44,589 nucleotides of DNA from positions 1-44,589 of the forward strand of contig SVQY01000017.1 of the NCBI GenBank assembly GCA_015065135.1, in the 5' to 3' direction. Below, piece after piece: positions 1 to 44,589 of the stretch. The stretch is from Oscillospiraceae bacterium. GTDB taxonomy: Bacteria; Bacillota; Clostridia; Oscillospirales; CAG-272. The position numbers and the translations under genes are program-made. Under the pieces are notes generated by a model that saw only the letters and a program-made list of their open reading frames with translations, searched no databases and was not told where the DNA came from. Positions within the stretch are counted from its first letter, which is position 1, and every line of letters begins with the position of its first letter.

Positions 1-600
1 GCCCTCTGTGACAAGGGAGACCAAGGCGCTCCCGGTGCCGATGCCGTAGCCCCCACCGTGGAGATCAGGGACGGCTACTGGTACATCAACGGCGTGAACA
101 CCAATGTCAAGGCAGAGGGCGTTGACGGTGAGGACGGCGCCGATGCCGTAGCTCCCACCGTGGAGATCAGGGACGACTATTGGTACATCAACGGTGTGAA
201 CACCAATGTCAAGGCCGAGGGTGTCGACGGTGAGGACGGTGCAGACGGCACAGACGGCGCCCCCGGCGCTCCCGGTGCAGATGGCGCAGACGGTGAACCC
301 GGTGAGAAGGGCGAGGCGGGTGCCAACGGCACCAACGGCGCCGATGGCAAGACTCCCGAGCTGCGCATCAACGACGGTCAGTGGGAGGTCTCCTATGACG
401 GCGGCAGCAGCTGGACCGCGCTTGGCAGCGTTGCCGATAGCAATAACGGTGAGCTGAACAGCAATGGCAGCAGCAACGGCTCCGCTACCGAGAGCAAGGG
501 CGGCAACGGCCTTGCCGTTACGGCCATCGTGCTCTCTGTTGTGCTGGCAGCAGCCAACGTAGCGTTGGTCGTGGTCATGACCAAAAAGAAGAAAGCATAA
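1..600 (+). CDS. Collagen-like repeat surface protein, 3' end (partial)
   Basis: The reading frame is open to the left edge of the window, so the N-terminus lies outside. What is visible is about 199 residues. It begins with two tandem 34-residue units (EIRD-YWYINGVNTNVKAEGVDGEDGADA type), followed by a Gly-X-Y collagen-like stretch (GAPGAPGADGADGEPGEKGEAG), a third, diverged unit (ELRINDGQWEVSYDGGSSW), a Ser/Asn/Gly-rich linker, one hydrophobic membrane segment (GLAVTAIVLSVVLAAANVALVVVM) and a short basic tail, TKKKKA. This is the architecture of a cell-surface protein held by a C-terminal membrane anchor. There is no LPXTG sorting motif, although the TM plus Lys tail resembles the end of a sortase-like anchor. 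Collagen-like proteins of this type occur on clostridial cells and spores; the role here is unknown. A strong bidirectional terminator follows directly. Confidence 0.85.
   Translation, partial: ALCDKGDQGAPGADAVAPTVEIRDGYWYINGVNTNVKAEGVDGEDGADAVAPTVEIRDDYWYINGVNTNVKAEGVDGEDGADGTDGAPGAPGADGADGEPGEKGEAGANGTNGADGKTPELRINDGQWEVSYDGGSSWTALGSVADSNNGELNSNGSSNGSATESKGGNGLAVTAIVLSVVLAAANVALVVVMTKKKKA
37..240 (+). repeat. Two tandem 102-bp coding repeats
   Basis: Two near-identical 102-bp units start at 37 and 139 with GCCGATGCCGTAGC. They encode 34-residue modules with an EIRD..YWYINGVNTN core in the surface protein. The differences are mostly synonymous, which suggests recent unit duplication. Confidence 0.85.
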
Positions 601-605
601 CACAT

Positions 606-642
606 AAAAAGTGCCGAAACGGTATCCGTTTCGGCACTTTTT
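606..642. terminator. Bidirectional intrinsic terminator
   Basis: A stem AAAAAGTGCCGAAACGG / CCGTTTCGGCACTTTTT with loop TAT has T runs on both strands. It serves the rightward surface-protein gene and the leftward GH78 gene, which converge here. Confidence 0.93.
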
Positions 643-645
643 TAT

Positions 646-2745
646 TTATTGCTGCTTTTGCAGCCGCTCCAGCGCCACGCACATGGCGTAGGCGGCATAG
701 GAGGCAAATCCATGGTCAAAGCTGCCCTTCATTTCGCGGTATTCCCACAGCGTTCCCGTTTTTTGGGCCATGCCGCCGAAAAAGTAGCTCACCTCGTCCA
801 GCAGCAGCTGATATTGCTCCAGCTGCAGCAGTGTTTTGAGGCGCAGATACAGTCCGATGAAAGCATTGACGGGTACAAAGCGCCGTCCGCTCTCCGCCAC
901 GCCCTTGCAGCCGGAAAGCACGTGCTTTTTCAGCTTGCTGTAAAGCGGTGCATCAAGATCGACATTGCCAAAGAGCAGGGCATAGTACTGTCCTGCCTCC
1001 GAGGTGTTGCCGGTGTTTTGCAGCACGCCGTTTTCATCCCGTACGGCGTTGTCGGTGAATAGCTCACCGTCAAAGGAGAGCTCTGCGGTGCGCTGTTGAA
1101 TGCGGCGCGCCTTCTCTGCAAGAGTGGTGTCTCCGTACAGCTCGCAGGCGGCAAGCAGCACGGCAGCGTACAGGAAGTTGGTGGGGTAATTTACGTTTTT
1201 GGTCCACTTATTGGCATCCGACCATTCCACAAAATTCCAGCTGGGCAGATCCTCCAAGAGGCCGTCGCTGTTCTCAAATTTGGCAAGATAACCGACGATG
1301 CCCTCTACCGTGGGGCGGAATAGCTCGGGATCTGCGGCGGTGTTGCGCACCGTCAGATATTCCTTCACCTCCAGCACGTACCACATACACCATTGGGGAA
1401 TGTGGTGACCCGTGCCGTCCGCCTCCGGCCTGACGTCGGCAGGATAGCACATGGGCAGCATGCCCTCGGGCATGATCGGATCCTTGCAAAGGCGGTAATT
1501 TTCAAGAAAGGCGTCCTCCACGGGCACCTTGCCGAAGAAATGATGCTCGGCAGTGCCGGTGAAATAGGAGTCGCAGAGCCAGCCGGCACGCTCACGGGAG
1601 GGACAGTCAGAGTAGAGATCCACCGCATTGTGGGCAAAGGTGCGGAGGGCAGCCCTGTAGATGCCCGCGTGAACAGGATCCCGGAAGCTGACCTGCCGTG
1701 CGCCCTTCATCTCCCGCTCAAAGGTCTTGATGCCGAAATCCAGCAGGGCAACGGCACCCTTTTTGACCATGACCGTGGCAAAGCGGGCGGTGTAGGGCTC
1801 AAAGCTGCGGGCGATGCCCTCATAGCCCTCGGGCAGGGTAAATTCCACCACGTTCTGGCAGTTCATGCGGGTAAAGGCAAAGGCTTCTCCGTCACAGTAT
1901 TCGGAAAAAGCGACCACGATATCCGCTTCTTCGGCGGTGGAGAGCGCCAGCTGTAAAAAGCCGCACTGGATCGCCGAAAAGTCCAGCATCGCAAACTGTC
2001 CCTCGCGCAGCACGATGGGGAATTTTACCTGCCTGTCGGTCACCGTCTGTGCCTGTTGCTGCACCCAGCGGAAGGGCTTTTCGAAGATCTCATCCTCCTC
2101 AAATCGCCCCCAGTAGGCAGGGACCTCCTTCCAGGAGTAGTTGTTTTTTTTGTATTCCATGGCCTCGTCATAGCAGAAGCTGCCGCGCAGGCTCGCCTTG
2201 CCCAGCCAGATATCCTCGTAATGGGGATAAGGCGCCACACGGGGCAGAAAAACAGGGGTGTTGCTCGCCGGAACGGTGGGGATCTCCTCGGCGGCGGGGG
2301 CGGTCAGGTCCCAGACCTCGCCAAAGTGTCGCTGGATAGAAAATCGCTCTACGTGTTGCAGCTTTTCGGTCATTACACGACCTTTGAAGTCCCGACCGGT
2401 GCAGGCGAGGACCTCCTCTCCGCGGCGCAGCTCGGCACAAAGAAAGCCGGTCTGCCTGCAGGTGGAAAGCGAGCTGCAGTTGTAGCTGATCACCTCGATG
2501 CGCAGGCGGTTCTTCTCCCCGCCGTAGGCGTCCAGGGGCAGCACGTCCACACGGGCATAGCCCTTGGCGGTTCTGGCAGGGCCGAAAGCCACGAAGCTGC
2601 TGTTCACGAAAACGCGGTAAAAGGTGGCGGCGGTCAGATGCAGGACGGTGCCTCGCAGCGCTCCCACGTCCGCCTCAAAGGAGACCGCAAAATTCATTTC
2701 CTTTTCCTTGTCCTGCAGCCACACGGGCTTTGCTTGCTTGAACAT
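646..2745 (-). CDS. Alpha-L-rhamnosidase-like glycoside hydrolase (GH78 type)
   Basis: The protein has about 699 residues and no signal peptide, so it probably acts in the cytoplasm on imported rhamnosides. The N-terminal half is rich in beta strands and carries the GPARTAKGYARVDVLPL segment typical of bacterial rhamnosidases. The C-terminal half is an (alpha/alpha)6 barrel. The signature DCPSRERAGWLCDS starts at about residue 380 and keeps the acidic residues of the family pattern DCPxRxERxGWxGD; by analogy the Glu in this motif is the general acid. I chose ATG 2745 rather than the upstream in-frame start because GGAGG lies 9 bases before it. A consensus promoter (2780-2808) precedes it. The gene stands alone. 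The GH78 assignment is confident at superfamily level; the substrate is inferred. Confidence 0.8.
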   Translation of the reverse strand: MFKQAKPVWLQDKEKEMNFAVSFEADVGALRGTVLHLTAATFYRVFVNSSFVAFGPARTAKGYARVDVLPLDAYGGEKNRLRIEVISYNCSSLSTCRQTGFLCAELRRGEEVLACTGRDFKGRVMTEKLQHVERFSIQRHFGEVWDLTAPAAEEIPTVPASNTPVFLPRVAPYPHYEDIWLGKASLRGSFCYDEAMEYKKNNYSWKEVPAYWGRFEEDEIFEKPFRWVQQQAQTVTDRQVKFPIVLREGQFAMLDFSAIQCGFLQLALSTAEEADIVVAFSEYCDGEAFAFTRMNCQNVVEFTLPEGYEGIARSFEPYTARFATVMVKKGAVALLDFGIKTFEREMKGARQVSFRDPVHAGIYRAALRTFAHNAVDLYSDCPSRERAGWLCDSYFTGTAEHHFFGKVPVEDAFLENYRLCKDPIMPEGMLPMCYPADVRPEADGTGHHIPQWCMWYVLEVKEYLTVRNTAADPELFRPTVEGIVGYLAKFENSDGLLEDLPSWNFVEWSDANKWTKNVNYPTNFLYAAVLLAACELYGDTTLAEKARRIQQRTAELSFDGELFTDNAVRDENGVLQNTGNTSEAGQYYALLFGNVDLDAPLYSKLKKHVLSGCKGVAESGRRFVPVNAFIGLYLRLKTLLQLEQYQLLLDEVSYFFGGMAQKTGTLWEYREMKGSFDHGFASYAAYAMCVALERLQKQQ

Positions 2746-2779
2746 GACTGTGATCCTCCGATGTATCAAGGTTAAGTTT

Positions 2780-2808
2780 ATCATATCCCATCACGTCCCG
2801 TTTGTCAA
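2780..2808 (-). promoter_or_regulatory. Sigma-A promoter of the GH78 gene
   Basis: On the minus strand TTGACA, a 17-bp spacer and TATGAT lie about 35 bases upstream of the start codon. Confidence 0.8.
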
Positions 2809-2886
2809 GCAAAACCGAAAATCGGGCAGAAAAAAGAATGCGCGCGGTTCCTTGCAAAAAAATGACGAAAAGTATCACTTGGGGTC

Positions 2887-2915
2887 TTGAAAAAACGCGC
2901 GGTTTGTGTTACAAT
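2887..2915 (+). promoter_or_regulatory. Sigma-A promoter of the amidophosphoribosyltransferase-like gene
   Basis: TTGAAA, 17-bp spacer, TACAAT, with the start codon about 70 bases downstream. Confidence 0.8.
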
Positions 2916-2983
2916 ATTTTCGTTAAAGGACACAGTCGCAAGAAGCTGCGCTTTGTCTGCTTTTTCATTTACAGGAGGGAACA

Positions 2984-4387
2984 ATGGGCGGTTTTTTTGG
3001 TGTAGCATCTAAAAACGATTGCGTGTTCGATCTTTTCTTCGGCACCGACTATCACTCTCATCTGGGTACCAGGCGCGGTGGTATGGCCGTTTACGGAGAG
3101 AATGGATTTGATCGCGCCATTCACAATATTCAAAATTCTCCCTTCCGTACCAAATTTGAGCGTGATGTGGATGAGATGCACGGAAATCTGGGCATCGGTT
3201 GTATTTCGGACAGCGAGCCCCAGCCCTTGATCGTGCGCTCCCATTTGGGCAATTTTGCCATCACTACCGTGGGACGCATCAACAACATGGAGGAGCTGGT
3301 GGAGGATGCCTTTGCAAACGGTACGACTCATTTTCTGGAAATGAGCGGAGGCGACATCAACGCTACCGAGCTGACTGCCTGCCTGATCAACCGCAAGGAT
3401 ACCATCGTGGAGGGCATTCGCTATGCCCAGGAGAGAATAGACGGCTCGATGTCCATCCTGATCCTGACCCCCGAGGGGCTTTACGCTGCGCGTGATCGCC
3501 TCGGCAGAACACCGATCCATATTGCAAAGAAAAAGGATGCTCACTGCGCTTCCTTTGAGTCCTTCGCGTATCTGAATCTCGGCTATGAGGAGGAAAAGGA
3601 GCTTGGCCCCGGTGAGATCGTATTCTTTACGTCAGAGAGCGTCACCACGGTGGCACCTCCCTTGGAAAAGATGAAGATCTGTACCTTCCTCTGGGCTTAT
3701 TACGGCTATCCGCCCTCTGTGTATGAGGGAGTGAGCGTTGAGAAGATGCGCTACAATTGCGGCGACTGGCTGGCTATTCGTGACGGCGGTCTGGAGGTTG
3801 ACAGCGTGGCGGGTGTGCCGGATTCCGGTCTGGCTCACGCCATTGGATACGCCAACAAGTCGGGTATTCCGTTCTCCCGTCCCTTTATCAAGTATACCCC
3901 CACCTGGCCGCGCTCCTTTACCTCTGCCAAGCAGAGCCAGCGCAAGATGATCGCCCGCATGAAGCTGATCCCCGTGGGCTCTCTTATCGATGGCAAGCGT
4001 CTGGTGCTGATCGACGATTCCATCGTGCGCGGCACACAGCTCAAGGAGACCACCGAATTCCTCTATCACAGCGGCGCCAAGGAGGTGCACGTGCGCACGG
4101 GTTGTCCGCCCATTTTGTTCGGTTGTAAATATTTGAACTTTACCACCTCCAAATCCGAGCTGGATCTGATCGCCCGTCGGGTGATCCAGCAGCTGGAGGG
4201 GGATCATAACGCCAAGCTGGATCTGTATTCCGACCCCAACACTCCCGAATACGCCAATATGCTGGAGGGCATCCGTCGGGAGATGAACTTTACCAGCCTG
4301 AAGTTCCTCCGTCTGGATGATATCATCGCCTCCACCGGCCTGCCCGCCGACAGGCTTTGCACCTATTGCTGGACGGGAAAGGAATAA
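2984..4387 (+). CDS. Amidophosphoribosyltransferase (PurF)-like protein lacking the glutaminase Cys
   Basis: The 467-residue length fits PurF. The C-terminal half is a phosphoribosyltransferase with the PRPP loop VLIDDSIVRGTQ at about residues 340-351, and Cys residues near the end (CPPILFGCKY and CTYCW) that could bind an Fe-S cluster as in Bacillus-type PurF. The N-terminal half aligns with the class II glutaminase fold, but the protein begins MGGFFGV where true PurF has a processed CG(I/V)FG start. The nucleophilic Cys is therefore Gly. The usual RGQ(D/E)(S/A)AG segment is RGGMAVYG and the HxRYST segment is GCISDSEPQP. Glutamine hydrolysis is therefore unlikely. I recall similar MGGFFG proteins from Bacteroidetes and Clostridia as a separate paralogue group of unknown role. 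The start has AGGAGG 7 bases upstream. No other purine genes are adjacent. Confidence 0.8.
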   Translation: MGGFFGVASKNDCVFDLFFGTDYHSHLGTRRGGMAVYGENGFDRAIHNIQNSPFRTKFERDVDEMHGNLGIGCISDSEPQPLIVRSHLGNFAITTVGRINNMEELVEDAFANGTTHFLEMSGGDINATELTACLINRKDTIVEGIRYAQERIDGSMSILILTPEGLYAARDRLGRTPIHIAKKKDAHCASFESFAYLNLGYEEEKELGPGEIVFFTSESVTTVAPPLEKMKICTFLWAYYGYPPSVYEGVSVEKMRYNCGDWLAIRDGGLEVDSVAGVPDSGLAHAIGYANKSGIPFSRPFIKYTPTWPRSFTSAKQSQRKMIARMKLIPVGSLIDGKRLVLIDDSIVRGTQLKETTEFLYHSGAKEVHVRTGCPPILFGCKYLNFTTSKSELDLIARRVIQQLEGDHNAKLDLYSDPNTPEYANMLEGIRREMNFTSLKFLRLDDIIASTGLPADRLCTYCWTGKE

Positions 4388-4450
4388 ACCGTTTACCGAA
4401 AGTTGGGTCCGGTTCATTTCGCGCCGAACAAAAACACACGAAAATAAAAG

Positions 4451-4495
4451 AAAAACCGCTTTTTCTGTCACAAAATGGCAGGGAAAGCGGTTTTT
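4451..4495 (+). terminator. Intrinsic terminator after the PurF-like gene
   Basis: AAAAACCGCTTT pairs with AAAGCGGTTTTT, and an inner CTGTCA/TGGCAG stem extends the hairpin. T runs are present in both orientations, so it could also stop leftward GH3 transcripts. Confidence 0.85.
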
Positions 4496-4623
4496 ATGTA
4501 GAAAGTCTTGCGGATTTCAATTTTTATGTGTTTTTTAGGCGATGCTCTCGGCATTCAACGTACTTTTGCACGCCTATCATGCCGAGATCATGCCGTCACG
4601 CATCTAAATGACGCAGTCCCTTT

Positions 4624-5841
4624 CTATTTCACGTCATGGTGCTTGGTCCGCATCAGCAGACGGATCAGATGCACGACACGACGCTGTGCGGTGGCGCGAT
4701 CTAACGTGCCGTCGGTAAAGCATCGGGGCGAAATGACCCGTCCGGGCATCTCAATGTCCACGCCGGCACGGATGAAGGACTCCGCCGCGGCGCGCACGTC
4801 CCAATCAGTCATGATCCAGCCCTTGTAGCCCCATTCGGTGCGGCAGATGCCGTCCAGCAGATCGGCGCGAGCGGCGGCGTACTCCCCATTGATCTTGTTG
4901 TAGGAGGTCATGACGGAAAGGGGCTGATAACGGCGGATCACGTACTCGAATACACGCAAATACAGCTCTCTTGCGGTGCGCTCGGTCAGCACGCTGTCGG
5001 ATTCCAGCCGCAGGGTCTCTGCGTTGTTGCAGGCAAAGTGCTTGAGAATAGCGTAATGCCCCGTGGGGGTGCCGTCTGGGTTTTCCTGAATGCCGACGAT
5101 CTCCTCCCTTGCCAGCTCGGCGGCAAGAAAGGGATCCTCGGAAAGATATTCAAAGTTGCGTCCGCAAAGAGGATGGCGGTGCAGGTTCACACCCGGGGCG
5201 CACCAGCCGTTGAAGCGGTAGCGCGCCAGATCGTCGGTGACGGCCGCACCGATCTCACGAAGCAAGCGCCGATCCCACGTGGCCGCCAGCAGCGTGGCGC
5301 AGGGATAGCAGATGCAATCGTTGCCGTTGATCTCCTCGGTGGGCGGGAGCGGCCAGGGCATGTCGGAGGCACGCACGCCTGCGGGGCCATCCTGCATGGT
5401 GGAGGCGGGAATGCCCAGGCGTGGGATCGGATGGCTGTGCGAGCCCTCGCCCTTGGCGATCGGTTCGTTGGGGGTAATGCCGGCCTCCCGCCGCTTGCGC
5501 TTGCCGTCGCCCGTTAGTGCAAGGGCGAGCTCCTCGTCGGTGAGCTGAGCCACCAGCTCCTCGGGGGTGCGCCGCCCTGTCAGTACGTCTGCAAAGGTGC
5601 AGGGTACGCTTGCAGGCAACGGAGCGACAGGCACGTGGTCGGGCAGGATCTCGGTCACGTGCTCCGAAAAATCGGCCGTGAGCAGAGGGAGACCTTCGCA
5701 GTTTTCAATACCCGTTATGGGCTTTTTCAGCAGTTCGACGGCGGCTGTGGGCACAAGACGGTTTTTGACGGTGCGGTGGATCACCGTGCGCGCTACGCGA
5801 ATGGCACAGACGGCTGCGGTATCACGGGAATGTCTGCCCAC
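4624..5841 (-). CDS. GH3 beta-glucosidase, catalytic (3') part of a frameshifted gene
   Basis: This frame carries the TIM-barrel domain of a glycoside hydrolase family 3 enzyme. Visible marks are the MQDGPAGVR segment, the HLCGRNFEYLSEDPFL-type substrate-binding region (here HPLCGRNFEYLSEDP), KHFACNNAE, and the nucleophile region VMTSYNKINGEY..GWIMTDWDV in which the Asp of TDW is the expected nucleophile. It is the continuation of the frame at 5793-6956: the first residues (before 5841) read ASYILETGTYILRVGRHSRDT, the end of the fibronectin-III-like domain. The frame has no start site of its own with a Shine-Dalgarno site; it opens at about 5892. Domain order (C-domain, FnIII, then barrel) is the reverse of standard GH3, as known in some Ruminococcus and Butyrivibrio enzymes. 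Confidence 0.85.
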   Translation of the reverse strand: MGRHSRDTAAVCAIRVARTVIHRTVKNRLVPTAAVELLKKPITGIENCEGLPLLTADFSEHVTEILPDHVPVAPLPASVPCTFADVLTGRRTPEELVAQLTDEELALALTGDGKRKRREAGITPNEPIAKGEGSHSHPIPRLGIPASTMQDGPAGVRASDMPWPLPPTEEINGNDCICYPCATLLAATWDRRLLREIGAAVTDDLARYRFNGWCAPGVNLHRHPLCGRNFEYLSEDPFLAAELAREEIVGIQENPDGTPTGHYAILKHFACNNAETLRLESDSVLTERTARELYLRVFEYVIRRYQPLSVMTSYNKINGEYAAARADLLDGICRTEWGYKGWIMTDWDVRAAAESFIRAGVDIEMPGRVISPRCFTDGTLDRATAQRRVVHLIRLLMRTKHHDVK

Positions 5842-6956
5842 CCGCAGGATATAGGTGCCCGTCTCCAGAATATAGGAGGCGCGCGCCTCACAATAGAGGT
5901 AAAGTCGAGGAGGTCGACGCGCACGGTAACGGTCTCACTTTCCGTCGGGGCAAGCAGTGCGGTCTTTTCGAAGCCGCACAGGACCTGCCTCGGTTGATCC
6001 AGGGTGCCGTCGGGAACGCTCAAATAGCATTGCACCACCTCGCGGCCGCTGTATTTTCCCCTGTTGGTCACACGCACCCGTACGGTGGCAACCGTATTTT
6101 CTACGGTAACAGGCAGCACGTCATAGGAGAAATCGGTGTAGGAAAGTCCAAAGCCGAAGGGAAAGACTACGTCTTGCCCGAAGGTGTCGAAATAGCGATA
6201 GCCCATATAGATGCCCTCGCGGTAGACGATGCGGTTGGTGCCGAAGTCCTCGCTGTGCGAGGGATAATCCGCCAGCGTGGAGGCCCAGGTATCCGGCAGC
6301 TTGCCGCAGGGGGTAACGCTGCCATACAGCAGGTCTGCCAAGGCGTTCCCCGCCTCCATACCGGGCAGACCCGTATACAGGATGGCGTCCGTGGGACAGG
6401 CCTCCAGGAAGGAGAGGTCCATCAGTCCCGGCAGGTTCAGAACAAGCAGAGTTTTCTTGAAATGCTTGGTAACGAGAGTCAGCAACGCCTGCTCCTCTGC
6501 GGAAATGCGATATTCACCGGGTACATCCCGCAGATCGAAATGCTCCGTGGCATAGCGACCGATGAAGAAGACGGCGGTATCGCACGCAGCGGCGGCATCC
6601 GAAACCTCCCGCTCTGTGATGGGATATTCGGGCAAGGAAACGGGGTCGTTGCGCCGATAGCATTTTCGCCGCGTGACATCCCGATTGGCCTCGTCCCAGG
6701 CGCGATAGCGCGCAAGCAGCGGGGCGTAAACCTTGCCCTGCCGCTCGATGCCCTCGGCAAAGGATACCACGGGCACCGCCCACACGTTGGCGGAGCCGCC
6801 ACCGCCTTTGACGGTATCCAGCTGATCGCGCCCGAACAGTGCCACGGGCCTGTCGGTGCACAGAGGCAGGGTGCTGTGCTCGTTTTTCAAAAGCACCATG
6901 CCCTCCGCGGCGGCGCGGCGGGCAAGCGTTAAGTTTTTTTGATTGAAGGTGATCAT
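5793..6956 (-). CDS. GH3 beta-glucosidase, N-terminal (5') part of a frameshifted gene
   Basis: This frame encodes the alpha/beta sandwich domain (often called GH3_C) placed first: AAEGMVLLKNE, a GGGGSANV loop, GLPGMEAGNALADLLYG and GKLPDTW, followed by VFPFGFGLSYT and the first half of a fibronectin-III-like domain. Homology stops after LLDFTS (codons near 5900), where the frame runs on in nonsense to 5793. Adding one T in the coding strand within 5893-5900 restores DFTSYCEARASYILETG and joins the 4624-5841 frame into one protein of about 775 residues. The start ATG overlaps the stop of the SIS gene as ATGA, with GGGGGA upstream, so it is translationally coupled. The break is either a real inactivating deletion or a sequencing error. 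Confidence 0.85.
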   Translation of the reverse strand: MITFNQKNLTLARRAAAEGMVLLKNEHSTLPLCTDRPVALFGRDQLDTVKGGGGSANVWAVPVVSFAEGIERQGKVYAPLLARYRAWDEANRDVTRRKCYRRNDPVSLPEYPITEREVSDAAAACDTAVFFIGRYATEHFDLRDVPGEYRISAEEQALLTLVTKHFKKTLLVLNLPGLMDLSFLEACPTDAILYTGLPGMEAGNALADLLYGSVTPCGKLPDTWASTLADYPSHSEDFGTNRIVYREGIYMGYRYFDTFGQDVVFPFGFGLSYTDFSYDVLPVTVENTVATVRVRVTNRGKYSGREVVQCYLSVPDGTLDQPRQVLCGFEKTALLAPTESETVTVRVDLLDFTSIVRRAPPIFWRRAPISCGWADIPVIPQPSVPFA

Positions 6957-7525
6957 ACGCCATCCCCCAATCGCATGGATTTAAAGCAGCAGACGATCAT
7001 ATGGCAGAGTATCATATGCAGGTCCTCGATCTGCTCGTAGGAGGCAGAGGGAAGGTTGATCTCGATATCCGACAGCGTGCCCAGCTTGCCGCCGTCAAAG
7101 CCGGTGAAGGCGATCACCCTGCCGTGGCGCGCCCTTGCATATCGTGCAGCCCTCACAATGTTTTCCGAATTGCCGCTGGCGGAGATCAGCAGGACCACGT
7201 CTCCGTCCTCCATCAGATTTTTCAGCTGCTCCGTAAAAATGTCGCCGTAGCAGAAATCGTTTCCCAGGGCAGTGACCACCTCTATGTTGGCGGAAAGAGA
7301 AAGGATCTTGGGGCGGTCGTTTTCGCTTTTTACCGCGTTTTTTCCAAAATCACAGCAAAAGTGATTGGCCGTACCCGCACTGCCGCCGTTTCCGGCAACG
7401 AAAATGCGCTTTTTGCCTCGATAGGCGTCCAGTAGCAGGCGGCAGACCTCCTCCACAGAAGAGGCGTTCAAGCTTTCGCAAAAGCGGACGATGTCCCGCG
7501 TGTAATTTGTAATGGTTTGTATCAT
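6953..7525 (-). CDS. SIS-domain phosphosugar isomerase (GmhA-like)
   Basis: The 190-residue protein is a single SIS (sugar isomerase) domain. GNGGSAGTANHFCCDF matches the phosphosugar-binding loop of GmhA-type sedoheptulose-7-phosphate isomerases, and LLISASGNSENIVRAARYAR is the second SIS motif. The start ATG at 7525 has AGGAG 7 bases upstream; an in-frame extension to 7915 lies inside the kinase gene and is spurious. It sits 22 bp after the ROK kinase and overlaps the GH3 start by four bases. In this context it more likely isomerises a phosphorylated sugar released by the GH3 enzyme than makes heptose for lipopolysaccharide, which a Clostridium-type cell lacks. That role is inferred. Confidence 0.85.
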   Translation of the reverse strand: MIQTITNYTRDIVRFCESLNASSVEEVCRLLLDAYRGKKRIFVAGNGGSAGTANHFCCDFGKNAVKSENDRPKILSLSANIEVVTALGNDFCYGDIFTEQLKNLMEDGDVVLLISASGNSENIVRAARYARARHGRVIAFTGFDGGKLGTLSDIEINLPSASYEQIEDLHMILCHMIVCCFKSMRLGDGV

Positions 7526-7547
7526 GGTGTTGCTCCTTTTCAAAAAA

Positions 7548-8447
7548 TCAGGTTTTCTCTGCGGCCAGCGCCGCGCAGCCGAGCAAGGAGGCGTAGGGAC
7601 CCAGAGAGGAATGGCACAGTCTGACGGCGGGGTGCGCGCCTTGAAATACGAAGCGCCGCAAGGAGGCCTCGGCTGCGGGTGCCAGCAGATCAAAGGCCTG
7701 CGCGGCACCGCCCCCCAGCACCACGGTATCCAGCCCCAGCAGATTGACGGCGTGGGCCGCCGCCTTGCCGATATAGCCGCCTGCCGCCTGCCAGACCCGA
7801 AGGGCCGCATCCTCTCCCGCTTGTGCCCGTGCGGCAATTTCCTTTGCCGAGAGGTGCTTGCCCGTGCGTTCCCGATAGATAGTCGCGATCGAGGCACCGG
7901 ACGCCATGGCCTCAAGACACCCCCGCTTCCCGCAGCCGCACAATCGGCCGCTCAGCTCCTCTACGGTGACGTGGCCGATCTCGCCTGCGGTCATACCCGC
8001 TCCTCGGTAGAGTCTGCCGTTTAAAAGCAGACCGCCGCCAATGCCGTTGCTGACAGTGATCCACAAAAAGTCCTCCGTATTCTGACAGCAGCCGTACCGA
8101 CGCTCTGCCAGGGCGGATAGATTCACATCGTTGTCGATGGACGTGGGCAGTCCCGTGAGCATCATCAGCTCCTTGGCGATGGGGACGTCGGCAATGCCGG
8201 AAAAGGGAGAATATCGCCAGGTGCCCTCATGCGGATCGGCTAACCCGGGAATGGCGGCACAGCACGCGGTCAGGGTATGATGGCGCAGATGCGCATAGCC
8301 GCTTTGGATCCGCTGCAGCAGCTCACCCACGCGATAGCCGGGGGCGAGCTCCTCGCGGTACGTGTCAAGGATATCGCCTTGCGGCGTCACCACGCCGCAG
8401 ATCAGCTTGGAGCCACCGATGTCCACGGCAAAAATATGGGATTGCAA
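7548..8447 (-). CDS. ROK-family sugar kinase
   Basis: The 299-residue protein has the phosphate-binding motif DIGGSK near the N-terminus, the ROK signature with zinc-binding residues CGCGKRGCLEAMASG, the segment GEIGHVTVE (sugar-binding Glu/His) and a C-terminal GGGAAQAF adenosine motif. ROK kinases phosphorylate glucose, N-acetylglucosamine, N-acetylmannosamine or similar sugars. No helix-turn-helix domain is present, so it is a kinase and not a repressor. The start appears to be TTG at 8447, preceded by GAGGTGAT; the ATG codons at 8451 and 8454 are out of frame. It is the first gene of a leftward operon with the SIS isomerase and the GH3 enzyme. Confidence 0.88.
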   Translation of the reverse strand: MQSHIFAVDIGGSKLICGVVTPQGDILDTYREELAPGYRVGELLQRIQSGYAHLRHHTLTACCAAIPGLADPHEGTWRYSPFSGIADVPIAKELMMLTGLPTSIDNDVNLSALAERRYGCCQNTEDFLWITVSNGIGGGLLLNGRLYRGAGMTAGEIGHVTVEELSGRLCGCGKRGCLEAMASGASIATIYRERTGKHLSAKEIAARAQAGEDAALRVWQAAGGYIGKAAAHAVNLLGLDTVVLGGGAAQAFDLLAPAAEASLRRFVFQGAHPAVRLCHSSLGPYASLLGCAALAAEKT

Positions 8448-8511
8448 GCATCATCACCTCGTTTTCAAAATGGTTGATGGGTTTCTTGGATGTGATACCT
8501 CATCGCTCATA

Positions 8512-8576
8512 GAATAGCAGATCTCTCGATTCTTCGCTATTCGTTTTCGGCTGATTATTTTATTTTTTGGCTATTC
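8512..8576. promoter_or_regulatory. Three GCTATTC half-sites between the ROK operon and the AraC gene
   Basis: GCTATTC occurs at 8536-8542 and 8570-8576 on the plus strand and inverted at 8512-8518. The last copy lies just before the -35 of the AraC gene promoter. The leftward ROK promoter has no good -35, as expected for an activated promoter. These are candidate binding sites for the AraC protein; the assignment is inference. Confidence 0.4.
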
Positions 8577-8579
8577 CGC

Positions 8580-8608
8580 TTGACGGTGTGGCGTGGCTGT
8601 GTTAAAAT
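8580..8608 (+). promoter_or_regulatory. Sigma-A promoter of the AraC gene at 8630
   Basis: TTGACG, 17-bp spacer, TAAAAT, about 22 bases before the start codon. Confidence 0.8.
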
Positions 8609-8629
8609 GGTGGCACAGAGGTGATAGCT

Positions 8630-9382
8630 ATGATCCATTGTCAGCTGCGGCATATACAGCGGGATAAGCATACCATGCCCGTGCTGATCCGCACCCATAC
8701 CCACGCCCATCACGAGCTGGTCTACTATATTTCGGGCAACGGTACCACACAGATCGGGGATACGGTATACCCGTACCGTGCGGGGTGCTTCGCGTTCTAT
8801 CGCGCAGGGCATCAACACAATGAGGATAATGCCGAGGCCTGTCGGGTCATATGGACGCATTTTGATTTTCAATTAGAGGGCGTTGCGCTGCGGGAGGGGG
8901 TTTTTGAGGACCTCTGTGGCGTGCTGCTTGGCTTGATCCGCAGACTGCGCAATACTGTGTTGGAGCAGGGGGAGCATCGTGAGATCCTGATAGAAAGCCG
9001 TTTGGCAGAGGTGCTGGTAACAGCTGCTGTTCTGCAAAAAAAGCCTGCCGCCGTACGCGAGGAGGCGGATTGGCAGCAGGTGTTGGATCATATTGACGAG
9101 AATTGCAATACCACCGTGGATTTTGCACGGTTGGCGGCAGAGCGGCATTACAGCTACGACCGCTTTCGACACCTGTTTTGCCAAAAATTCGGCATGCCGC
9201 CCTATGCATATCTGCTACGCCAGCGCTTGGCGCATGCAAGGCTGATGCTGGAGAAAACCAATTTCACCTTGACCGAGATCGCCTTTGACTGCGGCTTTCA
9301 CAGCTCCTCGCAGTTTACCAATATCTTCAAAAAATATGTAGGCGTCACACCGGGAGACTATCGAAGGGGAATGCGGACGTAA
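8630..9382 (+). CDS. AraC-family transcriptional regulator
   Basis: The 250-residue protein has an N-terminal cupin-type sensor domain (HTHAHHELVYYISGNGTTQIGDTVYPY, with a histidine-rich strand) and a C-terminal double helix-turn-helix of about 100 residues ending in LTEIAFDCGFHSSSQFTNIFKKYVGVTPGDYR, a very typical AraC signature. I prefer ATG 8630 over GTG 8621 because the GTG is part of the GAGGTG ribosome-binding site. It is divergent from the ROK-SIS-GH3 operon and probably senses the sugar taken up and activates that operon. It ends at a bidirectional terminator shared with the DeoR gene. Confidence 0.9.
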   Translation: MIHCQLRHIQRDKHTMPVLIRTHTHAHHELVYYISGNGTTQIGDTVYPYRAGCFAFYRAGHQHNEDNAEACRVIWTHFDFQLEGVALREGVFEDLCGVLLGLIRRLRNTVLEQGEHREILIESRLAEVLVTAAVLQKKPAAVREEADWQQVLDHIDENCNTTVDFARLAAERHYSYDRFRHLFCQKFGMPPYAYLLRQRLAHARLMLEKTNFTLTEIAFDCGFHSSSQFTNIFKKYVGVTPGDYRRGMRT

Positions 9383-9418
9383 AAAGGAAGGCAGAACCGC
9401 AGGTTCTGCCTTCCTTTT
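9382..9418. terminator. Bidirectional intrinsic terminator
   Basis: Perfect 17-bp stem AAAAGGAAGGCAGAACC / GGTTCTGCCTTCCTTTT with loop GCA between the convergent AraC and DeoR genes. Confidence 0.92.
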
Positions 9419-9430
9419 GTGTCTTTTGTA

Positions 9431-10174
9431 TTATAATATGATCGCTTTTCCCGTGGGAATCTCCTCCGGCAGCGGTGCATCGGTACAGACGTACTCGATA
9501 TCGTCAATGTGAGCCGAACGGTAAAGGGAGGTGCGCAGGAATTTGCTGCTGTCGCAAAGCAGCACGCGGACGTCGGCGCGGCGGAGCATCTCACGGCGCA
9601 GCAGATTGTGCGCCTCGGTGCTGTCGTAAAGCGCACCGTCTGCAGACAGGGCAGAGGTGGAGAAAAAGCAAAGATCCGCATGGATGGAGTGCAGCATATC
9701 CAGCGCAAAGCTGCCTACCGTGACGGTAGCGGAGTCGGTGGGGAGGGCGCCGCCCAAAAGATAGGTGCGGAGCCCGTGGGCGGTGGCATCCAGAGCGGTC
9801 TCGATGTTGTTGGTGAACAGGGTGATGCCTCGATGCTCGGCAAGAAATTCCACCATGGCGGCAGCGGTGGTGGAATCGTCCAGCAGCACCGAGCAATCGT
9901 CTCGCAGCAGCAGGGAGGCCTTTTTGGCAATGGCGCGCTTTGCCGCCTTATTGACCTCGCTGCGGATGGCGACAGGAGGTGCTGTGGGATTGCCGCCTGC
10001 CGCTACCACGCCGCCGTAATTGCGCTTAACGATGCCAAGTGCCTCCAGGCGATTGAGATCGCGGCGGATGCTGGAGGGACTGACGTAAAGCCTTGCGGCA
10101 AGCTCCTGTACGCTGATAAAATTCTGCTCGCGCAGCAGGGAAATGATCTGCTCCTCACGCTCGTTTGTTTTCAT
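9431..10174 (-). CDS. DeoR-family transcriptional repressor
   Basis: The 247-residue protein has the N-terminal DeoR helix-turn-helix (EEQIISLLREQNFISVQELA, then VSPSSIRRDLNRLE), and the C-terminal DeoRC sugar-phosphate-sensing domain with a DDSTTAAAM motif (family pattern D.g.T...) and LLLCDSSKF near the end (seen as VLLCDSSKF). DeoR proteins are usually released from DNA by a phosphosugar. ATG 10174 is chosen because GGAGG lies 5 bases upstream; the extension to 10195 has no such site. It is divergent from the GH39-like gene, with overlapping promoters and a palindrome in between, so it most likely represses that gene and itself. Confidence 0.9.
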   Translation of the reverse strand: MKTNEREEQIISLLREQNFISVQELAARLYVSPSSIRRDLNRLEALGIVKRNYGGVVAAGGNPTAPPVAIRSEVNKAAKRAIAKKASLLLRDDCSVLLDDSTTAAAMVEFLAEHRGITLFTNNIETALDATAHGLRTYLLGGALPTDSATVTVGSFALDMLHSIHADLCFFSTSALSADGALYDSTEAHNLLRREMLRRADVRVLLCDSSKFLRTSLYRSAHIDDIEYVCTDAPLPEEIPTGKAIIL

Positions 10175-10245
10175 TTTTGCCTCCAAAATGCTCATTTTGC
10201 GGCATGGCCGTGAAAAAGTGTCAAAGTCCGCGCCGCCTCTTGATT

Positions 10246-10274
10246 TTGCATACTATATCGGTTATCATTATAAC
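10246..10274 (+). promoter_or_regulatory. Promoter of the GH39-like gene
   Basis: TTGCAT, 17-bp spacer, TATAAC. Its -10 overlaps the -10 of the leftward DeoR promoter. Confidence 0.65.
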
Positions 10275-10295
10275 AGAAGGCATTTTTGATGTCAA
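10267..10295 (-). promoter_or_regulatory. Promoter of the DeoR gene (perfect consensus)
   Basis: On the minus strand TTGACA, 17-bp spacer, TATAAT, an exact match to the sigma-A consensus. It overlaps the rightward promoter at 10246-10274. Confidence 0.85.
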
Positions 10296-10302
10296 TACGG
10301 CT

Positions 10303-10318
10303 TGCTCACAAATGAGCA
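10303..10318. promoter_or_regulatory. Palindrome TGCTCA-CAAA-TGAGCA, candidate DeoR operator
   Basis: A perfect 6-bp inverted repeat with a 4-bp spacer lies just downstream of the rightward start site, before the ribosome-binding site of the GH39-like gene, and just upstream of the leftward -35. It is well placed to block the rightward transcript. Confidence 0.5.
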
Positions 10319-10331
10319 GACAGGAGAAAAC

Positions 10332-11717
10332 ATGAGCACGACGATCAAGGTGGATTTTGCGAAAAAAACAGGCAAGCGGGTGCAGCAGCTGCACGGCTTT
10401 AACTCGGGACCTATGACCAAGGTCTTCACCTACGATGCGCGCCCCCTTTTCGTGGAGGGCGGCTTTCCCTATGTGCGTCTGCACGACAGCGAGTACCCCT
10501 ATGGCTCGGGTGAATTCATTGACATTCCCTGCATTTTTAAGAATTTCGATGCGGATGAGAACGATCCGAAGAGCTATAATTTCGGCAATACCGATGAGTA
10601 CATCCGCCAGAGCCTGAACGTGGGTTCAAGGATCATTTACCGCCTGGGTGTTTCCATCGAGCATTCTCCCGTCAAGCGCTATACCGATTCGCCTAAGGAT
10701 TTTGCCAAGTGGGCGCGCATCTGTGAGCATATCATTCGCCATTACAACGAGGGCTGGGCAGACGGCTATCATTGGAATATCGAATACTGGGAGATCTGGA
10801 ACGAGCCGGATCTGGATCGAGAGACCGACAATAAGCGCTGCTGGAGCGGCACGGCTGCGGAGTTTGCCGAATTCTACACGGTGGCGGCGCGCCACCTCAA
10901 GAGCTGCTTCCCCCATCTGAAGATCGGTGGCTGCGGCTTTTCCAGCGTGCGGAACTGCTTTATTGAGGACTTTTTTAAGGATATTTCCGCTCGCGCCCCC
11001 CGCGCGCCCATGGATTTTTACACCTGGCATCGCTATAAGGGTGTGGTGGCGGCATATGCCGAGGGCGCTGCGATCGTGCGTGATCTGCTGACCGAGTTTG
11101 GCTATGGCGAGGCAGAAAGCATCCTGGACGAGTGGAATATGATCTATGGATGGGATCGCGACAATCAGGCCGAGAGCTATCGCGCTATGAAGGATCACCG
11201 CGGTGCCGCCTTTTATGCAGGCGTTTTGTGCGTGCTGCAGGAAAAGAGCGACGTGTGCATCGCTACCCAGTTTGAGGCTGACGTGGTCAAGGAATTCTGC
11301 GGCATTTTCAATGTCAAGGATATGTGCGTTGGCGGCTTGATCTATGGCAGCGCAAAGCTCGCGGAGCTGGAGCCCACCAAGGGCTTTTATGCCTTTAAAT
11401 CCTTCAATTTGCTATACCGTATGCAAAATTCCGTAACACTTTTCTGTGATAACGATGGCGTTCATGCCACCGCCGCCGCAGGCGAGGAGGGGGTCGGCGT
11501 GCTGGTCTCCAACCAAAGCGGAGAGCAGACCGATGCTGTGCTGGAGCTTTCCGGTGTGCGCGGCGAGATCGCGGTGCGGCTGACCGATGCTACCCATACA
11601 AACGAGGTGCTGATGCGTCTTTCTGCGGGCGAGGCCGTTAAACTGACGTTGCCGATGGCACCCGATTCCTTTGCTTATATCGGTACCGATCTGCCCGATC
11701 CTGTTCCGAATTACTGA
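10332..11717 (+). CDS. GH39-like glycoside hydrolase (putative beta-xylosidase)
   Basis: The 461-residue protein has no signal peptide. It has the clan GH-A layout: a TIM barrel with EIWNEPD, whose Glu at about residue 158 is the expected acid/base, and ILDEWNMIYG, whose Glu at about residue 267 is the expected nucleophile. N-terminal strand VDFAKKTGKRVQQLHGFNSGP and the YVRLHDSEYPYGSGEFIDIP segment resemble GH39 beta-xylosidases. A C-terminal beta-rich region follows the barrel. ATG 10332 has AGGAG 6 bases upstream; the extended start at 10302 lies in the operator region. Regulation by the divergent DeoR protein is likely. GH39 is my best match; another clan A family with a WNEP motif is possible. 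Confidence 0.75.
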   Translation: MSTTIKVDFAKKTGKRVQQLHGFNSGPMTKVFTYDARPLFVEGGFPYVRLHDSEYPYGSGEFIDIPCIFKNFDADENDPKSYNFGNTDEYIRQSLNVGSRIIYRLGVSIEHSPVKRYTDSPKDFAKWARICEHIIRHYNEGWADGYHWNIEYWEIWNEPDLDRETDNKRCWSGTAAEFAEFYTVAARHLKSCFPHLKIGGCGFSSVRNCFIEDFFKDISARAPRAPMDFYTWHRYKGVVAAYAEGAAIVRDLLTEFGYGEAESILDEWNMIYGWDRDNQAESYRAMKDHRGAAFYAGVLCVLQEKSDVCIATQFEADVVKEFCGIFNVKDMCVGGLIYGSAKLAELEPTKGFYAFKSFNLLYRMQNSVTLFCDNDGVHATAAAGEEGVGVLVSNQSGEQTDAVLELSGVRGEIAVRLTDATHTNEVLMRLSAGEAVKLTLPMAPDSFAYIGTDLPDPVPNY

Positions 11718-11721
11718 TTTT

Positions 11722-11757
11722 AAAAAATAAAAGAGGCTTTGCCTCTTTTATTTTTTT
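11722..11757. terminator. Bidirectional intrinsic terminator
   Basis: AAAAAATAAAAGAGGC / GCCTCTTTTATTTTTT with loop TTT. The stop codon of the leftward DUF3021 gene lies inside the stem. Confidence 0.9.
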
Positions 11758-12173
11758 GTGTTCAGCTTGGCATTCAACCGCTTGGCGGTGTGGCGCACAC
11801 AGAAAAAGACTGTCAGCCAGACGATGGCATAGGTCAGGATAAAGGCCCCCGCAAAGATCAGCAGCACCATCGGCTCAAAGGGGATCCAGCTGTTTGCCAT
11901 ATAGCAAAGGGAATAGGCGGTGAACAGAGTGAGAAAATGGACGCCGACGGAGAGTGGCAGAGGCCAGTCTTCAATTTGGTTGAAAATGCTGGCGCCCGCT
12001 TGCACGAAGGCAAGCAGATAGGTGGAGAGGATGGCAAGCAGCACCTGACCGCCGCCCAGGGAAAAATCGGGCAGGGTCAGCTCCAGGATAGCAAATACGA
12101 TGCCCGCGACAATGGGGCCAAAGCCGCCGAAGGCAATGCCGCGCTGCAGAAAGCTTTTCAGATAGTGGTTCAT
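11748..12173 (-). CDS. DUF3021-family membrane protein
   Basis: The 141-residue protein has four hydrophobic membrane segments (GIAFGGFGPIVAGIVFAIL, VLLAILSTYLLAFVQAGAS, LPLSVGVHFLTLFTAYSLC, VLLIFAGAFILTYAIVWLTV) and a basic C-terminus. The size, the MN..LK.F..RG start and the position after a LytTR gene match the DUF3021 family, whose members are almost always paired with a LytTR regulator. By analogy with LytTR regulatory systems it probably inhibits or senses for the regulator at the membrane; this role is inferred. The start codon follows the LytTR stop by one base (TAATATG), so the two genes are translationally coupled. Confidence 0.85.
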   Translation of the reverse strand: MNHYLKSFLQRGIAFGGFGPIVAGIVFAILELTLPDFSLGGGQVLLAILSTYLLAFVQAGASIFNQIEDWPLPLSVGVHFLTLFTAYSLCYMANSWIPFEPMVLLIFAGAFILTYAIVWLTVFFCVRHTAKRLNAKLNTKK

Positions 12174-12174
12174 A

Positions 12175-12606
12175 TTACAGACCCATCCTTTCCTTTACTG
12201 ATTTCAGCTGCCGCCTGGAAACGTAGTCGCGGTAGCCGTTTTGCAGAGTGACTGTCAGACCGCCCACAAAGGAGTTTTGAAAGCATTTGATGTGTCTCAC
12301 ATTGACGATGCAGGACTGATTGATCTTGACAAAGCGATGATCCAACATTGCCTCCAGGGCATACAGGCGTTGCTTCATTTGCCACTTTTCCGATACCGTT
12401 TGGGCATATATCTTGCCGCCCTCCGCGAAAAAGCAATAGATCTCGGCGAGCTTTAACGGGGCTATCTCGCCGTCGCGGTAGCCGATCAGATCGGTGTCGC
12501 TCTCCCTTACAAGGGTTTCGATATCCTCTACCAGTGTGGAGTGTTGTTTGGCTCGGATCAATACTTCCTCCTCGGCTGCAGGATCGATCACTACGGTGCA
12601 TTTCAT
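12175..12606 (-). CDS. LytTR-domain DNA-binding regulator
   Basis: The 143-residue protein has a short N-terminal region and a C-terminal LytTR domain: IYCFFAEGGKIYAQTVSEKWQMKQRLYALEAML, then FVKINQSCIVNVRHIKCFQ, typical of the family. LytTR domains bind two imperfect direct repeats and act through beta-strand contacts. There is no receiver domain, so it belongs to the stand-alone group co-encoded with DUF3021. GGAGG lies before the start (AAAGGAGGTGGCGGC). The partner gene at 11748-12173 probably controls its activity. Confidence 0.9.
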   Translation of the reverse strand: MKCTVVIDPAAEEEVLIRAKQHSTLVEDIETLVRESDTDLIGYRDGEIAPLKLAEIYCFFAEGGKIYAQTVSEKWQMKQRLYALEAMLDHRFVKINQSCIVNVRHIKCFQNSFVGGLTVTLQNGYRDYVSRRQLKSVKERMGL

Positions 12607-12629
12607 GCCGCCACCTCCTTTACATTTTT

Positions 12630-12657
12630 ATTGTATCCCTTTTTTTAAAAAAAGCAA
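12630..12657 (-). promoter_or_regulatory. Promoter of the LytTR-DUF3021 operon
   Basis: On the minus strand TTGCTT, 16-bp spacer, TACAAT, just before the AAGGAGG site. Confidence 0.6.
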
Positions 12658-12660
12658 TAG

Positions 12661-12674
12661 CGTTTGTGCAAACG
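12661..12674. promoter_or_regulatory. Inverted repeat CGTTTG-TG-CAAACG in the LytTR/lipoprotein divergent region
   Basis: A perfect 6-bp inverted repeat lies between the leftward LytTR promoter and the rightward lipoprotein promoter; a second pair AACGG/CCGTT follows at 12670-12690. It is a candidate operator, but it does not match the usual LytTR direct-repeat spacing. Confidence 0.35.
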
Positions 12675-12696
12675 GTCATTTTTTGCCGTTATGCGG

Positions 12697-12726
12697 TTGA
12701 CATTTCAGCGCACCTTGCGTTATAAT
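12697..12726 (+). promoter_or_regulatory. Promoter of the lipoprotein gene
   Basis: TTGACA, 18-bp spacer, TATAAT. The upstream in-frame ATG (12725) lies inside the -10, which excludes it as the start. Confidence 0.85.
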
Positions 12727-12748
12727 GAAGAAAAATGAGGAGGCCATT

Positions 12749-14005
12749 ATGCGGATTCGTTTGTTTTGTCTTGTGTTGGTACTAATGCTGATGCTGCCGA
12801 TGGTGGTGGGCTGCAAGGGCTCCCCAAAGGAGTTGACGGTGGATGCCACCTATCAGATCGTTTATGATGAAAGGAATGTGTACGCCTCGGCTGCGGCTAA
12901 TCTACTTTGCGGAGCCTTACGTAAGGTGCTGGGAGAGCGCCTTGATGTGGTTCCTGCCAATCAGTTTGACCCCGAAGAGGGAGGCAATGCGATCTACGTG
13001 GGTGATACCGTACACGTGACGGAGCTGCCTGCCATTGGAGAGAACGGCTTTTTGGTCTCGCTGATCAAGGGAGGGATTGTGATCCGCGGTGCGGATCCTA
13101 TGGCTCTCTACCTGGCCGTAGAGACGATCACCGCCCACTGGGGTGTGGTCGAGGGCTACGGCACCGCGAACGAGGAGGGACTGCCGATCAGCAAGCAGAT
13201 CTGTCAACGCTTGAATAACCTTGAGATCGGTCGAAACGAGATGCTCTCTGTGATGTCCCAGAATGTGCGCTGCGCTGATGATGGCGGTAAAAATGATATT
13301 GACGACCGCAGGCCTCGGTTGGAGCAACTGATTGCGGATTACAGCCCCGATCTACTGGGCACGCAGGAGGTCACCAAGCGGTGGATGGGCATTTTTGAGG
13401 AAAGCTTTGGCGAGGAGTACGGTATGATCGGTTGCTCCCGTGACGGTGTAACCGCAAGCAGTGGCGAATGGAACACCATTCTTTATAAAAAGGAGCGCTT
13501 TGATCTGATCCAAAGCGGCACCTTCTGGTTGACCGATACCCCCGATCAGCCCTCTATGACCGAAGATGCGCTGTGTCGCCGTATCTGCACCTGGGCGATT
13601 CTGAGGGATAAGCTGACCGACCGCGAGGTCATGTTCTGCAATACACATCTGGATCACAGTAACGACACGGTAAGAGATGCGCAGGCCAAGATCCTGATGG
13701 ATTTTATCGACGATTATGTTGCGCAGTATCCCGTGTTTCTGACCGGCGATTTCAACACCACCTACGGCAAGGCACCCTATCTGACCGTGACCAAAACGCT
13801 GGTGGATAGCCATAAGCAGGCAGAGGTGGATATTTCCGAGGTCAAGGGAACCTTCCACGACTATGGGAAGCCCGGCAACGAGATCGATTTCTGCTTCTAT
13901 ACAGGACTTAAGGCCGATCCCGTGGCGTACCGCATCCTGAGCGATGATTACGACGGCTTCGTGTCGGACCACTATGGTGTGATCTCCTACTTCCGATATA
14001 AATAA
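12749..14005 (+). CDS. Endonuclease/exonuclease/phosphatase-family lipoprotein
   Basis: The 418-residue protein starts with a lipoprotein signal (MRIRLFCLVLVLMLMLPMVVGC), with the lipobox VVGC placing the lipid-modified Cys at residue 22; it is therefore exported and membrane-tethered. Residues about 35-145 form a small alpha/beta domain of unclear family. From about residue 165 an EEP fold follows: MSQNVRCADDG (metal-binding Asn), LLGTQEV (catalytic Glu), FCNTHLDHS, LTGDFNTTYG, and C-terminal SDHYGVISYF. EEP enzymes hydrolyse phosphodiesters or phosphomonoesters such as nucleic acids or phospholipids; the substrate here is unknown. ATG 12749 has GAGGAGG 7 bases upstream. It is monocistronic, between a promoter and a terminator. 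Confidence 0.85.
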   Translation: MRIRLFCLVLVLMLMLPMVVGCKGSPKELTVDATYQIVYDERNVYASAAANLLCGALRKVLGERLDVVPANQFDPEEGGNAIYVGDTVHVTELPAIGENGFLVSLIKGGIVIRGADPMALYLAVETITAHWGVVEGYGTANEEGLPISKQICQRLNNLEIGRNEMLSVMSQNVRCADDGGKNDIDDRRPRLEQLIADYSPDLLGTQEVTKRWMGIFEESFGEEYGMIGCSRDGVTASSGEWNTILYKKERFDLIQSGTFWLTDTPDQPSMTEDALCRRICTWAILRDKLTDREVMFCNTHLDHSNDTVRDAQAKILMDFIDDYVAQYPVFLTGDFNTTYGKAPYLTVTKTLVDSHKQAEVDISEVKGTFHDYGKPGNEIDFCFYTGLKADPVAYRILSDDYDGFVSDHYGVISYFRYK

Positions 14006-14008
14006 GGC

Positions 14009-14040
14009 AAACGCCGTCCGAATTTTCGGACGGCGTTTTT
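14009..14040 (+). terminator. Intrinsic terminator after the lipoprotein gene
   Basis: AAACGCCGTCCGAA / TTCGGACGGCGTTT stem, T-rich tail. Confidence 0.9.
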
Positions 14041-14052
14041 TGTGAAATGCTC

Positions 14053-14081
14053 TTGACAACCGATGACAATCGTGTTATTAT
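14053..14081 (+). promoter_or_regulatory. Promoter of the metal-resistance operon
   Basis: TTGACA, 17-bp spacer, TATTAT. The metal-regulator operator begins immediately downstream. Confidence 0.85.
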
Positions 14082-14085
14082 ACAT

Positions 14086-14101
14086 TTGAACAATTATTCA
14101 A
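14086..14101. promoter_or_regulatory. ArsR/SmtB-type operator
   Basis: TTGAACAA-TTATTCAA is a near-perfect inverted repeat (one mismatch per 8-bp arm) at the transcription start. It closely resembles the 12-2-12 SmtB-family operator core TGAACAnTTATTCA, so the ArsR protein encoded next probably represses its own operon here. Confidence 0.8.
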
Positions 14102-14115
14102 GCGAGGGAACGAGA

Positions 14116-14475
14116 ATGAACAAGGAGCAAGCACCTGCCTGCGATTTTCTCCACGTACACGAGGAGGCGGTCGCGCGTGTCAGAGAAAAAATGCCCGGCG
14201 AGGATCATCTGATCGATCTGGCCGAGCTTTACAAGGTCTTTGGTGACAGCACGCGCATCAAGATCCTGTACGTGCTGTTTGAGGCCGAGCTTTGCGTGTG
14301 CGACATTGCGGGGTTACTGGGGATGACAGTTTCTGCCATTTCGCATCAGCTGCGCATTCTGCGCTCGGCCAAGCTGGTGGATTTCAGACGGGAAGGGAAA
14401 ACTGTTTTTTACGCATTGGCTGACGATCACGTTCGTACTATTCTTGGTATGGGCATGGATCATATTATGGAATAA
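14116..14475 (+). CDS. ArsR/SmtB-family metal-sensing repressor
   Basis: The 119-residue winged-helix protein has both classical metal sites of the SmtB/CadC group. The alpha-3N site is represented by the N-terminal Cys9 and His residues (ACDFLHVH) and Cys60/Cys62 in ELCVCD. The alpha-5 site is exactly D-x-H-x10-H-x2-E (Asp103, His105, His116, Glu119). Recognition helix: TVSAISHQLRILRSAKLV. It should bind Cd, Pb or Zn ions and leave the operator, inducing the chaperone and the ATPase downstream. ATG 14116 has GAGGG upstream; the earlier in-frame ATG (14047) lies upstream of the promoter elements. First gene of a three-gene operon. Confidence 0.93.
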   Translation: MNKEQAPACDFLHVHEEAVARVREKMPGEDHLIDLAELYKVFGDSTRIKILYVLFEAELCVCDIAGLLGMTVSAISHQLRILRSAKLVDFRREGKTVFYALADDHVRTILGMGMDHIME

Positions 14476-14503
14476 GATCGATTTTTGAAAAGGAGAAAAG
14501 CAT

Positions 14504-14725
14504 ATGAAAAAGACCTTTGAGCTGGAGGATCTGGATTGCGCACATTGCGCGGCAAAAATGGAGGACGGTATCAGAAAATTGGATGGCGTGCTCGCAGTTT
14601 CGGTGAATTTTCTCACCCAGAAGCTGACCTTGGAGGCGGAGGATGCCGTCTTTGACAGCGTATTGAAGCAGGCGGAGAAGATCTGCCGCAAGATCGAGCC
14701 GGATTGCCGTGTAATCGTAAAATAA
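14504..14725 (+). CDS. Stand-alone heavy-metal-associated (HMA) domain protein
   Basis: The 73-residue protein is a single ferredoxin-like HMA domain. The metal motif is DCAHCA (Cys12 and Cys15), followed by the usual KLDGVLAVSVNFLTQKLTLE strand pattern. The Asp before the Cys motif is typical of domains in Zn/Cd transporters (DCxxC). It sits 28 bp after the ArsR gene with an AAAAGGAG site, and one base before the ATPase gene. Since that ATPase lacks its own N-terminal HMA domain, this protein is probably the detached metal-binding domain or chaperone for it. Confidence 0.9.
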   Translation: MKKTFELEDLDCAHCAAKMEDGIRKLDGVLAVSVNFLTQKLTLEAEDAVFDSVLKQAEKICRKIEPDCRVIVK

Positions 14726-14726
14726 T

Positions 14727-16616
14727 ATGACACGCAAGCAAAAAAAGAATTTGCTCCGCATTATTGGCGCGGCACTGCTCTTGCTTGCCGCGTTCCTTGC
14801 AGAGCGCTTTGCGCTGGAGAGTGCGCATATGGTGTGGCGGCTCTGCCTCTATCTGCCCGCTTACTTCACGATCGGCTATGACGTGTTGTGGCGGGCGCTG
14901 CGCAACATTCTGCGCGGGCAGGTCTTTGACGAGAATTTTCTGATGGCGGTCGCTACCGTCGGTGCGCTGACCATCGGCTTTCTGCCGGGGGCAAGGGCTG
15001 AGCTGGCCGAAGCTGTCTTTGTGATGATCTTTTATCAGACGGGCGAGCTGTTTCAAAGCATTGCGGTGGGCAAAAGTCGCCGTTCGATCGCTGCACTGAT
15101 GGATATCCGCCCCGTGTTGGCCCGTGTGGAGAGGGACGGACAGGAGCTTGAGCTGCCTCCGGAGGAGGTAGTCGTGGGTGAAACGGTGCTGATCCGACCG
15201 GGCGAGAGGGTACCGCTTGACGGCAGGGTGCTGGATGGCTGCTCGGAATTGAATACGCTGGCGTTGACCGGTGAGGCGATGCCGCGTGCCGTGTGCGTGG
15301 GCGACCCGGTGATCAGTGGCTGCACCAATATGAGCGGTGCGCTCCGCATGCGCGTGGAAAAGCCCTTTTCCGAGAGTACGGTATCGCGTATCCTGCAGCT
15401 GATGGAAAGCATGAGCGAGCGCAAAGCGCGCAGCGAGCGTTTTATTACCAGATTTGCCCGATATTACACCCCGTTTGTGGTCATATCTGCACTTTTGCTG
15501 GCATTCCTGCCGCCACTTTTTTCGGGAAATTTTGCAGGTAACATCGCCACTTGGCTGGCGCGTGCCCTGACCTTTCTCGTGATCTCTTGCCCTTGCGCGC
15601 TGGTGATATCGGTGCCGCTCGCCTTTTTTGGCGGTATTGGCGGTGCCTCCCGTATGGGTGTGTTGATCAAGGGCTCGCAGGATCTGGAGGCGTTGGCTGC
15701 AATGGAGATCGCGGTGTTTGACAAAACGGGCACGCTGACCGAGGGCAGCTTTACCGTGACCGAAACGGTCACGGAGGAAATAGCGCCAAGCCAGCTGCTG
15801 GCGCTGGCAGCGGCGGCCGAGGCACATTCCAATCATCCCATTGCCAAGGCTATCTGTGCGGCGGCCGGGAAGCATCCCGCACCGCAGTCGGTCACCGAGG
15901 TGGCGGGCAAGGGCGTACGCGCCGTAGTGAACGGCGAGGAGATAGCCGTAGGCAATGCGGCACTGATGCGTGACGTGGGGGCGGAGATCGCCTTTCAATC
16001 GCATGCCGGAAATGCAGTTTTCGTAGCCCGTTCGGGCACTTATTTGGGGAATATCGTGATCTCTGATACCATTAAGCCGAGCGCCGGAGAAGCGATAGAG
16101 AGCTTGCGCAGCTGTGGTGTAAAGCGAACCGTGATGCTGACGGGTGATCGCACCGAGACCGCACTTGCGGTGGCAAGTGCCGTTGGCGTGGATGAGGTAC
16201 GCGCCGAGCTGCTGCCTGCAGACAAGGTGCGAGAGGTAGAGGTGCTGCTGGCATCCCCCCGTAAGGGAACACTTGCTTTTATCGGAGACGGTATCAACGA
16301 TGCCCCCGTGCTGGCACGTGCCGATGTGGGTGTTGCGATGGGGGCATTAGGCGCCGATGTGGCCATTGAGGCTGCCGACGTGGTGTTGATGGATGATGAT
16401 CCCCGCAAGCTGCCGCGTGCCATCCGGCACGCACGCAGAACGCTGCGGATCGTGCGGCAGAACATCGTGCTTGCTCTTGGCATCAAGGGTGCGGTGCTCA
16501 TTTGCAGCGCCCTTGGATTGCTTGGTGGCTTACAGATGCCGTTGGCGATCTTTGCCGACGTGGGGGTGGCGGTGATCGCTATTCTCAATGCAATGACAGC
16601 TTTGAAATGCAAATAG
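14727..16616 (+). CDS. Zn/Cd/Pb-translocating P1B-type ATPase (CadA/ZntA-like)
   Basis: The 629-residue protein has the P1B order: membrane segments, an actuator domain with LTGEAMPR, the transport site SCPCALV (CPC at about residues 288-290), the phosphorylation site DKTGTLTEG (Asp at about 332), the nucleotide-binding His-Pro in NHPIAKAI (about 370), GDGINDAPVLARADVGVAMG, and two last membrane segments. The CPC plus the regulator type point to export of Zn, Cd or Pb rather than Cu. No HMA domain is present at the N-terminus (it starts MTRKQKKNLLRIIG), unlike most relatives; the separate HMA gene just upstream supplies it. There is no clear Shine-Dalgarno site, which agrees with translational coupling from the HMA gene (TAA-T-ATG). 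Confidence 0.93.
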   Translation: MTRKQKKNLLRIIGAALLLLAAFLAERFALESAHMVWRLCLYLPAYFTIGYDVLWRALRNILRGQVFDENFLMAVATVGALTIGFLPGARAELAEAVFVMIFYQTGELFQSIAVGKSRRSIAALMDIRPVLARVERDGQELELPPEEVVVGETVLIRPGERVPLDGRVLDGCSELNTLALTGEAMPRAVCVGDPVISGCTNMSGALRMRVEKPFSESTVSRILQLMESMSERKARSERFITRFARYYTPFVVISALLLAFLPPLFSGNFAGNIATWLARALTFLVISCPCALVISVPLAFFGGIGGASRMGVLIKGSQDLEALAAMEIAVFDKTGTLTEGSFTVTETVTEEIAPSQLLALAAAAEAHSNHPIAKAICAAAGKHPAPQSVTEVAGKGVRAVVNGEEIAVGNAALMRDVGAEIAFQSHAGNAVFVARSGTYLGNIVISDTIKPSAGEAIESLRSCGVKRTVMLTGDRTETALAVASAVGVDEVRAELLPADKVREVEVLLASPRKGTLAFIGDGINDAPVLARADVGVAMGALGADVAIEAADVVLMDDDPRKLPRAIRHARRTLRIVRQNIVLALGIKGAVLICSALGLLGGLQMPLAIFADVGVAVIAILNAMTALKCK

Positions 16617-16647
16617 AAAAAGCACCGCGTAACGCGGTGCTTTTTCT
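16615..16647. terminator. Bidirectional intrinsic terminator
   Basis: AGAAAAAGCACCGCG / CGCGGTGCTTTTTCT, loop TAA. It overlaps the ATPase stop codon and also faces the leftward lipid-kinase gene. Confidence 0.92.
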
Positions 16648-16683
16648 ATTGCTTGTGTTGATTTTTGCATACGTATTGCTTTT

Positions 16684-17640
16684 TTAAACGGGCTGAGGTT
16701 CTTTTTCGTCAGCTTCGGCAGCTTCAGCCTTCACGGCAGGAACGGCAAAGCGAACGGCGTGCTGCAGCACGTTGACTGTGAATTCGTTTTGCTCCACGAT
16801 CTCACCGTCCAACAGATAGGCAAAGCCCTCCGGTGCGCTGACACGGATCGATTTGCCGCGACGGTAAGCGATCAGATTCTTGAAGCGCGGGTCGTCCAGA
16901 TGCACACCCTCCTTGTATTTTTTGATCAGCTTGAGAAAGGTGATATGTGAAACGGGGTGGACCAGACAAACCTCCAGCAGCCCATCATCGTTGAGAGAAT
17001 GGGGCGCACAGCGGTAAGCGCCGCCCACGTGGGAGCCGTTGGCAATGGTGCAGAGCAGCATCTTGCCGTCGTTGATCTGTTCACCGTCTACCCAGACGGT
17101 GCATTCGTTTTTCATACCGGTAAAGAGGGCGGTAACTATGCCGGCGGTGTAGGCGTTGCGGCCGCCGATCAGCTTCTTTTTGCGCACCTTGATCATTGTG
17201 CGCGTTACGGCCGTATCAAAGCCGAAATGCGTCACATTCAGCGCATAGCGGTCACCCACCTGCATCACGTCAACAGGAGTTTCGGTGGCATTCAGCAGGG
17301 CCTCCAGATCTAGAAACCGCTCTGCACCGCCGTAGTACTTGACGTAATCATTGCCGCTTCCGCAGGGATAGATGGTCATAGAAGCGTTTTTCTGACCGAT
17401 CAGGCCGTGCATGACCTCGTTGGCGGTGCCGTCGCCGCCGCAGGCGTAAAAGCGCAATGCCTCCTCGGGCTCTGCCTCGCAACGCGCACGCACGTAGGTG
17501 GTGGCATCACCGGGGGCAACGGTGCTATAAAATTCGTATGTCAGCTGTCCGTCATAGGCGGCCATCTGCTGCTGCAGGGCAGCAACGGCTGTGTTGCTAT
17601 CCTTGCCGGCTGCGGGGTTGTGGATGAAGATGTGCTTCAT
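16684..17640 (-). CDS. Diacylglycerol/sphingosine kinase-family lipid kinase (DagK/YegS-like)
   Basis: The 318-residue protein starts MKHIFIHNPAAG, then GGDGTANEV (nucleotide-binding GGDGT), YPCGSGNDYVKYY and a C-terminal beta-rich half with CTIANGSHVGGAYRCAPHSLNDDG. This is the DAGK catalytic-domain pattern of soluble bacterial lipid kinases such as DgkB and BmrU, which recycle diacylglycerol into phosphatidic acid during lipid or teichoic acid turnover. An Ala/Glu-rich tail follows the domain (AVKAEAAEADEKEPQPV). ATG 17640 has AGGAG 7 bases upstream; the extension to 17658 is not needed. The gene stands alone under its own promoter. Confidence 0.88.
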   Translation of the reverse strand: MKHIFIHNPAAGKDSNTAVAALQQQMAAYDGQLTYEFYSTVAPGDATTYVRARCEAEPEEALRFYACGGDGTANEVMHGLIGQKNASMTIYPCGSGNDYVKYYGGAERFLDLEALLNATETPVDVMQVGDRYALNVTHFGFDTAVTRTMIKVRKKKLIGGRNAYTAGIVTALFTGMKNECTVWVDGEQINDGKMLLCTIANGSHVGGAYRCAPHSLNDDGLLEVCLVHPVSHITFLKLIKKYKEGVHLDDPRFKNLIAYRRGKSIRVSAPEGFAYLLDGEIVEQNEFTVNVLQHAVRFAVPAVKAEAAEADEKEPQPV

Positions 17641-17671
17641 AATGCGCTCCTGTTCCAACCGTATTTGTTAT

Positions 17672-17700
17672 ATTATAACACAAGTGAAATCAATTTGCAA
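17672..17700 (-). promoter_or_regulatory. Promoter of the lipid-kinase gene
   Basis: On the minus strand TTGCAA, 17-bp spacer, TATAAT. Confidence 0.75.
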
Positions 17701-17781
17701 CTAAAATCGGCGAGATGATCGCAAATCTCCGAAAATCACCCCTAAGAAGTGCGGAAGGTGACATATATTTTCTCTTTTACC

Positions 17782-17811
17782 TTGACAACGGTATGAGAAA
17801 TCCGCTATAAT
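17782..17811 (+). promoter_or_regulatory. Promoter of the membrane-protein/MBL operon
   Basis: TTGACA, 18-bp spacer, TATAAT, about 50 bases before the first start codon. Confidence 0.85.
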
Positions 17812-17861
17812 AAAGGTAATAAAAGGGCGAGCACGCCCAAAACGAGAAAGGGGGCATTTTG

Positions 17862-18368
17862 ATGGCCGAAAGAAAAAGCAGTACGCAAAGGCAAGCCGAA
17901 AAAAGCTTGAAAAAGTGGCTGAAGAGGCTGCCGACGGTGACGAAGGTGCTGACAGCTCTTGCGCTGGTCCTTGGCATTGCGGGCGGCGCACTTTTTTGTA
18001 CCATGGCATTCCGCAAGGATCACTTTGAGCTGAAGGGGCAAAAGCAGTTTTCTCTGGAGGTTGCAACGGAGCATTACGTCTATACCGAGGAGGGCGTGGA
18101 GGCGATCTCTATGGGCAGAGACGTTTCGGATACCCTGAAGGTCGAGTTGAGTGACGGTATCGTGGATAACGGTGACGGCACCTATACGATCCCCACCGAC
18201 AAGGCGGGGGTTTATACCATTACTTATACGGTGTCCGGCAAAAAGTTTGGCGAGGAGCGCCGTGACGGCACACCCATCAAGCGCATTCGTGTTTTCACCG
18301 TGGATGAGGTGGAAAACGATGGCAAGGATGCAGGTCTTGACGAGGAGGTGAGCGGATATGGCACGTAA
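17862..18368 (+). CDS. Membrane-anchored protein with Ig-like extracellular domain, function unknown
   Basis: The 168-residue protein has a basic N-terminus (AERKSSTQRQAEKSLKKWLKRL), one membrane segment (VTKVLTALALVLGIAGGALFCTMAF, about residues 27-51) and an outside region with a short beta-sandwich-like segment: DTLKVELSDGIVDNGDGTYTIPTDKAGVYTITYTVSGK, which resembles immunoglobulin-like or cadherin-like repeats. I do not recognise a specific family. The start ATG has AAAGGGGG upstream. The gene overlaps the next one by 11 bases, so the two proteins are probably made together and may form a membrane-tethered pair with the MBL-fold hydrolase. Confidence 0.75.
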   Translation: MAERKSSTQRQAEKSLKKWLKRLPTVTKVLTALALVLGIAGGALFCTMAFRKDHFELKGQKQFSLEVATEHYVYTEEGVEAISMGRDVSDTLKVELSDGIVDNGDGTYTIPTDKAGVYTITYTVSGKKFGEERRDGTPIKRIRVFTVDEVENDGKDAGLDEEVSGYGT

Positions 18369-19500
18369 GCAAAAGGTTTCTGTGGCGTTGACCGCCGTGC
18401 TTGTGATCATTGGCCTGGTTCTTGGCGTAGCGGTTGGTGCAGGCGCCGCTGTGGTCTATGATTCGCTGACCTTTCAGAGTGATGAAGCTCCCAAAACGGT
18501 GGTGCAGGGCGAGCTGCAGATCCACTTCCTGGAGCTTGGCAACAAATATACCGGCGACAGCACCTACATCAAGGCGGGCGACGTGGATATTCTGATCGAT
18601 GCAGGCTCCAAGACCTCCAGTATTTCGGTCATTGCGGAGTATATCGACCAGTATGTGACCGATGACAAGCTGGAATACGTGATCGTGACCCACGCGCATC
18701 AGGACCATTACGCAGGCTTTACGGCACGGAACGGCAGCCTGTTTGACCTGTATGAGGTCGGCACTGTTATTGATTTTGCCCTGACCAATCAGGAGGACAA
18801 GGGCGAGAACAATATGTACGGCAGATATTTGCTGGAGCTGGCGCAGGAGCTGGAGGAAAATGAGGATCCTGCAGCCCCCACCAAGCACTATCGGGCGGAC
18901 GAGTGGGTCAGTGAGCATTTGACCGAGGACGGCAAGCCCGGTGCCGTGGAGCTGGGTGACAGCGGTGTCAAGATGACGGTGTTGAACAGTTACTACTACA
19001 CCCACGAGGCAGAGAGCGAGAATGATTATTCGGTCTGCACGCTCTTTACTTATGGCGACTATAACTACCTCTTCACAGGCGACCTGGAGGAGGACGGTGA
19101 GGAATATCTGGTACAGATGAACGATCTGCCCGAGGTAGATCTCTACAAGGCGGGCCATCATGGCTCCAAGACCTCGTCCTCGGCAGCGCTGCTGGAGTGT
19201 GTCAAGCCGGACATCGTTTGCGTTTGCTGCTGCGCAGGCAGTGCGGAGTATACCGACACCAATGCCAATCAATTCCCCACGCAGGCCTTTGTGGATCGCG
19301 TAGGCATCTACACCGATAGGATCTACGTGACTACTCTGTGGGATGCGGAGGCCGATACCTTCCGCTCAATGAACGGTAATATTGCCGTGATCACTACCGC
19401 AAGTGGCATTGAGGTGGTCTGCGCCAGCGGTGACAGCCGTGTGCTGAAGGAATGGGAGTGGTTTAAAAATAACCGCACCTGGCCGGCGAACGGGAAGTAA
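18358..19500 (+). CDS. Membrane-anchored ComEC/Rec2-like metallo-beta-lactamase-fold hydrolase
   Basis: The 380-residue protein has an N-terminal membrane segment (VSVALTAVLVIIGLVLGVAVGAGAAVV) and then an exported MBL domain. The metal motif is THAHQDHYAG (HxHxDH), preceded by DVDILIDAG, and later ends with LFTGDLEEDGEEYL and LYKAGHHGSKTSSS, the typical ComEC-C/Rec2 pattern. In ComEC this domain is thought to degrade one strand of incoming DNA. Here it is not attached to the competence membrane domain, so the substrate is not known; an extracellular nuclease or phosphodiesterase is plausible. GAGGTGAG precedes the ATG, which lies inside the end of the upstream gene. Confidence 0.85.
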   Translation: MARKQKVSVALTAVLVIIGLVLGVAVGAGAAVVYDSLTFQSDEAPKTVVQGELQIHFLELGNKYTGDSTYIKAGDVDILIDAGSKTSSISVIAEYIDQYVTDDKLEYVIVTHAHQDHYAGFTARNGSLFDLYEVGTVIDFALTNQEDKGENNMYGRYLLELAQELEENEDPAAPTKHYRADEWVSEHLTEDGKPGAVELGDSGVKMTVLNSYYYTHEAESENDYSVCTLFTYGDYNYLFTGDLEEDGEEYLVQMNDLPEVDLYKAGHHGSKTSSSAALLECVKPDIVCVCCCAGSAEYTDTNANQFPTQAFVDRVGIYTDRIYVTTLWDAEADTFRSMNGNIAVITTASGIEVVCASGDSRVLKEWEWFKNNRTWPANGK

Positions 19501-19515
19501 GCTGTAAGATCGGAT

Positions 19516-19550
19516 CGCAACGCGCGAGGCTCTCGCGCGTTGCGGTTTTT
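19516..19550 (+). terminator. Intrinsic terminator after the MBL gene
   Basis: Perfect 13-bp stem CGCAACGCGCGAG / CTCGCGCGTTGCG, loop GCT, then GTTTTTT. Confidence 0.93.
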
Positions 19551-19571
19551 TGACGAAAATCGCGAAAAAGG

Positions 19572-19600
19572 TTGAAAAAGAGTAAAGAATATGATATAAT
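19572..19600 (+). promoter_or_regulatory. Promoter of hpt
   Basis: TTGAAA, 17-bp spacer, TATAAT, with an extended -10 (TGATATAAT). Confidence 0.85.
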
Positions 19601-19634
19601 CATATCAATCTTTTAAAATAAGGTGGAACCGACC

Positions 19635-20186
19635 ATGGCTGAATTTACTTCTGTTGCAGATTACGAATCGAAGATCAAGCGTGTGCTGATCACCAAGGAG
19701 GAGATCGCCGCTGCGATCGAAAAGGCCGGCAAGGAGATCGATAAGATCTATGACGGTCGCCCGATCCTGTTGGTCAGCATTCTCAAGGGCGCGTTTGTGT
19801 TTATGGCGGATCTTTGCCGCGCTGTCTCGGTGCCCTGCGAGATCGGTTTTATGTGTGCAAAGAGCTATTATCAGGGCACCGTTTCCTCCGGTGTGGTGCA
19901 GATCACGATGGACCTGGAGCAGGATATCAGCGGCTATCACGTGGTGATCGCAGAGGATATCATTGATACCGGTAGAACGTTGCACGACGTGGTCAAGCTG
20001 CTGAAGGCGAGAAAGCCGCTTTCTTTGCACGTGGTCACGCTGTTGGATAAGCCCTCCCGCCGCCTGGTGGATTTCAAGGCAGACTATTCGCTCTTTACCA
20101 TTCCGGATCATTTTGTGATCGGTTATGGGTTGGATTGCGCCGAATACTTCCGTAACCTGCCCTATATCGCCGAATACGCAGAATAA
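19635..20186 (+). CDS. hpt: Hypoxanthine phosphoribosyltransferase
   Basis: The 183-residue protein fits Hpt: VSILKGAFVFMADLCR (purine phosphoribosyltransferase core), the PRPP loop VVIAEDIIDTGRTL, then VTLLDKPSRR and PDHFVIGYGLDCAEYFRNLPYI near the end, which is diagnostic. It makes IMP and GMP from hypoxanthine or guanine and PRPP in the purine salvage pathway. ATG 19635 is preferred over GTG 19623, which is part of the AAGGTGG ribosome-binding site. The gene is monocistronic between its own promoter and terminator. In many Bacillota it lies between tilS and ftsH; that is not so here. Confidence 0.95.
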   Translation: MAEFTSVADYESKIKRVLITKEEIAAAIEKAGKEIDKIYDGRPILLVSILKGAFVFMADLCRAVSVPCEIGFMCAKSYYQGTVSSGVVQITMDLEQDISGYHVVIAEDIIDTGRTLHDVVKLLKARKPLSLHVVTLLDKPSRRLVDFKADYSLFTIPDHFVIGYGLDCAEYFRNLPYIAEYAE

Positions 20187-20220
20187 AAAAACGAGGATGC
20201 CACGGCATCCTCGTTTTTTT
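20185..20220. terminator. Bidirectional intrinsic terminator
   Basis: AAAAAAACGAGGATGCC / GGCATCCTCGTTTTTTT between the convergent hpt and asparaginase genes. Confidence 0.92.
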
Positions 20221-21200
20221 TACAGATCACCGCCGAGAGGCGCAAAGAGTGCGGCTTTCAGCGCGCGCCCTCCCGCCACGGCAAGACAGAGCTTCATATA
20301 CGCGGCAATGGGTGGTATGGGAGGCAGCACTTGTAGCGATAGAGCGCTGTAAAGCGCGCCGCTCTCGTAAGCAGTGCCGCCGCTCGGCACACCTGCAAGA
20401 AAGATCGGAACGCCCGCTTGTCTTGCTTGCGCGGCAAAATCACAAAGGGCCTGGCTTGCGGTTGCCAGCGTGCCGCTATGATAGGTCTCCAGCAGCACGG
20501 CTGCATAGGGTGCAGGATCGGGATAGACCATATCCGGGTGTGCCGCGAGGAAAAGCACCTTGCCTGCAGCGGCAGAAATGCCGGTGCCGATATAAGGTGC
20601 CTGAGCATCATTTTGTTCCGAAAAACTCATAACGTGATGCGTTTTTTGCGATTTGACCGTTGCAACGGTGCCGTCAACGGAGCAGATGGCATCATCAAAA
20701 GCGTGGTGCCGCAGCACGCGGGAGGCGCGGTGGATCTTTGCGCTCTCACCGTGATTGCGATAGGAGATATACACGCCTCGCGCATCGGCGGTGTCGCGCA
20801 AAAAGCAGACGGCCGCAGCAAAGTTATCCGGTCCGTTGGATCGTTTGTCGGTCAAGGGGCGGTTGGCAGAGACCAACACAACGGGCACGGAGCAAAGTCC
20901 CAGAAGATAAGAAAGTGCCGCTCCGGTATATTGCAAGGTGTCGGTGCCGTGGGTCACGATGATCCTCTCACATACCTTGGCCGCTTTTTGAATGCATTCG
21001 GCCAGCAGCTCGATGTGCGTAAAGCTTAGATTTTCGCTTAGGATCGTATAAGGCTCAAATGTGCAAAAATCGAATACGTCCCCGTATTTTTTGCGATATA
21101 GCGACAACAAATGGTGCGGTGCGCTATCGCTTGGCGCGATGCCTCCGGCACTTTGGCGGCTACCGATCGTACCGCCGGTAAAGATTACACCGATCCTCAT
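20220..21200 (-). CDS. L-asparaginase family protein
   Basis: The 326-residue protein shows the asparaginase/glutaminase signatures: FTGGTIGS near the N-terminus (catalytic Thr), and VTHGTDTLQYTGAALSYL with the second catalytic Thr/Asp pair. The missing signal peptide favours a type I-like (cytoplasmic) enzyme, which converts asparagine to aspartate and ammonia. ATG 21200 is chosen because AAGGAGG lies 6 bases upstream; the extra residues MAVLPYKEAE are upstream of it. It follows trpS by 80 bp with a hairpin in between, so it may be read partly from the trpS transcript. Gatd-type tRNA amidotransferase subunits also belong to this superfamily, but no GatE partner is near. Confidence 0.85.
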   Translation of the reverse strand: MRIGVIFTGGTIGSRQSAGGIAPSDSAPHHLLSLYRKKYGDVFDFCTFEPYTILSENLSFTHIELLAECIQKAAKVCERIIVTHGTDTLQYTGAALSYLLGLCSVPVVLVSANRPLTDKRSNGPDNFAAAVCFLRDTADARGVYISYRNHGESAKIHRASRVLRHHAFDDAICSVDGTVATVKSQKTHHVMSFSEQNDAQAPYIGTGISAAAGKVLFLAAHPDMVYPDPAPYAAVLLETYHSGTLATASQALCDFAAQARQAGVPIFLAGVPSGGTAYESGALYSALSLQVLPPIPPIAAYMKLCLAVAGGRALKAALFAPLGGDL

Positions 21201-21223
21201 TTCTGCCTCCTTGTATGGAAGAA

Positions 21224-21252
21224 CAGCCAACGCCGGAGAGCGGCGTTGGCTG
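21224..21252. terminator. Hairpin between trpS and the asparaginase gene
   Basis: Perfect 12-bp stem CAGCCAACGCCG / CGGCGTTGGCTG with loop GAGAG. The T tail on the leftward RNA is weak (TTCTTCC), so it may be a partial terminator or a processing site. Confidence 0.5.
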
Positions 21253-21280
21253 CTTTGATGTTTCCCCTCGTGGGTGGCTT

Positions 21281-22282
21281 TTATACTCTCGGTACAAAGC
21301 CCAACTTTTTCTGTACCTTGGAAAGTGTTTTGCGCGCATAGTAGGCAGCCTCGTCGGCGCCCTTTTTCATCTGCGCCTCAAGCCCTGCCTTGTCTGCCAT
21401 CAGCTCGGCAAAGCGTGCCTGCACAGGGGCCAGCGCGTCTGCGCAGACCTCGCCAACGGCCAGCTTGAAATCGCCGTAGCCCTTGCCCTCAAATTCGCGC
21501 TCGATCTCTTCCATGGTCTTGTTTGTAAAGCAGGAGTAGATGGTCATCAGGTTGTTGATGCCGTCCTTGCCCTCAGCAAAGCGAACGCAGGTGTCAGAGT
21601 CGGTCACAGCACGGCGGAATTTGCGGATAATGGTATCCTTGTCATCAAGAATATAAACGACCGCGTTGGCGTTCTCGTCGGATTTACTCATCTTCTTGGT
21701 GGGATCGGCGAGAGACATGATCTTCTTGCCATTTTGTGCGATCATAGGCTCCGGCACGGTAAAGGTACCGGGATAGATCTGATTGAAGCGCTCGGCGATA
21801 TCACGCGCCAGCTCCACATGCTGCTTCTGATCAATGCCGGTAGGCACCGCGTCGGTCTGATAGAGCAGAATGTCGGCTGCCATCAGCACGGGATAGGTAA
21901 AGAGGCCTGCGTTCACATTGTCTGCGTGCTTGCTGCTCTTATCCTTAAACTGGGTCATGCGGGAAAGCTCGCCAAACATAGTGTAGCAGTTCAGGATCCA
22001 GCCAAGCTCTGCGTGAGCGGGCACGTGGGATTGTACGTACAGCGTGTTCTTTTCGGGGTCAAGACCGCAGGCCATATAAAGGGCCAGCGTTTCGTAGGTG
22101 CGGCGGCGCAGCTCGGCGGGAACCTGGCGCACGGTGATGGCGTGCTCGTCCACTACGCAGTAAAAGCACTTGTAGGCCTCGCTGTATGCGGAGAAATTGC
22201 GGATGGCGCCCAGATAGTTGCCGATGGTCAGGTTTCCGCTGGGCTGTACACCCGAAAAACAGATTTTCTGGTCGTTTATCAT
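21281..22282 (-). CDS. trpS: Tryptophanyl-tRNA synthetase
   Basis: The 333-residue protein is a class I synthetase: FSGVQPSGNLTIGNYLGAIRNF (HIGH-like TIGN), TYPVLMAADILLYQTDAVPTGIDQKQHVEL, and KKMSKSDENA (KMSKS). The size and these segments are diagnostic for bacterial TrpRS. It charges tRNA-Trp. ATG 22282 is used; the ORF extension to 22324 would add 14 residues without a conserved start or a ribosome-binding site, whereas AAAGGA lies about 10 bases before 22282. The leader of about 50 nt is too short for a T-box, so tryptophan-dependent control is not visible. Confidence 0.96.
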   Translation of the reverse strand: MINDQKICFSGVQPSGNLTIGNYLGAIRNFSAYSEAYKCFYCVVDEHAITVRQVPAELRRRTYETLALYMACGLDPEKNTLYVQSHVPAHAELGWILNCYTMFGELSRMTQFKDKSSKHADNVNAGLFTYPVLMAADILLYQTDAVPTGIDQKQHVELARDIAERFNQIYPGTFTVPEPMIAQNGKKIMSLADPTKKMSKSDENANAVVYILDDKDTIIRKFRRAVTDSDTCVRFAEGKDGINNLMTIYSCFTNKTMEEIEREFEGKGYGDFKLAVGEVCADALAPVQARFAELMADKAGLEAQMKKGADEAAYYARKTLSKVQKKLGFVPRV

Positions 22283-22339
22283 TACGAAGGGTCCTTTCAA
22301 AAGCGGTACTAAGCACCGCAGCATTTATAAGTATATAAT

Positions 22340-22368
22340 ATTTTATCACAAAACCCTTTGGAATGCAA
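22340..22368 (-). promoter_or_regulatory. Promoter of trpS
   Basis: On the minus strand TTGCAT, 17-bp spacer, TAAAAT. Confidence 0.7.
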
Positions 22369-22397
22369 CCGCAAACCGCAATTTTTTTGCCCTCTTG

Positions 22398-22426
22398 TTG
22401 ACGGTAGCCTTGTTTTGTGGTAAGAT
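22398..22426 (+). promoter_or_regulatory. Promoter of the Dabb gene
   Basis: TTGACG, 17-bp spacer, TAAGAT, 24 bases before the ATG. Confidence 0.75.
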
Positions 22427-22450
22427 AAATAAAAAAGGAGGCGGAATGCT

Positions 22451-22771
22451 ATGATAGAACACGTTGTAATGTGGCGCTTTGCAGACGGCGAGGGACGTAC
22501 CAAGGAGGAAATTTGCGCTTATGTAAAGGAGCGGCTGCTGGCGCTGCCTGCACTGATCCCTGAGATCAAGTTCATGCAGATCGGCAGAGACGTTTCCGGA
22601 ACCGATATGTCCTACGACATGATGCTGGTCACGCGCTTTGAAAGTCTGGAGGCGTTGCACACCTATAAGGTGCATCCCGATCATATGGCAGTATCTCAGT
22701 ATGTGAAGAAGGTGCGCACGGCGAGAGTGGTGCTGGATGCGGAATTGGACGGCGAAGGAAATCTTATTTGA
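22451..22771 (+). CDS. Dabb-domain (stress-responsive alpha/beta barrel) protein
   Basis: The 106-residue protein is a single Dabb domain: MIEHVVMWRF at the start, then DMMLVTRFESLEALHTYKVHPDHMAVSQYV, with the conserved Y..HP.H pattern. Members are small dimeric ferredoxin-like barrels; known cases act in aromatic polyketide or oxidative chemistry, but most, such as this one, have no proven role. AGGAGG lies 9 bases before ATG. Terminated by a hairpin at 22844. Confidence 0.9.
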   Translation: MIEHVVMWRFADGEGRTKEEICAYVKERLLALPALIPEIKFMQIGRDVSGTDMSYDMMLVTRFESLEALHTYKVHPDHMAVSQYVKKVRTARVVLDAELDGEGNLI

Positions 22772-22843
22772 AAACGAGAAGAAAAATTAAGAAAATAAAA
22801 AACTAAAATTGGAAAATCTCAAAAAATAATTGGAAAGCAGAGA

Positions 22844-22887
22844 AAAACGGTGTCGGGATTCGGAAATCGCGGCGCCGTTTTCTTTTT
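22844..22887 (+). terminator. Intrinsic terminator after the Dabb gene
   Basis: AAAACGGTGTCG pairs with CGGCGCCGTTTT (two G-T wobbles), an inner GATT/AATC stem, then CTTTTT. Confidence 0.8.
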
Positions 22888-22975
22888 CGCGCACCTTTTG
22901 CAGCCCTTTACATAAAATGATAGCGAGGGAGAAAAAACGACAAACTCCCCGAAGGCTTTCAAGGAGGATTTTTCT

Positions 22976-23074
22976 ATGAACAACAACTGCCTGGGTAATA
23001 TCTTCGGTGGCGACAGCAACTGCTGCTGGATCATTATCATCGCGCTGATCGTTCTTTTCTGCTGCTGCAACTGA
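22976..23074 (+). CDS. 32-residue Cys-rich membrane peptide
   Basis: A short reading frame encodes 32 residues: MNNNCLGNIFGGDSNCCW followed by IIIIALIVLFCCCN. It has an excellent ribosome-binding site (AAGGAGG, 9 bases upstream) and its own terminator directly after the stop. The peptide has a Gly/Asn/Cys-rich head, one hydrophobic segment of about 10-11 residues and a C-terminal Cys cluster, six Cys in all. It resembles short Cys-rich peptides with one hydrophobic helix that occur in Clostridia, and distantly the YjcZ-type sporulation peptides. The function is unknown. The signals before and after it make it unlikely to be chance. Confidence 0.7.
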   Translation: MNNNCLGNIFGGDSNCCWIIIIALIVLFCCCN

Positions 23075-23084
23075 TCCCAAACCA

Positions 23085-23116
23085 TAAAAAAGAGGGGGCG
23101 CGCCCCCTCTTTTTTT
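23085..23116. terminator. Bidirectional intrinsic terminator
   Basis: AAAAAAGAGGGGG / CCCCCTCTTTTTT with loop CGCG, between the small peptide gene and the leftward AraC gene. Confidence 0.92.
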
Positions 23117-24005
23117 ATGACGTGAAGGTGTGCCTTGCGGTGTGTCGGTAATCCGATAGTCTTGTTCGGTTGTAGCGCTTGAAAAATTTGTTCATGGCGT
23201 ACTCGTCGGAAAAGCCGCAGAGCGCCGAGATCTCGCCGAGCGAGAGTGGTGTAGAGGCGATCAGCTCCTCGATATAGCGGAGCTTCTCGTGATTGATGGC
23301 CTCGCGTACCGAGGTCTGGGCTTCTGCGTGAAAAAGGCGATTCAGATGTCGTTCGCTGATGCCGAACTGCTTGGCCATGCCTGCTACTGTAATACCGATG
23401 CCGTGATGCTCGCGGATGAACTGCAGCATCTCGCCCACGCGCTGTGCGCCGTCGGAAAGCTTTTGCGCATTGTCGGTGCTCGGTGCTTTGGTGGGGGAAA
23501 GAATATCGCACAGCTCGCATAGAAGGCTCTCGATCAGCCCGGAGAGCGTGTCGGCGGTGTAAGGGGTGTCGCCTTCTCCTTTTTGCAGCGTCAACGTGAG
23601 TAGCTGTCGCAGCAAGGGGGATTCTTTGTGTGGGGTAGCATTGGTGCGCAGTAGGGTGTCGTGGGCGTGTCCGGCTTTGGGAACGAGCGAAAATGCCATA
23701 ATGAAGCGTGCACCGGTATCATCTCCGTCTACGATCTGATGATAGGTGTCCGGAGGGATCACGATGAAGTCCGATTTGTCGAGAGTAAAGCGATCGTTAT
23801 CGCCTACCGTGATCACGATGCGTCCCTCCAAAGCGTATTGGATCTCAAAGAAGGTGTGCTTGGTATAGCCGGTCAGCAAGCTTTCGTTCTCACTGCTGAC
23901 CACTCTTGCCCAGAAAACCGCGGCCGAAAAGGCGTTACAATCTATGTTGATACGGTATTTATCCAGACTGCCTGTAGGCATTGGGTGCTGACTTTCTTGT
24001 GACAT
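23115..24005 (-). CDS. AraC-family transcriptional regulator
   Basis: The 296-residue protein has an N-terminal cupin sensor (FFEIQYALEGRIVITVGDNDRFTLDKSDFIVIPPDTYHQIV) and a C-terminal double helix-turn-helix (GITVAGMAKQFGISERHLNRLF and SLGEISALCGFSDEYAMNKFFKRYNRTRLSDYR). ATG 24005 has GGGAGGAA upstream; the longer frame to 24077 is not supported. It is divergent from the AEC-isomerase-dehydrogenase operon, and two 11-bp direct repeats 21 bp apart lie between them just upstream of the operon's -35. It probably activates that operon in response to its substrate. Confidence 0.9.
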   Translation of the reverse strand: MSQESQHPMPTGSLDKYRINIDCNAFSAAVFWARVVSSENESLLTGYTKHTFFEIQYALEGRIVITVGDNDRFTLDKSDFIVIPPDTYHQIVDGDDTGARFIMAFSLVPKAGHAHDTLLRTNATPHKESPLLRQLLTLTLQKGEGDTPYTADTLSGLIESLLCELCDILSPTKAPSTDNAQKLSDGAQRVGEMLQFIREHHGIGITVAGMAKQFGISERHLNRLFHAEAQTSVREAINHEKLRYIEELIASTPLSLGEISALCGFSDEYAMNKFFKRYNRTRLSDYRHTARHTFTS

Positions 24006-24082
24006 CGGTGGTTCCTCCCGGCGCTTGATGTTGCTCTCAGTATAGCATATCGACGGAGATCGTGCAAGAGGAATCAAAGAAA

Positions 24083-24114
24083 TTATGTCCGATCTGTACG
24101 GTTTTATGTCCGAT
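24083..24114. promoter_or_regulatory. Tandem operator: two TTATGTCCGAT repeats, 21-bp period
   Basis: TTATGTCCGAT occurs at 24083-24093 and 24104-24114, exactly two helical turns apart, ending 7 bp before the -35 of the operon promoter. This arrangement is typical of an AraC-protein activator site. A third, inverted and partial copy (CAGATCGGAT) lies at 24131-24140 inside the promoter spacer. Confidence 0.7.
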
Positions 24115-24121
24115 TAAAACA

Positions 24122-24150
24122 TTGCGAAAACAGATCGGATGTCGTAACAT
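24122..24150 (+). promoter_or_regulatory. Promoter of the AEC transporter operon
   Basis: TTGCGA, 17-bp spacer, TAACAT. The elements are poor, which fits activation by the upstream AraC site. Confidence 0.6.
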
Positions 24151-24179
24151 ATAGGTAGAATTACAAAAGGGGGTGACGT

Positions 24180-25139
24180 ATGGATATCTTTCTGCCAATG
24201 CTGGGGAGACTGGTTTTGTTCGTGCTCTTGGGCGTGCCCGGTTTTTTGCTTTCCAAATTCGGCAAGATCGATGAAAAGGGGCGTGCCGCCCTCGTCAACC
24301 TGCTTTTGTACGTGGCGATGCCGTTTTTGGTGTTTTCCAATTTATTAGAGACCGATATCCGCGCGTTGCAGCCTGCCGAGTGGATCACCTGCGCCGTTTT
24401 TCCGGCGGTGATCATGGGCATCATAGCGATGCTGTCTATGCTGCTTTTCCGCGGTGACGGTGACAAGGCGCGTATCTGCAGGTTCTGCTCCACCTTTGCC
24501 AACTGCGGCTTTCTTGGCCTCCCGTTGGCCAGATCGCTCTTTCCCGGTCGCCCTGCGATCGCGCTTTTTATCGCCATCTACAACATTCTTTCCACCGTGT
24601 TGCTTTATGTTTTAGGCGGTGCAATGCTTGCAGGTAAGCAAGGGGAGAAAAAAAAGAAAAACTGGCTGAAGATCCTGGTGTCGCCGCTGACCGTTGGTGC
24701 GGTGATCGGCGTGATATGCTCGCTGTGCGGTCTTGGAGAGAGGGCGCCTTTCCTGCTGGATTTTGCCAAGTATTCGGGTGATACGACCACCTTGCTTTCT
24801 ATGACGGTGCTGGGATGCTTGTTTGCTACGCTGCCGCGGCGTCCTTGGTGGCGAGAGAGCGGTCTTTGGCTATCGGCGTTGATGAAGCTGGTGATCTCGC
24901 CTCTCATAACAATGGGATTGCTGCTGTTTTTCTGCCGTGTTTGCGGCTTGCCGTTGGGGCAGGAGGCCTTGCTGGCCCTGCTGATCTCCACCGCTGTTTC
25001 TACGGCGGCCTCGGCGCCATCAATGGCCGAGGATTACGGTCGTGACCCCCATTATGCAGCAGCGCTGACATTGGGTAACACGCTGCTCTGCCTTATCAGC
25101 CTGCCCCTCGTGTATTTGTTATTCAATTTGATCTTTTAA
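24180..25139 (+). CDS. AEC-family (auxin efflux carrier-like) transporter
   Basis: The 319-residue protein is hydrophobic along its length with about ten membrane segments, beginning with LPMLGRLVLFVLLGVPGFLL. The segment AALVNLLLYVAMPFLVFSNLL with an early Pro and the repeat STAVSTAASAPSMAEDYGRD near the end match the AEC carriers. Characterised bacterial members export or exchange organic acids such as malate or malonate. In this operon, ahead of sugar dehydrogenase and isomerase genes, the substrate could be a sugar acid or a related carboxylate; this is inferred. GGGGGTGACGT precedes the ATG. Confidence 0.8.
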   Translation: MDIFLPMLGRLVLFVLLGVPGFLLSKFGKIDEKGRAALVNLLLYVAMPFLVFSNLLETDIRALQPAEWITCAVFPAVIMGIIAMLSMLLFRGDGDKARICRFCSTFANCGFLGLPLARSLFPGRPAIALFIAIYNILSTVLLYVLGGAMLAGKQGEKKKKNWLKILVSPLTVGAVIGVICSLCGLGERAPFLLDFAKYSGDTTTLLSMTVLGCLFATLPRRPWWRESGLWLSALMKLVISPLITMGLLLFFCRVCGLPLGQEALLALLISTAVSTAASAPSMAEDYGRDPHYAAALTLGNTLLCLISLPLVYLLFNLIF

Positions 25140-25151
25140 GGAGGATTTGCT

Positions 25152-25997
25152 ATGAAGATCGGATGTGGAACAGTTCTGTTCCGTAAATTTGAGCTGGAGC
25201 GCAGTCTTGCCGCCATGCGCGAGATCGGCTTCGAGTACTTTGAGACCCAGGCGGTGGGTCCCTGGTGTCCTCACGTGGATGTGGACAAGGACGATCCCGA
25301 AGATCTGGTGCGCCTGCAAAAGAAGTACGGCTTCAAGGCGATCACAGGACTCTGGTCCAAGGACGGCAACATCATTGCCAACCAAAATGCAATAGAATCG
25401 GGCATACGTACCGTGGAATTTGCTGCAGCGGCGGGTATTCCCGTGGTGCATACGGGAGACGGTAAGAAGCCCAAGGATATGAGTGATGAGGATGCTTATA
25501 AGGTATTGGAGGAAAAGCTGGGTCGCATTCTGGAGGCTGCCAAGAAGTACGGCGTGACCATGGCCATCGAGCCCCACGGCACCTTCTCCCTGACCCTCGC
25601 GGGCCTGAAAAATATCCTTTCCATCGGCACCCCCGACGTGCTGGGCATCAACTATGATGCTGCTAATATTTTCCGTTCCGGCTACGTGGAGAGCGGTAAC
25701 AACAAGTCCGGCTGGCAGAACGGCGGCGAGGGCGAGAACGAGGTGGATGTGCTGAAGGGCGTCATCGACCGCGTGGTGCATTGCCATGCCAAGGATCTGA
25801 ATGCCGAAAAGCAGTGCGTGCCCGTGGGCACCGGTCTTGTCCGCGTCAAGGATTGCGTGGAGGTGCTGAAGGCCGCCGATTATCAGGGTGTCGTTTCGGT
25901 AGAGACCGAGGGCGGCGATGATTTCGATCAGGTGGTCGAGCTTGCCGCAAAGAGCTATGCTTATCTGAATGCTGTCATCAAAGGAGAGGTAAAATGA
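25152..25997 (+). CDS. Sugar phosphate isomerase/epimerase (AP endonuclease 2-type TIM barrel)
   Basis: The 281-residue TIM barrel has the metal ligands of the family in order: Glu in MAIEPHG, Asp in GINYDAANIF, His in VVHCHAKD and Glu in VSVETEGGDD. These enzymes act on ketoses, inosose or 3-oxo sugars. The start MKIGCGTVLFRK and the VETQ-like region FEYFETQAVGPWCPHVD recall, from memory, proteins of C-glycoside and 3-oxo-glucoside metabolism (DgpC-like), but I could not test this. GGAGG precedes the start. It is the second gene of the operon, 12 bp after the transporter, and overlaps the next gene by ATGA. Confidence 0.8.
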   Translation: MKIGCGTVLFRKFELERSLAAMREIGFEYFETQAVGPWCPHVDVDKDDPEDLVRLQKKYGFKAITGLWSKDGNIIANQNAIESGIRTVEFAAAAGIPVVHTGDGKKPKDMSDEDAYKVLEEKLGRILEAAKKYGVTMAIEPHGTFSLTLAGLKNILSIGTPDVLGINYDAANIFRSGYVESGNNKSGWQNGGEGENEVDVLKGVIDRVVHCHAKDLNAEKQCVPVGTGLVRVKDCVEVLKAADYQGVVSVETEGGDDFDQVVELAAKSYAYLNAVIKGEVK

Positions 25998-27100
25998 AAA
26001 AGTTTCGTGTTGGTATCATCGGCTGCGGCGCCATTGCCGGTCAGTATCTGAAGAATGCAAAGGAGGTCTATGCAGACTACTTTGAAATTGTTGCTCTGGG
26101 CGATCTGAATGTGGAAAAAGCCCGTGAACGTGCCGAGAAATACGAGATCTCCAACTACGGCACCCCCGATCTTGTCTATGACGATCCCAGCATTGATCTG
26201 GTGATCAATCTGACGGTGCCCATGGCACACGAGGAGGTCACCTGCAAGGCGTTGGAGTGCGGCAAGCACGTCTACTCCGAAAAGCCCCTTGCCTGCACCC
26301 GTGAGGGCCTGGATCGCATCATCGAGACCGCCAAGCGCTGCGGAAAGCGTGTAGGCTGCGCCCCCGACTCCTTCATGAGCGCCCCCATGCAGACTGCCAA
26401 GAAGGCGCTGGAGGAGGATTGGATCGGCGATCCCATCGGCTTTAACTGTATGTGCGCCATGCGCGGCAACGAGTACTGGCGTCCCGATGCGGATTTCTTC
26501 TATAAAAAGGGTGCAGGTCCCATGTTCGATATGGCGGCCTACTACTTCAATGCGCTGATCAACTTCTTTGGCCCTGTGGACAGCGTCAACAGTATGCAGA
26601 AGATGACTTTTCCGGAGCGCACCATCAAGGTAGCCCCCAGACGGGGTGAGAAAATCCAGGTGGAGGTGCCCACCTACGTGACCGCAGGCCTGCGTTTTGA
26701 GAACGGCGTGCTGGGTTCCTTCATCAATGCTTTCGATATCTGGAAGACCCAGGTGCCGTATATCGAGATCCACGGCGAGAAGGGCACCATGGTGGTGCCG
26801 GATCCCAACCGCTACAAGGGCGACGTGCTGGTGCGCCGCTTCAAGGATACCGAGTGGCGCGCGCTGCCCCAGTTCGTGGAGTATGCCGACTACGGCCGCG
26901 GCATCGGTATCGTGGATATGATCCGCTGCATGGCGGAGGATAAGCCCCACAAGGCAAGCGCCGAGATGGCAAAGCACGTGACCGATACCATCCTTTGCGT
27001 GGATGAGGCTGCAGAGCAGGGCAGAGTCGTCAAGGTGCAGTCCACGGCCGTGAAGCCCGAGGGCCTGTGGCTGATGCCGGAAACCATTCTTTGGAAATAA
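25994..27100 (+). CDS. Gfo/Idh/MocA-family oxidoreductase
   Basis: The 368-residue protein has an N-terminal Rossmann fold (FRVGIIGCGAIAGQYLKNAK) and SEKPLACT, whose Lys is the usual catalytic/NAD contact. The second domain has GPMFDMAAYYFNAL, in which the common DxxxH pair is replaced by DxxxY. Such enzymes oxidise sugars at C3 or convert inositol-type polyols with NAD(P). It overlaps the upstream isomerase by four bases and precedes a second isomerase by 12, so the three proteins probably act in one pathway: oxidation of a sugar and rearrangement of the oxo-sugar. The exact substrate is unknown. Confidence 0.88.
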   Translation: MKKFRVGIIGCGAIAGQYLKNAKEVYADYFEIVALGDLNVEKARERAEKYEISNYGTPDLVYDDPSIDLVINLTVPMAHEEVTCKALECGKHVYSEKPLACTREGLDRIIETAKRCGKRVGCAPDSFMSAPMQTAKKALEEDWIGDPIGFNCMCAMRGNEYWRPDADFFYKKGAGPMFDMAAYYFNALINFFGPVDSVNSMQKMTFPERTIKVAPRRGEKIQVEVPTYVTAGLRFENGVLGSFINAFDIWKTQVPYIEIHGEKGTMVVPDPNRYKGDVLVRRFKDTEWRALPQFVEYADYGRGIGIVDMIRCMAEDKPHKASAEMAKHVTDTILCVDEAAEQGRVVKVQSTAVKPEGLWLMPETILWK

Positions 27101-27112
27101 CCCCATAACGGT

Positions 27113-27964
27113 ATGAGAAAAATCGGTATTAATTTTAGCAAGCAAGGCTTCGATCTCACCGATGAGGCGCTGATGCAGCTGCTGCATAACGTGGGCTTTG
27201 ACCGTTTTTTCTGCGGCTGGAATCCGGATGATGCCGCCACCGATGCGCTCTGCGAGCTAGCGGCAAAATACGGCATCGTTTATGAGTCGGTGCACGCCCC
27301 CTTTCGTGGCATCAGTCACATCTGGGAGGAGGGCGAAAAGGGGGATGCCTATACGGCGGAGCTGAAGCGGGTGGCGGATAGCTGCCATCGCTTTGGTATC
27401 GGCTATATGACGGTTCATGCCGCCAATGCGCCCCGCTTTAACAACAACGGTCCTCACGGCTCCAAATTCTCAACGATCGGCGAGGAGCGATTTGCCGAGA
27501 TCGCCGCATATGCCGGCGAACGGGGCGTGAAAATTGCCATTGAGAACGTGGAATTTCCCGACCGCGAGATGCTTTCTCTTGTCCGCGCGTTAGAGAAAAG
27601 AGGCCTGCAGGAGGGCTTCGCCACCCTTTTTGACGTGGGGCATTGGTATTGCTACCCCTCGGAGCTGGATTTTGCCGAGTGCTTTGGTAAATATCTGATC
27701 GGCACCCACGTGCACGATAACTTCGGCATCACCGATCCGCGTGTGATCACCTGGGACGATGACAGCCACGTGCTGCCCTTTGACGGGACCATCGATTACC
27801 GTCGCGTGGGGGAGACATTAAAAAATTGCCCCACACCCGTTTCCATCACCCTGGAGATATCTCGCACCCGCAATCTGCTCCCCTGGTATGCAGACTATAC
27901 TCCCGAGCAATTCTTTGCCACCGCCGCCGAGCGTGCGCGGCACGTGGCACAGCTTTGTGAATGA
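27113..27964 (+). CDS. Sugar phosphate isomerase/epimerase-family TIM barrel
   Basis: The 283-residue protein is a second AP endonuclease-2-type barrel. Metal ligands in order: Glu in AIENVEFPD, Asp in TLFDVGHWY, His in GTHVHDNFG and Glu in SITLEISRT. It is clearly different in sequence from the barrel at 25152. It is the last gene of the operon, followed by a strong terminator. The start ATG comes 12 bases after the oxidoreductase stop, with only a weak ribosome-binding site (AACGGT), so coupled translation is likely. Confidence 0.82.
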   Translation: MRKIGINFSKQGFDLTDEALMQLLHNVGFDRFFCGWNPDDAATDALCELAAKYGIVYESVHAPFRGISHIWEEGEKGDAYTAELKRVADSCHRFGIGYMTVHAANAPRFNNNGPHGSKFSTIGEERFAEIAAYAGERGVKIAIENVEFPDREMLSLVRALEKRGLQEGFATLFDVGHWYCYPSELDFAECFGKYLIGTHVHDNFGITDPRVITWDDDSHVLPFDGTIDYRRVGETLKNCPTPVSITLEISRTRNLLPWYADYTPEQFFATAAERARHVAQLCE

Positions 27965-27967
27965 TCG

Positions 27968-28005
27968 CAAAACGGCACGGAACCTCCGTGCCGTTTTGTT
28001 TTTTT
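27968..28005 (+). terminator. Intrinsic terminator of the transporter-isomerase operon
   Basis: CAAAACGGCACGG / CCGTGCCGTTTTG, loop AACCT, then TTTTTTT. Confidence 0.93.
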
Positions 28006-28120
28006 GCTTTTTGCAAAATTACCAAATCCGACAAAATTTGAAAAAATGTGCAAAAAAATTATTTTCTTGACTTATAATAGTAAGGGAAGAATAATCTAAC
28101 CCTTTGGAAAGGAGACGTTT

Positions 28121-28729
28121 ATGAAAGAACAGCAGCAGAAGATCCTTTTGAAAGGACGCGAGCACTTGTCGGATGACGAGATCGTGGAGCTGTATTGGAA
28201 CAGAAACGAAAAAGCCATTGCGGCAACCGATGACAAATATCGGGGATTTTTGTTTACGATCGCCTACAATATCGTCCATGATCACCAGGATTGCGAGGAA
28301 TGTATCAATGATACTTATCTCGGCACGTGGAACCGCATTCCGCCTACGCGCCCCAATGTTTTTCAAGCGTTTTTGAGCCGTATCATGCGGAATATTGCGG
28401 TGAACCGCTACAAGTACAATACGGCGGACAAGCGTATCCCCTCCGAGCTGACGGTCTCGCTAGAGGAGCTGGAGCATTATATGCGCAGCGATATGAGCAT
28501 AGAGGAGGAGCTGGCGATCAAGCAGCTCGGCGATGCGTTGAACGGTTATCTGTATGGGCTGTCGGAGCGCGACCGCTTGATATTTATGAGCAGATACTAT
28601 TATGCCGACAAGGTGATCGAGATCGCCGATATGCTGAATATCAGCCGCAACACGGTCACCAAATATCTGGAGAGCATCCGCGAGGGGCTGAAGGAGCATC
28701 TGATCAAGGAGGGCGTCTGGCATGAATGA
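28121..28729 (+). CDS. ECF-like RNA polymerase sigma factor (sigma-70 family)
   Basis: The 202-residue protein has sigma region 2 (DDKYRGFLFTIAYNIVHDHQDCEECINDTYLGTWNRIPP) and region 4 with a helix-turn-helix (YYADKVIEIADMLNISRNTVTKYLESIREGLKEHL). The size and lack of region 1/3 place it among the extracytoplasmic-function group. GGAAAGGAG precedes the ATG. The upstream region (28021-28110) contains a TTGACT with a 17-bp spaced AATAAT and a separate TATAAT at 28073, so its own promoter is not clear. Its last eight bases overlap the start of a membrane protein, the usual arrangement with an anti-sigma gene. Confidence 0.9.
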   Translation: MKEQQQKILLKGREHLSDDEIVELYWNRNEKAIAATDDKYRGFLFTIAYNIVHDHQDCEECINDTYLGTWNRIPPTRPNVFQAFLSRIMRNIAVNRYKYNTADKRIPSELTVSLEELEHYMRSDMSIEEELAIKQLGDALNGYLYGLSERDRLIFMSRYYYADKVIEIADMLNISRNTVTKYLESIREGLKEHLIKEGVWHE

Positions 28730-31238
28730 CAACGAAAAAAGAAATCTGGAGGCGCTATCCTCGATCGATGAAAAGATCGTGGAATGGAGCGGCAAAAAGC
28801 GCGCTGCGCTGAAAAGCGGTGGAGGCAAGCGCCCCTCCAAGCGGAAGTGGTACATCACAGGCGGCTCTATAGCCGCGGCCTTGCTGTTGATTCTGGGCAC
28901 CGTGCTGCTGATGGTCAATCTGATGACCAAGCAGGTGCCTGTTTACACGGGCATGACGGTAGCGGGCACGCCGCAGGAGGTTGCCTATGGTGAGGGGACT
29001 GTGTCGATGCTCTCCTTTAACGCGCCAAACGGTAACGCCTACGGATATAAGGGTGACATTTATCGCACGCCTGAGGAGGCGGCTAACGATAAATTCAATA
29101 AGTCCGTTGAGGATGTCCTCACAGTGGTGGGGGGCGGCGAGGAGCTGTATTATGCTACGCCCGGCGCAGAGATCTACGTTACTGTGCATTTGAGCAATCC
29201 CGATGAATTTGAGATCCAGTCCTTTACGCTTAACGGCACAAAGTATGCCAACTATATGTTTGAGGATGGCTCGGATTTGGAAAACCTGATCCTCAAGGTC
29301 GAGGTGCCCGAGGGCGCCGAGGGTAGGATCTCCTATACCATTGATGCGATCAAGTATATCGACGGTACCGAGATCAAGGACGTGCGCATGGACGGCGATA
29401 AGACGGTAGAGGTTGGCGTTTCCACCTCCAAGCAGCCTGCCGCAACCGTCAGCGGCGAGAGCATCGGCTATGACGCGGTCTCCTTCAAGCTGACTGCCGC
29501 CGATGAACTGGGACTGGTCGGTGCTTCGGGCGGCCGTGTGCAGGTGGTGCTGTATAACGGTCAAAGTATTCTTTCTGTCAAGGATGTAGCCACCGTGGGC
29601 GAGACAGAGATCACCTTTGAGGGGCTTGATCGCAATACGCATTACAGCTATGCCGTTGTTGCCAACTATGATGCGCTGGATGGCAAAGGCTATACCACGC
29701 ACGTGCTTTTGGAAAAGAGTTTTTATACCAAGAATTACGTGCTGTTCCAAAACGTAAGCGTGAGTGAAAGCGGCGTTTCCTTTGACTATCTTTGGGATGT
29801 CGCTGCAACCAATGCCACCGTCACCTCGCTTAAGCTCTATCAGGGCGGTGCCGTGGTGCAAACGCCCGAGGCGACAAGCACCTCGATCACGGGGCTTGTG
29901 AATAACACCGAGTACCGCCTTGTGGCCACCTACATGCAGGGCGGAGAGGAGCAGAGCATTGAGCTGACCTTTGTGACGGCCAAAACCTATATCGTTAAGC
30001 TATATAGCGGCACACAAGGGGGCGACACGCGTTACCTGCCCGCGGGTGCGACCCTGCCTACCGTAGAGCGTGCAGGTCACACCTTTACGGGGTGGGTGGA
30101 TGCCGAGGGCAACAGCTACAGCGCTGCCCCCGCTAAGGATATCGTATTGCACGCCGTTTTCCTGGAGGAGACCTCGGTTGCCAAGCTGACTTATACTGTG
30201 GAAGCCGAAAGTGTTACCGTAACTGGTCTGCGCGATACCTCACTTACCGCGCTTGTTCTGCCTGCGTATATCGAGGGCAAGCCCGTGAAAAAGATTGGGG
30301 ATGGCGCTTTCATGAATCGAACGGCATTGACCGATATCCGCTTTGCCGCCACAAGCAGCCTTGAGATTGTGGGCCTTTATGCGTTTTATAAGACGGGCAT
30401 AGAAACCATTACCCTGCCCGAAACCGTCACCGAGCTGTGGGGCGGTGCCTTCTGCGAAACCGCTTTGCGGGAGATCGTGATCCCTGCAAACGTGTACCAT
30501 TTTGGCTCGGAAATGTTTTCGTGGTGTCCCAATCTGGAAAAGGTCACGATCAACGCCGTTGACTTTGACTGCCGCTACGGCGACGTACTTGACGGTTACG
30601 GAGCATCTTCGATGCAAGTTTTCTACTGTGCAGGTGGCGAAGCGGGCATTGAGCTGATCTTTGGCGAGGGCGTGACGGCTATTCCCGAGGATTTCTGCCG
30701 TTCGAACGATGCGCTGAGAAAGGTAACGATCCCCGCAAGCGTTACGAGCATTGGTGCCGAGGCGTTCCTGGGCTCGGGCCTTACCGAGATCAACTTTAAT
30801 GCCACCGCTATGTCGGATATTGCATTTGATTCCAATACCGGCCGCTATGGCGCCATATTTGATGGTGTCGCGAACGCTACGCTGAATATCGGTGCCAATG
30901 TGACGCGTATTCCCGTAGGATTGTTTGAATATTCGGGCGTCAAGACCGTGAATTTCCTTGGCACAAGCGCCTGTACCGAGATAGGAAGCTATGCCTTTAG
31001 CGGTAGCACAACGCTTACAAGCATCAGCATTCCCGCTTCGGTCAAGAGCATTGGCCAATATGCTTTTGGCGGCTGTAGTGAATTGAGCGCCGTTACCTTT
31101 GCCGAAAACGGCGTGTGGACGATAAACGCCCAGGACGTCAATGTGCTGGCAAGTGAAACGGCACAGAACGCCGGTTTCCTGAAAAACACATATGTCTACT
31201 ATGCATGGACGTGGAAGTCGGCGTATACGCCCACGTGA
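28722..31238 (+). CDS. Membrane-anchored BspA-like leucine-rich-repeat protein, putative anti-sigma/sensor
   Basis: The 838-residue protein has a cytoplasmic head of about 45 residues (NDNEKRNLEALSSIDEKIVEWS...), one membrane segment at about residues 44-66 (YITGGSIAAALLLILGTVLLMVNLM) and a large outside region. The latter contains a Ser/Gly-rich start, several beta-sandwich-like segments, a Listeria-Bacteroides-type repeat (GHTFTGWVDAEGNSYSAAPAKDIVLHAVF, about residues 445-475) and from about 515 a row of BspA-type LRR_5 repeats (LTDIRFAATSSLEIVGLYAF; LRKVTIPASVTSIGAEAF; LTSISIPASVKSIGQYAF). The eight-base overlap with the sigma gene and the topology fit a membrane anti-sigma whose outside part is a repeat-rich sensor. 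The head has no recognised anti-sigma domain, so this is inference. Confidence 0.8.
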   Translation: MNDNEKRNLEALSSIDEKIVEWSGKKRAALKSGGGKRPSKRKWYITGGSIAAALLLILGTVLLMVNLMTKQVPVYTGMTVAGTPQEVAYGEGTVSMLSFNAPNGNAYGYKGDIYRTPEEAANDKFNKSVEDVLTVVGGGEELYYATPGAEIYVTVHLSNPDEFEIQSFTLNGTKYANYMFEDGSDLENLILKVEVPEGAEGRISYTIDAIKYIDGTEIKDVRMDGDKTVEVGVSTSKQPAATVSGESIGYDAVSFKLTAADELGLVGASGGRVQVVLYNGQSILSVKDVATVGETEITFEGLDRNTHYSYAVVANYDALDGKGYTTHVLLEKSFYTKNYVLFQNVSVSESGVSFDYLWDVAATNATVTSLKLYQGGAVVQTPEATSTSITGLVNNTEYRLVATYMQGGEEQSIELTFVTAKTYIVKLYSGTQGGDTRYLPAGATLPTVERAGHTFTGWVDAEGNSYSAAPAKDIVLHAVFLEETSVAKLTYTVEAESVTVTGLRDTSLTALVLPAYIEGKPVKKIGDGAFMNRTALTDIRFAATSSLEIVGLYAFYKTGIETITLPETVTELWGGAFCETALREIVIPANVYHFGSEMFSWCPNLEKVTINAVDFDCRYGDVLDGYGASSMQVFYCAGGEAGIELIFGEGVTAIPEDFCRSNDALRKVTIPASVTSIGAEAFLGSGLTEINFNATAMSDIAFDSNTGRYGAIFDGVANATLNIGANVTRIPVGLFEYSGVKTVNFLGTSACTEIGSYAFSGSTTLTSISIPASVKSIGQYAFGGCSELSAVTFAENGVWTINAQDVNVLASETAQNAGFLKNTYVYYAWTWKSAYTPT

Positions 31239-31302
31239 TTGCAAACAAAAACAGATCAAAGCGCACCTTTTATCGGGTGAGTGACGATCAAGTGTAAAAA
31301 CC

Positions 31303-31341
31303 AAGAACGGTACGCAATTTTGCGTACCGTTCTTCTTTTTT
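31303..31341. terminator. Bidirectional intrinsic terminator
   Basis: AAGAACGGTACGCAA / TTGCGTACCGTTCTT, then CTTTTTTT. It separates the convergent LRR gene and the leftward oxidoreductase. Confidence 0.92.
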
Positions 31342-32414
31342 TAAATGTTTCTGGGCTCGGTCTCAATATCGTCAAACTTAACGGGTGCGCCTGCGGCGTC
31401 GGAGGCGAATGCCGCCTCCATCACGCGCATGGAGCGCATCAGCTGCTTGTGGGTGACGATCTGGGCCACCTTGCCGTCAATGGCATCCGCAAAGTTGCGG
31501 TAAAAGTCGTGTACGTCTACCTCGGGTCTCGGAATGATCTCCTCATAGGTGGTCTTCTCGTCACGGGGTGCCATGGTCTTGGTAAAGCCTGCGGAGGTCA
31601 CCACGGGGGCAACGTCCTTGTCCTCCCAGCTGCGGCAAAGCACCAGACGGCACTCGTCACGCCAGTCGTTCACAATGCCCGAGCCGTTCACGCCCGTAAT
31701 GTAGAAGCGGGGCAGAGAAATAAAGTTGGTGGTGCCCACCTCAATGCGGGCGGTGATGCTGTCCTCAAAATACAGATCCAGCTTGAAGCCGTCGTCCACC
31801 TCGTCGTTGGTGATGTGATCGCAACGGCAGTAGACCGAGAGCAGCTTCTTGTCGTCGATGATGCCCAGCATCTGGTCAATGAGATGCACGCCCCAGTCGT
31901 AGATCATGCCGCCGCCGTGCTCCTTCTTGCCGCGCCAGTCACCGGGGATGCCGCGGGAGCCGTGATAGCGGGATTCCACCGAGGTGATCTTGCCCAGCTT
32001 GCCGCTGTGATAGGCGGTGCGGGTCATCTGATAGTCGCAGTCCCAACGGCGGTTCTGATGGGCGGTAAAGAGCTTGCCGCACTCGTTTGCCACGGCGCAG
32101 ATGTCCGCAAGGTCGGCAGAGGAGAGGGTCACGGGCTTTTCAGAGATCACGTGCTTGCCTGCGCGCAGCGCCTGAATGGCAAGGGGCTTGTGCCACTCGT
32201 TGGGGGTGGCAATGGTGATGAAATCCACCTTGGGGTCGGCGAGGACCTCCTCAAAGGAAGCATAGGCGTGAATGCCGTTTTCCTCGGCCAGCCTGCAGCG
32301 CTCCTCCTTGATGTCGTAAATGCCGAGCAGCTCAACGGCGCCTGCCTCCAGAATGTGGCGGGTATGCCAACCGCCCATGCCGCCGTAACCGACAACAACA
32401 CAACCTTTTTTCAT
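31341..32414 (-). CDS. Gfo/Idh/MocA-family oxidoreductase
   Basis: The 357-residue protein has a Rossmann motif (CVVVGYGGMGGWHTRHILEAG), SEKPVTLSSAD, and GGGMIYDWGVHLIDQMLG with the canonical DxxxH. This family uses NAD(P) to oxidise or reduce sugars and polyols. Unlike the oxidoreductase at 25994 it keeps the standard catalytic His. ATG 32414 has GGGAGGA 7 bases upstream; the extended frame to 32486 would start before the promoter. It is monocistronic. The exact substrate cannot be read from the sequence. Confidence 0.88.
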   Translation of the reverse strand: MKKGCVVVGYGGMGGWHTRHILEAGAVELLGIYDIKEERCRLAEENGIHAYASFEEVLADPKVDFITIATPNEWHKPLAIQALRAGKHVISEKPVTLSSADLADICAVANECGKLFTAHQNRRWDCDYQMTRTAYHSGKLGKITSVESRYHGSRGIPGDWRGKKEHGGGMIYDWGVHLIDQMLGIIDDKKLLSVYCRCDHITNDEVDDGFKLDLYFEDSITARIEVGTTNFISLPRFYITGVNGSGIVNDWRDECRLVLCRSWEDKDVAPVVTSAGFTKTMAPRDEKTTYEEIIPRPEVDVHDFYRNFADAIDGKVAQIVTHKQLMRSMRVMEAAFASDAAGAPVKFDDIETEPRNI

Positions 32415-32474
32415 GGTAAGTCCTCCCTTTCGCATGGAGTGCATCGCACCCCGAGATCGTAGTTCTTTGGCTTC

Positions 32475-32503
32475 ATTATAAGACAAAATCTGTTCTCGTT
32501 CAA
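32475..32503 (-). promoter_or_regulatory. Promoter of the leftward Gfo/Idh/MocA gene
   Basis: On the minus strand TTGAAC, 17-bp spacer, TATAAT. Confidence 0.85.
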
Positions 32504-32595
32504 GTCAGATATCGCAAAAGGTGCGACAAAAATTGCTATATTTGGGCAAGGAGCCAGAAAAAAACGCTTCTTTTGGAAAAATCTTTGAAAAACGG

Positions 32596-32624
32596 TTGTA
32601 GAATTGAAAAAAATTCTGTATAAT
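32596..32624 (+). promoter_or_regulatory. Promoter of the lepA operon
   Basis: TTGTAG, 17-bp spacer, TATAAT. A small GT-rich hairpin (ACACACG / CGTGTGT, 32642-32659) lies in the leader before the ribosome-binding site. Confidence 0.65.
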
Positions 32625-32686
32625 ATAAGTTATAGTATGTTACACACGTGTGCGTGTGTGGCAATGTGTGAAAACGAGAGGTACTT

Positions 32687-34507
32687 ATGGCACAAACCGA
32701 AAGACAGTCCCACATCCGCAATTTTTCGATCATTGCGCATATCGACCACGGCAAGTCCACTCTTGCCGACCGCTTGCTGGAGGCGACCCAAACGGTCTCC
32801 AAGCGGGATATGGAGGAGCAGATCCTGGACAATATGGATCTGGAGAAGGAGCGCGGCATTACCATCAAGGCGCGCGCCGTCCGTCTGCAATATCGGGCAC
32901 AGAACGGTGAGGACTACGTGATGAATCTGATCGACACCCCCGGTCACGTGGACTTTAACTACGAGGTCTCCCGCTCCCTCAACGCCTGCGAGGGCGCGCT
33001 GCTGGTGGTGGATGCCACCCAGGGCATTGAGGCACAGACCCTTGCCAATGCCTATCTTGCGGTGGACTCCAACCTGGAGATCCTGCCCGTGATCAATAAG
33101 ATCGACCTGCCCTCTGCGGATATTGACGGCACCCGCCACGAGATCGAGGATGTGATCGGCATTCCCGCTATGGATTGCCCCGCGGTTTCTGCTAAGGTGG
33201 GCTTGAATATTCCCGACGTGCTGGAGCATATCGTGACCGATATCCCCGCCCCCGAGGGAGATGAGGATGCGCCGTTGAAGGCGTTGATCTTTGACTCCTA
33301 CTATGATAGCTACCTGGGCGTGGTGGTCTACGTCCGTCTGGTTGACGGCGCGGTGCGCTCCGGTGACCGCATCCGATTGATGAGCAACGGCAAGGAATTT
33401 GACGTGGTGGACGTGGGCGTGATGGATGCCTTCGGGCTCTCCAAGCGGGAGGAGCTGCGCGCCGGCGAGGTGGGATATATTACCGCCTCCATCAAGAGCG
33501 TGGGGGAGACCCGTGTTGGCGATACCGTCACCCTGGCGGCAAACCCCACCGCCGAGCCGCTCCCCGGCTTCAAGGCAGTGCAGCCCATGGTCTATGCGGG
33601 CATTTACCCTGCGGACGGGTCGCGTTACGGCGATCTGCGGGATGCGCTGGAGAAGCTGCAGCTTAACGATGCCGCACTGACCTTTGAGCCGGAGACCTCC
33701 ATTGCGCTGGGCTTTGGCTACCGTTGCGGCTTTTTAGGCCTTTTGCATATGGAGATCATCGAGGAGCGACTGGAGCGCGAGTTCAATCTGGATCTGATCA
33801 CCACCGCTCCCAGTGTTATTTATGAGATCACCAAGCGGGATGGGGAAATGGTGCGCATCGATAACCCCACCAACTATCCCGACCCTGCCGAGATCGACAA
33901 GGCGGCGGAGCCCATCGTGCGCGCCTCCATCATTACGCCCACCGACTACGTGGGTGGCTTGATGGATCTGTGCCAGGACCGTCGCGGCGAGTTCATCGAT
34001 ATGAAATATCTGGATACGAACCGCGTGGAGCTGCACTACCGCCTGCCCCTCAATGAGATCATTTACGATTTCTTTGATGCACTCAAAAGCCGTTCTCGCG
34101 GCTACGCCTCTCTGGATTATGAGCTGGAGGGCTACAGCGACAGCAAGCTGGTCAAGCTGGACTTTTTACTCAACGGCGAGCAGGTGGATGCGCTCTCCTT
34201 CATCGTGCATGAGGAGAAGGCATATGCGCGTGCGCGTCGCATTGCAGAGCGCTTGAAGGACAACATCCCGCGCCAGCTCTTTGAGGTGCCGATCCAGGCG
34301 GCCATCGGCTCCAAGATCATTGCAAGAGAGACTGTCAAGGCCATGCGCAAGGACGTGCTTGCCAAGTGCTACGGCGGTGATATCACCCGTAAGAAAAAGC
34401 TGCTAGAAAAGCAGAAGGAAGGCAAAAAGAAGATGCGTCAACTGGGCTCCGTGCAGGTCTCTCCCGAGGCGTTCATGGCGGTGCTCAAGCTGGAGGACGA
34501 CACTTAA
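32687..34507 (+). CDS. lepA: Elongation factor 4 (LepA) GTPase
   Basis: The 606-residue protein has the GTPase motifs [15 protein letters not shown] (G1), [15 protein letters not shown] (switch), [16 protein letters not shown] (G3) and NKIDLPSAD (G4). The C-terminal half has LepA features: [45 protein letters not shown] and the end [15 protein letters not shown]. It binds ribosomes and can back-translocate them, important under ionic stress. It is the first gene of an operon with hemW, as in many Bacillota. The start has GAGAGG upstream. Confidence 0.97.
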
Positions 34508-34539
34508 GATCGCATACCGTATCGGGGAAAGGAGAACAA

Positions 34540-35685
34540 ATGGGCAAGCTGGGGCTTTATTTGCACGTGCCGTTTTGCGTGCGCAAATGCCACTATTGCG
34601 ATTTTTACTCCGCCCCCGCCGACAAAGGGGCGCGCACGGCTTACGTGCGCGCCCTTTGCCGTCATCTGGCGGCAAGCGGCAGCGATCGGACGGTGGATAC
34701 CGTATATTTCGGCGGCGGTACGCCGACCCTGCTTGACACAGAGGATTTTCAGGCTGTTTTAGATACCGTTCGGGCACATTTTAACTTGGAGGCGGGGGCG
34801 GAGATCACCGCCGAGTGCAATCCCGTGACTCATGCGGACGGCATGATGGAGGGGCTGCGCCGCGCAGGTGTTGACCGCCTCAGCATCGGGCTGCAAAGCG
34901 CCAACGAGGGGGAATTGAAGCTGCTGGGCAGACCTCACGGCTATGCCGAGTTTCTGGAGACCTATCACGCTGCCCGTCGCGCCGGCTTTGACAATATCAG
35001 CGTGGATCTGATGTTCGGCATTCCCGATCAGACTGTGGAGAGCTTCGCCTATACGATCGATACGCTGCTGGCACTTTCCCCCGAGCATATTTCGGCATAC
35101 GGATTGCGCATTGAAGAAGGAACACCCCTTGACGGTATGAGAAAACGCCTGGTTTTCCCGAATGAGGATGCCGAGGCGGAAATGGCGGAGCTGGTGGCGA
35201 GCAGGCTGACGGCGGCAGGCTATGAGCATTACGAGATCAGCAACTATGCGAAGGCGGGCAAGCGCTCAAGACACAATATGCGCTATTGGTTGGGGGAGGA
35301 TTATCTGGGCTTTGGCCCGGGTGCGCATTCCTATATGGATGGCGTGCGATTTTTTACTGCCTCCGATACCGCCGCCTATCTTGCGGCGGTGGAGAGCGGC
35401 GACCTTGCCTCACTGCGGCAGGGCGCACAGCGGATCGCAGGCAAGGAGCTGCAGGATGAGTACGTCATGCTGCGGATGCGACTGTTCGACGGGATCGACT
35501 TGGCGGATTTTGCGCATCGCTTCGGCATCTCCTTTGAAGATGCCTACGGCGACACCGACCGATTAGCCGCAGCGGGATTTTTACAAAAAAACAAGGAACG
35601 TATTGCTTTTTCCGAGAAAGGGATGCGCGTGAGCAACGCCATCCTGTCGGAATGGCTGGATTTTGGAGAAGGAGGAGAAGCATGA
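34540..35685 (+). CDS. hemW: Radical SAM coproporphyrinogen-III oxidase-like protein / heme chaperone HemW
   Basis: The 381-residue protein starts with YLHVPFCVRKCHYCDFYS, the radical SAM CxxxCxxC cluster with the Asp-Phe that marks HemW, and YFGGGTPTLL (SAM-binding GGGTP). LSIGLQSANEGELKLLGR and the C-terminal LSPEHISAYGLRIEEGTPL follow. HemW lacks the extra Cys of true HemN and binds heme, probably acting in heme insertion rather than oxidation. It follows lepA by 32 bp with AAAGGAG upstream, the typical lepA-hemW order, and overlaps the peptidase start by ATGA. Confidence 0.93.
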   Translation: MGKLGLYLHVPFCVRKCHYCDFYSAPADKGARTAYVRALCRHLAASGSDRTVDTVYFGGGTPTLLDTEDFQAVLDTVRAHFNLEAGAEITAECNPVTHADGMMEGLRRAGVDRLSIGLQSANEGELKLLGRPHGYAEFLETYHAARRAGFDNISVDLMFGIPDQTVESFAYTIDTLLALSPEHISAYGLRIEEGTPLDGMRKRLVFPNEDAEAEMAELVASRLTAAGYEHYEISNYAKAGKRSRHNMRYWLGEDYLGFGPGAHSYMDGVRFFTASDTAAYLAAVESGDLASLRQGAQRIAGKELQDEYVMLRMRLFDGIDLADFAHRFGISFEDAYGDTDRLAAAGFLQKNKERIAFSEKGMRVSNAILSEWLDFGEGGEA

Positions 35686-36758
35686 TGACACGCCTGGAGC
35701 GGTTTCAGAAGGAGCTGACGGCACGCACCGATGCGGCGCTGATCACCTCACCGCAAAACCAGTTTTATCTGTCGGGGCTGCATTATGATGACGGCTACCT
35801 GCTGATCCTTGCGGATGCCGCTTATCTGTTGGCGGATTTTCGCTATATCGAGGTGGCGAGAAGGGAGGCGGATCCCGCCTTTACCGTTGTCCTGGTGGAA
35901 AAGGGTATGAACAAGACCGTGGCGGAGCTGATCGGCAAGCACAAGGCGGAGAGCCTGCTTGTAGAGGAGGCACATATGACCCTGGCGGCAGAGGCGCGTT
36001 TGTCTGCCGCTGTTCCGCGGATTTCGGTTGTACGAGGTGCCACAGAGATCCTTACCGAAATGCGCGTGCTGAAGGATGCGCGAGAGCTATCCGCCATCGC
36101 TGCCGCGCAGGAGCTGACCGATGCGGCGTTTTCTCATATTCTGGAGTATATCCGCCCCGATCTGCGCGAGATCGACGTGGCGCTGGAGCTGGAGTTCTTT
36201 ATGCGCAAAAACGGCGCGGAGGGACTTGCCTTTGATACCATTGCCGTCTCCGGCAGCGCCTCCTCCATGCCTCACGGCGTGCCCCGTGACAGAAAATTGG
36301 AAAAGGGCTTTCTGACCATGGATTTCGGCGCACGTCTCGGGGGATATTGCTCGGATATGACCCGTACGGTGGTGATCGGCAAGGCGGACGATGAGATGAA
36401 GCGCTTGTATGAGACGGTGCTGACCGCCCAGAAAAGCGCTCTTGCCGCCGCCCGTGGCGGTGTGGGCTGCAAGGCCTTGGATGCGGTGGCGCGGGATATC
36501 ATTCACGGCGCAGGCTACGTGGGCTGCTTCGGTCACTCGCTGGGTCACGGTGTCGGCATTGATATTCACGAGGCACCCCGCCTGTCCTCCGCTGCACCGC
36601 AGGCAGACCTGCTCCGTCCGGGGCATGTGGTCACGGTGGAGCCGGGTATATATTTGGAAGGGAAATACGGTTGCCGTATTGAGGATATGATCGCTGTGCT
36701 GCCCGACGGCAGCATCCGCAATTTCACCCAAAGCCCGAAGGAGCTGATCGAGCTGTAA
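35682..36758 (+). CDS. M24-family Xaa-Pro peptidase (PepP/PepQ-like)
   Basis: The 358-residue protein has a non-catalytic N-terminal domain and a pita-bread C-domain. Metal ligands are in MDFGARLGGYCSDMTRTVV (two Asp), GHSLGHGVGIDIHEAPR (His), VTVEPGIYLEG (Glu) and CRIEDM (Glu). This is the pattern of Xaa-Pro aminopeptidase/dipeptidase, which removes N-terminal residues before proline. The start at 35682 (ATGATG; I keep the first) overlaps the hemW stop by four bases with GGAGGAG upstream. In many Bacillota a similar gene precedes efp, but here it lies in the lepA operon. Confidence 0.9.
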   Translation: MMTRLERFQKELTARTDAALITSPQNQFYLSGLHYDDGYLLILADAAYLLADFRYIEVARREADPAFTVVLVEKGMNKTVAELIGKHKAESLLVEEAHMTLAAEARLSAAVPRISVVRGATEILTEMRVLKDARELSAIAAAQELTDAAFSHILEYIRPDLREIDVALELEFFMRKNGAEGLAFDTIAVSGSASSMPHGVPRDRKLEKGFLTMDFGARLGGYCSDMTRTVVIGKADDEMKRLYETVLTAQKSALAAARGGVGCKALDAVARDIIHGAGYVGCFGHSLGHGVGIDIHEAPRLSSAAPQADLLRPGHVVTVEPGIYLEGKYGCRIEDMIAVLPDGSIRNFTQSPKELIEL

Positions 36759-37258
36759 TGGATATTCTGGTTCTTTCCGACACGCATGGCCGTGCCGACC
36801 GCGTGATAGAGGTCATGCGCCGCACGCGCGCTGCCACGGTTTTGTTTTTAGGAGACGGTCTGCGAGATATGAATGTGCTGCACGAGGGCGTTTTGCTGCG
36901 TGCGGTGCGGGGAAATTGTGACTTTTTTGGTGCGGATATCCCGGAGACCCGTGTGGAAAATTTCGGTACGTATCGCGTTTTTATGACACACGGGCATCGG
37001 TACGGCGTGAAATACGGCGAGGAGGCCGCTATCATTGCCGCCGCTGCTGCGGATGCGGACGTTCTGCTTTACGGTCATACGCACCGCCCCGTGCTTCGCT
37101 ATCTTTTAGCAGGGGAGCAGGTCGGTGATACGGTATTGAAGAAGCCGTTGACGGTTTTTTGCCCCGGCAGTCTGGGCGAGCCACACGGAGGCAAGCCGAC
37201 CTTTGGTACGCTTACTGTATGTAATAGCGGTGTGCTGGCATCGCACGGCGAGCTTTAA
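36758..37258 (+). CDS. YfcE/MJ0936-type metallophosphoesterase
   Basis: The 166-residue protein has the calcineurin-like motifs DILVLSDTHG (D-x-H), FLGDGLRDM (GD), RGNCD (GNxD), MTHGHRYG (GH) and LLYGHTHRP (GHxH). It is a small cytoplasmic phosphodiesterase. Its start overlaps the peptidase stop by one base (TAATG). It is the last gene of the lepA operon. Its natural terminator is split by the insertion at 37284, so transcription may now run into the mobile unit. Confidence 0.9.
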   Translation: MDILVLSDTHGRADRVIEVMRRTRAATVLFLGDGLRDMNVLHEGVLLRAVRGNCDFFGADIPETRVENFGTYRVFMTHGHRYGVKYGEEAAIIAAAAADADVLLYGHTHRPVLRYLLAGEQVGDTVLKKPLTVFCPGSLGEPHGGKPTFGTLTVCNSGVLASHGEL

Positions 37259-37275
37259 AATAAAAAATGCTCCGC

Positions 37276-37283
37276 GCCTGGCG
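37276..37283. repeat. Left 8-bp target-site duplication GCCTGGCG
   Basis: It is identical to 40767-40774 at the other end of the unit. 8-bp duplications are characteristic of ISL3-family transposition. Confidence 0.8.
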
Positions 37284-37305
37284 GGCTCTTTCAAATTTGC
37301 TGGAG
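37284..37305 (+). repeat. Left terminal inverted repeat of the transposon-like unit
   Basis: GGCTCTTTCAAATTTG + CT + GGAG matches the inverse of 40745-40766 at 20 of 22 positions, with an exact 16-bp outer part. Confidence 0.85.
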
Positions 37306-37337
37306 TTGATCCAAACTGAAAAAACTTTTTATAATCC

Positions 37338-37374
37338 AAAATGCACTGAGCCTATGTGGTTTGGTGCATTTTTT
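37338..37374 (+). terminator. Hairpin terminator in the left end of the unit
   Basis: AAAATGCAC pairs with GTGCATTTT, followed by a T run on both sides. It may protect the unit from readthrough from the yfcE-like gene. Confidence 0.65.
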
Positions 37375-37419
37375 GATAATATGCGGTCGCCTTTAATACC
37401 AAACCTCCTACAAGTGTTT

Positions 37420-37515
37420 TTATAGATATAGTTCTTTCTTTTTGAAAAAGTTGTTGCGACTATCTGTTTGAGGACAGATATTTCCGTGCCAAAGTTCGTT
37501 GATGATCGACTTCAT
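37420..37515 (-). pseudogene. Truncated DUF6809-like gene (remnant)
   Basis: The frame begins ATG at 37515, overlapping the TnpV stop as ATGA, and reads MKSIINELWHGNICPQ.. before it diverges after about 22 residues and stops at 37420. The motif INELWHGNICP with a start just after tnpV matches, from memory, the start of DUF6809-type proteins often found behind tnpV in clostridial mobile elements, which are normally about 100 residues. The rest is missing. Confidence 0.6.
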
Positions 37516-37709
37516 ACCAACACCATCTCCCTCAAAATGCCTTCTTCCGCGCTTGCCTTGATGTTGTTCATCTCAGCAACCCAACGGAGCATATCGCGAG
37601 CTTTCAAGTCCTCATCAATACCTCTTTCGACAACAAGGCGGGAAATGATGGTTTCAAGCATTTCATTTGCTTCAAGGTCAATTTCTTGCAAACGAGCGTA
37701 GGTTTCCCT
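37512..37709 (-). pseudogene. TnpV 3' remnant
   Basis: The frame encodes about 63 residues with the TnpV C-terminal pattern: LQEIDLEANEMLE, VVERGIDEDLKARD, WVAEMNNIKASAEE, ending REMVLV. Intact TnpV proteins (about 110-130 residues) are found in Clostridia transposons of the Tn4451 type. The 5' half is missing and the break lies at about 37709, where the AraC gene's frame crosses; the last ten or so residues of the AraC protein are coded by this debris. This shows that AraC-GH31 DNA was joined to an older mobile element by rearrangement. Confidence 0.7.
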
Positions 37710-38493
37710 TGGCGTTCTTTTTATTTTTTTCCCTCTCCCGATACTCGGTGGGGGTCGTGCCCGTGATCTCTTTGAAGTTTCGGTTGAAGGAGCAGAGGGA
37801 ATCGTAGCCGCATTCCACGGCAACCGAGGAGATCGTTCCTTCTCCGGTCAATAGCAAATTTCGGGCGTGGGAGATCCGATATTCGTTGAGCAGTGTCCGA
37901 AAGGTGGTGCGCAGACTCTTTTGCAGCAGGTTGGATAAATAATGATAATCGTAGCCGATCTCCTTCGCCGCATCCTGCATGGTGATCGGCTCGGCATAAT
38001 GCTTAGCGATAAAGGTCAAAATTTTTCCCACGTGCTCGATAGGCTTGTTTTTTCGCGGGATATAGCCTTCGTGCGTTCGCTCAAACAGATCGATCATTTC
38101 ATACAGACAGGATTTCAGCAGATACCGAGAACCGTCCGCACGTTCCAATCGATCGATCAGCGAAGGATTTGGAACATCAAACACGGGATTTTGAGCCGTT
38201 GTCACCTTTGCCGTACGGGAAAACTCTCCTACCAAACTGTTTTGAAAGATACACAGATAGGTTTTGGTTTTTGTTAAGCTACGCGCGCTGTGGATCTGAT
38301 TGGGAAAGATCAGAATCCCTTGTCCCTCGCCTACCGCAAACGTTTTATCATCCACTGTGATTTCCATTGTTCCTTCGTATACGTAAATCCACTCAAAGCT
38401 GTCGTGCAAATGCCGGGATACGCCCAAATTTCGATTTCGCTGATGATAAATTCCGTTGACGGGATTGGCGCGTTCGTTTTCATAATATATCAT
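37678..38493 (-). CDS. AraC-family transcriptional regulator (cargo of the mobile unit)
   Basis: The 271-residue protein has an N-terminal cupin sensor (HLHDSFEWIYVYEGTMEITVDDKTFAVGEGQGILIFPNQIH) and a C-terminal double helix-turn-helix (ITMQDAAKEIGYDYHYLSNLLQKSLRTTFRTLLNEYRISHARNLL; then TISSVAVECGYDSLCSFNRNFKEITGTTPTEYR). The end (about ten residues after EREKNKKNAKG) is coded by a TnpV remnant, so the original C-terminus was probably slightly different, outside the DNA-binding domain. AGAGGT precedes the ATG. It is divergent from the GH31 gene and probably controls it. Its DNA is more A+T-rich than the surrounding chromosome. Confidence 0.88.
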   Translation of the reverse strand: MIYYENERANPVNGIYHQRNRNLGVSRHLHDSFEWIYVYEGTMEITVDDKTFAVGEGQGILIFPNQIHSARSLTKTKTYLCIFQNSLVGEFSRTAKVTTAQNPVFDVPNPSLIDRLERADGSRYLLKSCLYEMIDLFERTHEGYIPRKNKPIEHVGKILTFIAKHYAEPITMQDAAKEIGYDYHYLSNLLQKSLRTTFRTLLNEYRISHARNLLLTGEGTISSVAVECGYDSLCSFNRNFKEITGTTPTEYREREKNKKNAKGNLRSFARN

Positions 38494-38543
38494 AGATAAC
38501 CTCTAAAATCTTAATCTATGATTATACTATATCACTGTATGAA

Positions 38544-38572
38544 TTGAAATGTCAAGCAAAACATGATACAAT
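38544..38572 (+). promoter_or_regulatory. Promoter of the GH31 gene
   Basis: TTGAAA, 17-bp spacer, TACAAT, 43 bases before the start codon. Confidence 0.75.
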
Positions 38573-38577
38573 AAAAA

Positions 38578-38591
38578 TGAGAATATTCTCA
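38578..38591. promoter_or_regulatory. Perfect palindrome TGAGAATATTCTCA at the GH31 start site
   Basis: This 14-bp palindrome overlaps the expected transcription start. Its symmetry suggests a dimeric repressor rather than the AraC protein. Confidence 0.55.
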
Positions 38592-38615
38592 ATGGGATGG
38601 CGAGGAGGATAAAAG

Positions 38616-40565
38616 ATGATGTATTTTTCCGTGGAAAATGGAAGGTTGACCGTCCGTGAGGCGGGCGAGATCATTCAGATCGAGGCGTGGGGCACCGACG
38701 CTTTGCGTGTTCGCGCTACGAAAAATTATGCGCTCTCGGGGAGAGATCAGGGGATTTTGCCCGTTGATTCCAAAGGAGAAGCTGTGGTGGAGGAAAAGAA
38801 AGCGACCTACACCAACGGACGCTTGTCCGTTTGCGTGGAAGGTCAGATGCACCTGACCTTCTATCGGGACGGAGAGAAGATTTTGAGAGAATACGCGAAT
38901 CCCTACGCTCCTGCCATTCGCATTGCGGCGAGAGACTATAAGCCCGTAGGAGGCAGTGACTACGCCATTAAGGCTCGTTTTGAGAGCAACGCGGGCGAAA
39001 AGCTCTACGGTATGGGACAGTATCAGCAGCCCGAGCTGGAATTGAAGGGAAACGTAATGGAGCTGGCACCCAAGAACGCGCAGATCAGCATTCCGTTCTA
39101 TATTTCCAATCTCGGCTACGGATTCCTGTGGAATAACCCCGCCATCGGTGAGGTGTCCTTTGGTAAGAATATGACCGAATGGACGGCAAACCGCTCCGAG
39201 GAGATCGACTATTGGATCACCGTGGGAGACACACCCAAGGATCTGTTGAAGAATTATACCGAGGTGACGGGACGCGCGCCCGAGTTCCCCGAGAACTTGA
39301 TGGGACTTTGGCAGTGCAAGCTGCGCTACCGTACCCAAGACGAGGTTTTGGAGGTGGCAAGAGAGTACCACCGCCGCGGACTGCCTTTAGACTGTATCGT
39401 CATCGACTACTATCACTGGTGTCACGACGGAGATTGGTGCTTTGACCCCGAGTTTTGGCCCGATCCTACCGCCATGGTCAAGGAACTCAAGTCCATGGGA
39501 ACACGTTGCATGGTTTCGGTTTGGCCTACGGTGGAGGATAGAAGTGTCAATTATAAGGAAATCCATAACAAGGGACTGTTGACCTACGCCATGCGCGGAG
39601 AACCGGGCGGAATCTTTGGCAAGGCGTTTTACGACGCGACCAACTCCGAGGCGCGCAAGCTGATCTGGACGAAGGTCAAGGAAAACTATTACGATCACGG
39701 CGTGGATATGTATTGGTTGGATTGCTCCGAGCCCGAGTATCTTCCCGCTGATTTTGACCACTACCGTTATTCGGTAGGACCTGCCGAAAAGACCGCGGGA
39801 TTGTATCCGTTGTCCCACGTTCGCGCGTTTTACGAGGGACAAATGGCAGTCGGTCAGCCAGATATCGCCAACCTTTCACGATGCGCGTGGGTTGGTGCGC
39901 AGAGATACGCCGCCGTGCTTTGGTCGGGCGACATTAAATCCACTTTTGAAACACTTCGCGCACAGGTCTGCGCAGGCTTGAATATCGGTATGGCGGGCAT
40001 CCCTTGGTGGACCACCGACACGGCAGGCTTTATTGGCAACGTGGAGGATCCTACGTACAACGAATTGCTTGTCCGTTGGTTCCAGTTCTCCACCTTCTCG
40101 CCTGTGCTTCGTTTGCACGGATACCTCGGTCCTTACGGCAAGTTCCCCCGTCTCTCCAACAAGCGCCATAGTGGCGGATTCGCGAATACCGCTCAGCCTC
40201 ACGAGCTGTGGAGTCACGGCGAGGAGGTCTACGAGATCCTTAAAAAGTATCTGTTTATTCGTGTTGATCTGAAGGATTACATCAAGAAATTGATGGAGGA
40301 GGCAAGCGAGAACGGTTCTCCCTTGCTCCGTACCATGTTCTACGAGTTCCCGAATGACGCTAAGTGTTGGGATCTGCAGGATCAGTATATGTTCGGTGAT
40401 CGCTATCTGGTGGCTCCCGTCATGTACGAGGGGATGAGAGAGCGTGAGGTATATCTGCCCGAAGGAAGCTGGAAGGATATCCATACGGATGAGATCGTTG
40501 CGGGAGGACAGACGATCCTCGCCGCTGCCCCCTTGGAGATCATTCCTGTTTACGAAAAGCTATGA
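38616..40565 (+). CDS. GH31 alpha-glycosidase (alpha-xylosidase-like)
   Basis: The 649-residue protein has no signal peptide. It has the family's N-terminal beta-sandwich and a TIM barrel with the nucleophile region MYWLDCSEPEYLP (Asp at about residue 369; the WLDxSEPE form is seen in alpha-xylosidases and related enzymes) and the acid/base region LWSGDIKSTFETLRAQVCAGLN (Asp at about residue 439). It probably removes alpha-xylose or alpha-glucose from oligosaccharides such as xyloglucan fragments. AGGAGG lies 7 bases before ATG 38616. GGA glycine codons are frequent here but rare in neighbours. It is the cargo of the mobile unit together with the AraC gene. Confidence 0.87.
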   Translation: MMYFSVENGRLTVREAGEIIQIEAWGTDALRVRATKNYALSGRDQGILPVDSKGEAVVEEKKATYTNGRLSVCVEGQMHLTFYRDGEKILREYANPYAPAIRIAARDYKPVGGSDYAIKARFESNAGEKLYGMGQYQQPELELKGNVMELAPKNAQISIPFYISNLGYGFLWNNPAIGEVSFGKNMTEWTANRSEEIDYWITVGDTPKDLLKNYTEVTGRAPEFPENLMGLWQCKLRYRTQDEVLEVAREYHRRGLPLDCIVIDYYHWCHDGDWCFDPEFWPDPTAMVKELKSMGTRCMVSVWPTVEDRSVNYKEIHNKGLLTYAMRGEPGGIFGKAFYDATNSEARKLIWTKVKENYYDHGVDMYWLDCSEPEYLPADFDHYRYSVGPAEKTAGLYPLSHVRAFYEGQMAVGQPDIANLSRCAWVGAQRYAAVLWSGDIKSTFETLRAQVCAGLNIGMAGIPWWTTDTAGFIGNVEDPTYNELLVRWFQFSTFSPVLRLHGYLGPYGKFPRLSNKRHSGGFANTAQPHELWSHGEEVYEILKKYLFIRVDLKDYIKKLMEEASENGSPLLRTMFYEFPNDAKCWDLQDQYMFGDRYLVAPVMYEGMREREVYLPEGSWKDIHTDEIVAGGQTILAAAPLEIIPVYEKL

Positions 40566-40675
40566 CTGTTCGTAAACTTAACCGGTAGTTGCATTTGATC
40601 ATAGGAGGCTATAGTACTCTCTATAATTTATATACTATTTTTGCGTGCTTGTCATCTCCGGAATTTTTCCATAGG

Positions 40676-40712
40676 AAAAGGTGCCATCTTATCTCAGATG
40701 GCACCTTTTTTT
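40676..40712. terminator. Intrinsic terminator after the GH31 gene
   Basis: AAAAGGTGCCATCT / AGATGGCACCTTTT, loop TATCTC, within the mobile unit. Confidence 0.92.
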
Positions 40713-40744
40713 ACTTTGTGTTAACTTGTTGTTTTAGGGCTTAG

Positions 40745-40766
40745 CTCCTTCAAATTTGAAAGAGCC
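40745..40766 (-). repeat. Right terminal inverted repeat of the transposon-like unit
   Basis: Read on the minus strand: GGCTCTTTCAAATTTG + AA + GGAG. Mate of 37284-37305. Confidence 0.85.
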
Positions 40767-40774
40767 GCCTGGCG
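40767..40774. repeat. Right 8-bp target-site duplication GCCTGGCG
   Basis: Exact copy of 37276-37283. It is followed by CGGAGC and seven T, the remaining half of the split terminator. Confidence 0.8.
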
Positions 40775-40792
40775 CGGAGCTTTTTTTGCTTT

Positions 40793-41092
40793 TTACAGTA
40801 CGGCTGCTTCTTCTTCGGCAACTTCCTCTGCGGCGGTGGCAAGCGCCTCCTCATAGGCGCGGATCACGGCTTCCTCCAGAGAGGCACGGAACTGGGCGTT
40901 GATGGGATGCACGATATCCCGATAGGTCTCATCCGGGTTTTTGCGGCTGGGCATAACGATGAAAAAGCGGTCACGTGCGTGGATCACCTTAATGTCGTGG
41001 ACGGCCAGCTGACTGTCAAAGGTGACGGAAACGACAGCCTTCATAGGGCCTTCATCAAACAATTTGCGAATTTTGATGTCTGTGATTTGCAT
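40793..41092 (-). CDS. spoVG: SpoVG-family regulator
   Basis: The 99-residue protein is SpoVG: MQITDIKIRKLFDEGPMKAVVSVTFDSQLAVHDIKVI, then FFIVMPSRKNPDETYRDIVHPINAQFRASLEEAVIRAYEEAL. It is a small nucleic-acid-binding regulator of cell division, sporulation and surface genes in Bacillota. ATG 41092 follows GGAGG by 9 bases; the longer ORF to 41221 would add an unrelated leader. An Ala/Glu-rich tail (ATAAEEVAEEEAAVL) extends beyond the usual core. Its natural terminator at the left is split by the transposon-like unit. Confidence 0.93.
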   Translation of the reverse strand: MQITDIKIRKLFDEGPMKAVVSVTFDSQLAVHDIKVIHARDRFFIVMPSRKNPDETYRDIVHPINAQFRASLEEAVIRAYEEALATAAEEVAEEEAAVL

Positions 41093-41259
41093 TTTCTTTT
41101 GCCTCCGTTGATATAATTTGATACACGGTTTGTTTTTACAGTTATAGTATAATTCTCCTTTGTGGCGGCTATTCAAACGCTTTGTGAGTTTTGTGTGAAA
41201 TTGTAACAGAAAAACAGACACGTTACGCCAAAATTGTTGATAATGTGGGGGGATTTGCT

Positions 41260-42651
41260 ATGTCTTTGCCAAATACCGAGGAGGGGGCATCCGGGATCGC
41301 GCGGCTGCTTTCAGGGAGAAAAAAGCTTTGGTTTATCGGGATCGGCGGTGTGCATATGGCAACGATGGCACGTTATGCAGCAGAAAAGGGATTTGTTGTG
41401 GCAGGCTCGGATCGTGTCGAGAGCGCACGTACCGCACGGCTGCAGGCGGTGGGGATCCCGGTATATTTCGGGCACGATGCCGCTCGCGTGGTGGGCTATG
41501 ATGCGGTGATCTATACATTGGCGCTTTCTAAGGATAATCCGGAATATAATGCTGCGCGACATTTGGGAGTGCCTCTTTTTTCCAGAGCGGATTTTCTTTC
41601 CTTTTTGATGCAAGATCACGCAAATCGCATTGGTATTGCCGGCAGTCACGGCAAAAGCACCGTGACCGCGATGCTGGCGCATATCCTGACGGCGGCGGGG
41701 CGTGCGCCTGCGGTATTCTGCGGCGCGCCGTTGCGCGGCGTGAGCGAGGAGCCTCGCGTGCAGGCGCGGGATGCGGTCTTTGAGGCGTGTGAGTACGGTG
41801 ACTCCTTTTTGCGTTTTTCTCCTACATTGGCGGTGCTGCTGAACGCGGATCACGATCATGTGGATTATTTTCCGACGCGTGAGACGCTGAAGCGATCCTT
41901 TTGTGCCTATGCCGCTTTGCCCGGGAAGACGGGAGTGGTGTTATGTAATGCCGAGGATATGCTGGCACTCTCGTGCGCACAGACAAGCGAGGCAAGACTG
42001 GTGACCTTTGGTGTGGATGACGGTGATTTTCGTGCACGTGTGCGGAATTTTAATGCCGGATGCGGTGTTTTCTCGCCCGTCCTTCCGCAGGGGAGGGAGC
42101 TGCCGGAGATCCGCTTGCGCGTACCCGGATGCCATAATATCAGTAATGCGGTGGCCGCGATAGCGGCGGCCGATCTGCTGGGTGTGGCGGGGGAAACGAT
42201 CTGTGCCGCGTTGTCTGCTTTTCCCGGTGTGGGCCGCAGGATGGAGTATCGCGGCACCTCGGGCGGTGCTCGTCTGTATGACGATTACGCGCACCATCCG
42301 CAAGAGATCGTGGCAACGCTGACGGCAGCACGGGAAATGGCGGGCAAGGGGCGACTGCTGGCTGTTTTTCAATCACATACTTATACGCGAACCAAAGCCT
42401 TTTTGGCGGAGATCTGTGCCGCGCTGCGTCTGGCCGATCGCGTGCTGATCGCACCGATCTACCCTGCGCGCGAGACGGATACACTTGGTATGAGTGCTGA
42501 TGTACTGGCGGTCGGTGTGGGGGAACGCGCCACGGCATGCCAAACACTTTCCGAGGTCGCTGCCGCGCTGACGGCAGAGCTGATGGCAGGGGATCTGGCG
42601 GTGGTAATGGGGGCTGGGGACGTGGATCGCATTTTCAGGGAAATTTTCTGA
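41260..42651 (+). CDS. murC: UDP-N-acetylmuramate--L-alanine ligase
   Basis: The 463-residue protein is a Mur ligase. It has the N-terminal Rossmann segment FIGIGGVHMATMARYAAEKG, the ATP loop GIAGSHGKSTVTAMLA, NADHDHVDYFP and the C-terminal DDYAHHPQEIVATLTAARE, diagnostic for MurC. It adds L-alanine to UDP-MurNAc in peptidoglycan synthesis. The usual GIGGxGMS here reads GIGGVHMATM and GTHGKT reads GSHGKS, small changes that leave the core intact. ATG 41260 has GGGGGGA upstream; the 23-residue extension to 41191 lies in the divergent spoVG region. The murC gene stands outside the mur/fts cluster. Confidence 0.92.
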   Translation: MSLPNTEEGASGIARLLSGRKKLWFIGIGGVHMATMARYAAEKGFVVAGSDRVESARTARLQAVGIPVYFGHDAARVVGYDAVIYTLALSKDNPEYNAARHLGVPLFSRADFLSFLMQDHANRIGIAGSHGKSTVTAMLAHILTAAGRAPAVFCGAPLRGVSEEPRVQARDAVFEACEYGDSFLRFSPTLAVLLNADHDHVDYFPTRETLKRSFCAYAALPGKTGVVLCNAEDMLALSCAQTSEARLVTFGVDDGDFRARVRNFNAGCGVFSPVLPQGRELPEIRLRVPGCHNISNAVAAIAAADLLGVAGETICAALSAFPGVGRRMEYRGTSGGARLYDDYAHHPQEIVATLTAAREMAGKGRLLAVFQSHTYTRTKAFLAEICAALRLADRVLIAPIYPARETDTLGMSADVLAVGVGERATACQTLSEVAAALTAELMAGDLAVVMGAGDVDRIFREIF

Positions 42652-42657
42652 AAGCAC

Positions 42658-42686
42658 TTTACAATGCGGCGAAAATCGGTTACAAT
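42658..42686 (+). promoter_or_regulatory. Promoter of the methyltransferase-hslO operon
   Basis: TTTACA, 17-bp spacer, TACAAT, 30 bases before the methyltransferase start. Confidence 0.7.
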
Positions 42687-42716
42687 AATAAGGATATAAA
42701 AAAGGGAGGTGCCGAT

Positions 42717-43478
42717 ATGAACAGCTATGATGCTCTGGCAAAGGTCTATGACCGTTTGAACGGTGAGGTGGATTACGCTGCCATTGCCGACTTTTATCAA
42801 AGTGTGTTTGTTGCGTACGGTATTTCTCCCGAATTGGTGCTGGATCTTGGTTGCGGTACCGGCAGCATGACGTTGGAGCTGGCCGACAGAGGCTACGATA
42901 TGATCGGTGTGGATGCCAGCGCCGATATGCTGGCGCGTGCCTATGAGCGGATGTGGAGCCTTGGCAGATCCGGCATTCTGTTTTTGGAGCAGGATATGCG
43001 CGATTTTGAGCTGTACGGTACCGTTGGCGCAGTGGTCAGCACCCTGGATTGCGTGAATTACCTGATCGAGGACGGTGACCTGGACAGATGCTTTTCCTTG
43101 GTACATAATTATCTCGATCCTGACGGGGTGTTTGTTTTCGATGTCAATACCCCCCACAAATTCAAGCATGTGTACGGAGATAATGCGTATATTCTCGAGG
43201 AAGAGGACGGCTCTGTATACTGCGGTTGGCAGAATGATTATGATGAGGAAAGCGGCCTTTGCCGATTTATTTTGTCGGTGTTCTCCAAAGAGCGGGATGG
43301 GCGCTATCTGCGCGCCGATGAGGAGCAGACCGAGCGTTGCTACAGCCGTGAGGAGCTGACGGCGGCACTGGAAAGAGCGGGCTTTGTTGATATTGCATTT
43401 TACGGTGATCTTGCGTGCGGCACACCCGGAGAGCAGACCGAGCGGTGGTATATTGCCGCCAGATGTAAAAAGAATTAA
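42717..43478 (+). CDS. Class I SAM-dependent methyltransferase
   Basis: The 253-residue protein has motif I LVLDLGCGTGSMTLELADRGYDMIGVDAS and a motif IV-like STLDCVNYLIE. Y..LA..YD at the start (MNSYDALAKVYDRLNGEVDY) and the C-terminal part are of the kind often annotated as small-molecule methyltransferase in Clostridia; the substrate is unknown. GGGAGGT precedes the start; the longer frame from 42537 is an overlap with murC. It is 12 bp upstream of hslO and probably cotranscribed. Confidence 0.88.
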   Translation: MNSYDALAKVYDRLNGEVDYAAIADFYQSVFVAYGISPELVLDLGCGTGSMTLELADRGYDMIGVDASADMLARAYERMWSLGRSGILFLEQDMRDFELYGTVGAVVSTLDCVNYLIEDGDLDRCFSLVHNYLDPDGVFVFDVNTPHKFKHVYGDNAYILEEEDGSVYCGWQNDYDEESGLCRFILSVFSKERDGRYLRADEEQTERCYSREELTAALERAGFVDIAFYGDLACGTPGEQTERWYIAARCKKN

Positions 43479-43490
43479 GAGGATAACGGT

Positions 43491-44378
43491 ATGAAAAAAT
43501 CGGTAATTTTAAGAGGTATGACAAGAGACGGCAGTGCCCGGATCCACGTGATCGATTCCAAGGCAATCGTGGATGAGGCGATCCGTATTCACGGGACGGC
43601 GCCTACCGCCACGGCGGCGCTCGGCAGATTGCTGACAGGCACCTCTCTCATGGGATGTATGCTGGGCGATAAGGAGGATACCCTCTCTCTTACTGTATCC
43701 GGTAGCGGCCCTTTGGGTAAAATGATCGCTGTTTCCGATTACATGGGTAATGTGCGCGGCTACGTACAAAACCCCCACGTAGATCTGCCCCTGAAGCCCA
43801 ACGGAAAGCTGGATGTTGGCGCGGCGGTAGGCCCCGGCACGCTGACGGTGATCAAGGATATGGGAGACGGTGAGCCCTACAATGGCACGGTACCGCTGGT
43901 CAGCGGCGAGATCGCCGAGGACATTACCTCTTACTATGCCACCAGCGAGCAGCTTCCTACACTACTGGCGCTGGGGGTGTTGGTGGATACCGATTGCACC
44001 TGCCGTACGGCGGGGGGTGTTATCGTGCAGCTGCTGCCCTTTGCCGATAATACGATCATCGATCAGCTGGAAAGAAACGCTGCTTCGCTGAGCAACGTAT
44101 CGATGCTCTTTGACCGCGGTCTTTCGCTGAAGGAGATCGCTGATATCGCCTTGGACGGTATTGAGTGGGATGTGTTTGACGAGCTGGATGTGGAGTACCG
44201 CTGCACCTGTCAGCGAGAGCGCATCGGCACCGCCATTCGCTCTCTTGGCGAAAAGGAGATCCGCCGGATGCTTGCAGAACAGGTGGCAGAGGGTAAGGCC
44301 GAGGAGCTGGAGGTCAATTGCCACTTCTGCGGCGCACAGTATCGCTTTGATAAGCAGGAGCTTTTGGATAAAAAATAA
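43491..44378 (+). CDS. hslO: Redox-regulated holdase chaperone Hsp33
   Basis: The 295-residue protein has the Hsp33 core ([51 protein letters not shown]) and the C-terminal zinc-redox switch: YRCTC (CxC) and [12 protein letters not shown] (CxxC). Oxidation of these Cys unfolds the switch and activates the chaperone, protecting proteins under oxidative heat stress. AGAGGATAACGGT precedes the start. It lies 12 bases after the methyltransferase gene. Confidence 0.95.
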
Positions 44379-44415
44379 GCCTCGAAATTTTTTTAAAAAA
44401 ATCTCGAAAAAGGTG

Positions 44416-44444
44416 TTGACAAGTAGAAACGCTTGTGCTATAAT
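44416..44444 (+). promoter_or_regulatory. Promoter of the tRNA genes (perfect consensus)
   Basis: TTGACA, 17-bp spacer, TATAAT, 43 bases before the tRNA-Asp. Confidence 0.9.
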
Positions 44445-44487
44445 AATCAAGTCGCTGGTGCGGAACACTGTGCCGGTGATGCTTCCT

Positions 44488-44564
44488 GGCCCGGTAGTTC
44501 AGTTGGTTAGAACGCTAGCCTGTCACGCTAGAGGTCGTGGGTTCGAGTCCCATCCGGGTCGCCA
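44488..44564 (+). tRNA. tRNA-Asp (GTC anticodon), CCA encoded
   Basis: Acceptor GGCCCGG pairs with CCGGGTC (one G-T). D-arm GTTC..., anticodon stem GCTAGCC/..CTAG with loop CTGTCAC and anticodon GTC, T-arm GTGGG-TTCGAGT-CCCAT, discriminator G, then CCA in the DNA. It is read from the strong promoter upstream. Confidence 0.96.
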
Positions 44565-44569
44565 GGAAT

Positions 44570-44589
44570 GCCTCTGTAGCTCAGTTGGT
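44570..44589 (+). tRNA. Partial tRNA at the window edge
   Basis: GCCTCTGTAGCTCAGTTGGT has the start of a tRNA: a seven-base acceptor arm, T-A at 8-9 and a canonical D-arm start GCTCAGTTGGT. The anticodon lies outside the window, so the amino acid is unknown. It belongs to a tRNA cluster with tRNA-Asp. Confidence 0.85.

Follow-up and report, generated by a model that had tools for sequence, protein, structure and literature searches.

The window, that is, the whole 44,589-nt stretch of DNA that was analysed (contig SVQY01000017.1 of GCA_015065135.1, with all coordinates given as window positions on the forward strand), contains between a yfcE-like metallophosphoesterase gene and spoVG a segment of ~3.5 kb (37284-40766) that is bounded by inverted ends and carries two divergent genes, one for an AraC-type regulator and one for a GH31 glycosidase (Table 1). 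A Pfam scan inside this element, covering the GH31, AraC and TnpV-bearing ORFs, together with structure comparison found the GH31 domains present at full length with zero internal stops. The WLD and WSGD stretches of the enzyme, which we take to have a catalytic role in GH31, align with those of MeXyl31. The enzyme is sister to the GH31 of a congener that likewise has a divergent AraC gene beside it and whose genome lacks the ends of the element. The original prediction held that no transposase lies inside; no intact one does, but a truncated TnpV remnant had been overlooked, and the final residues of the AraC regulator overlap it. The GC content of the element is 0.488 vs 0.553 for the remaining window.

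Table 1. Features of the element and its flanks, in window coordinates.
Feature	Position	Strand	Remarks
yfcE-like metallophosphoesterase gene, flanking, outside the element	36758..37258	+	
Split intergenic terminator, left part, including the left repeat copy	37269..37283	+	
Left GCCTGGCG copy, 8-bp target duplication	37276..37283	.	Supplies the terminator hairpin's loop and inner stem
Left terminal inverted repeat	37284..37312	+	16 bases exact, imperfect up to ~29 bp
Strong hairpin followed by T, near the left end	37338..37372	. (T on +)	Folding z of a 61-base stretch: -5.1 (+), -3.4 (-)
Truncated TnpV remnant, ~60 residues	37521..37700	-	Pfam; PF14198 positions 52-111 of 111
AraC-type regulator, 271 aa	37678..38493	-	Pfam; AraC_binding/cupin and HTH_18
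Intergenic region between the divergent regulator and enzyme genes	38494..38615	.	Overlapping promoter-like sites on both strands, as consensus matches only
GH31 glycosidase, 649 aa	38616..40565	+	No stop within the frame; closest relative of solved structure: alpha-xylosidase MeXyl31
Strong hairpin with a T run, probable terminator for GH31	40672..40713	. (T run on +)	Folding z: -8.3 (+), -6.7 (-)
Right terminal inverted repeat	40738..40766	-	End comparison, folding
Right GCCTGGCG copy, 8-bp target duplication	40767..40774	.	Exact repeat
Split intergenic terminator, right part, with the T7 run	40767..40787	+	
spoVG, flanking, outside the element	40793..41092	-	PF04026 match begins at residue 44 of the 142-aa ORF

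End alignment bears out the predicted boundaries: the inverted ends share GGCTCTTTCAAATTTG, with 16 bases exact and 20/22 identical, and the 22 bp proposed for their length proved a slight underestimate, with similarity extending to ~29 bp (24/29). The outer 22 bases of the right terminal inverted repeat form a near palindrome centred on CAAATTTG. As had also been proposed, an exact 8-bp direct repeat, GCCTGGCG, abuts the element at both flanks. When the whole window was scanned for inverted pairs of exact 10- to 16-mers spaced 200 b to 20 kb apart, the ends of the element were the only pair abutting an exact 8-bp direct repeat (1/1580 pairs of 10-mers and 1/1 pairs of 16-mers). Inverted 16-mer pairs averaged 0.2 in Markov-random controls (n=60 sequences), and none of the 60 sequences contained a 10-, 12- or 16-mer inverted pair with a flanking 8-bp repeat.

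Removal of the element together with one repeat copy joins the flanks as GCTCCGCGC-CTG-GCGCGGAGC followed by seven T, between the convergent yfcE-like and spoVG genes. The joined 109-base stretch has an overall folding energy of -37.6 kcal/mol and contains a 9-bp hairpin, supporting the view that the insert split a terminator; an Rfam search over 36000-42000 gave no match. Among nine fetched congener stretches with both genes, six have yfcE and spoVG close and convergent with strong hairpins between them and no AraC or GH31 gene, although this close adjacency is not general in the genus and was not seen in most of 20 congeners. The hairpin letters at these congener sites differ from those of the rebuilt hairpin, and the identical hairpin occurs at none of 39 fetched loci, so that the empty site expected in relatives is matched in position and structure and not in letters. 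Because the ends, the 8-base repeat, the rebuilt hairpin and the insert-free congener sites coincide, the element is a real transposition-type insertion with an AraC/GH31 cargo.

Further copies of the ends were sought widely. In the element's own genome, allowing ≤2 mismatches, just the two ends were recovered, plus the palindrome of the right end in reverse reading. Exact matches to an end occur in 2 of 146 genomes of the same bacterial family, the element's own and G139, where the match lies inside an ORF among apparent phage recombination genes and was rejected as chance. With ≤1 mismatch, 33 of 395 family genomes have a match, the sole close pair being that of the element's own genome (G019 has two matches, on separate contigs); the corresponding figure for order genomes, a sample that overlaps in part with that of the family, is 34/394 with no additional pairs. 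A longer pattern with ≤3 mismatches matched 4 of 21 genus genomes, again with no additional pairs. Loci with end matches (L060-L123, most spanning just ~1.5 kb either side of the match) were inspected for a partner end and a duplication, and none was convincing. One search of viral contigs returned nothing, and the 16-bp end core gave 11 single matches there with no convincing partner. Among genome contigs, the 22-base pattern had one match, in Rhizobium and unrelated-looking. For plasmids, one search found none and others gave just short matches (E 0.8 to 9); at the one inspected there is no annotated feature. The matches in viral contigs, genome contigs and plasmids alike are chance-like. 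The element is thus known as a single copy in the genomes searched.

On the reading we favour, at a probability of roughly three in four, the element is a non-autonomous, transposon-bounded cassette of the mobile insertion cassette (MIC) type that was mobilised in trans by a DDE-type transposase, most likely of the ISL3 family. Such an enzyme, supplied from elsewhere, would have recognised the two ends, which face outward and measure 22-29 bp, and linked them to a staggered cut made within the loop of the terminator that yfcE and spoVG have in common; repair of the 8-base gaps would have produced the GCCTGGCG duplication. The cargo is a divergent gene pair related to chromosomal pairs in the same bacterial family, encoding an AraC-type protein, the predicted sensor/activator, and a GH31 enzyme that is probably an alpha-xylosidase or alpha-glucosidase. 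It has promoter-like sites and a putative terminator of its own, and may have joined the ends beside the TnpV remnant. The substrate and location of the enzyme, and the inducer of the regulator, we infer.

The link to ISL3 is, from the sequences compared, plausible but unproven. ISL3 elements carry a PF01610 (DDE_Tnp_ISL3) transposase, and ISArsp7, a published member of the family, is described in the accessible part of its report as having ends that start GGCTCTTCGCG and an 8-bp repeat (PMC6305408). PF01610 transposases are present in 14/395 family genomes, and PF01610 loci of the family share GGCTCTTT with the ends of the element. At four such loci an end starts GGCTCTTTGTCAA; the end GGCTCTTTGTCAATAGTTG occurs in L041, L042, L046 and L052, and L041 and L042 have GG(T/C)TCTATAATAAATGTTG at the opposite end, while the left end of L046 was not found. 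L047 has ends beginning GGTTCAATGCAAAAGTTT and GCCTCAATGCAAAAGTTT and the only exact 8-bp duplication among the ISL3 elements examined, the duplication letters matching at 6/8 in L041 and 5/8 in L042. The family ISL3 ends (GG.TCTT...) have their first 8 bases in common with the element, but later bases differ. A six-frame search of the element's own genome, the element included, found no PF01610 match; that genome is 84% complete, so this absence is not final. No cognate IS with matching ends was found there or in the partial genome samples searched. The original prediction of an ISL3-like unit therefore stands as a similarity of duplication length and end starts, and not as an identified transposase with these ends. 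It had also proposed a search of the same genome for further copies and for an ISL3 transposase, neither of which was found, and had named as contrary evidence that the ends occur nowhere else and that no transposase recognises them, which is what the searches returned. The ISL3 assignment and the description of the unit as mobile and ready are weaker for this, the latter having a single copy and no mobiliser in sight; the past insertion is unaffected.

The same insertion could instead have been made by a transposase of another family with 8-bp duplications, such as IS1595, IS256 or IS6; these also produce 8-bp duplications, and the family is undecidable from duplication length alone. IS1595-type derivatives with passenger genes exist, and IS256-type transposases (PF00872) are present in 17/186 genomes of the bacterial family. 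However, PF12762 (IS1595) occurs in just 1/186, and neither domain was found in the five genus members covered, namely the genome that carries the element plus four congeners. Over 15 loci in all, a search for ends gave no GGCTCTTT-type ends in the two best rows per locus at six IS256-type and two IS1595-type loci, a weak negative because the scoring missed the ends of L041 and L042 and placed L047 out of register, but GGCTCTTT ends do occur at ISL3 loci. We consider a mobiliser from outside ISL3 unlikely.

No more favoured is the proposal that the element is a decayed autonomous transposon that lost its own transposase, kept the TnpV remnant as a trace and can no longer move. Its single copy, the remnant adjoining the 3' end of the AraC gene and the A+T-rich left-end 237 bp (GC 0.36) would fit such a history, but there is no PF01610 match in the genome, and TnpV presumably belongs to another transposon kind (Tn4451). 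Moreover, congener G148 (G148:C12) has a related TnpV piece, an 88% nucleotide match, but nothing more of the left part of the element; the match covers 158 nt only, so the TnpV piece may be independent of the ends. By far the least probable account is that the inverted repeats arose by chance on either side of an ordinary gene pair, which two related terminators flank: flank and end do resemble a longer inverted repeat, because the target is palindromic, but the exact ends abut an exact 8-bp repeat as in none of the random sequences, and the segment is missing at that place in six congener stretches.

If the cassette reading is correct, the strong hairpins near both ends could substitute for the broken terminator, and cargo and neighbours would thereby remain transcriptionally separate. 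The case for these hairpins is the folding result; the terminator consensus scan, which found 2 against 4.2 expected, lends no support on its own, including one of the two end hairpins and omitting that at 37338..37372. It is conceivable, though distinctly doubtful, that an ISL3-type lineage here preferentially targets terminator hairpins and so spreads self-regulated, hairpin-insulated sugar modules as plug-in units without disturbing their neighbours.

Neither this element nor any ISL3 cassette carrying a GH31 gene came up in a literature search. The locus offers a clean, reconstructable case of a sugar-use regulator-enzyme pair as a transposon passenger at a harmless landing spot; one copy without a mobiliser is, taken alone, an ordinary though well-preserved example, and were a cognate ISL3 transposase with matching ends to come to light, it would show how self-controlled single carbohydrate enzymes move between related bacteria. 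As for the cargo, L032 and L126, two loci from the bacterial family of the element, have AraC-GH31 pairs in the same divergent order, as judged from coordinates, with identities to the element's proteins of 59% (GH31) and 46% (AraC) in L032 and 48% and 56% in L126. L032 differs in lying within a cluster of sugar genes that includes a fucosidase, a lyxose isomerase and a second AraC, and its genome, G154, has no match to the element ends.

Among published transposons, the ISL3 transporter IS ISPst2a/b carry an ArsR regulator and a putative permease as cargo, according to the accessible part of their report (PMC6305408); on that account they resemble the element in the 8-bp duplication, the GG-start ends and a cargo of regulator plus function gene, but retain their own transposase. 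From the ISL3 family the element has the 8-bp duplication and lacks the PF01610 transposase. It agrees more closely with MICs, which, as described in the accessible part of the source, likewise have IS-type ends and a target duplication, enclosing passenger genes but no transposase (PMC2266710); an example is MIC231 of Bacillus cereus, which that source names in reference titles. The element has IS-type inverted repeats, a target duplication, passenger genes without a functional transposase, and an insert-free site that corresponds in position and structure, the letters not being identical. For MIC231 the associated IS is known (IS231, IS4 family), whereas the element described here has ends that look ISL3-like, had no cognate IS in the genomes searched, and carries a regulator/enzyme pair for sugar use. 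The element is best described as a single-copy, MIC-like example of an already described kind.

The segment between the yfcE-like gene and spoVG (see table) bears the inverted ends and identical 8-bp flanking repeat originally proposed for it. Matched end to end in inverted orientation, it shows 16 exact bases and identities of 20/22 and 24/29, and GCCTGGCG borders it on either side. The window was searched throughout for words paired in inverted orientation at distances of 200 bases to 20 kb; among such pairs, these ends alone abut an exact direct repeat of 8 bp (1/1580 pairs of 10-mers and 1/1 of 16-mers), and 60 Markov-random sequences yielded no such pair. Transposition in the past is well supported.

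Features of the inserted segment (window coordinates)
Feature	Position	Strand	Value
Segment with inverted ends	37284-40766		3,483 bases
Strong hairpin near left end	37338-37372	both	folding z -5.1 and -3.4
Strong hairpin near right end	40672-40713	both	folding z -8.3 and -6.7

Joining the flanks after removal of the segment and one repeat copy gives, as predicted, a hairpin, GCTCCGCGC-CTG-GCGCGGAGC plus a run of seven T, between the convergent yfcE-like and spoVG genes. On the + strand, the halves as now split fold weakly, each junction having a z of about -0.3; on the - strand z is -1.8 and -2.2. The hairpins near the segment ends could stand in for the split terminator; a consensus terminator scan, whose total of 2 lay below the shuffled mean of 4.2, listed only the right-end hairpin as terminator-like.

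All 21 genus genomes, our own included, carry a DNA match to the query stretch, and 16 stretches were fetched from 12 of the 20 congeners. Both genes are present in nine of these stretches: in six (L006, L026-L030) they lie close together and convergent, with strong hairpins between them and AraC/GH31 absent, and in three their distance is wider (L025, 4.6 kb; L035, 2.3 kb; L036, 9.0 kb). In L038 and L039 spoVG was found and yfcE was not. In the remaining congeners the matches fall on separate contigs or are kilobases from each other, or else nothing matches the yfcE part. The hairpin sequence is not conserved, its identical letters occurring in 0/39 loci, so that what shows the predicted empty site, in 6/20 congeners, is its position and structure and not an identical hairpin. 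By our reading, the wider gap of L025 (3500-8880; G154:C8) holds genes for a two-component response regulator, a sensor and an ABC transporter, and inserts may be able to settle safely in the yfcE-spoVG gap. In L028 (about 1907-2270; G161:C14), the same gap contains a palindrome-rich, MITE-like stretch bounded on both sides by a CTCCCTTGTG-type inverted repeat; GGCTCCCTTGTG occurs, among 184 fetched loci, only in L028 and in L008, which represents the same place, and is absent from the window.

The cargo is the expected divergent pair, a leftward AraC-type regulator of 271 aa with a cupin-like sensing domain and a rightward GH31 enzyme of 649 aa whose reading frame is open throughout; promoter-like sites of both directions, which are consensus matches only, overlap in the gap between them. 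The closest solved relative of the enzyme is the alpha-xylosidase MeXyl31 (5zn6, E 6e-209), and its substrate can only be inferred, since its matches to the NCBIfam alpha-xylosidase and alpha-glucosidase models fall under the curated cut-offs. GH31 relatives (E 1e-100 or better) occur in 22/246 family genomes, our own included, and 4/24 of the related GH31 loci used also contain a relative of the AraC regulator (E 1e-10 or better). A tree of 25 proteins places our GH31 as sister to that of congener G154 (100/99; 59% identical). The G154 protein likewise has a divergent AraC gene, in a cluster with fucosidase and lyxose isomerase genes; the segment ends have no match in that genome. A similar AraC-GH31 pair (AraC 56% identical) is found in locus L126. 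The cargo thus looks like a module that is native to the bacterial family and became captured between transposon ends. In third-position GC, the GH31 gene falls inside the range spanned by seven neighbouring genes, and the AraC gene at the lower edge of that range; the left-end 237 bp of the segment are A+T-rich (GC 0.36).

The segment had been described as free of any transposase, and no intact one was found, but a remnant had been missed: directly 3' of the AraC gene, whose reading frame terminates within it, lies the C-terminal part of a TnpV-like protein, ~60 residues matching PF14198 positions 52-111 and the only PF14198 match in our genome. Congener G148 has a TnpV-like piece with 88% identity to it across 158 nt (L031 1728-1885; G148:C12). 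This piece follows an NAD synthase gene, and the alignment breaks off exactly at that gene's stop, as if a short TnpV tail had moved independently.

The mobiliser was most likely of ISL3 type. ISL3 loci L041, L042, L046 and L052 have one end, GGCTCTTTGTCAATAGTTG, whose first 8 bases are those of our ends, and L047 combines an exact 8-bp duplication, GTTATTAT, with ends of GGTTCAATGCAAAAGTTT type. PMC6305408 describes the ISL3 element ISArsp7, with GGCTCTTCGCG ends and a repeat of 8 bp, as well as ISL3 elements carrying regulator and permease passengers. The proposed ISL3 link is plausible from end starts and duplication length in family loci, but the ISL3-type transposase domain (PF01610), present in 14/395 family genomes, was not found in our own (84% complete). 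Among 395 genomes of the family and 394 of the order, two samples that overlap, our ends did not recur as a pair, and viral contigs and plasmids gave chance-like matches only. Searches for IS1595 (1/186 genomes) and IS256 (17/186) yielded no better candidate, and the end search around their loci was weak. The left end of the ISL3 element in L041 (about 917; G066:C136) lies directly in a T run behind a hairpin-like, terminator-like stretch, which hints at terminator targeting. In G737:C34 (31843-31970), three GGTTCTTTCAAATTTG copies at 56-base spacing form an array-like repeat, with one more on another contig.

Because it is without a transposase, the segment cannot be called an ISL3 member. 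It is built like the mobile insertion cassettes named and described in PMC3129680, in which IS-type ends surround passenger genes but no transposase, and is a single, well-preserved example of this known kind.
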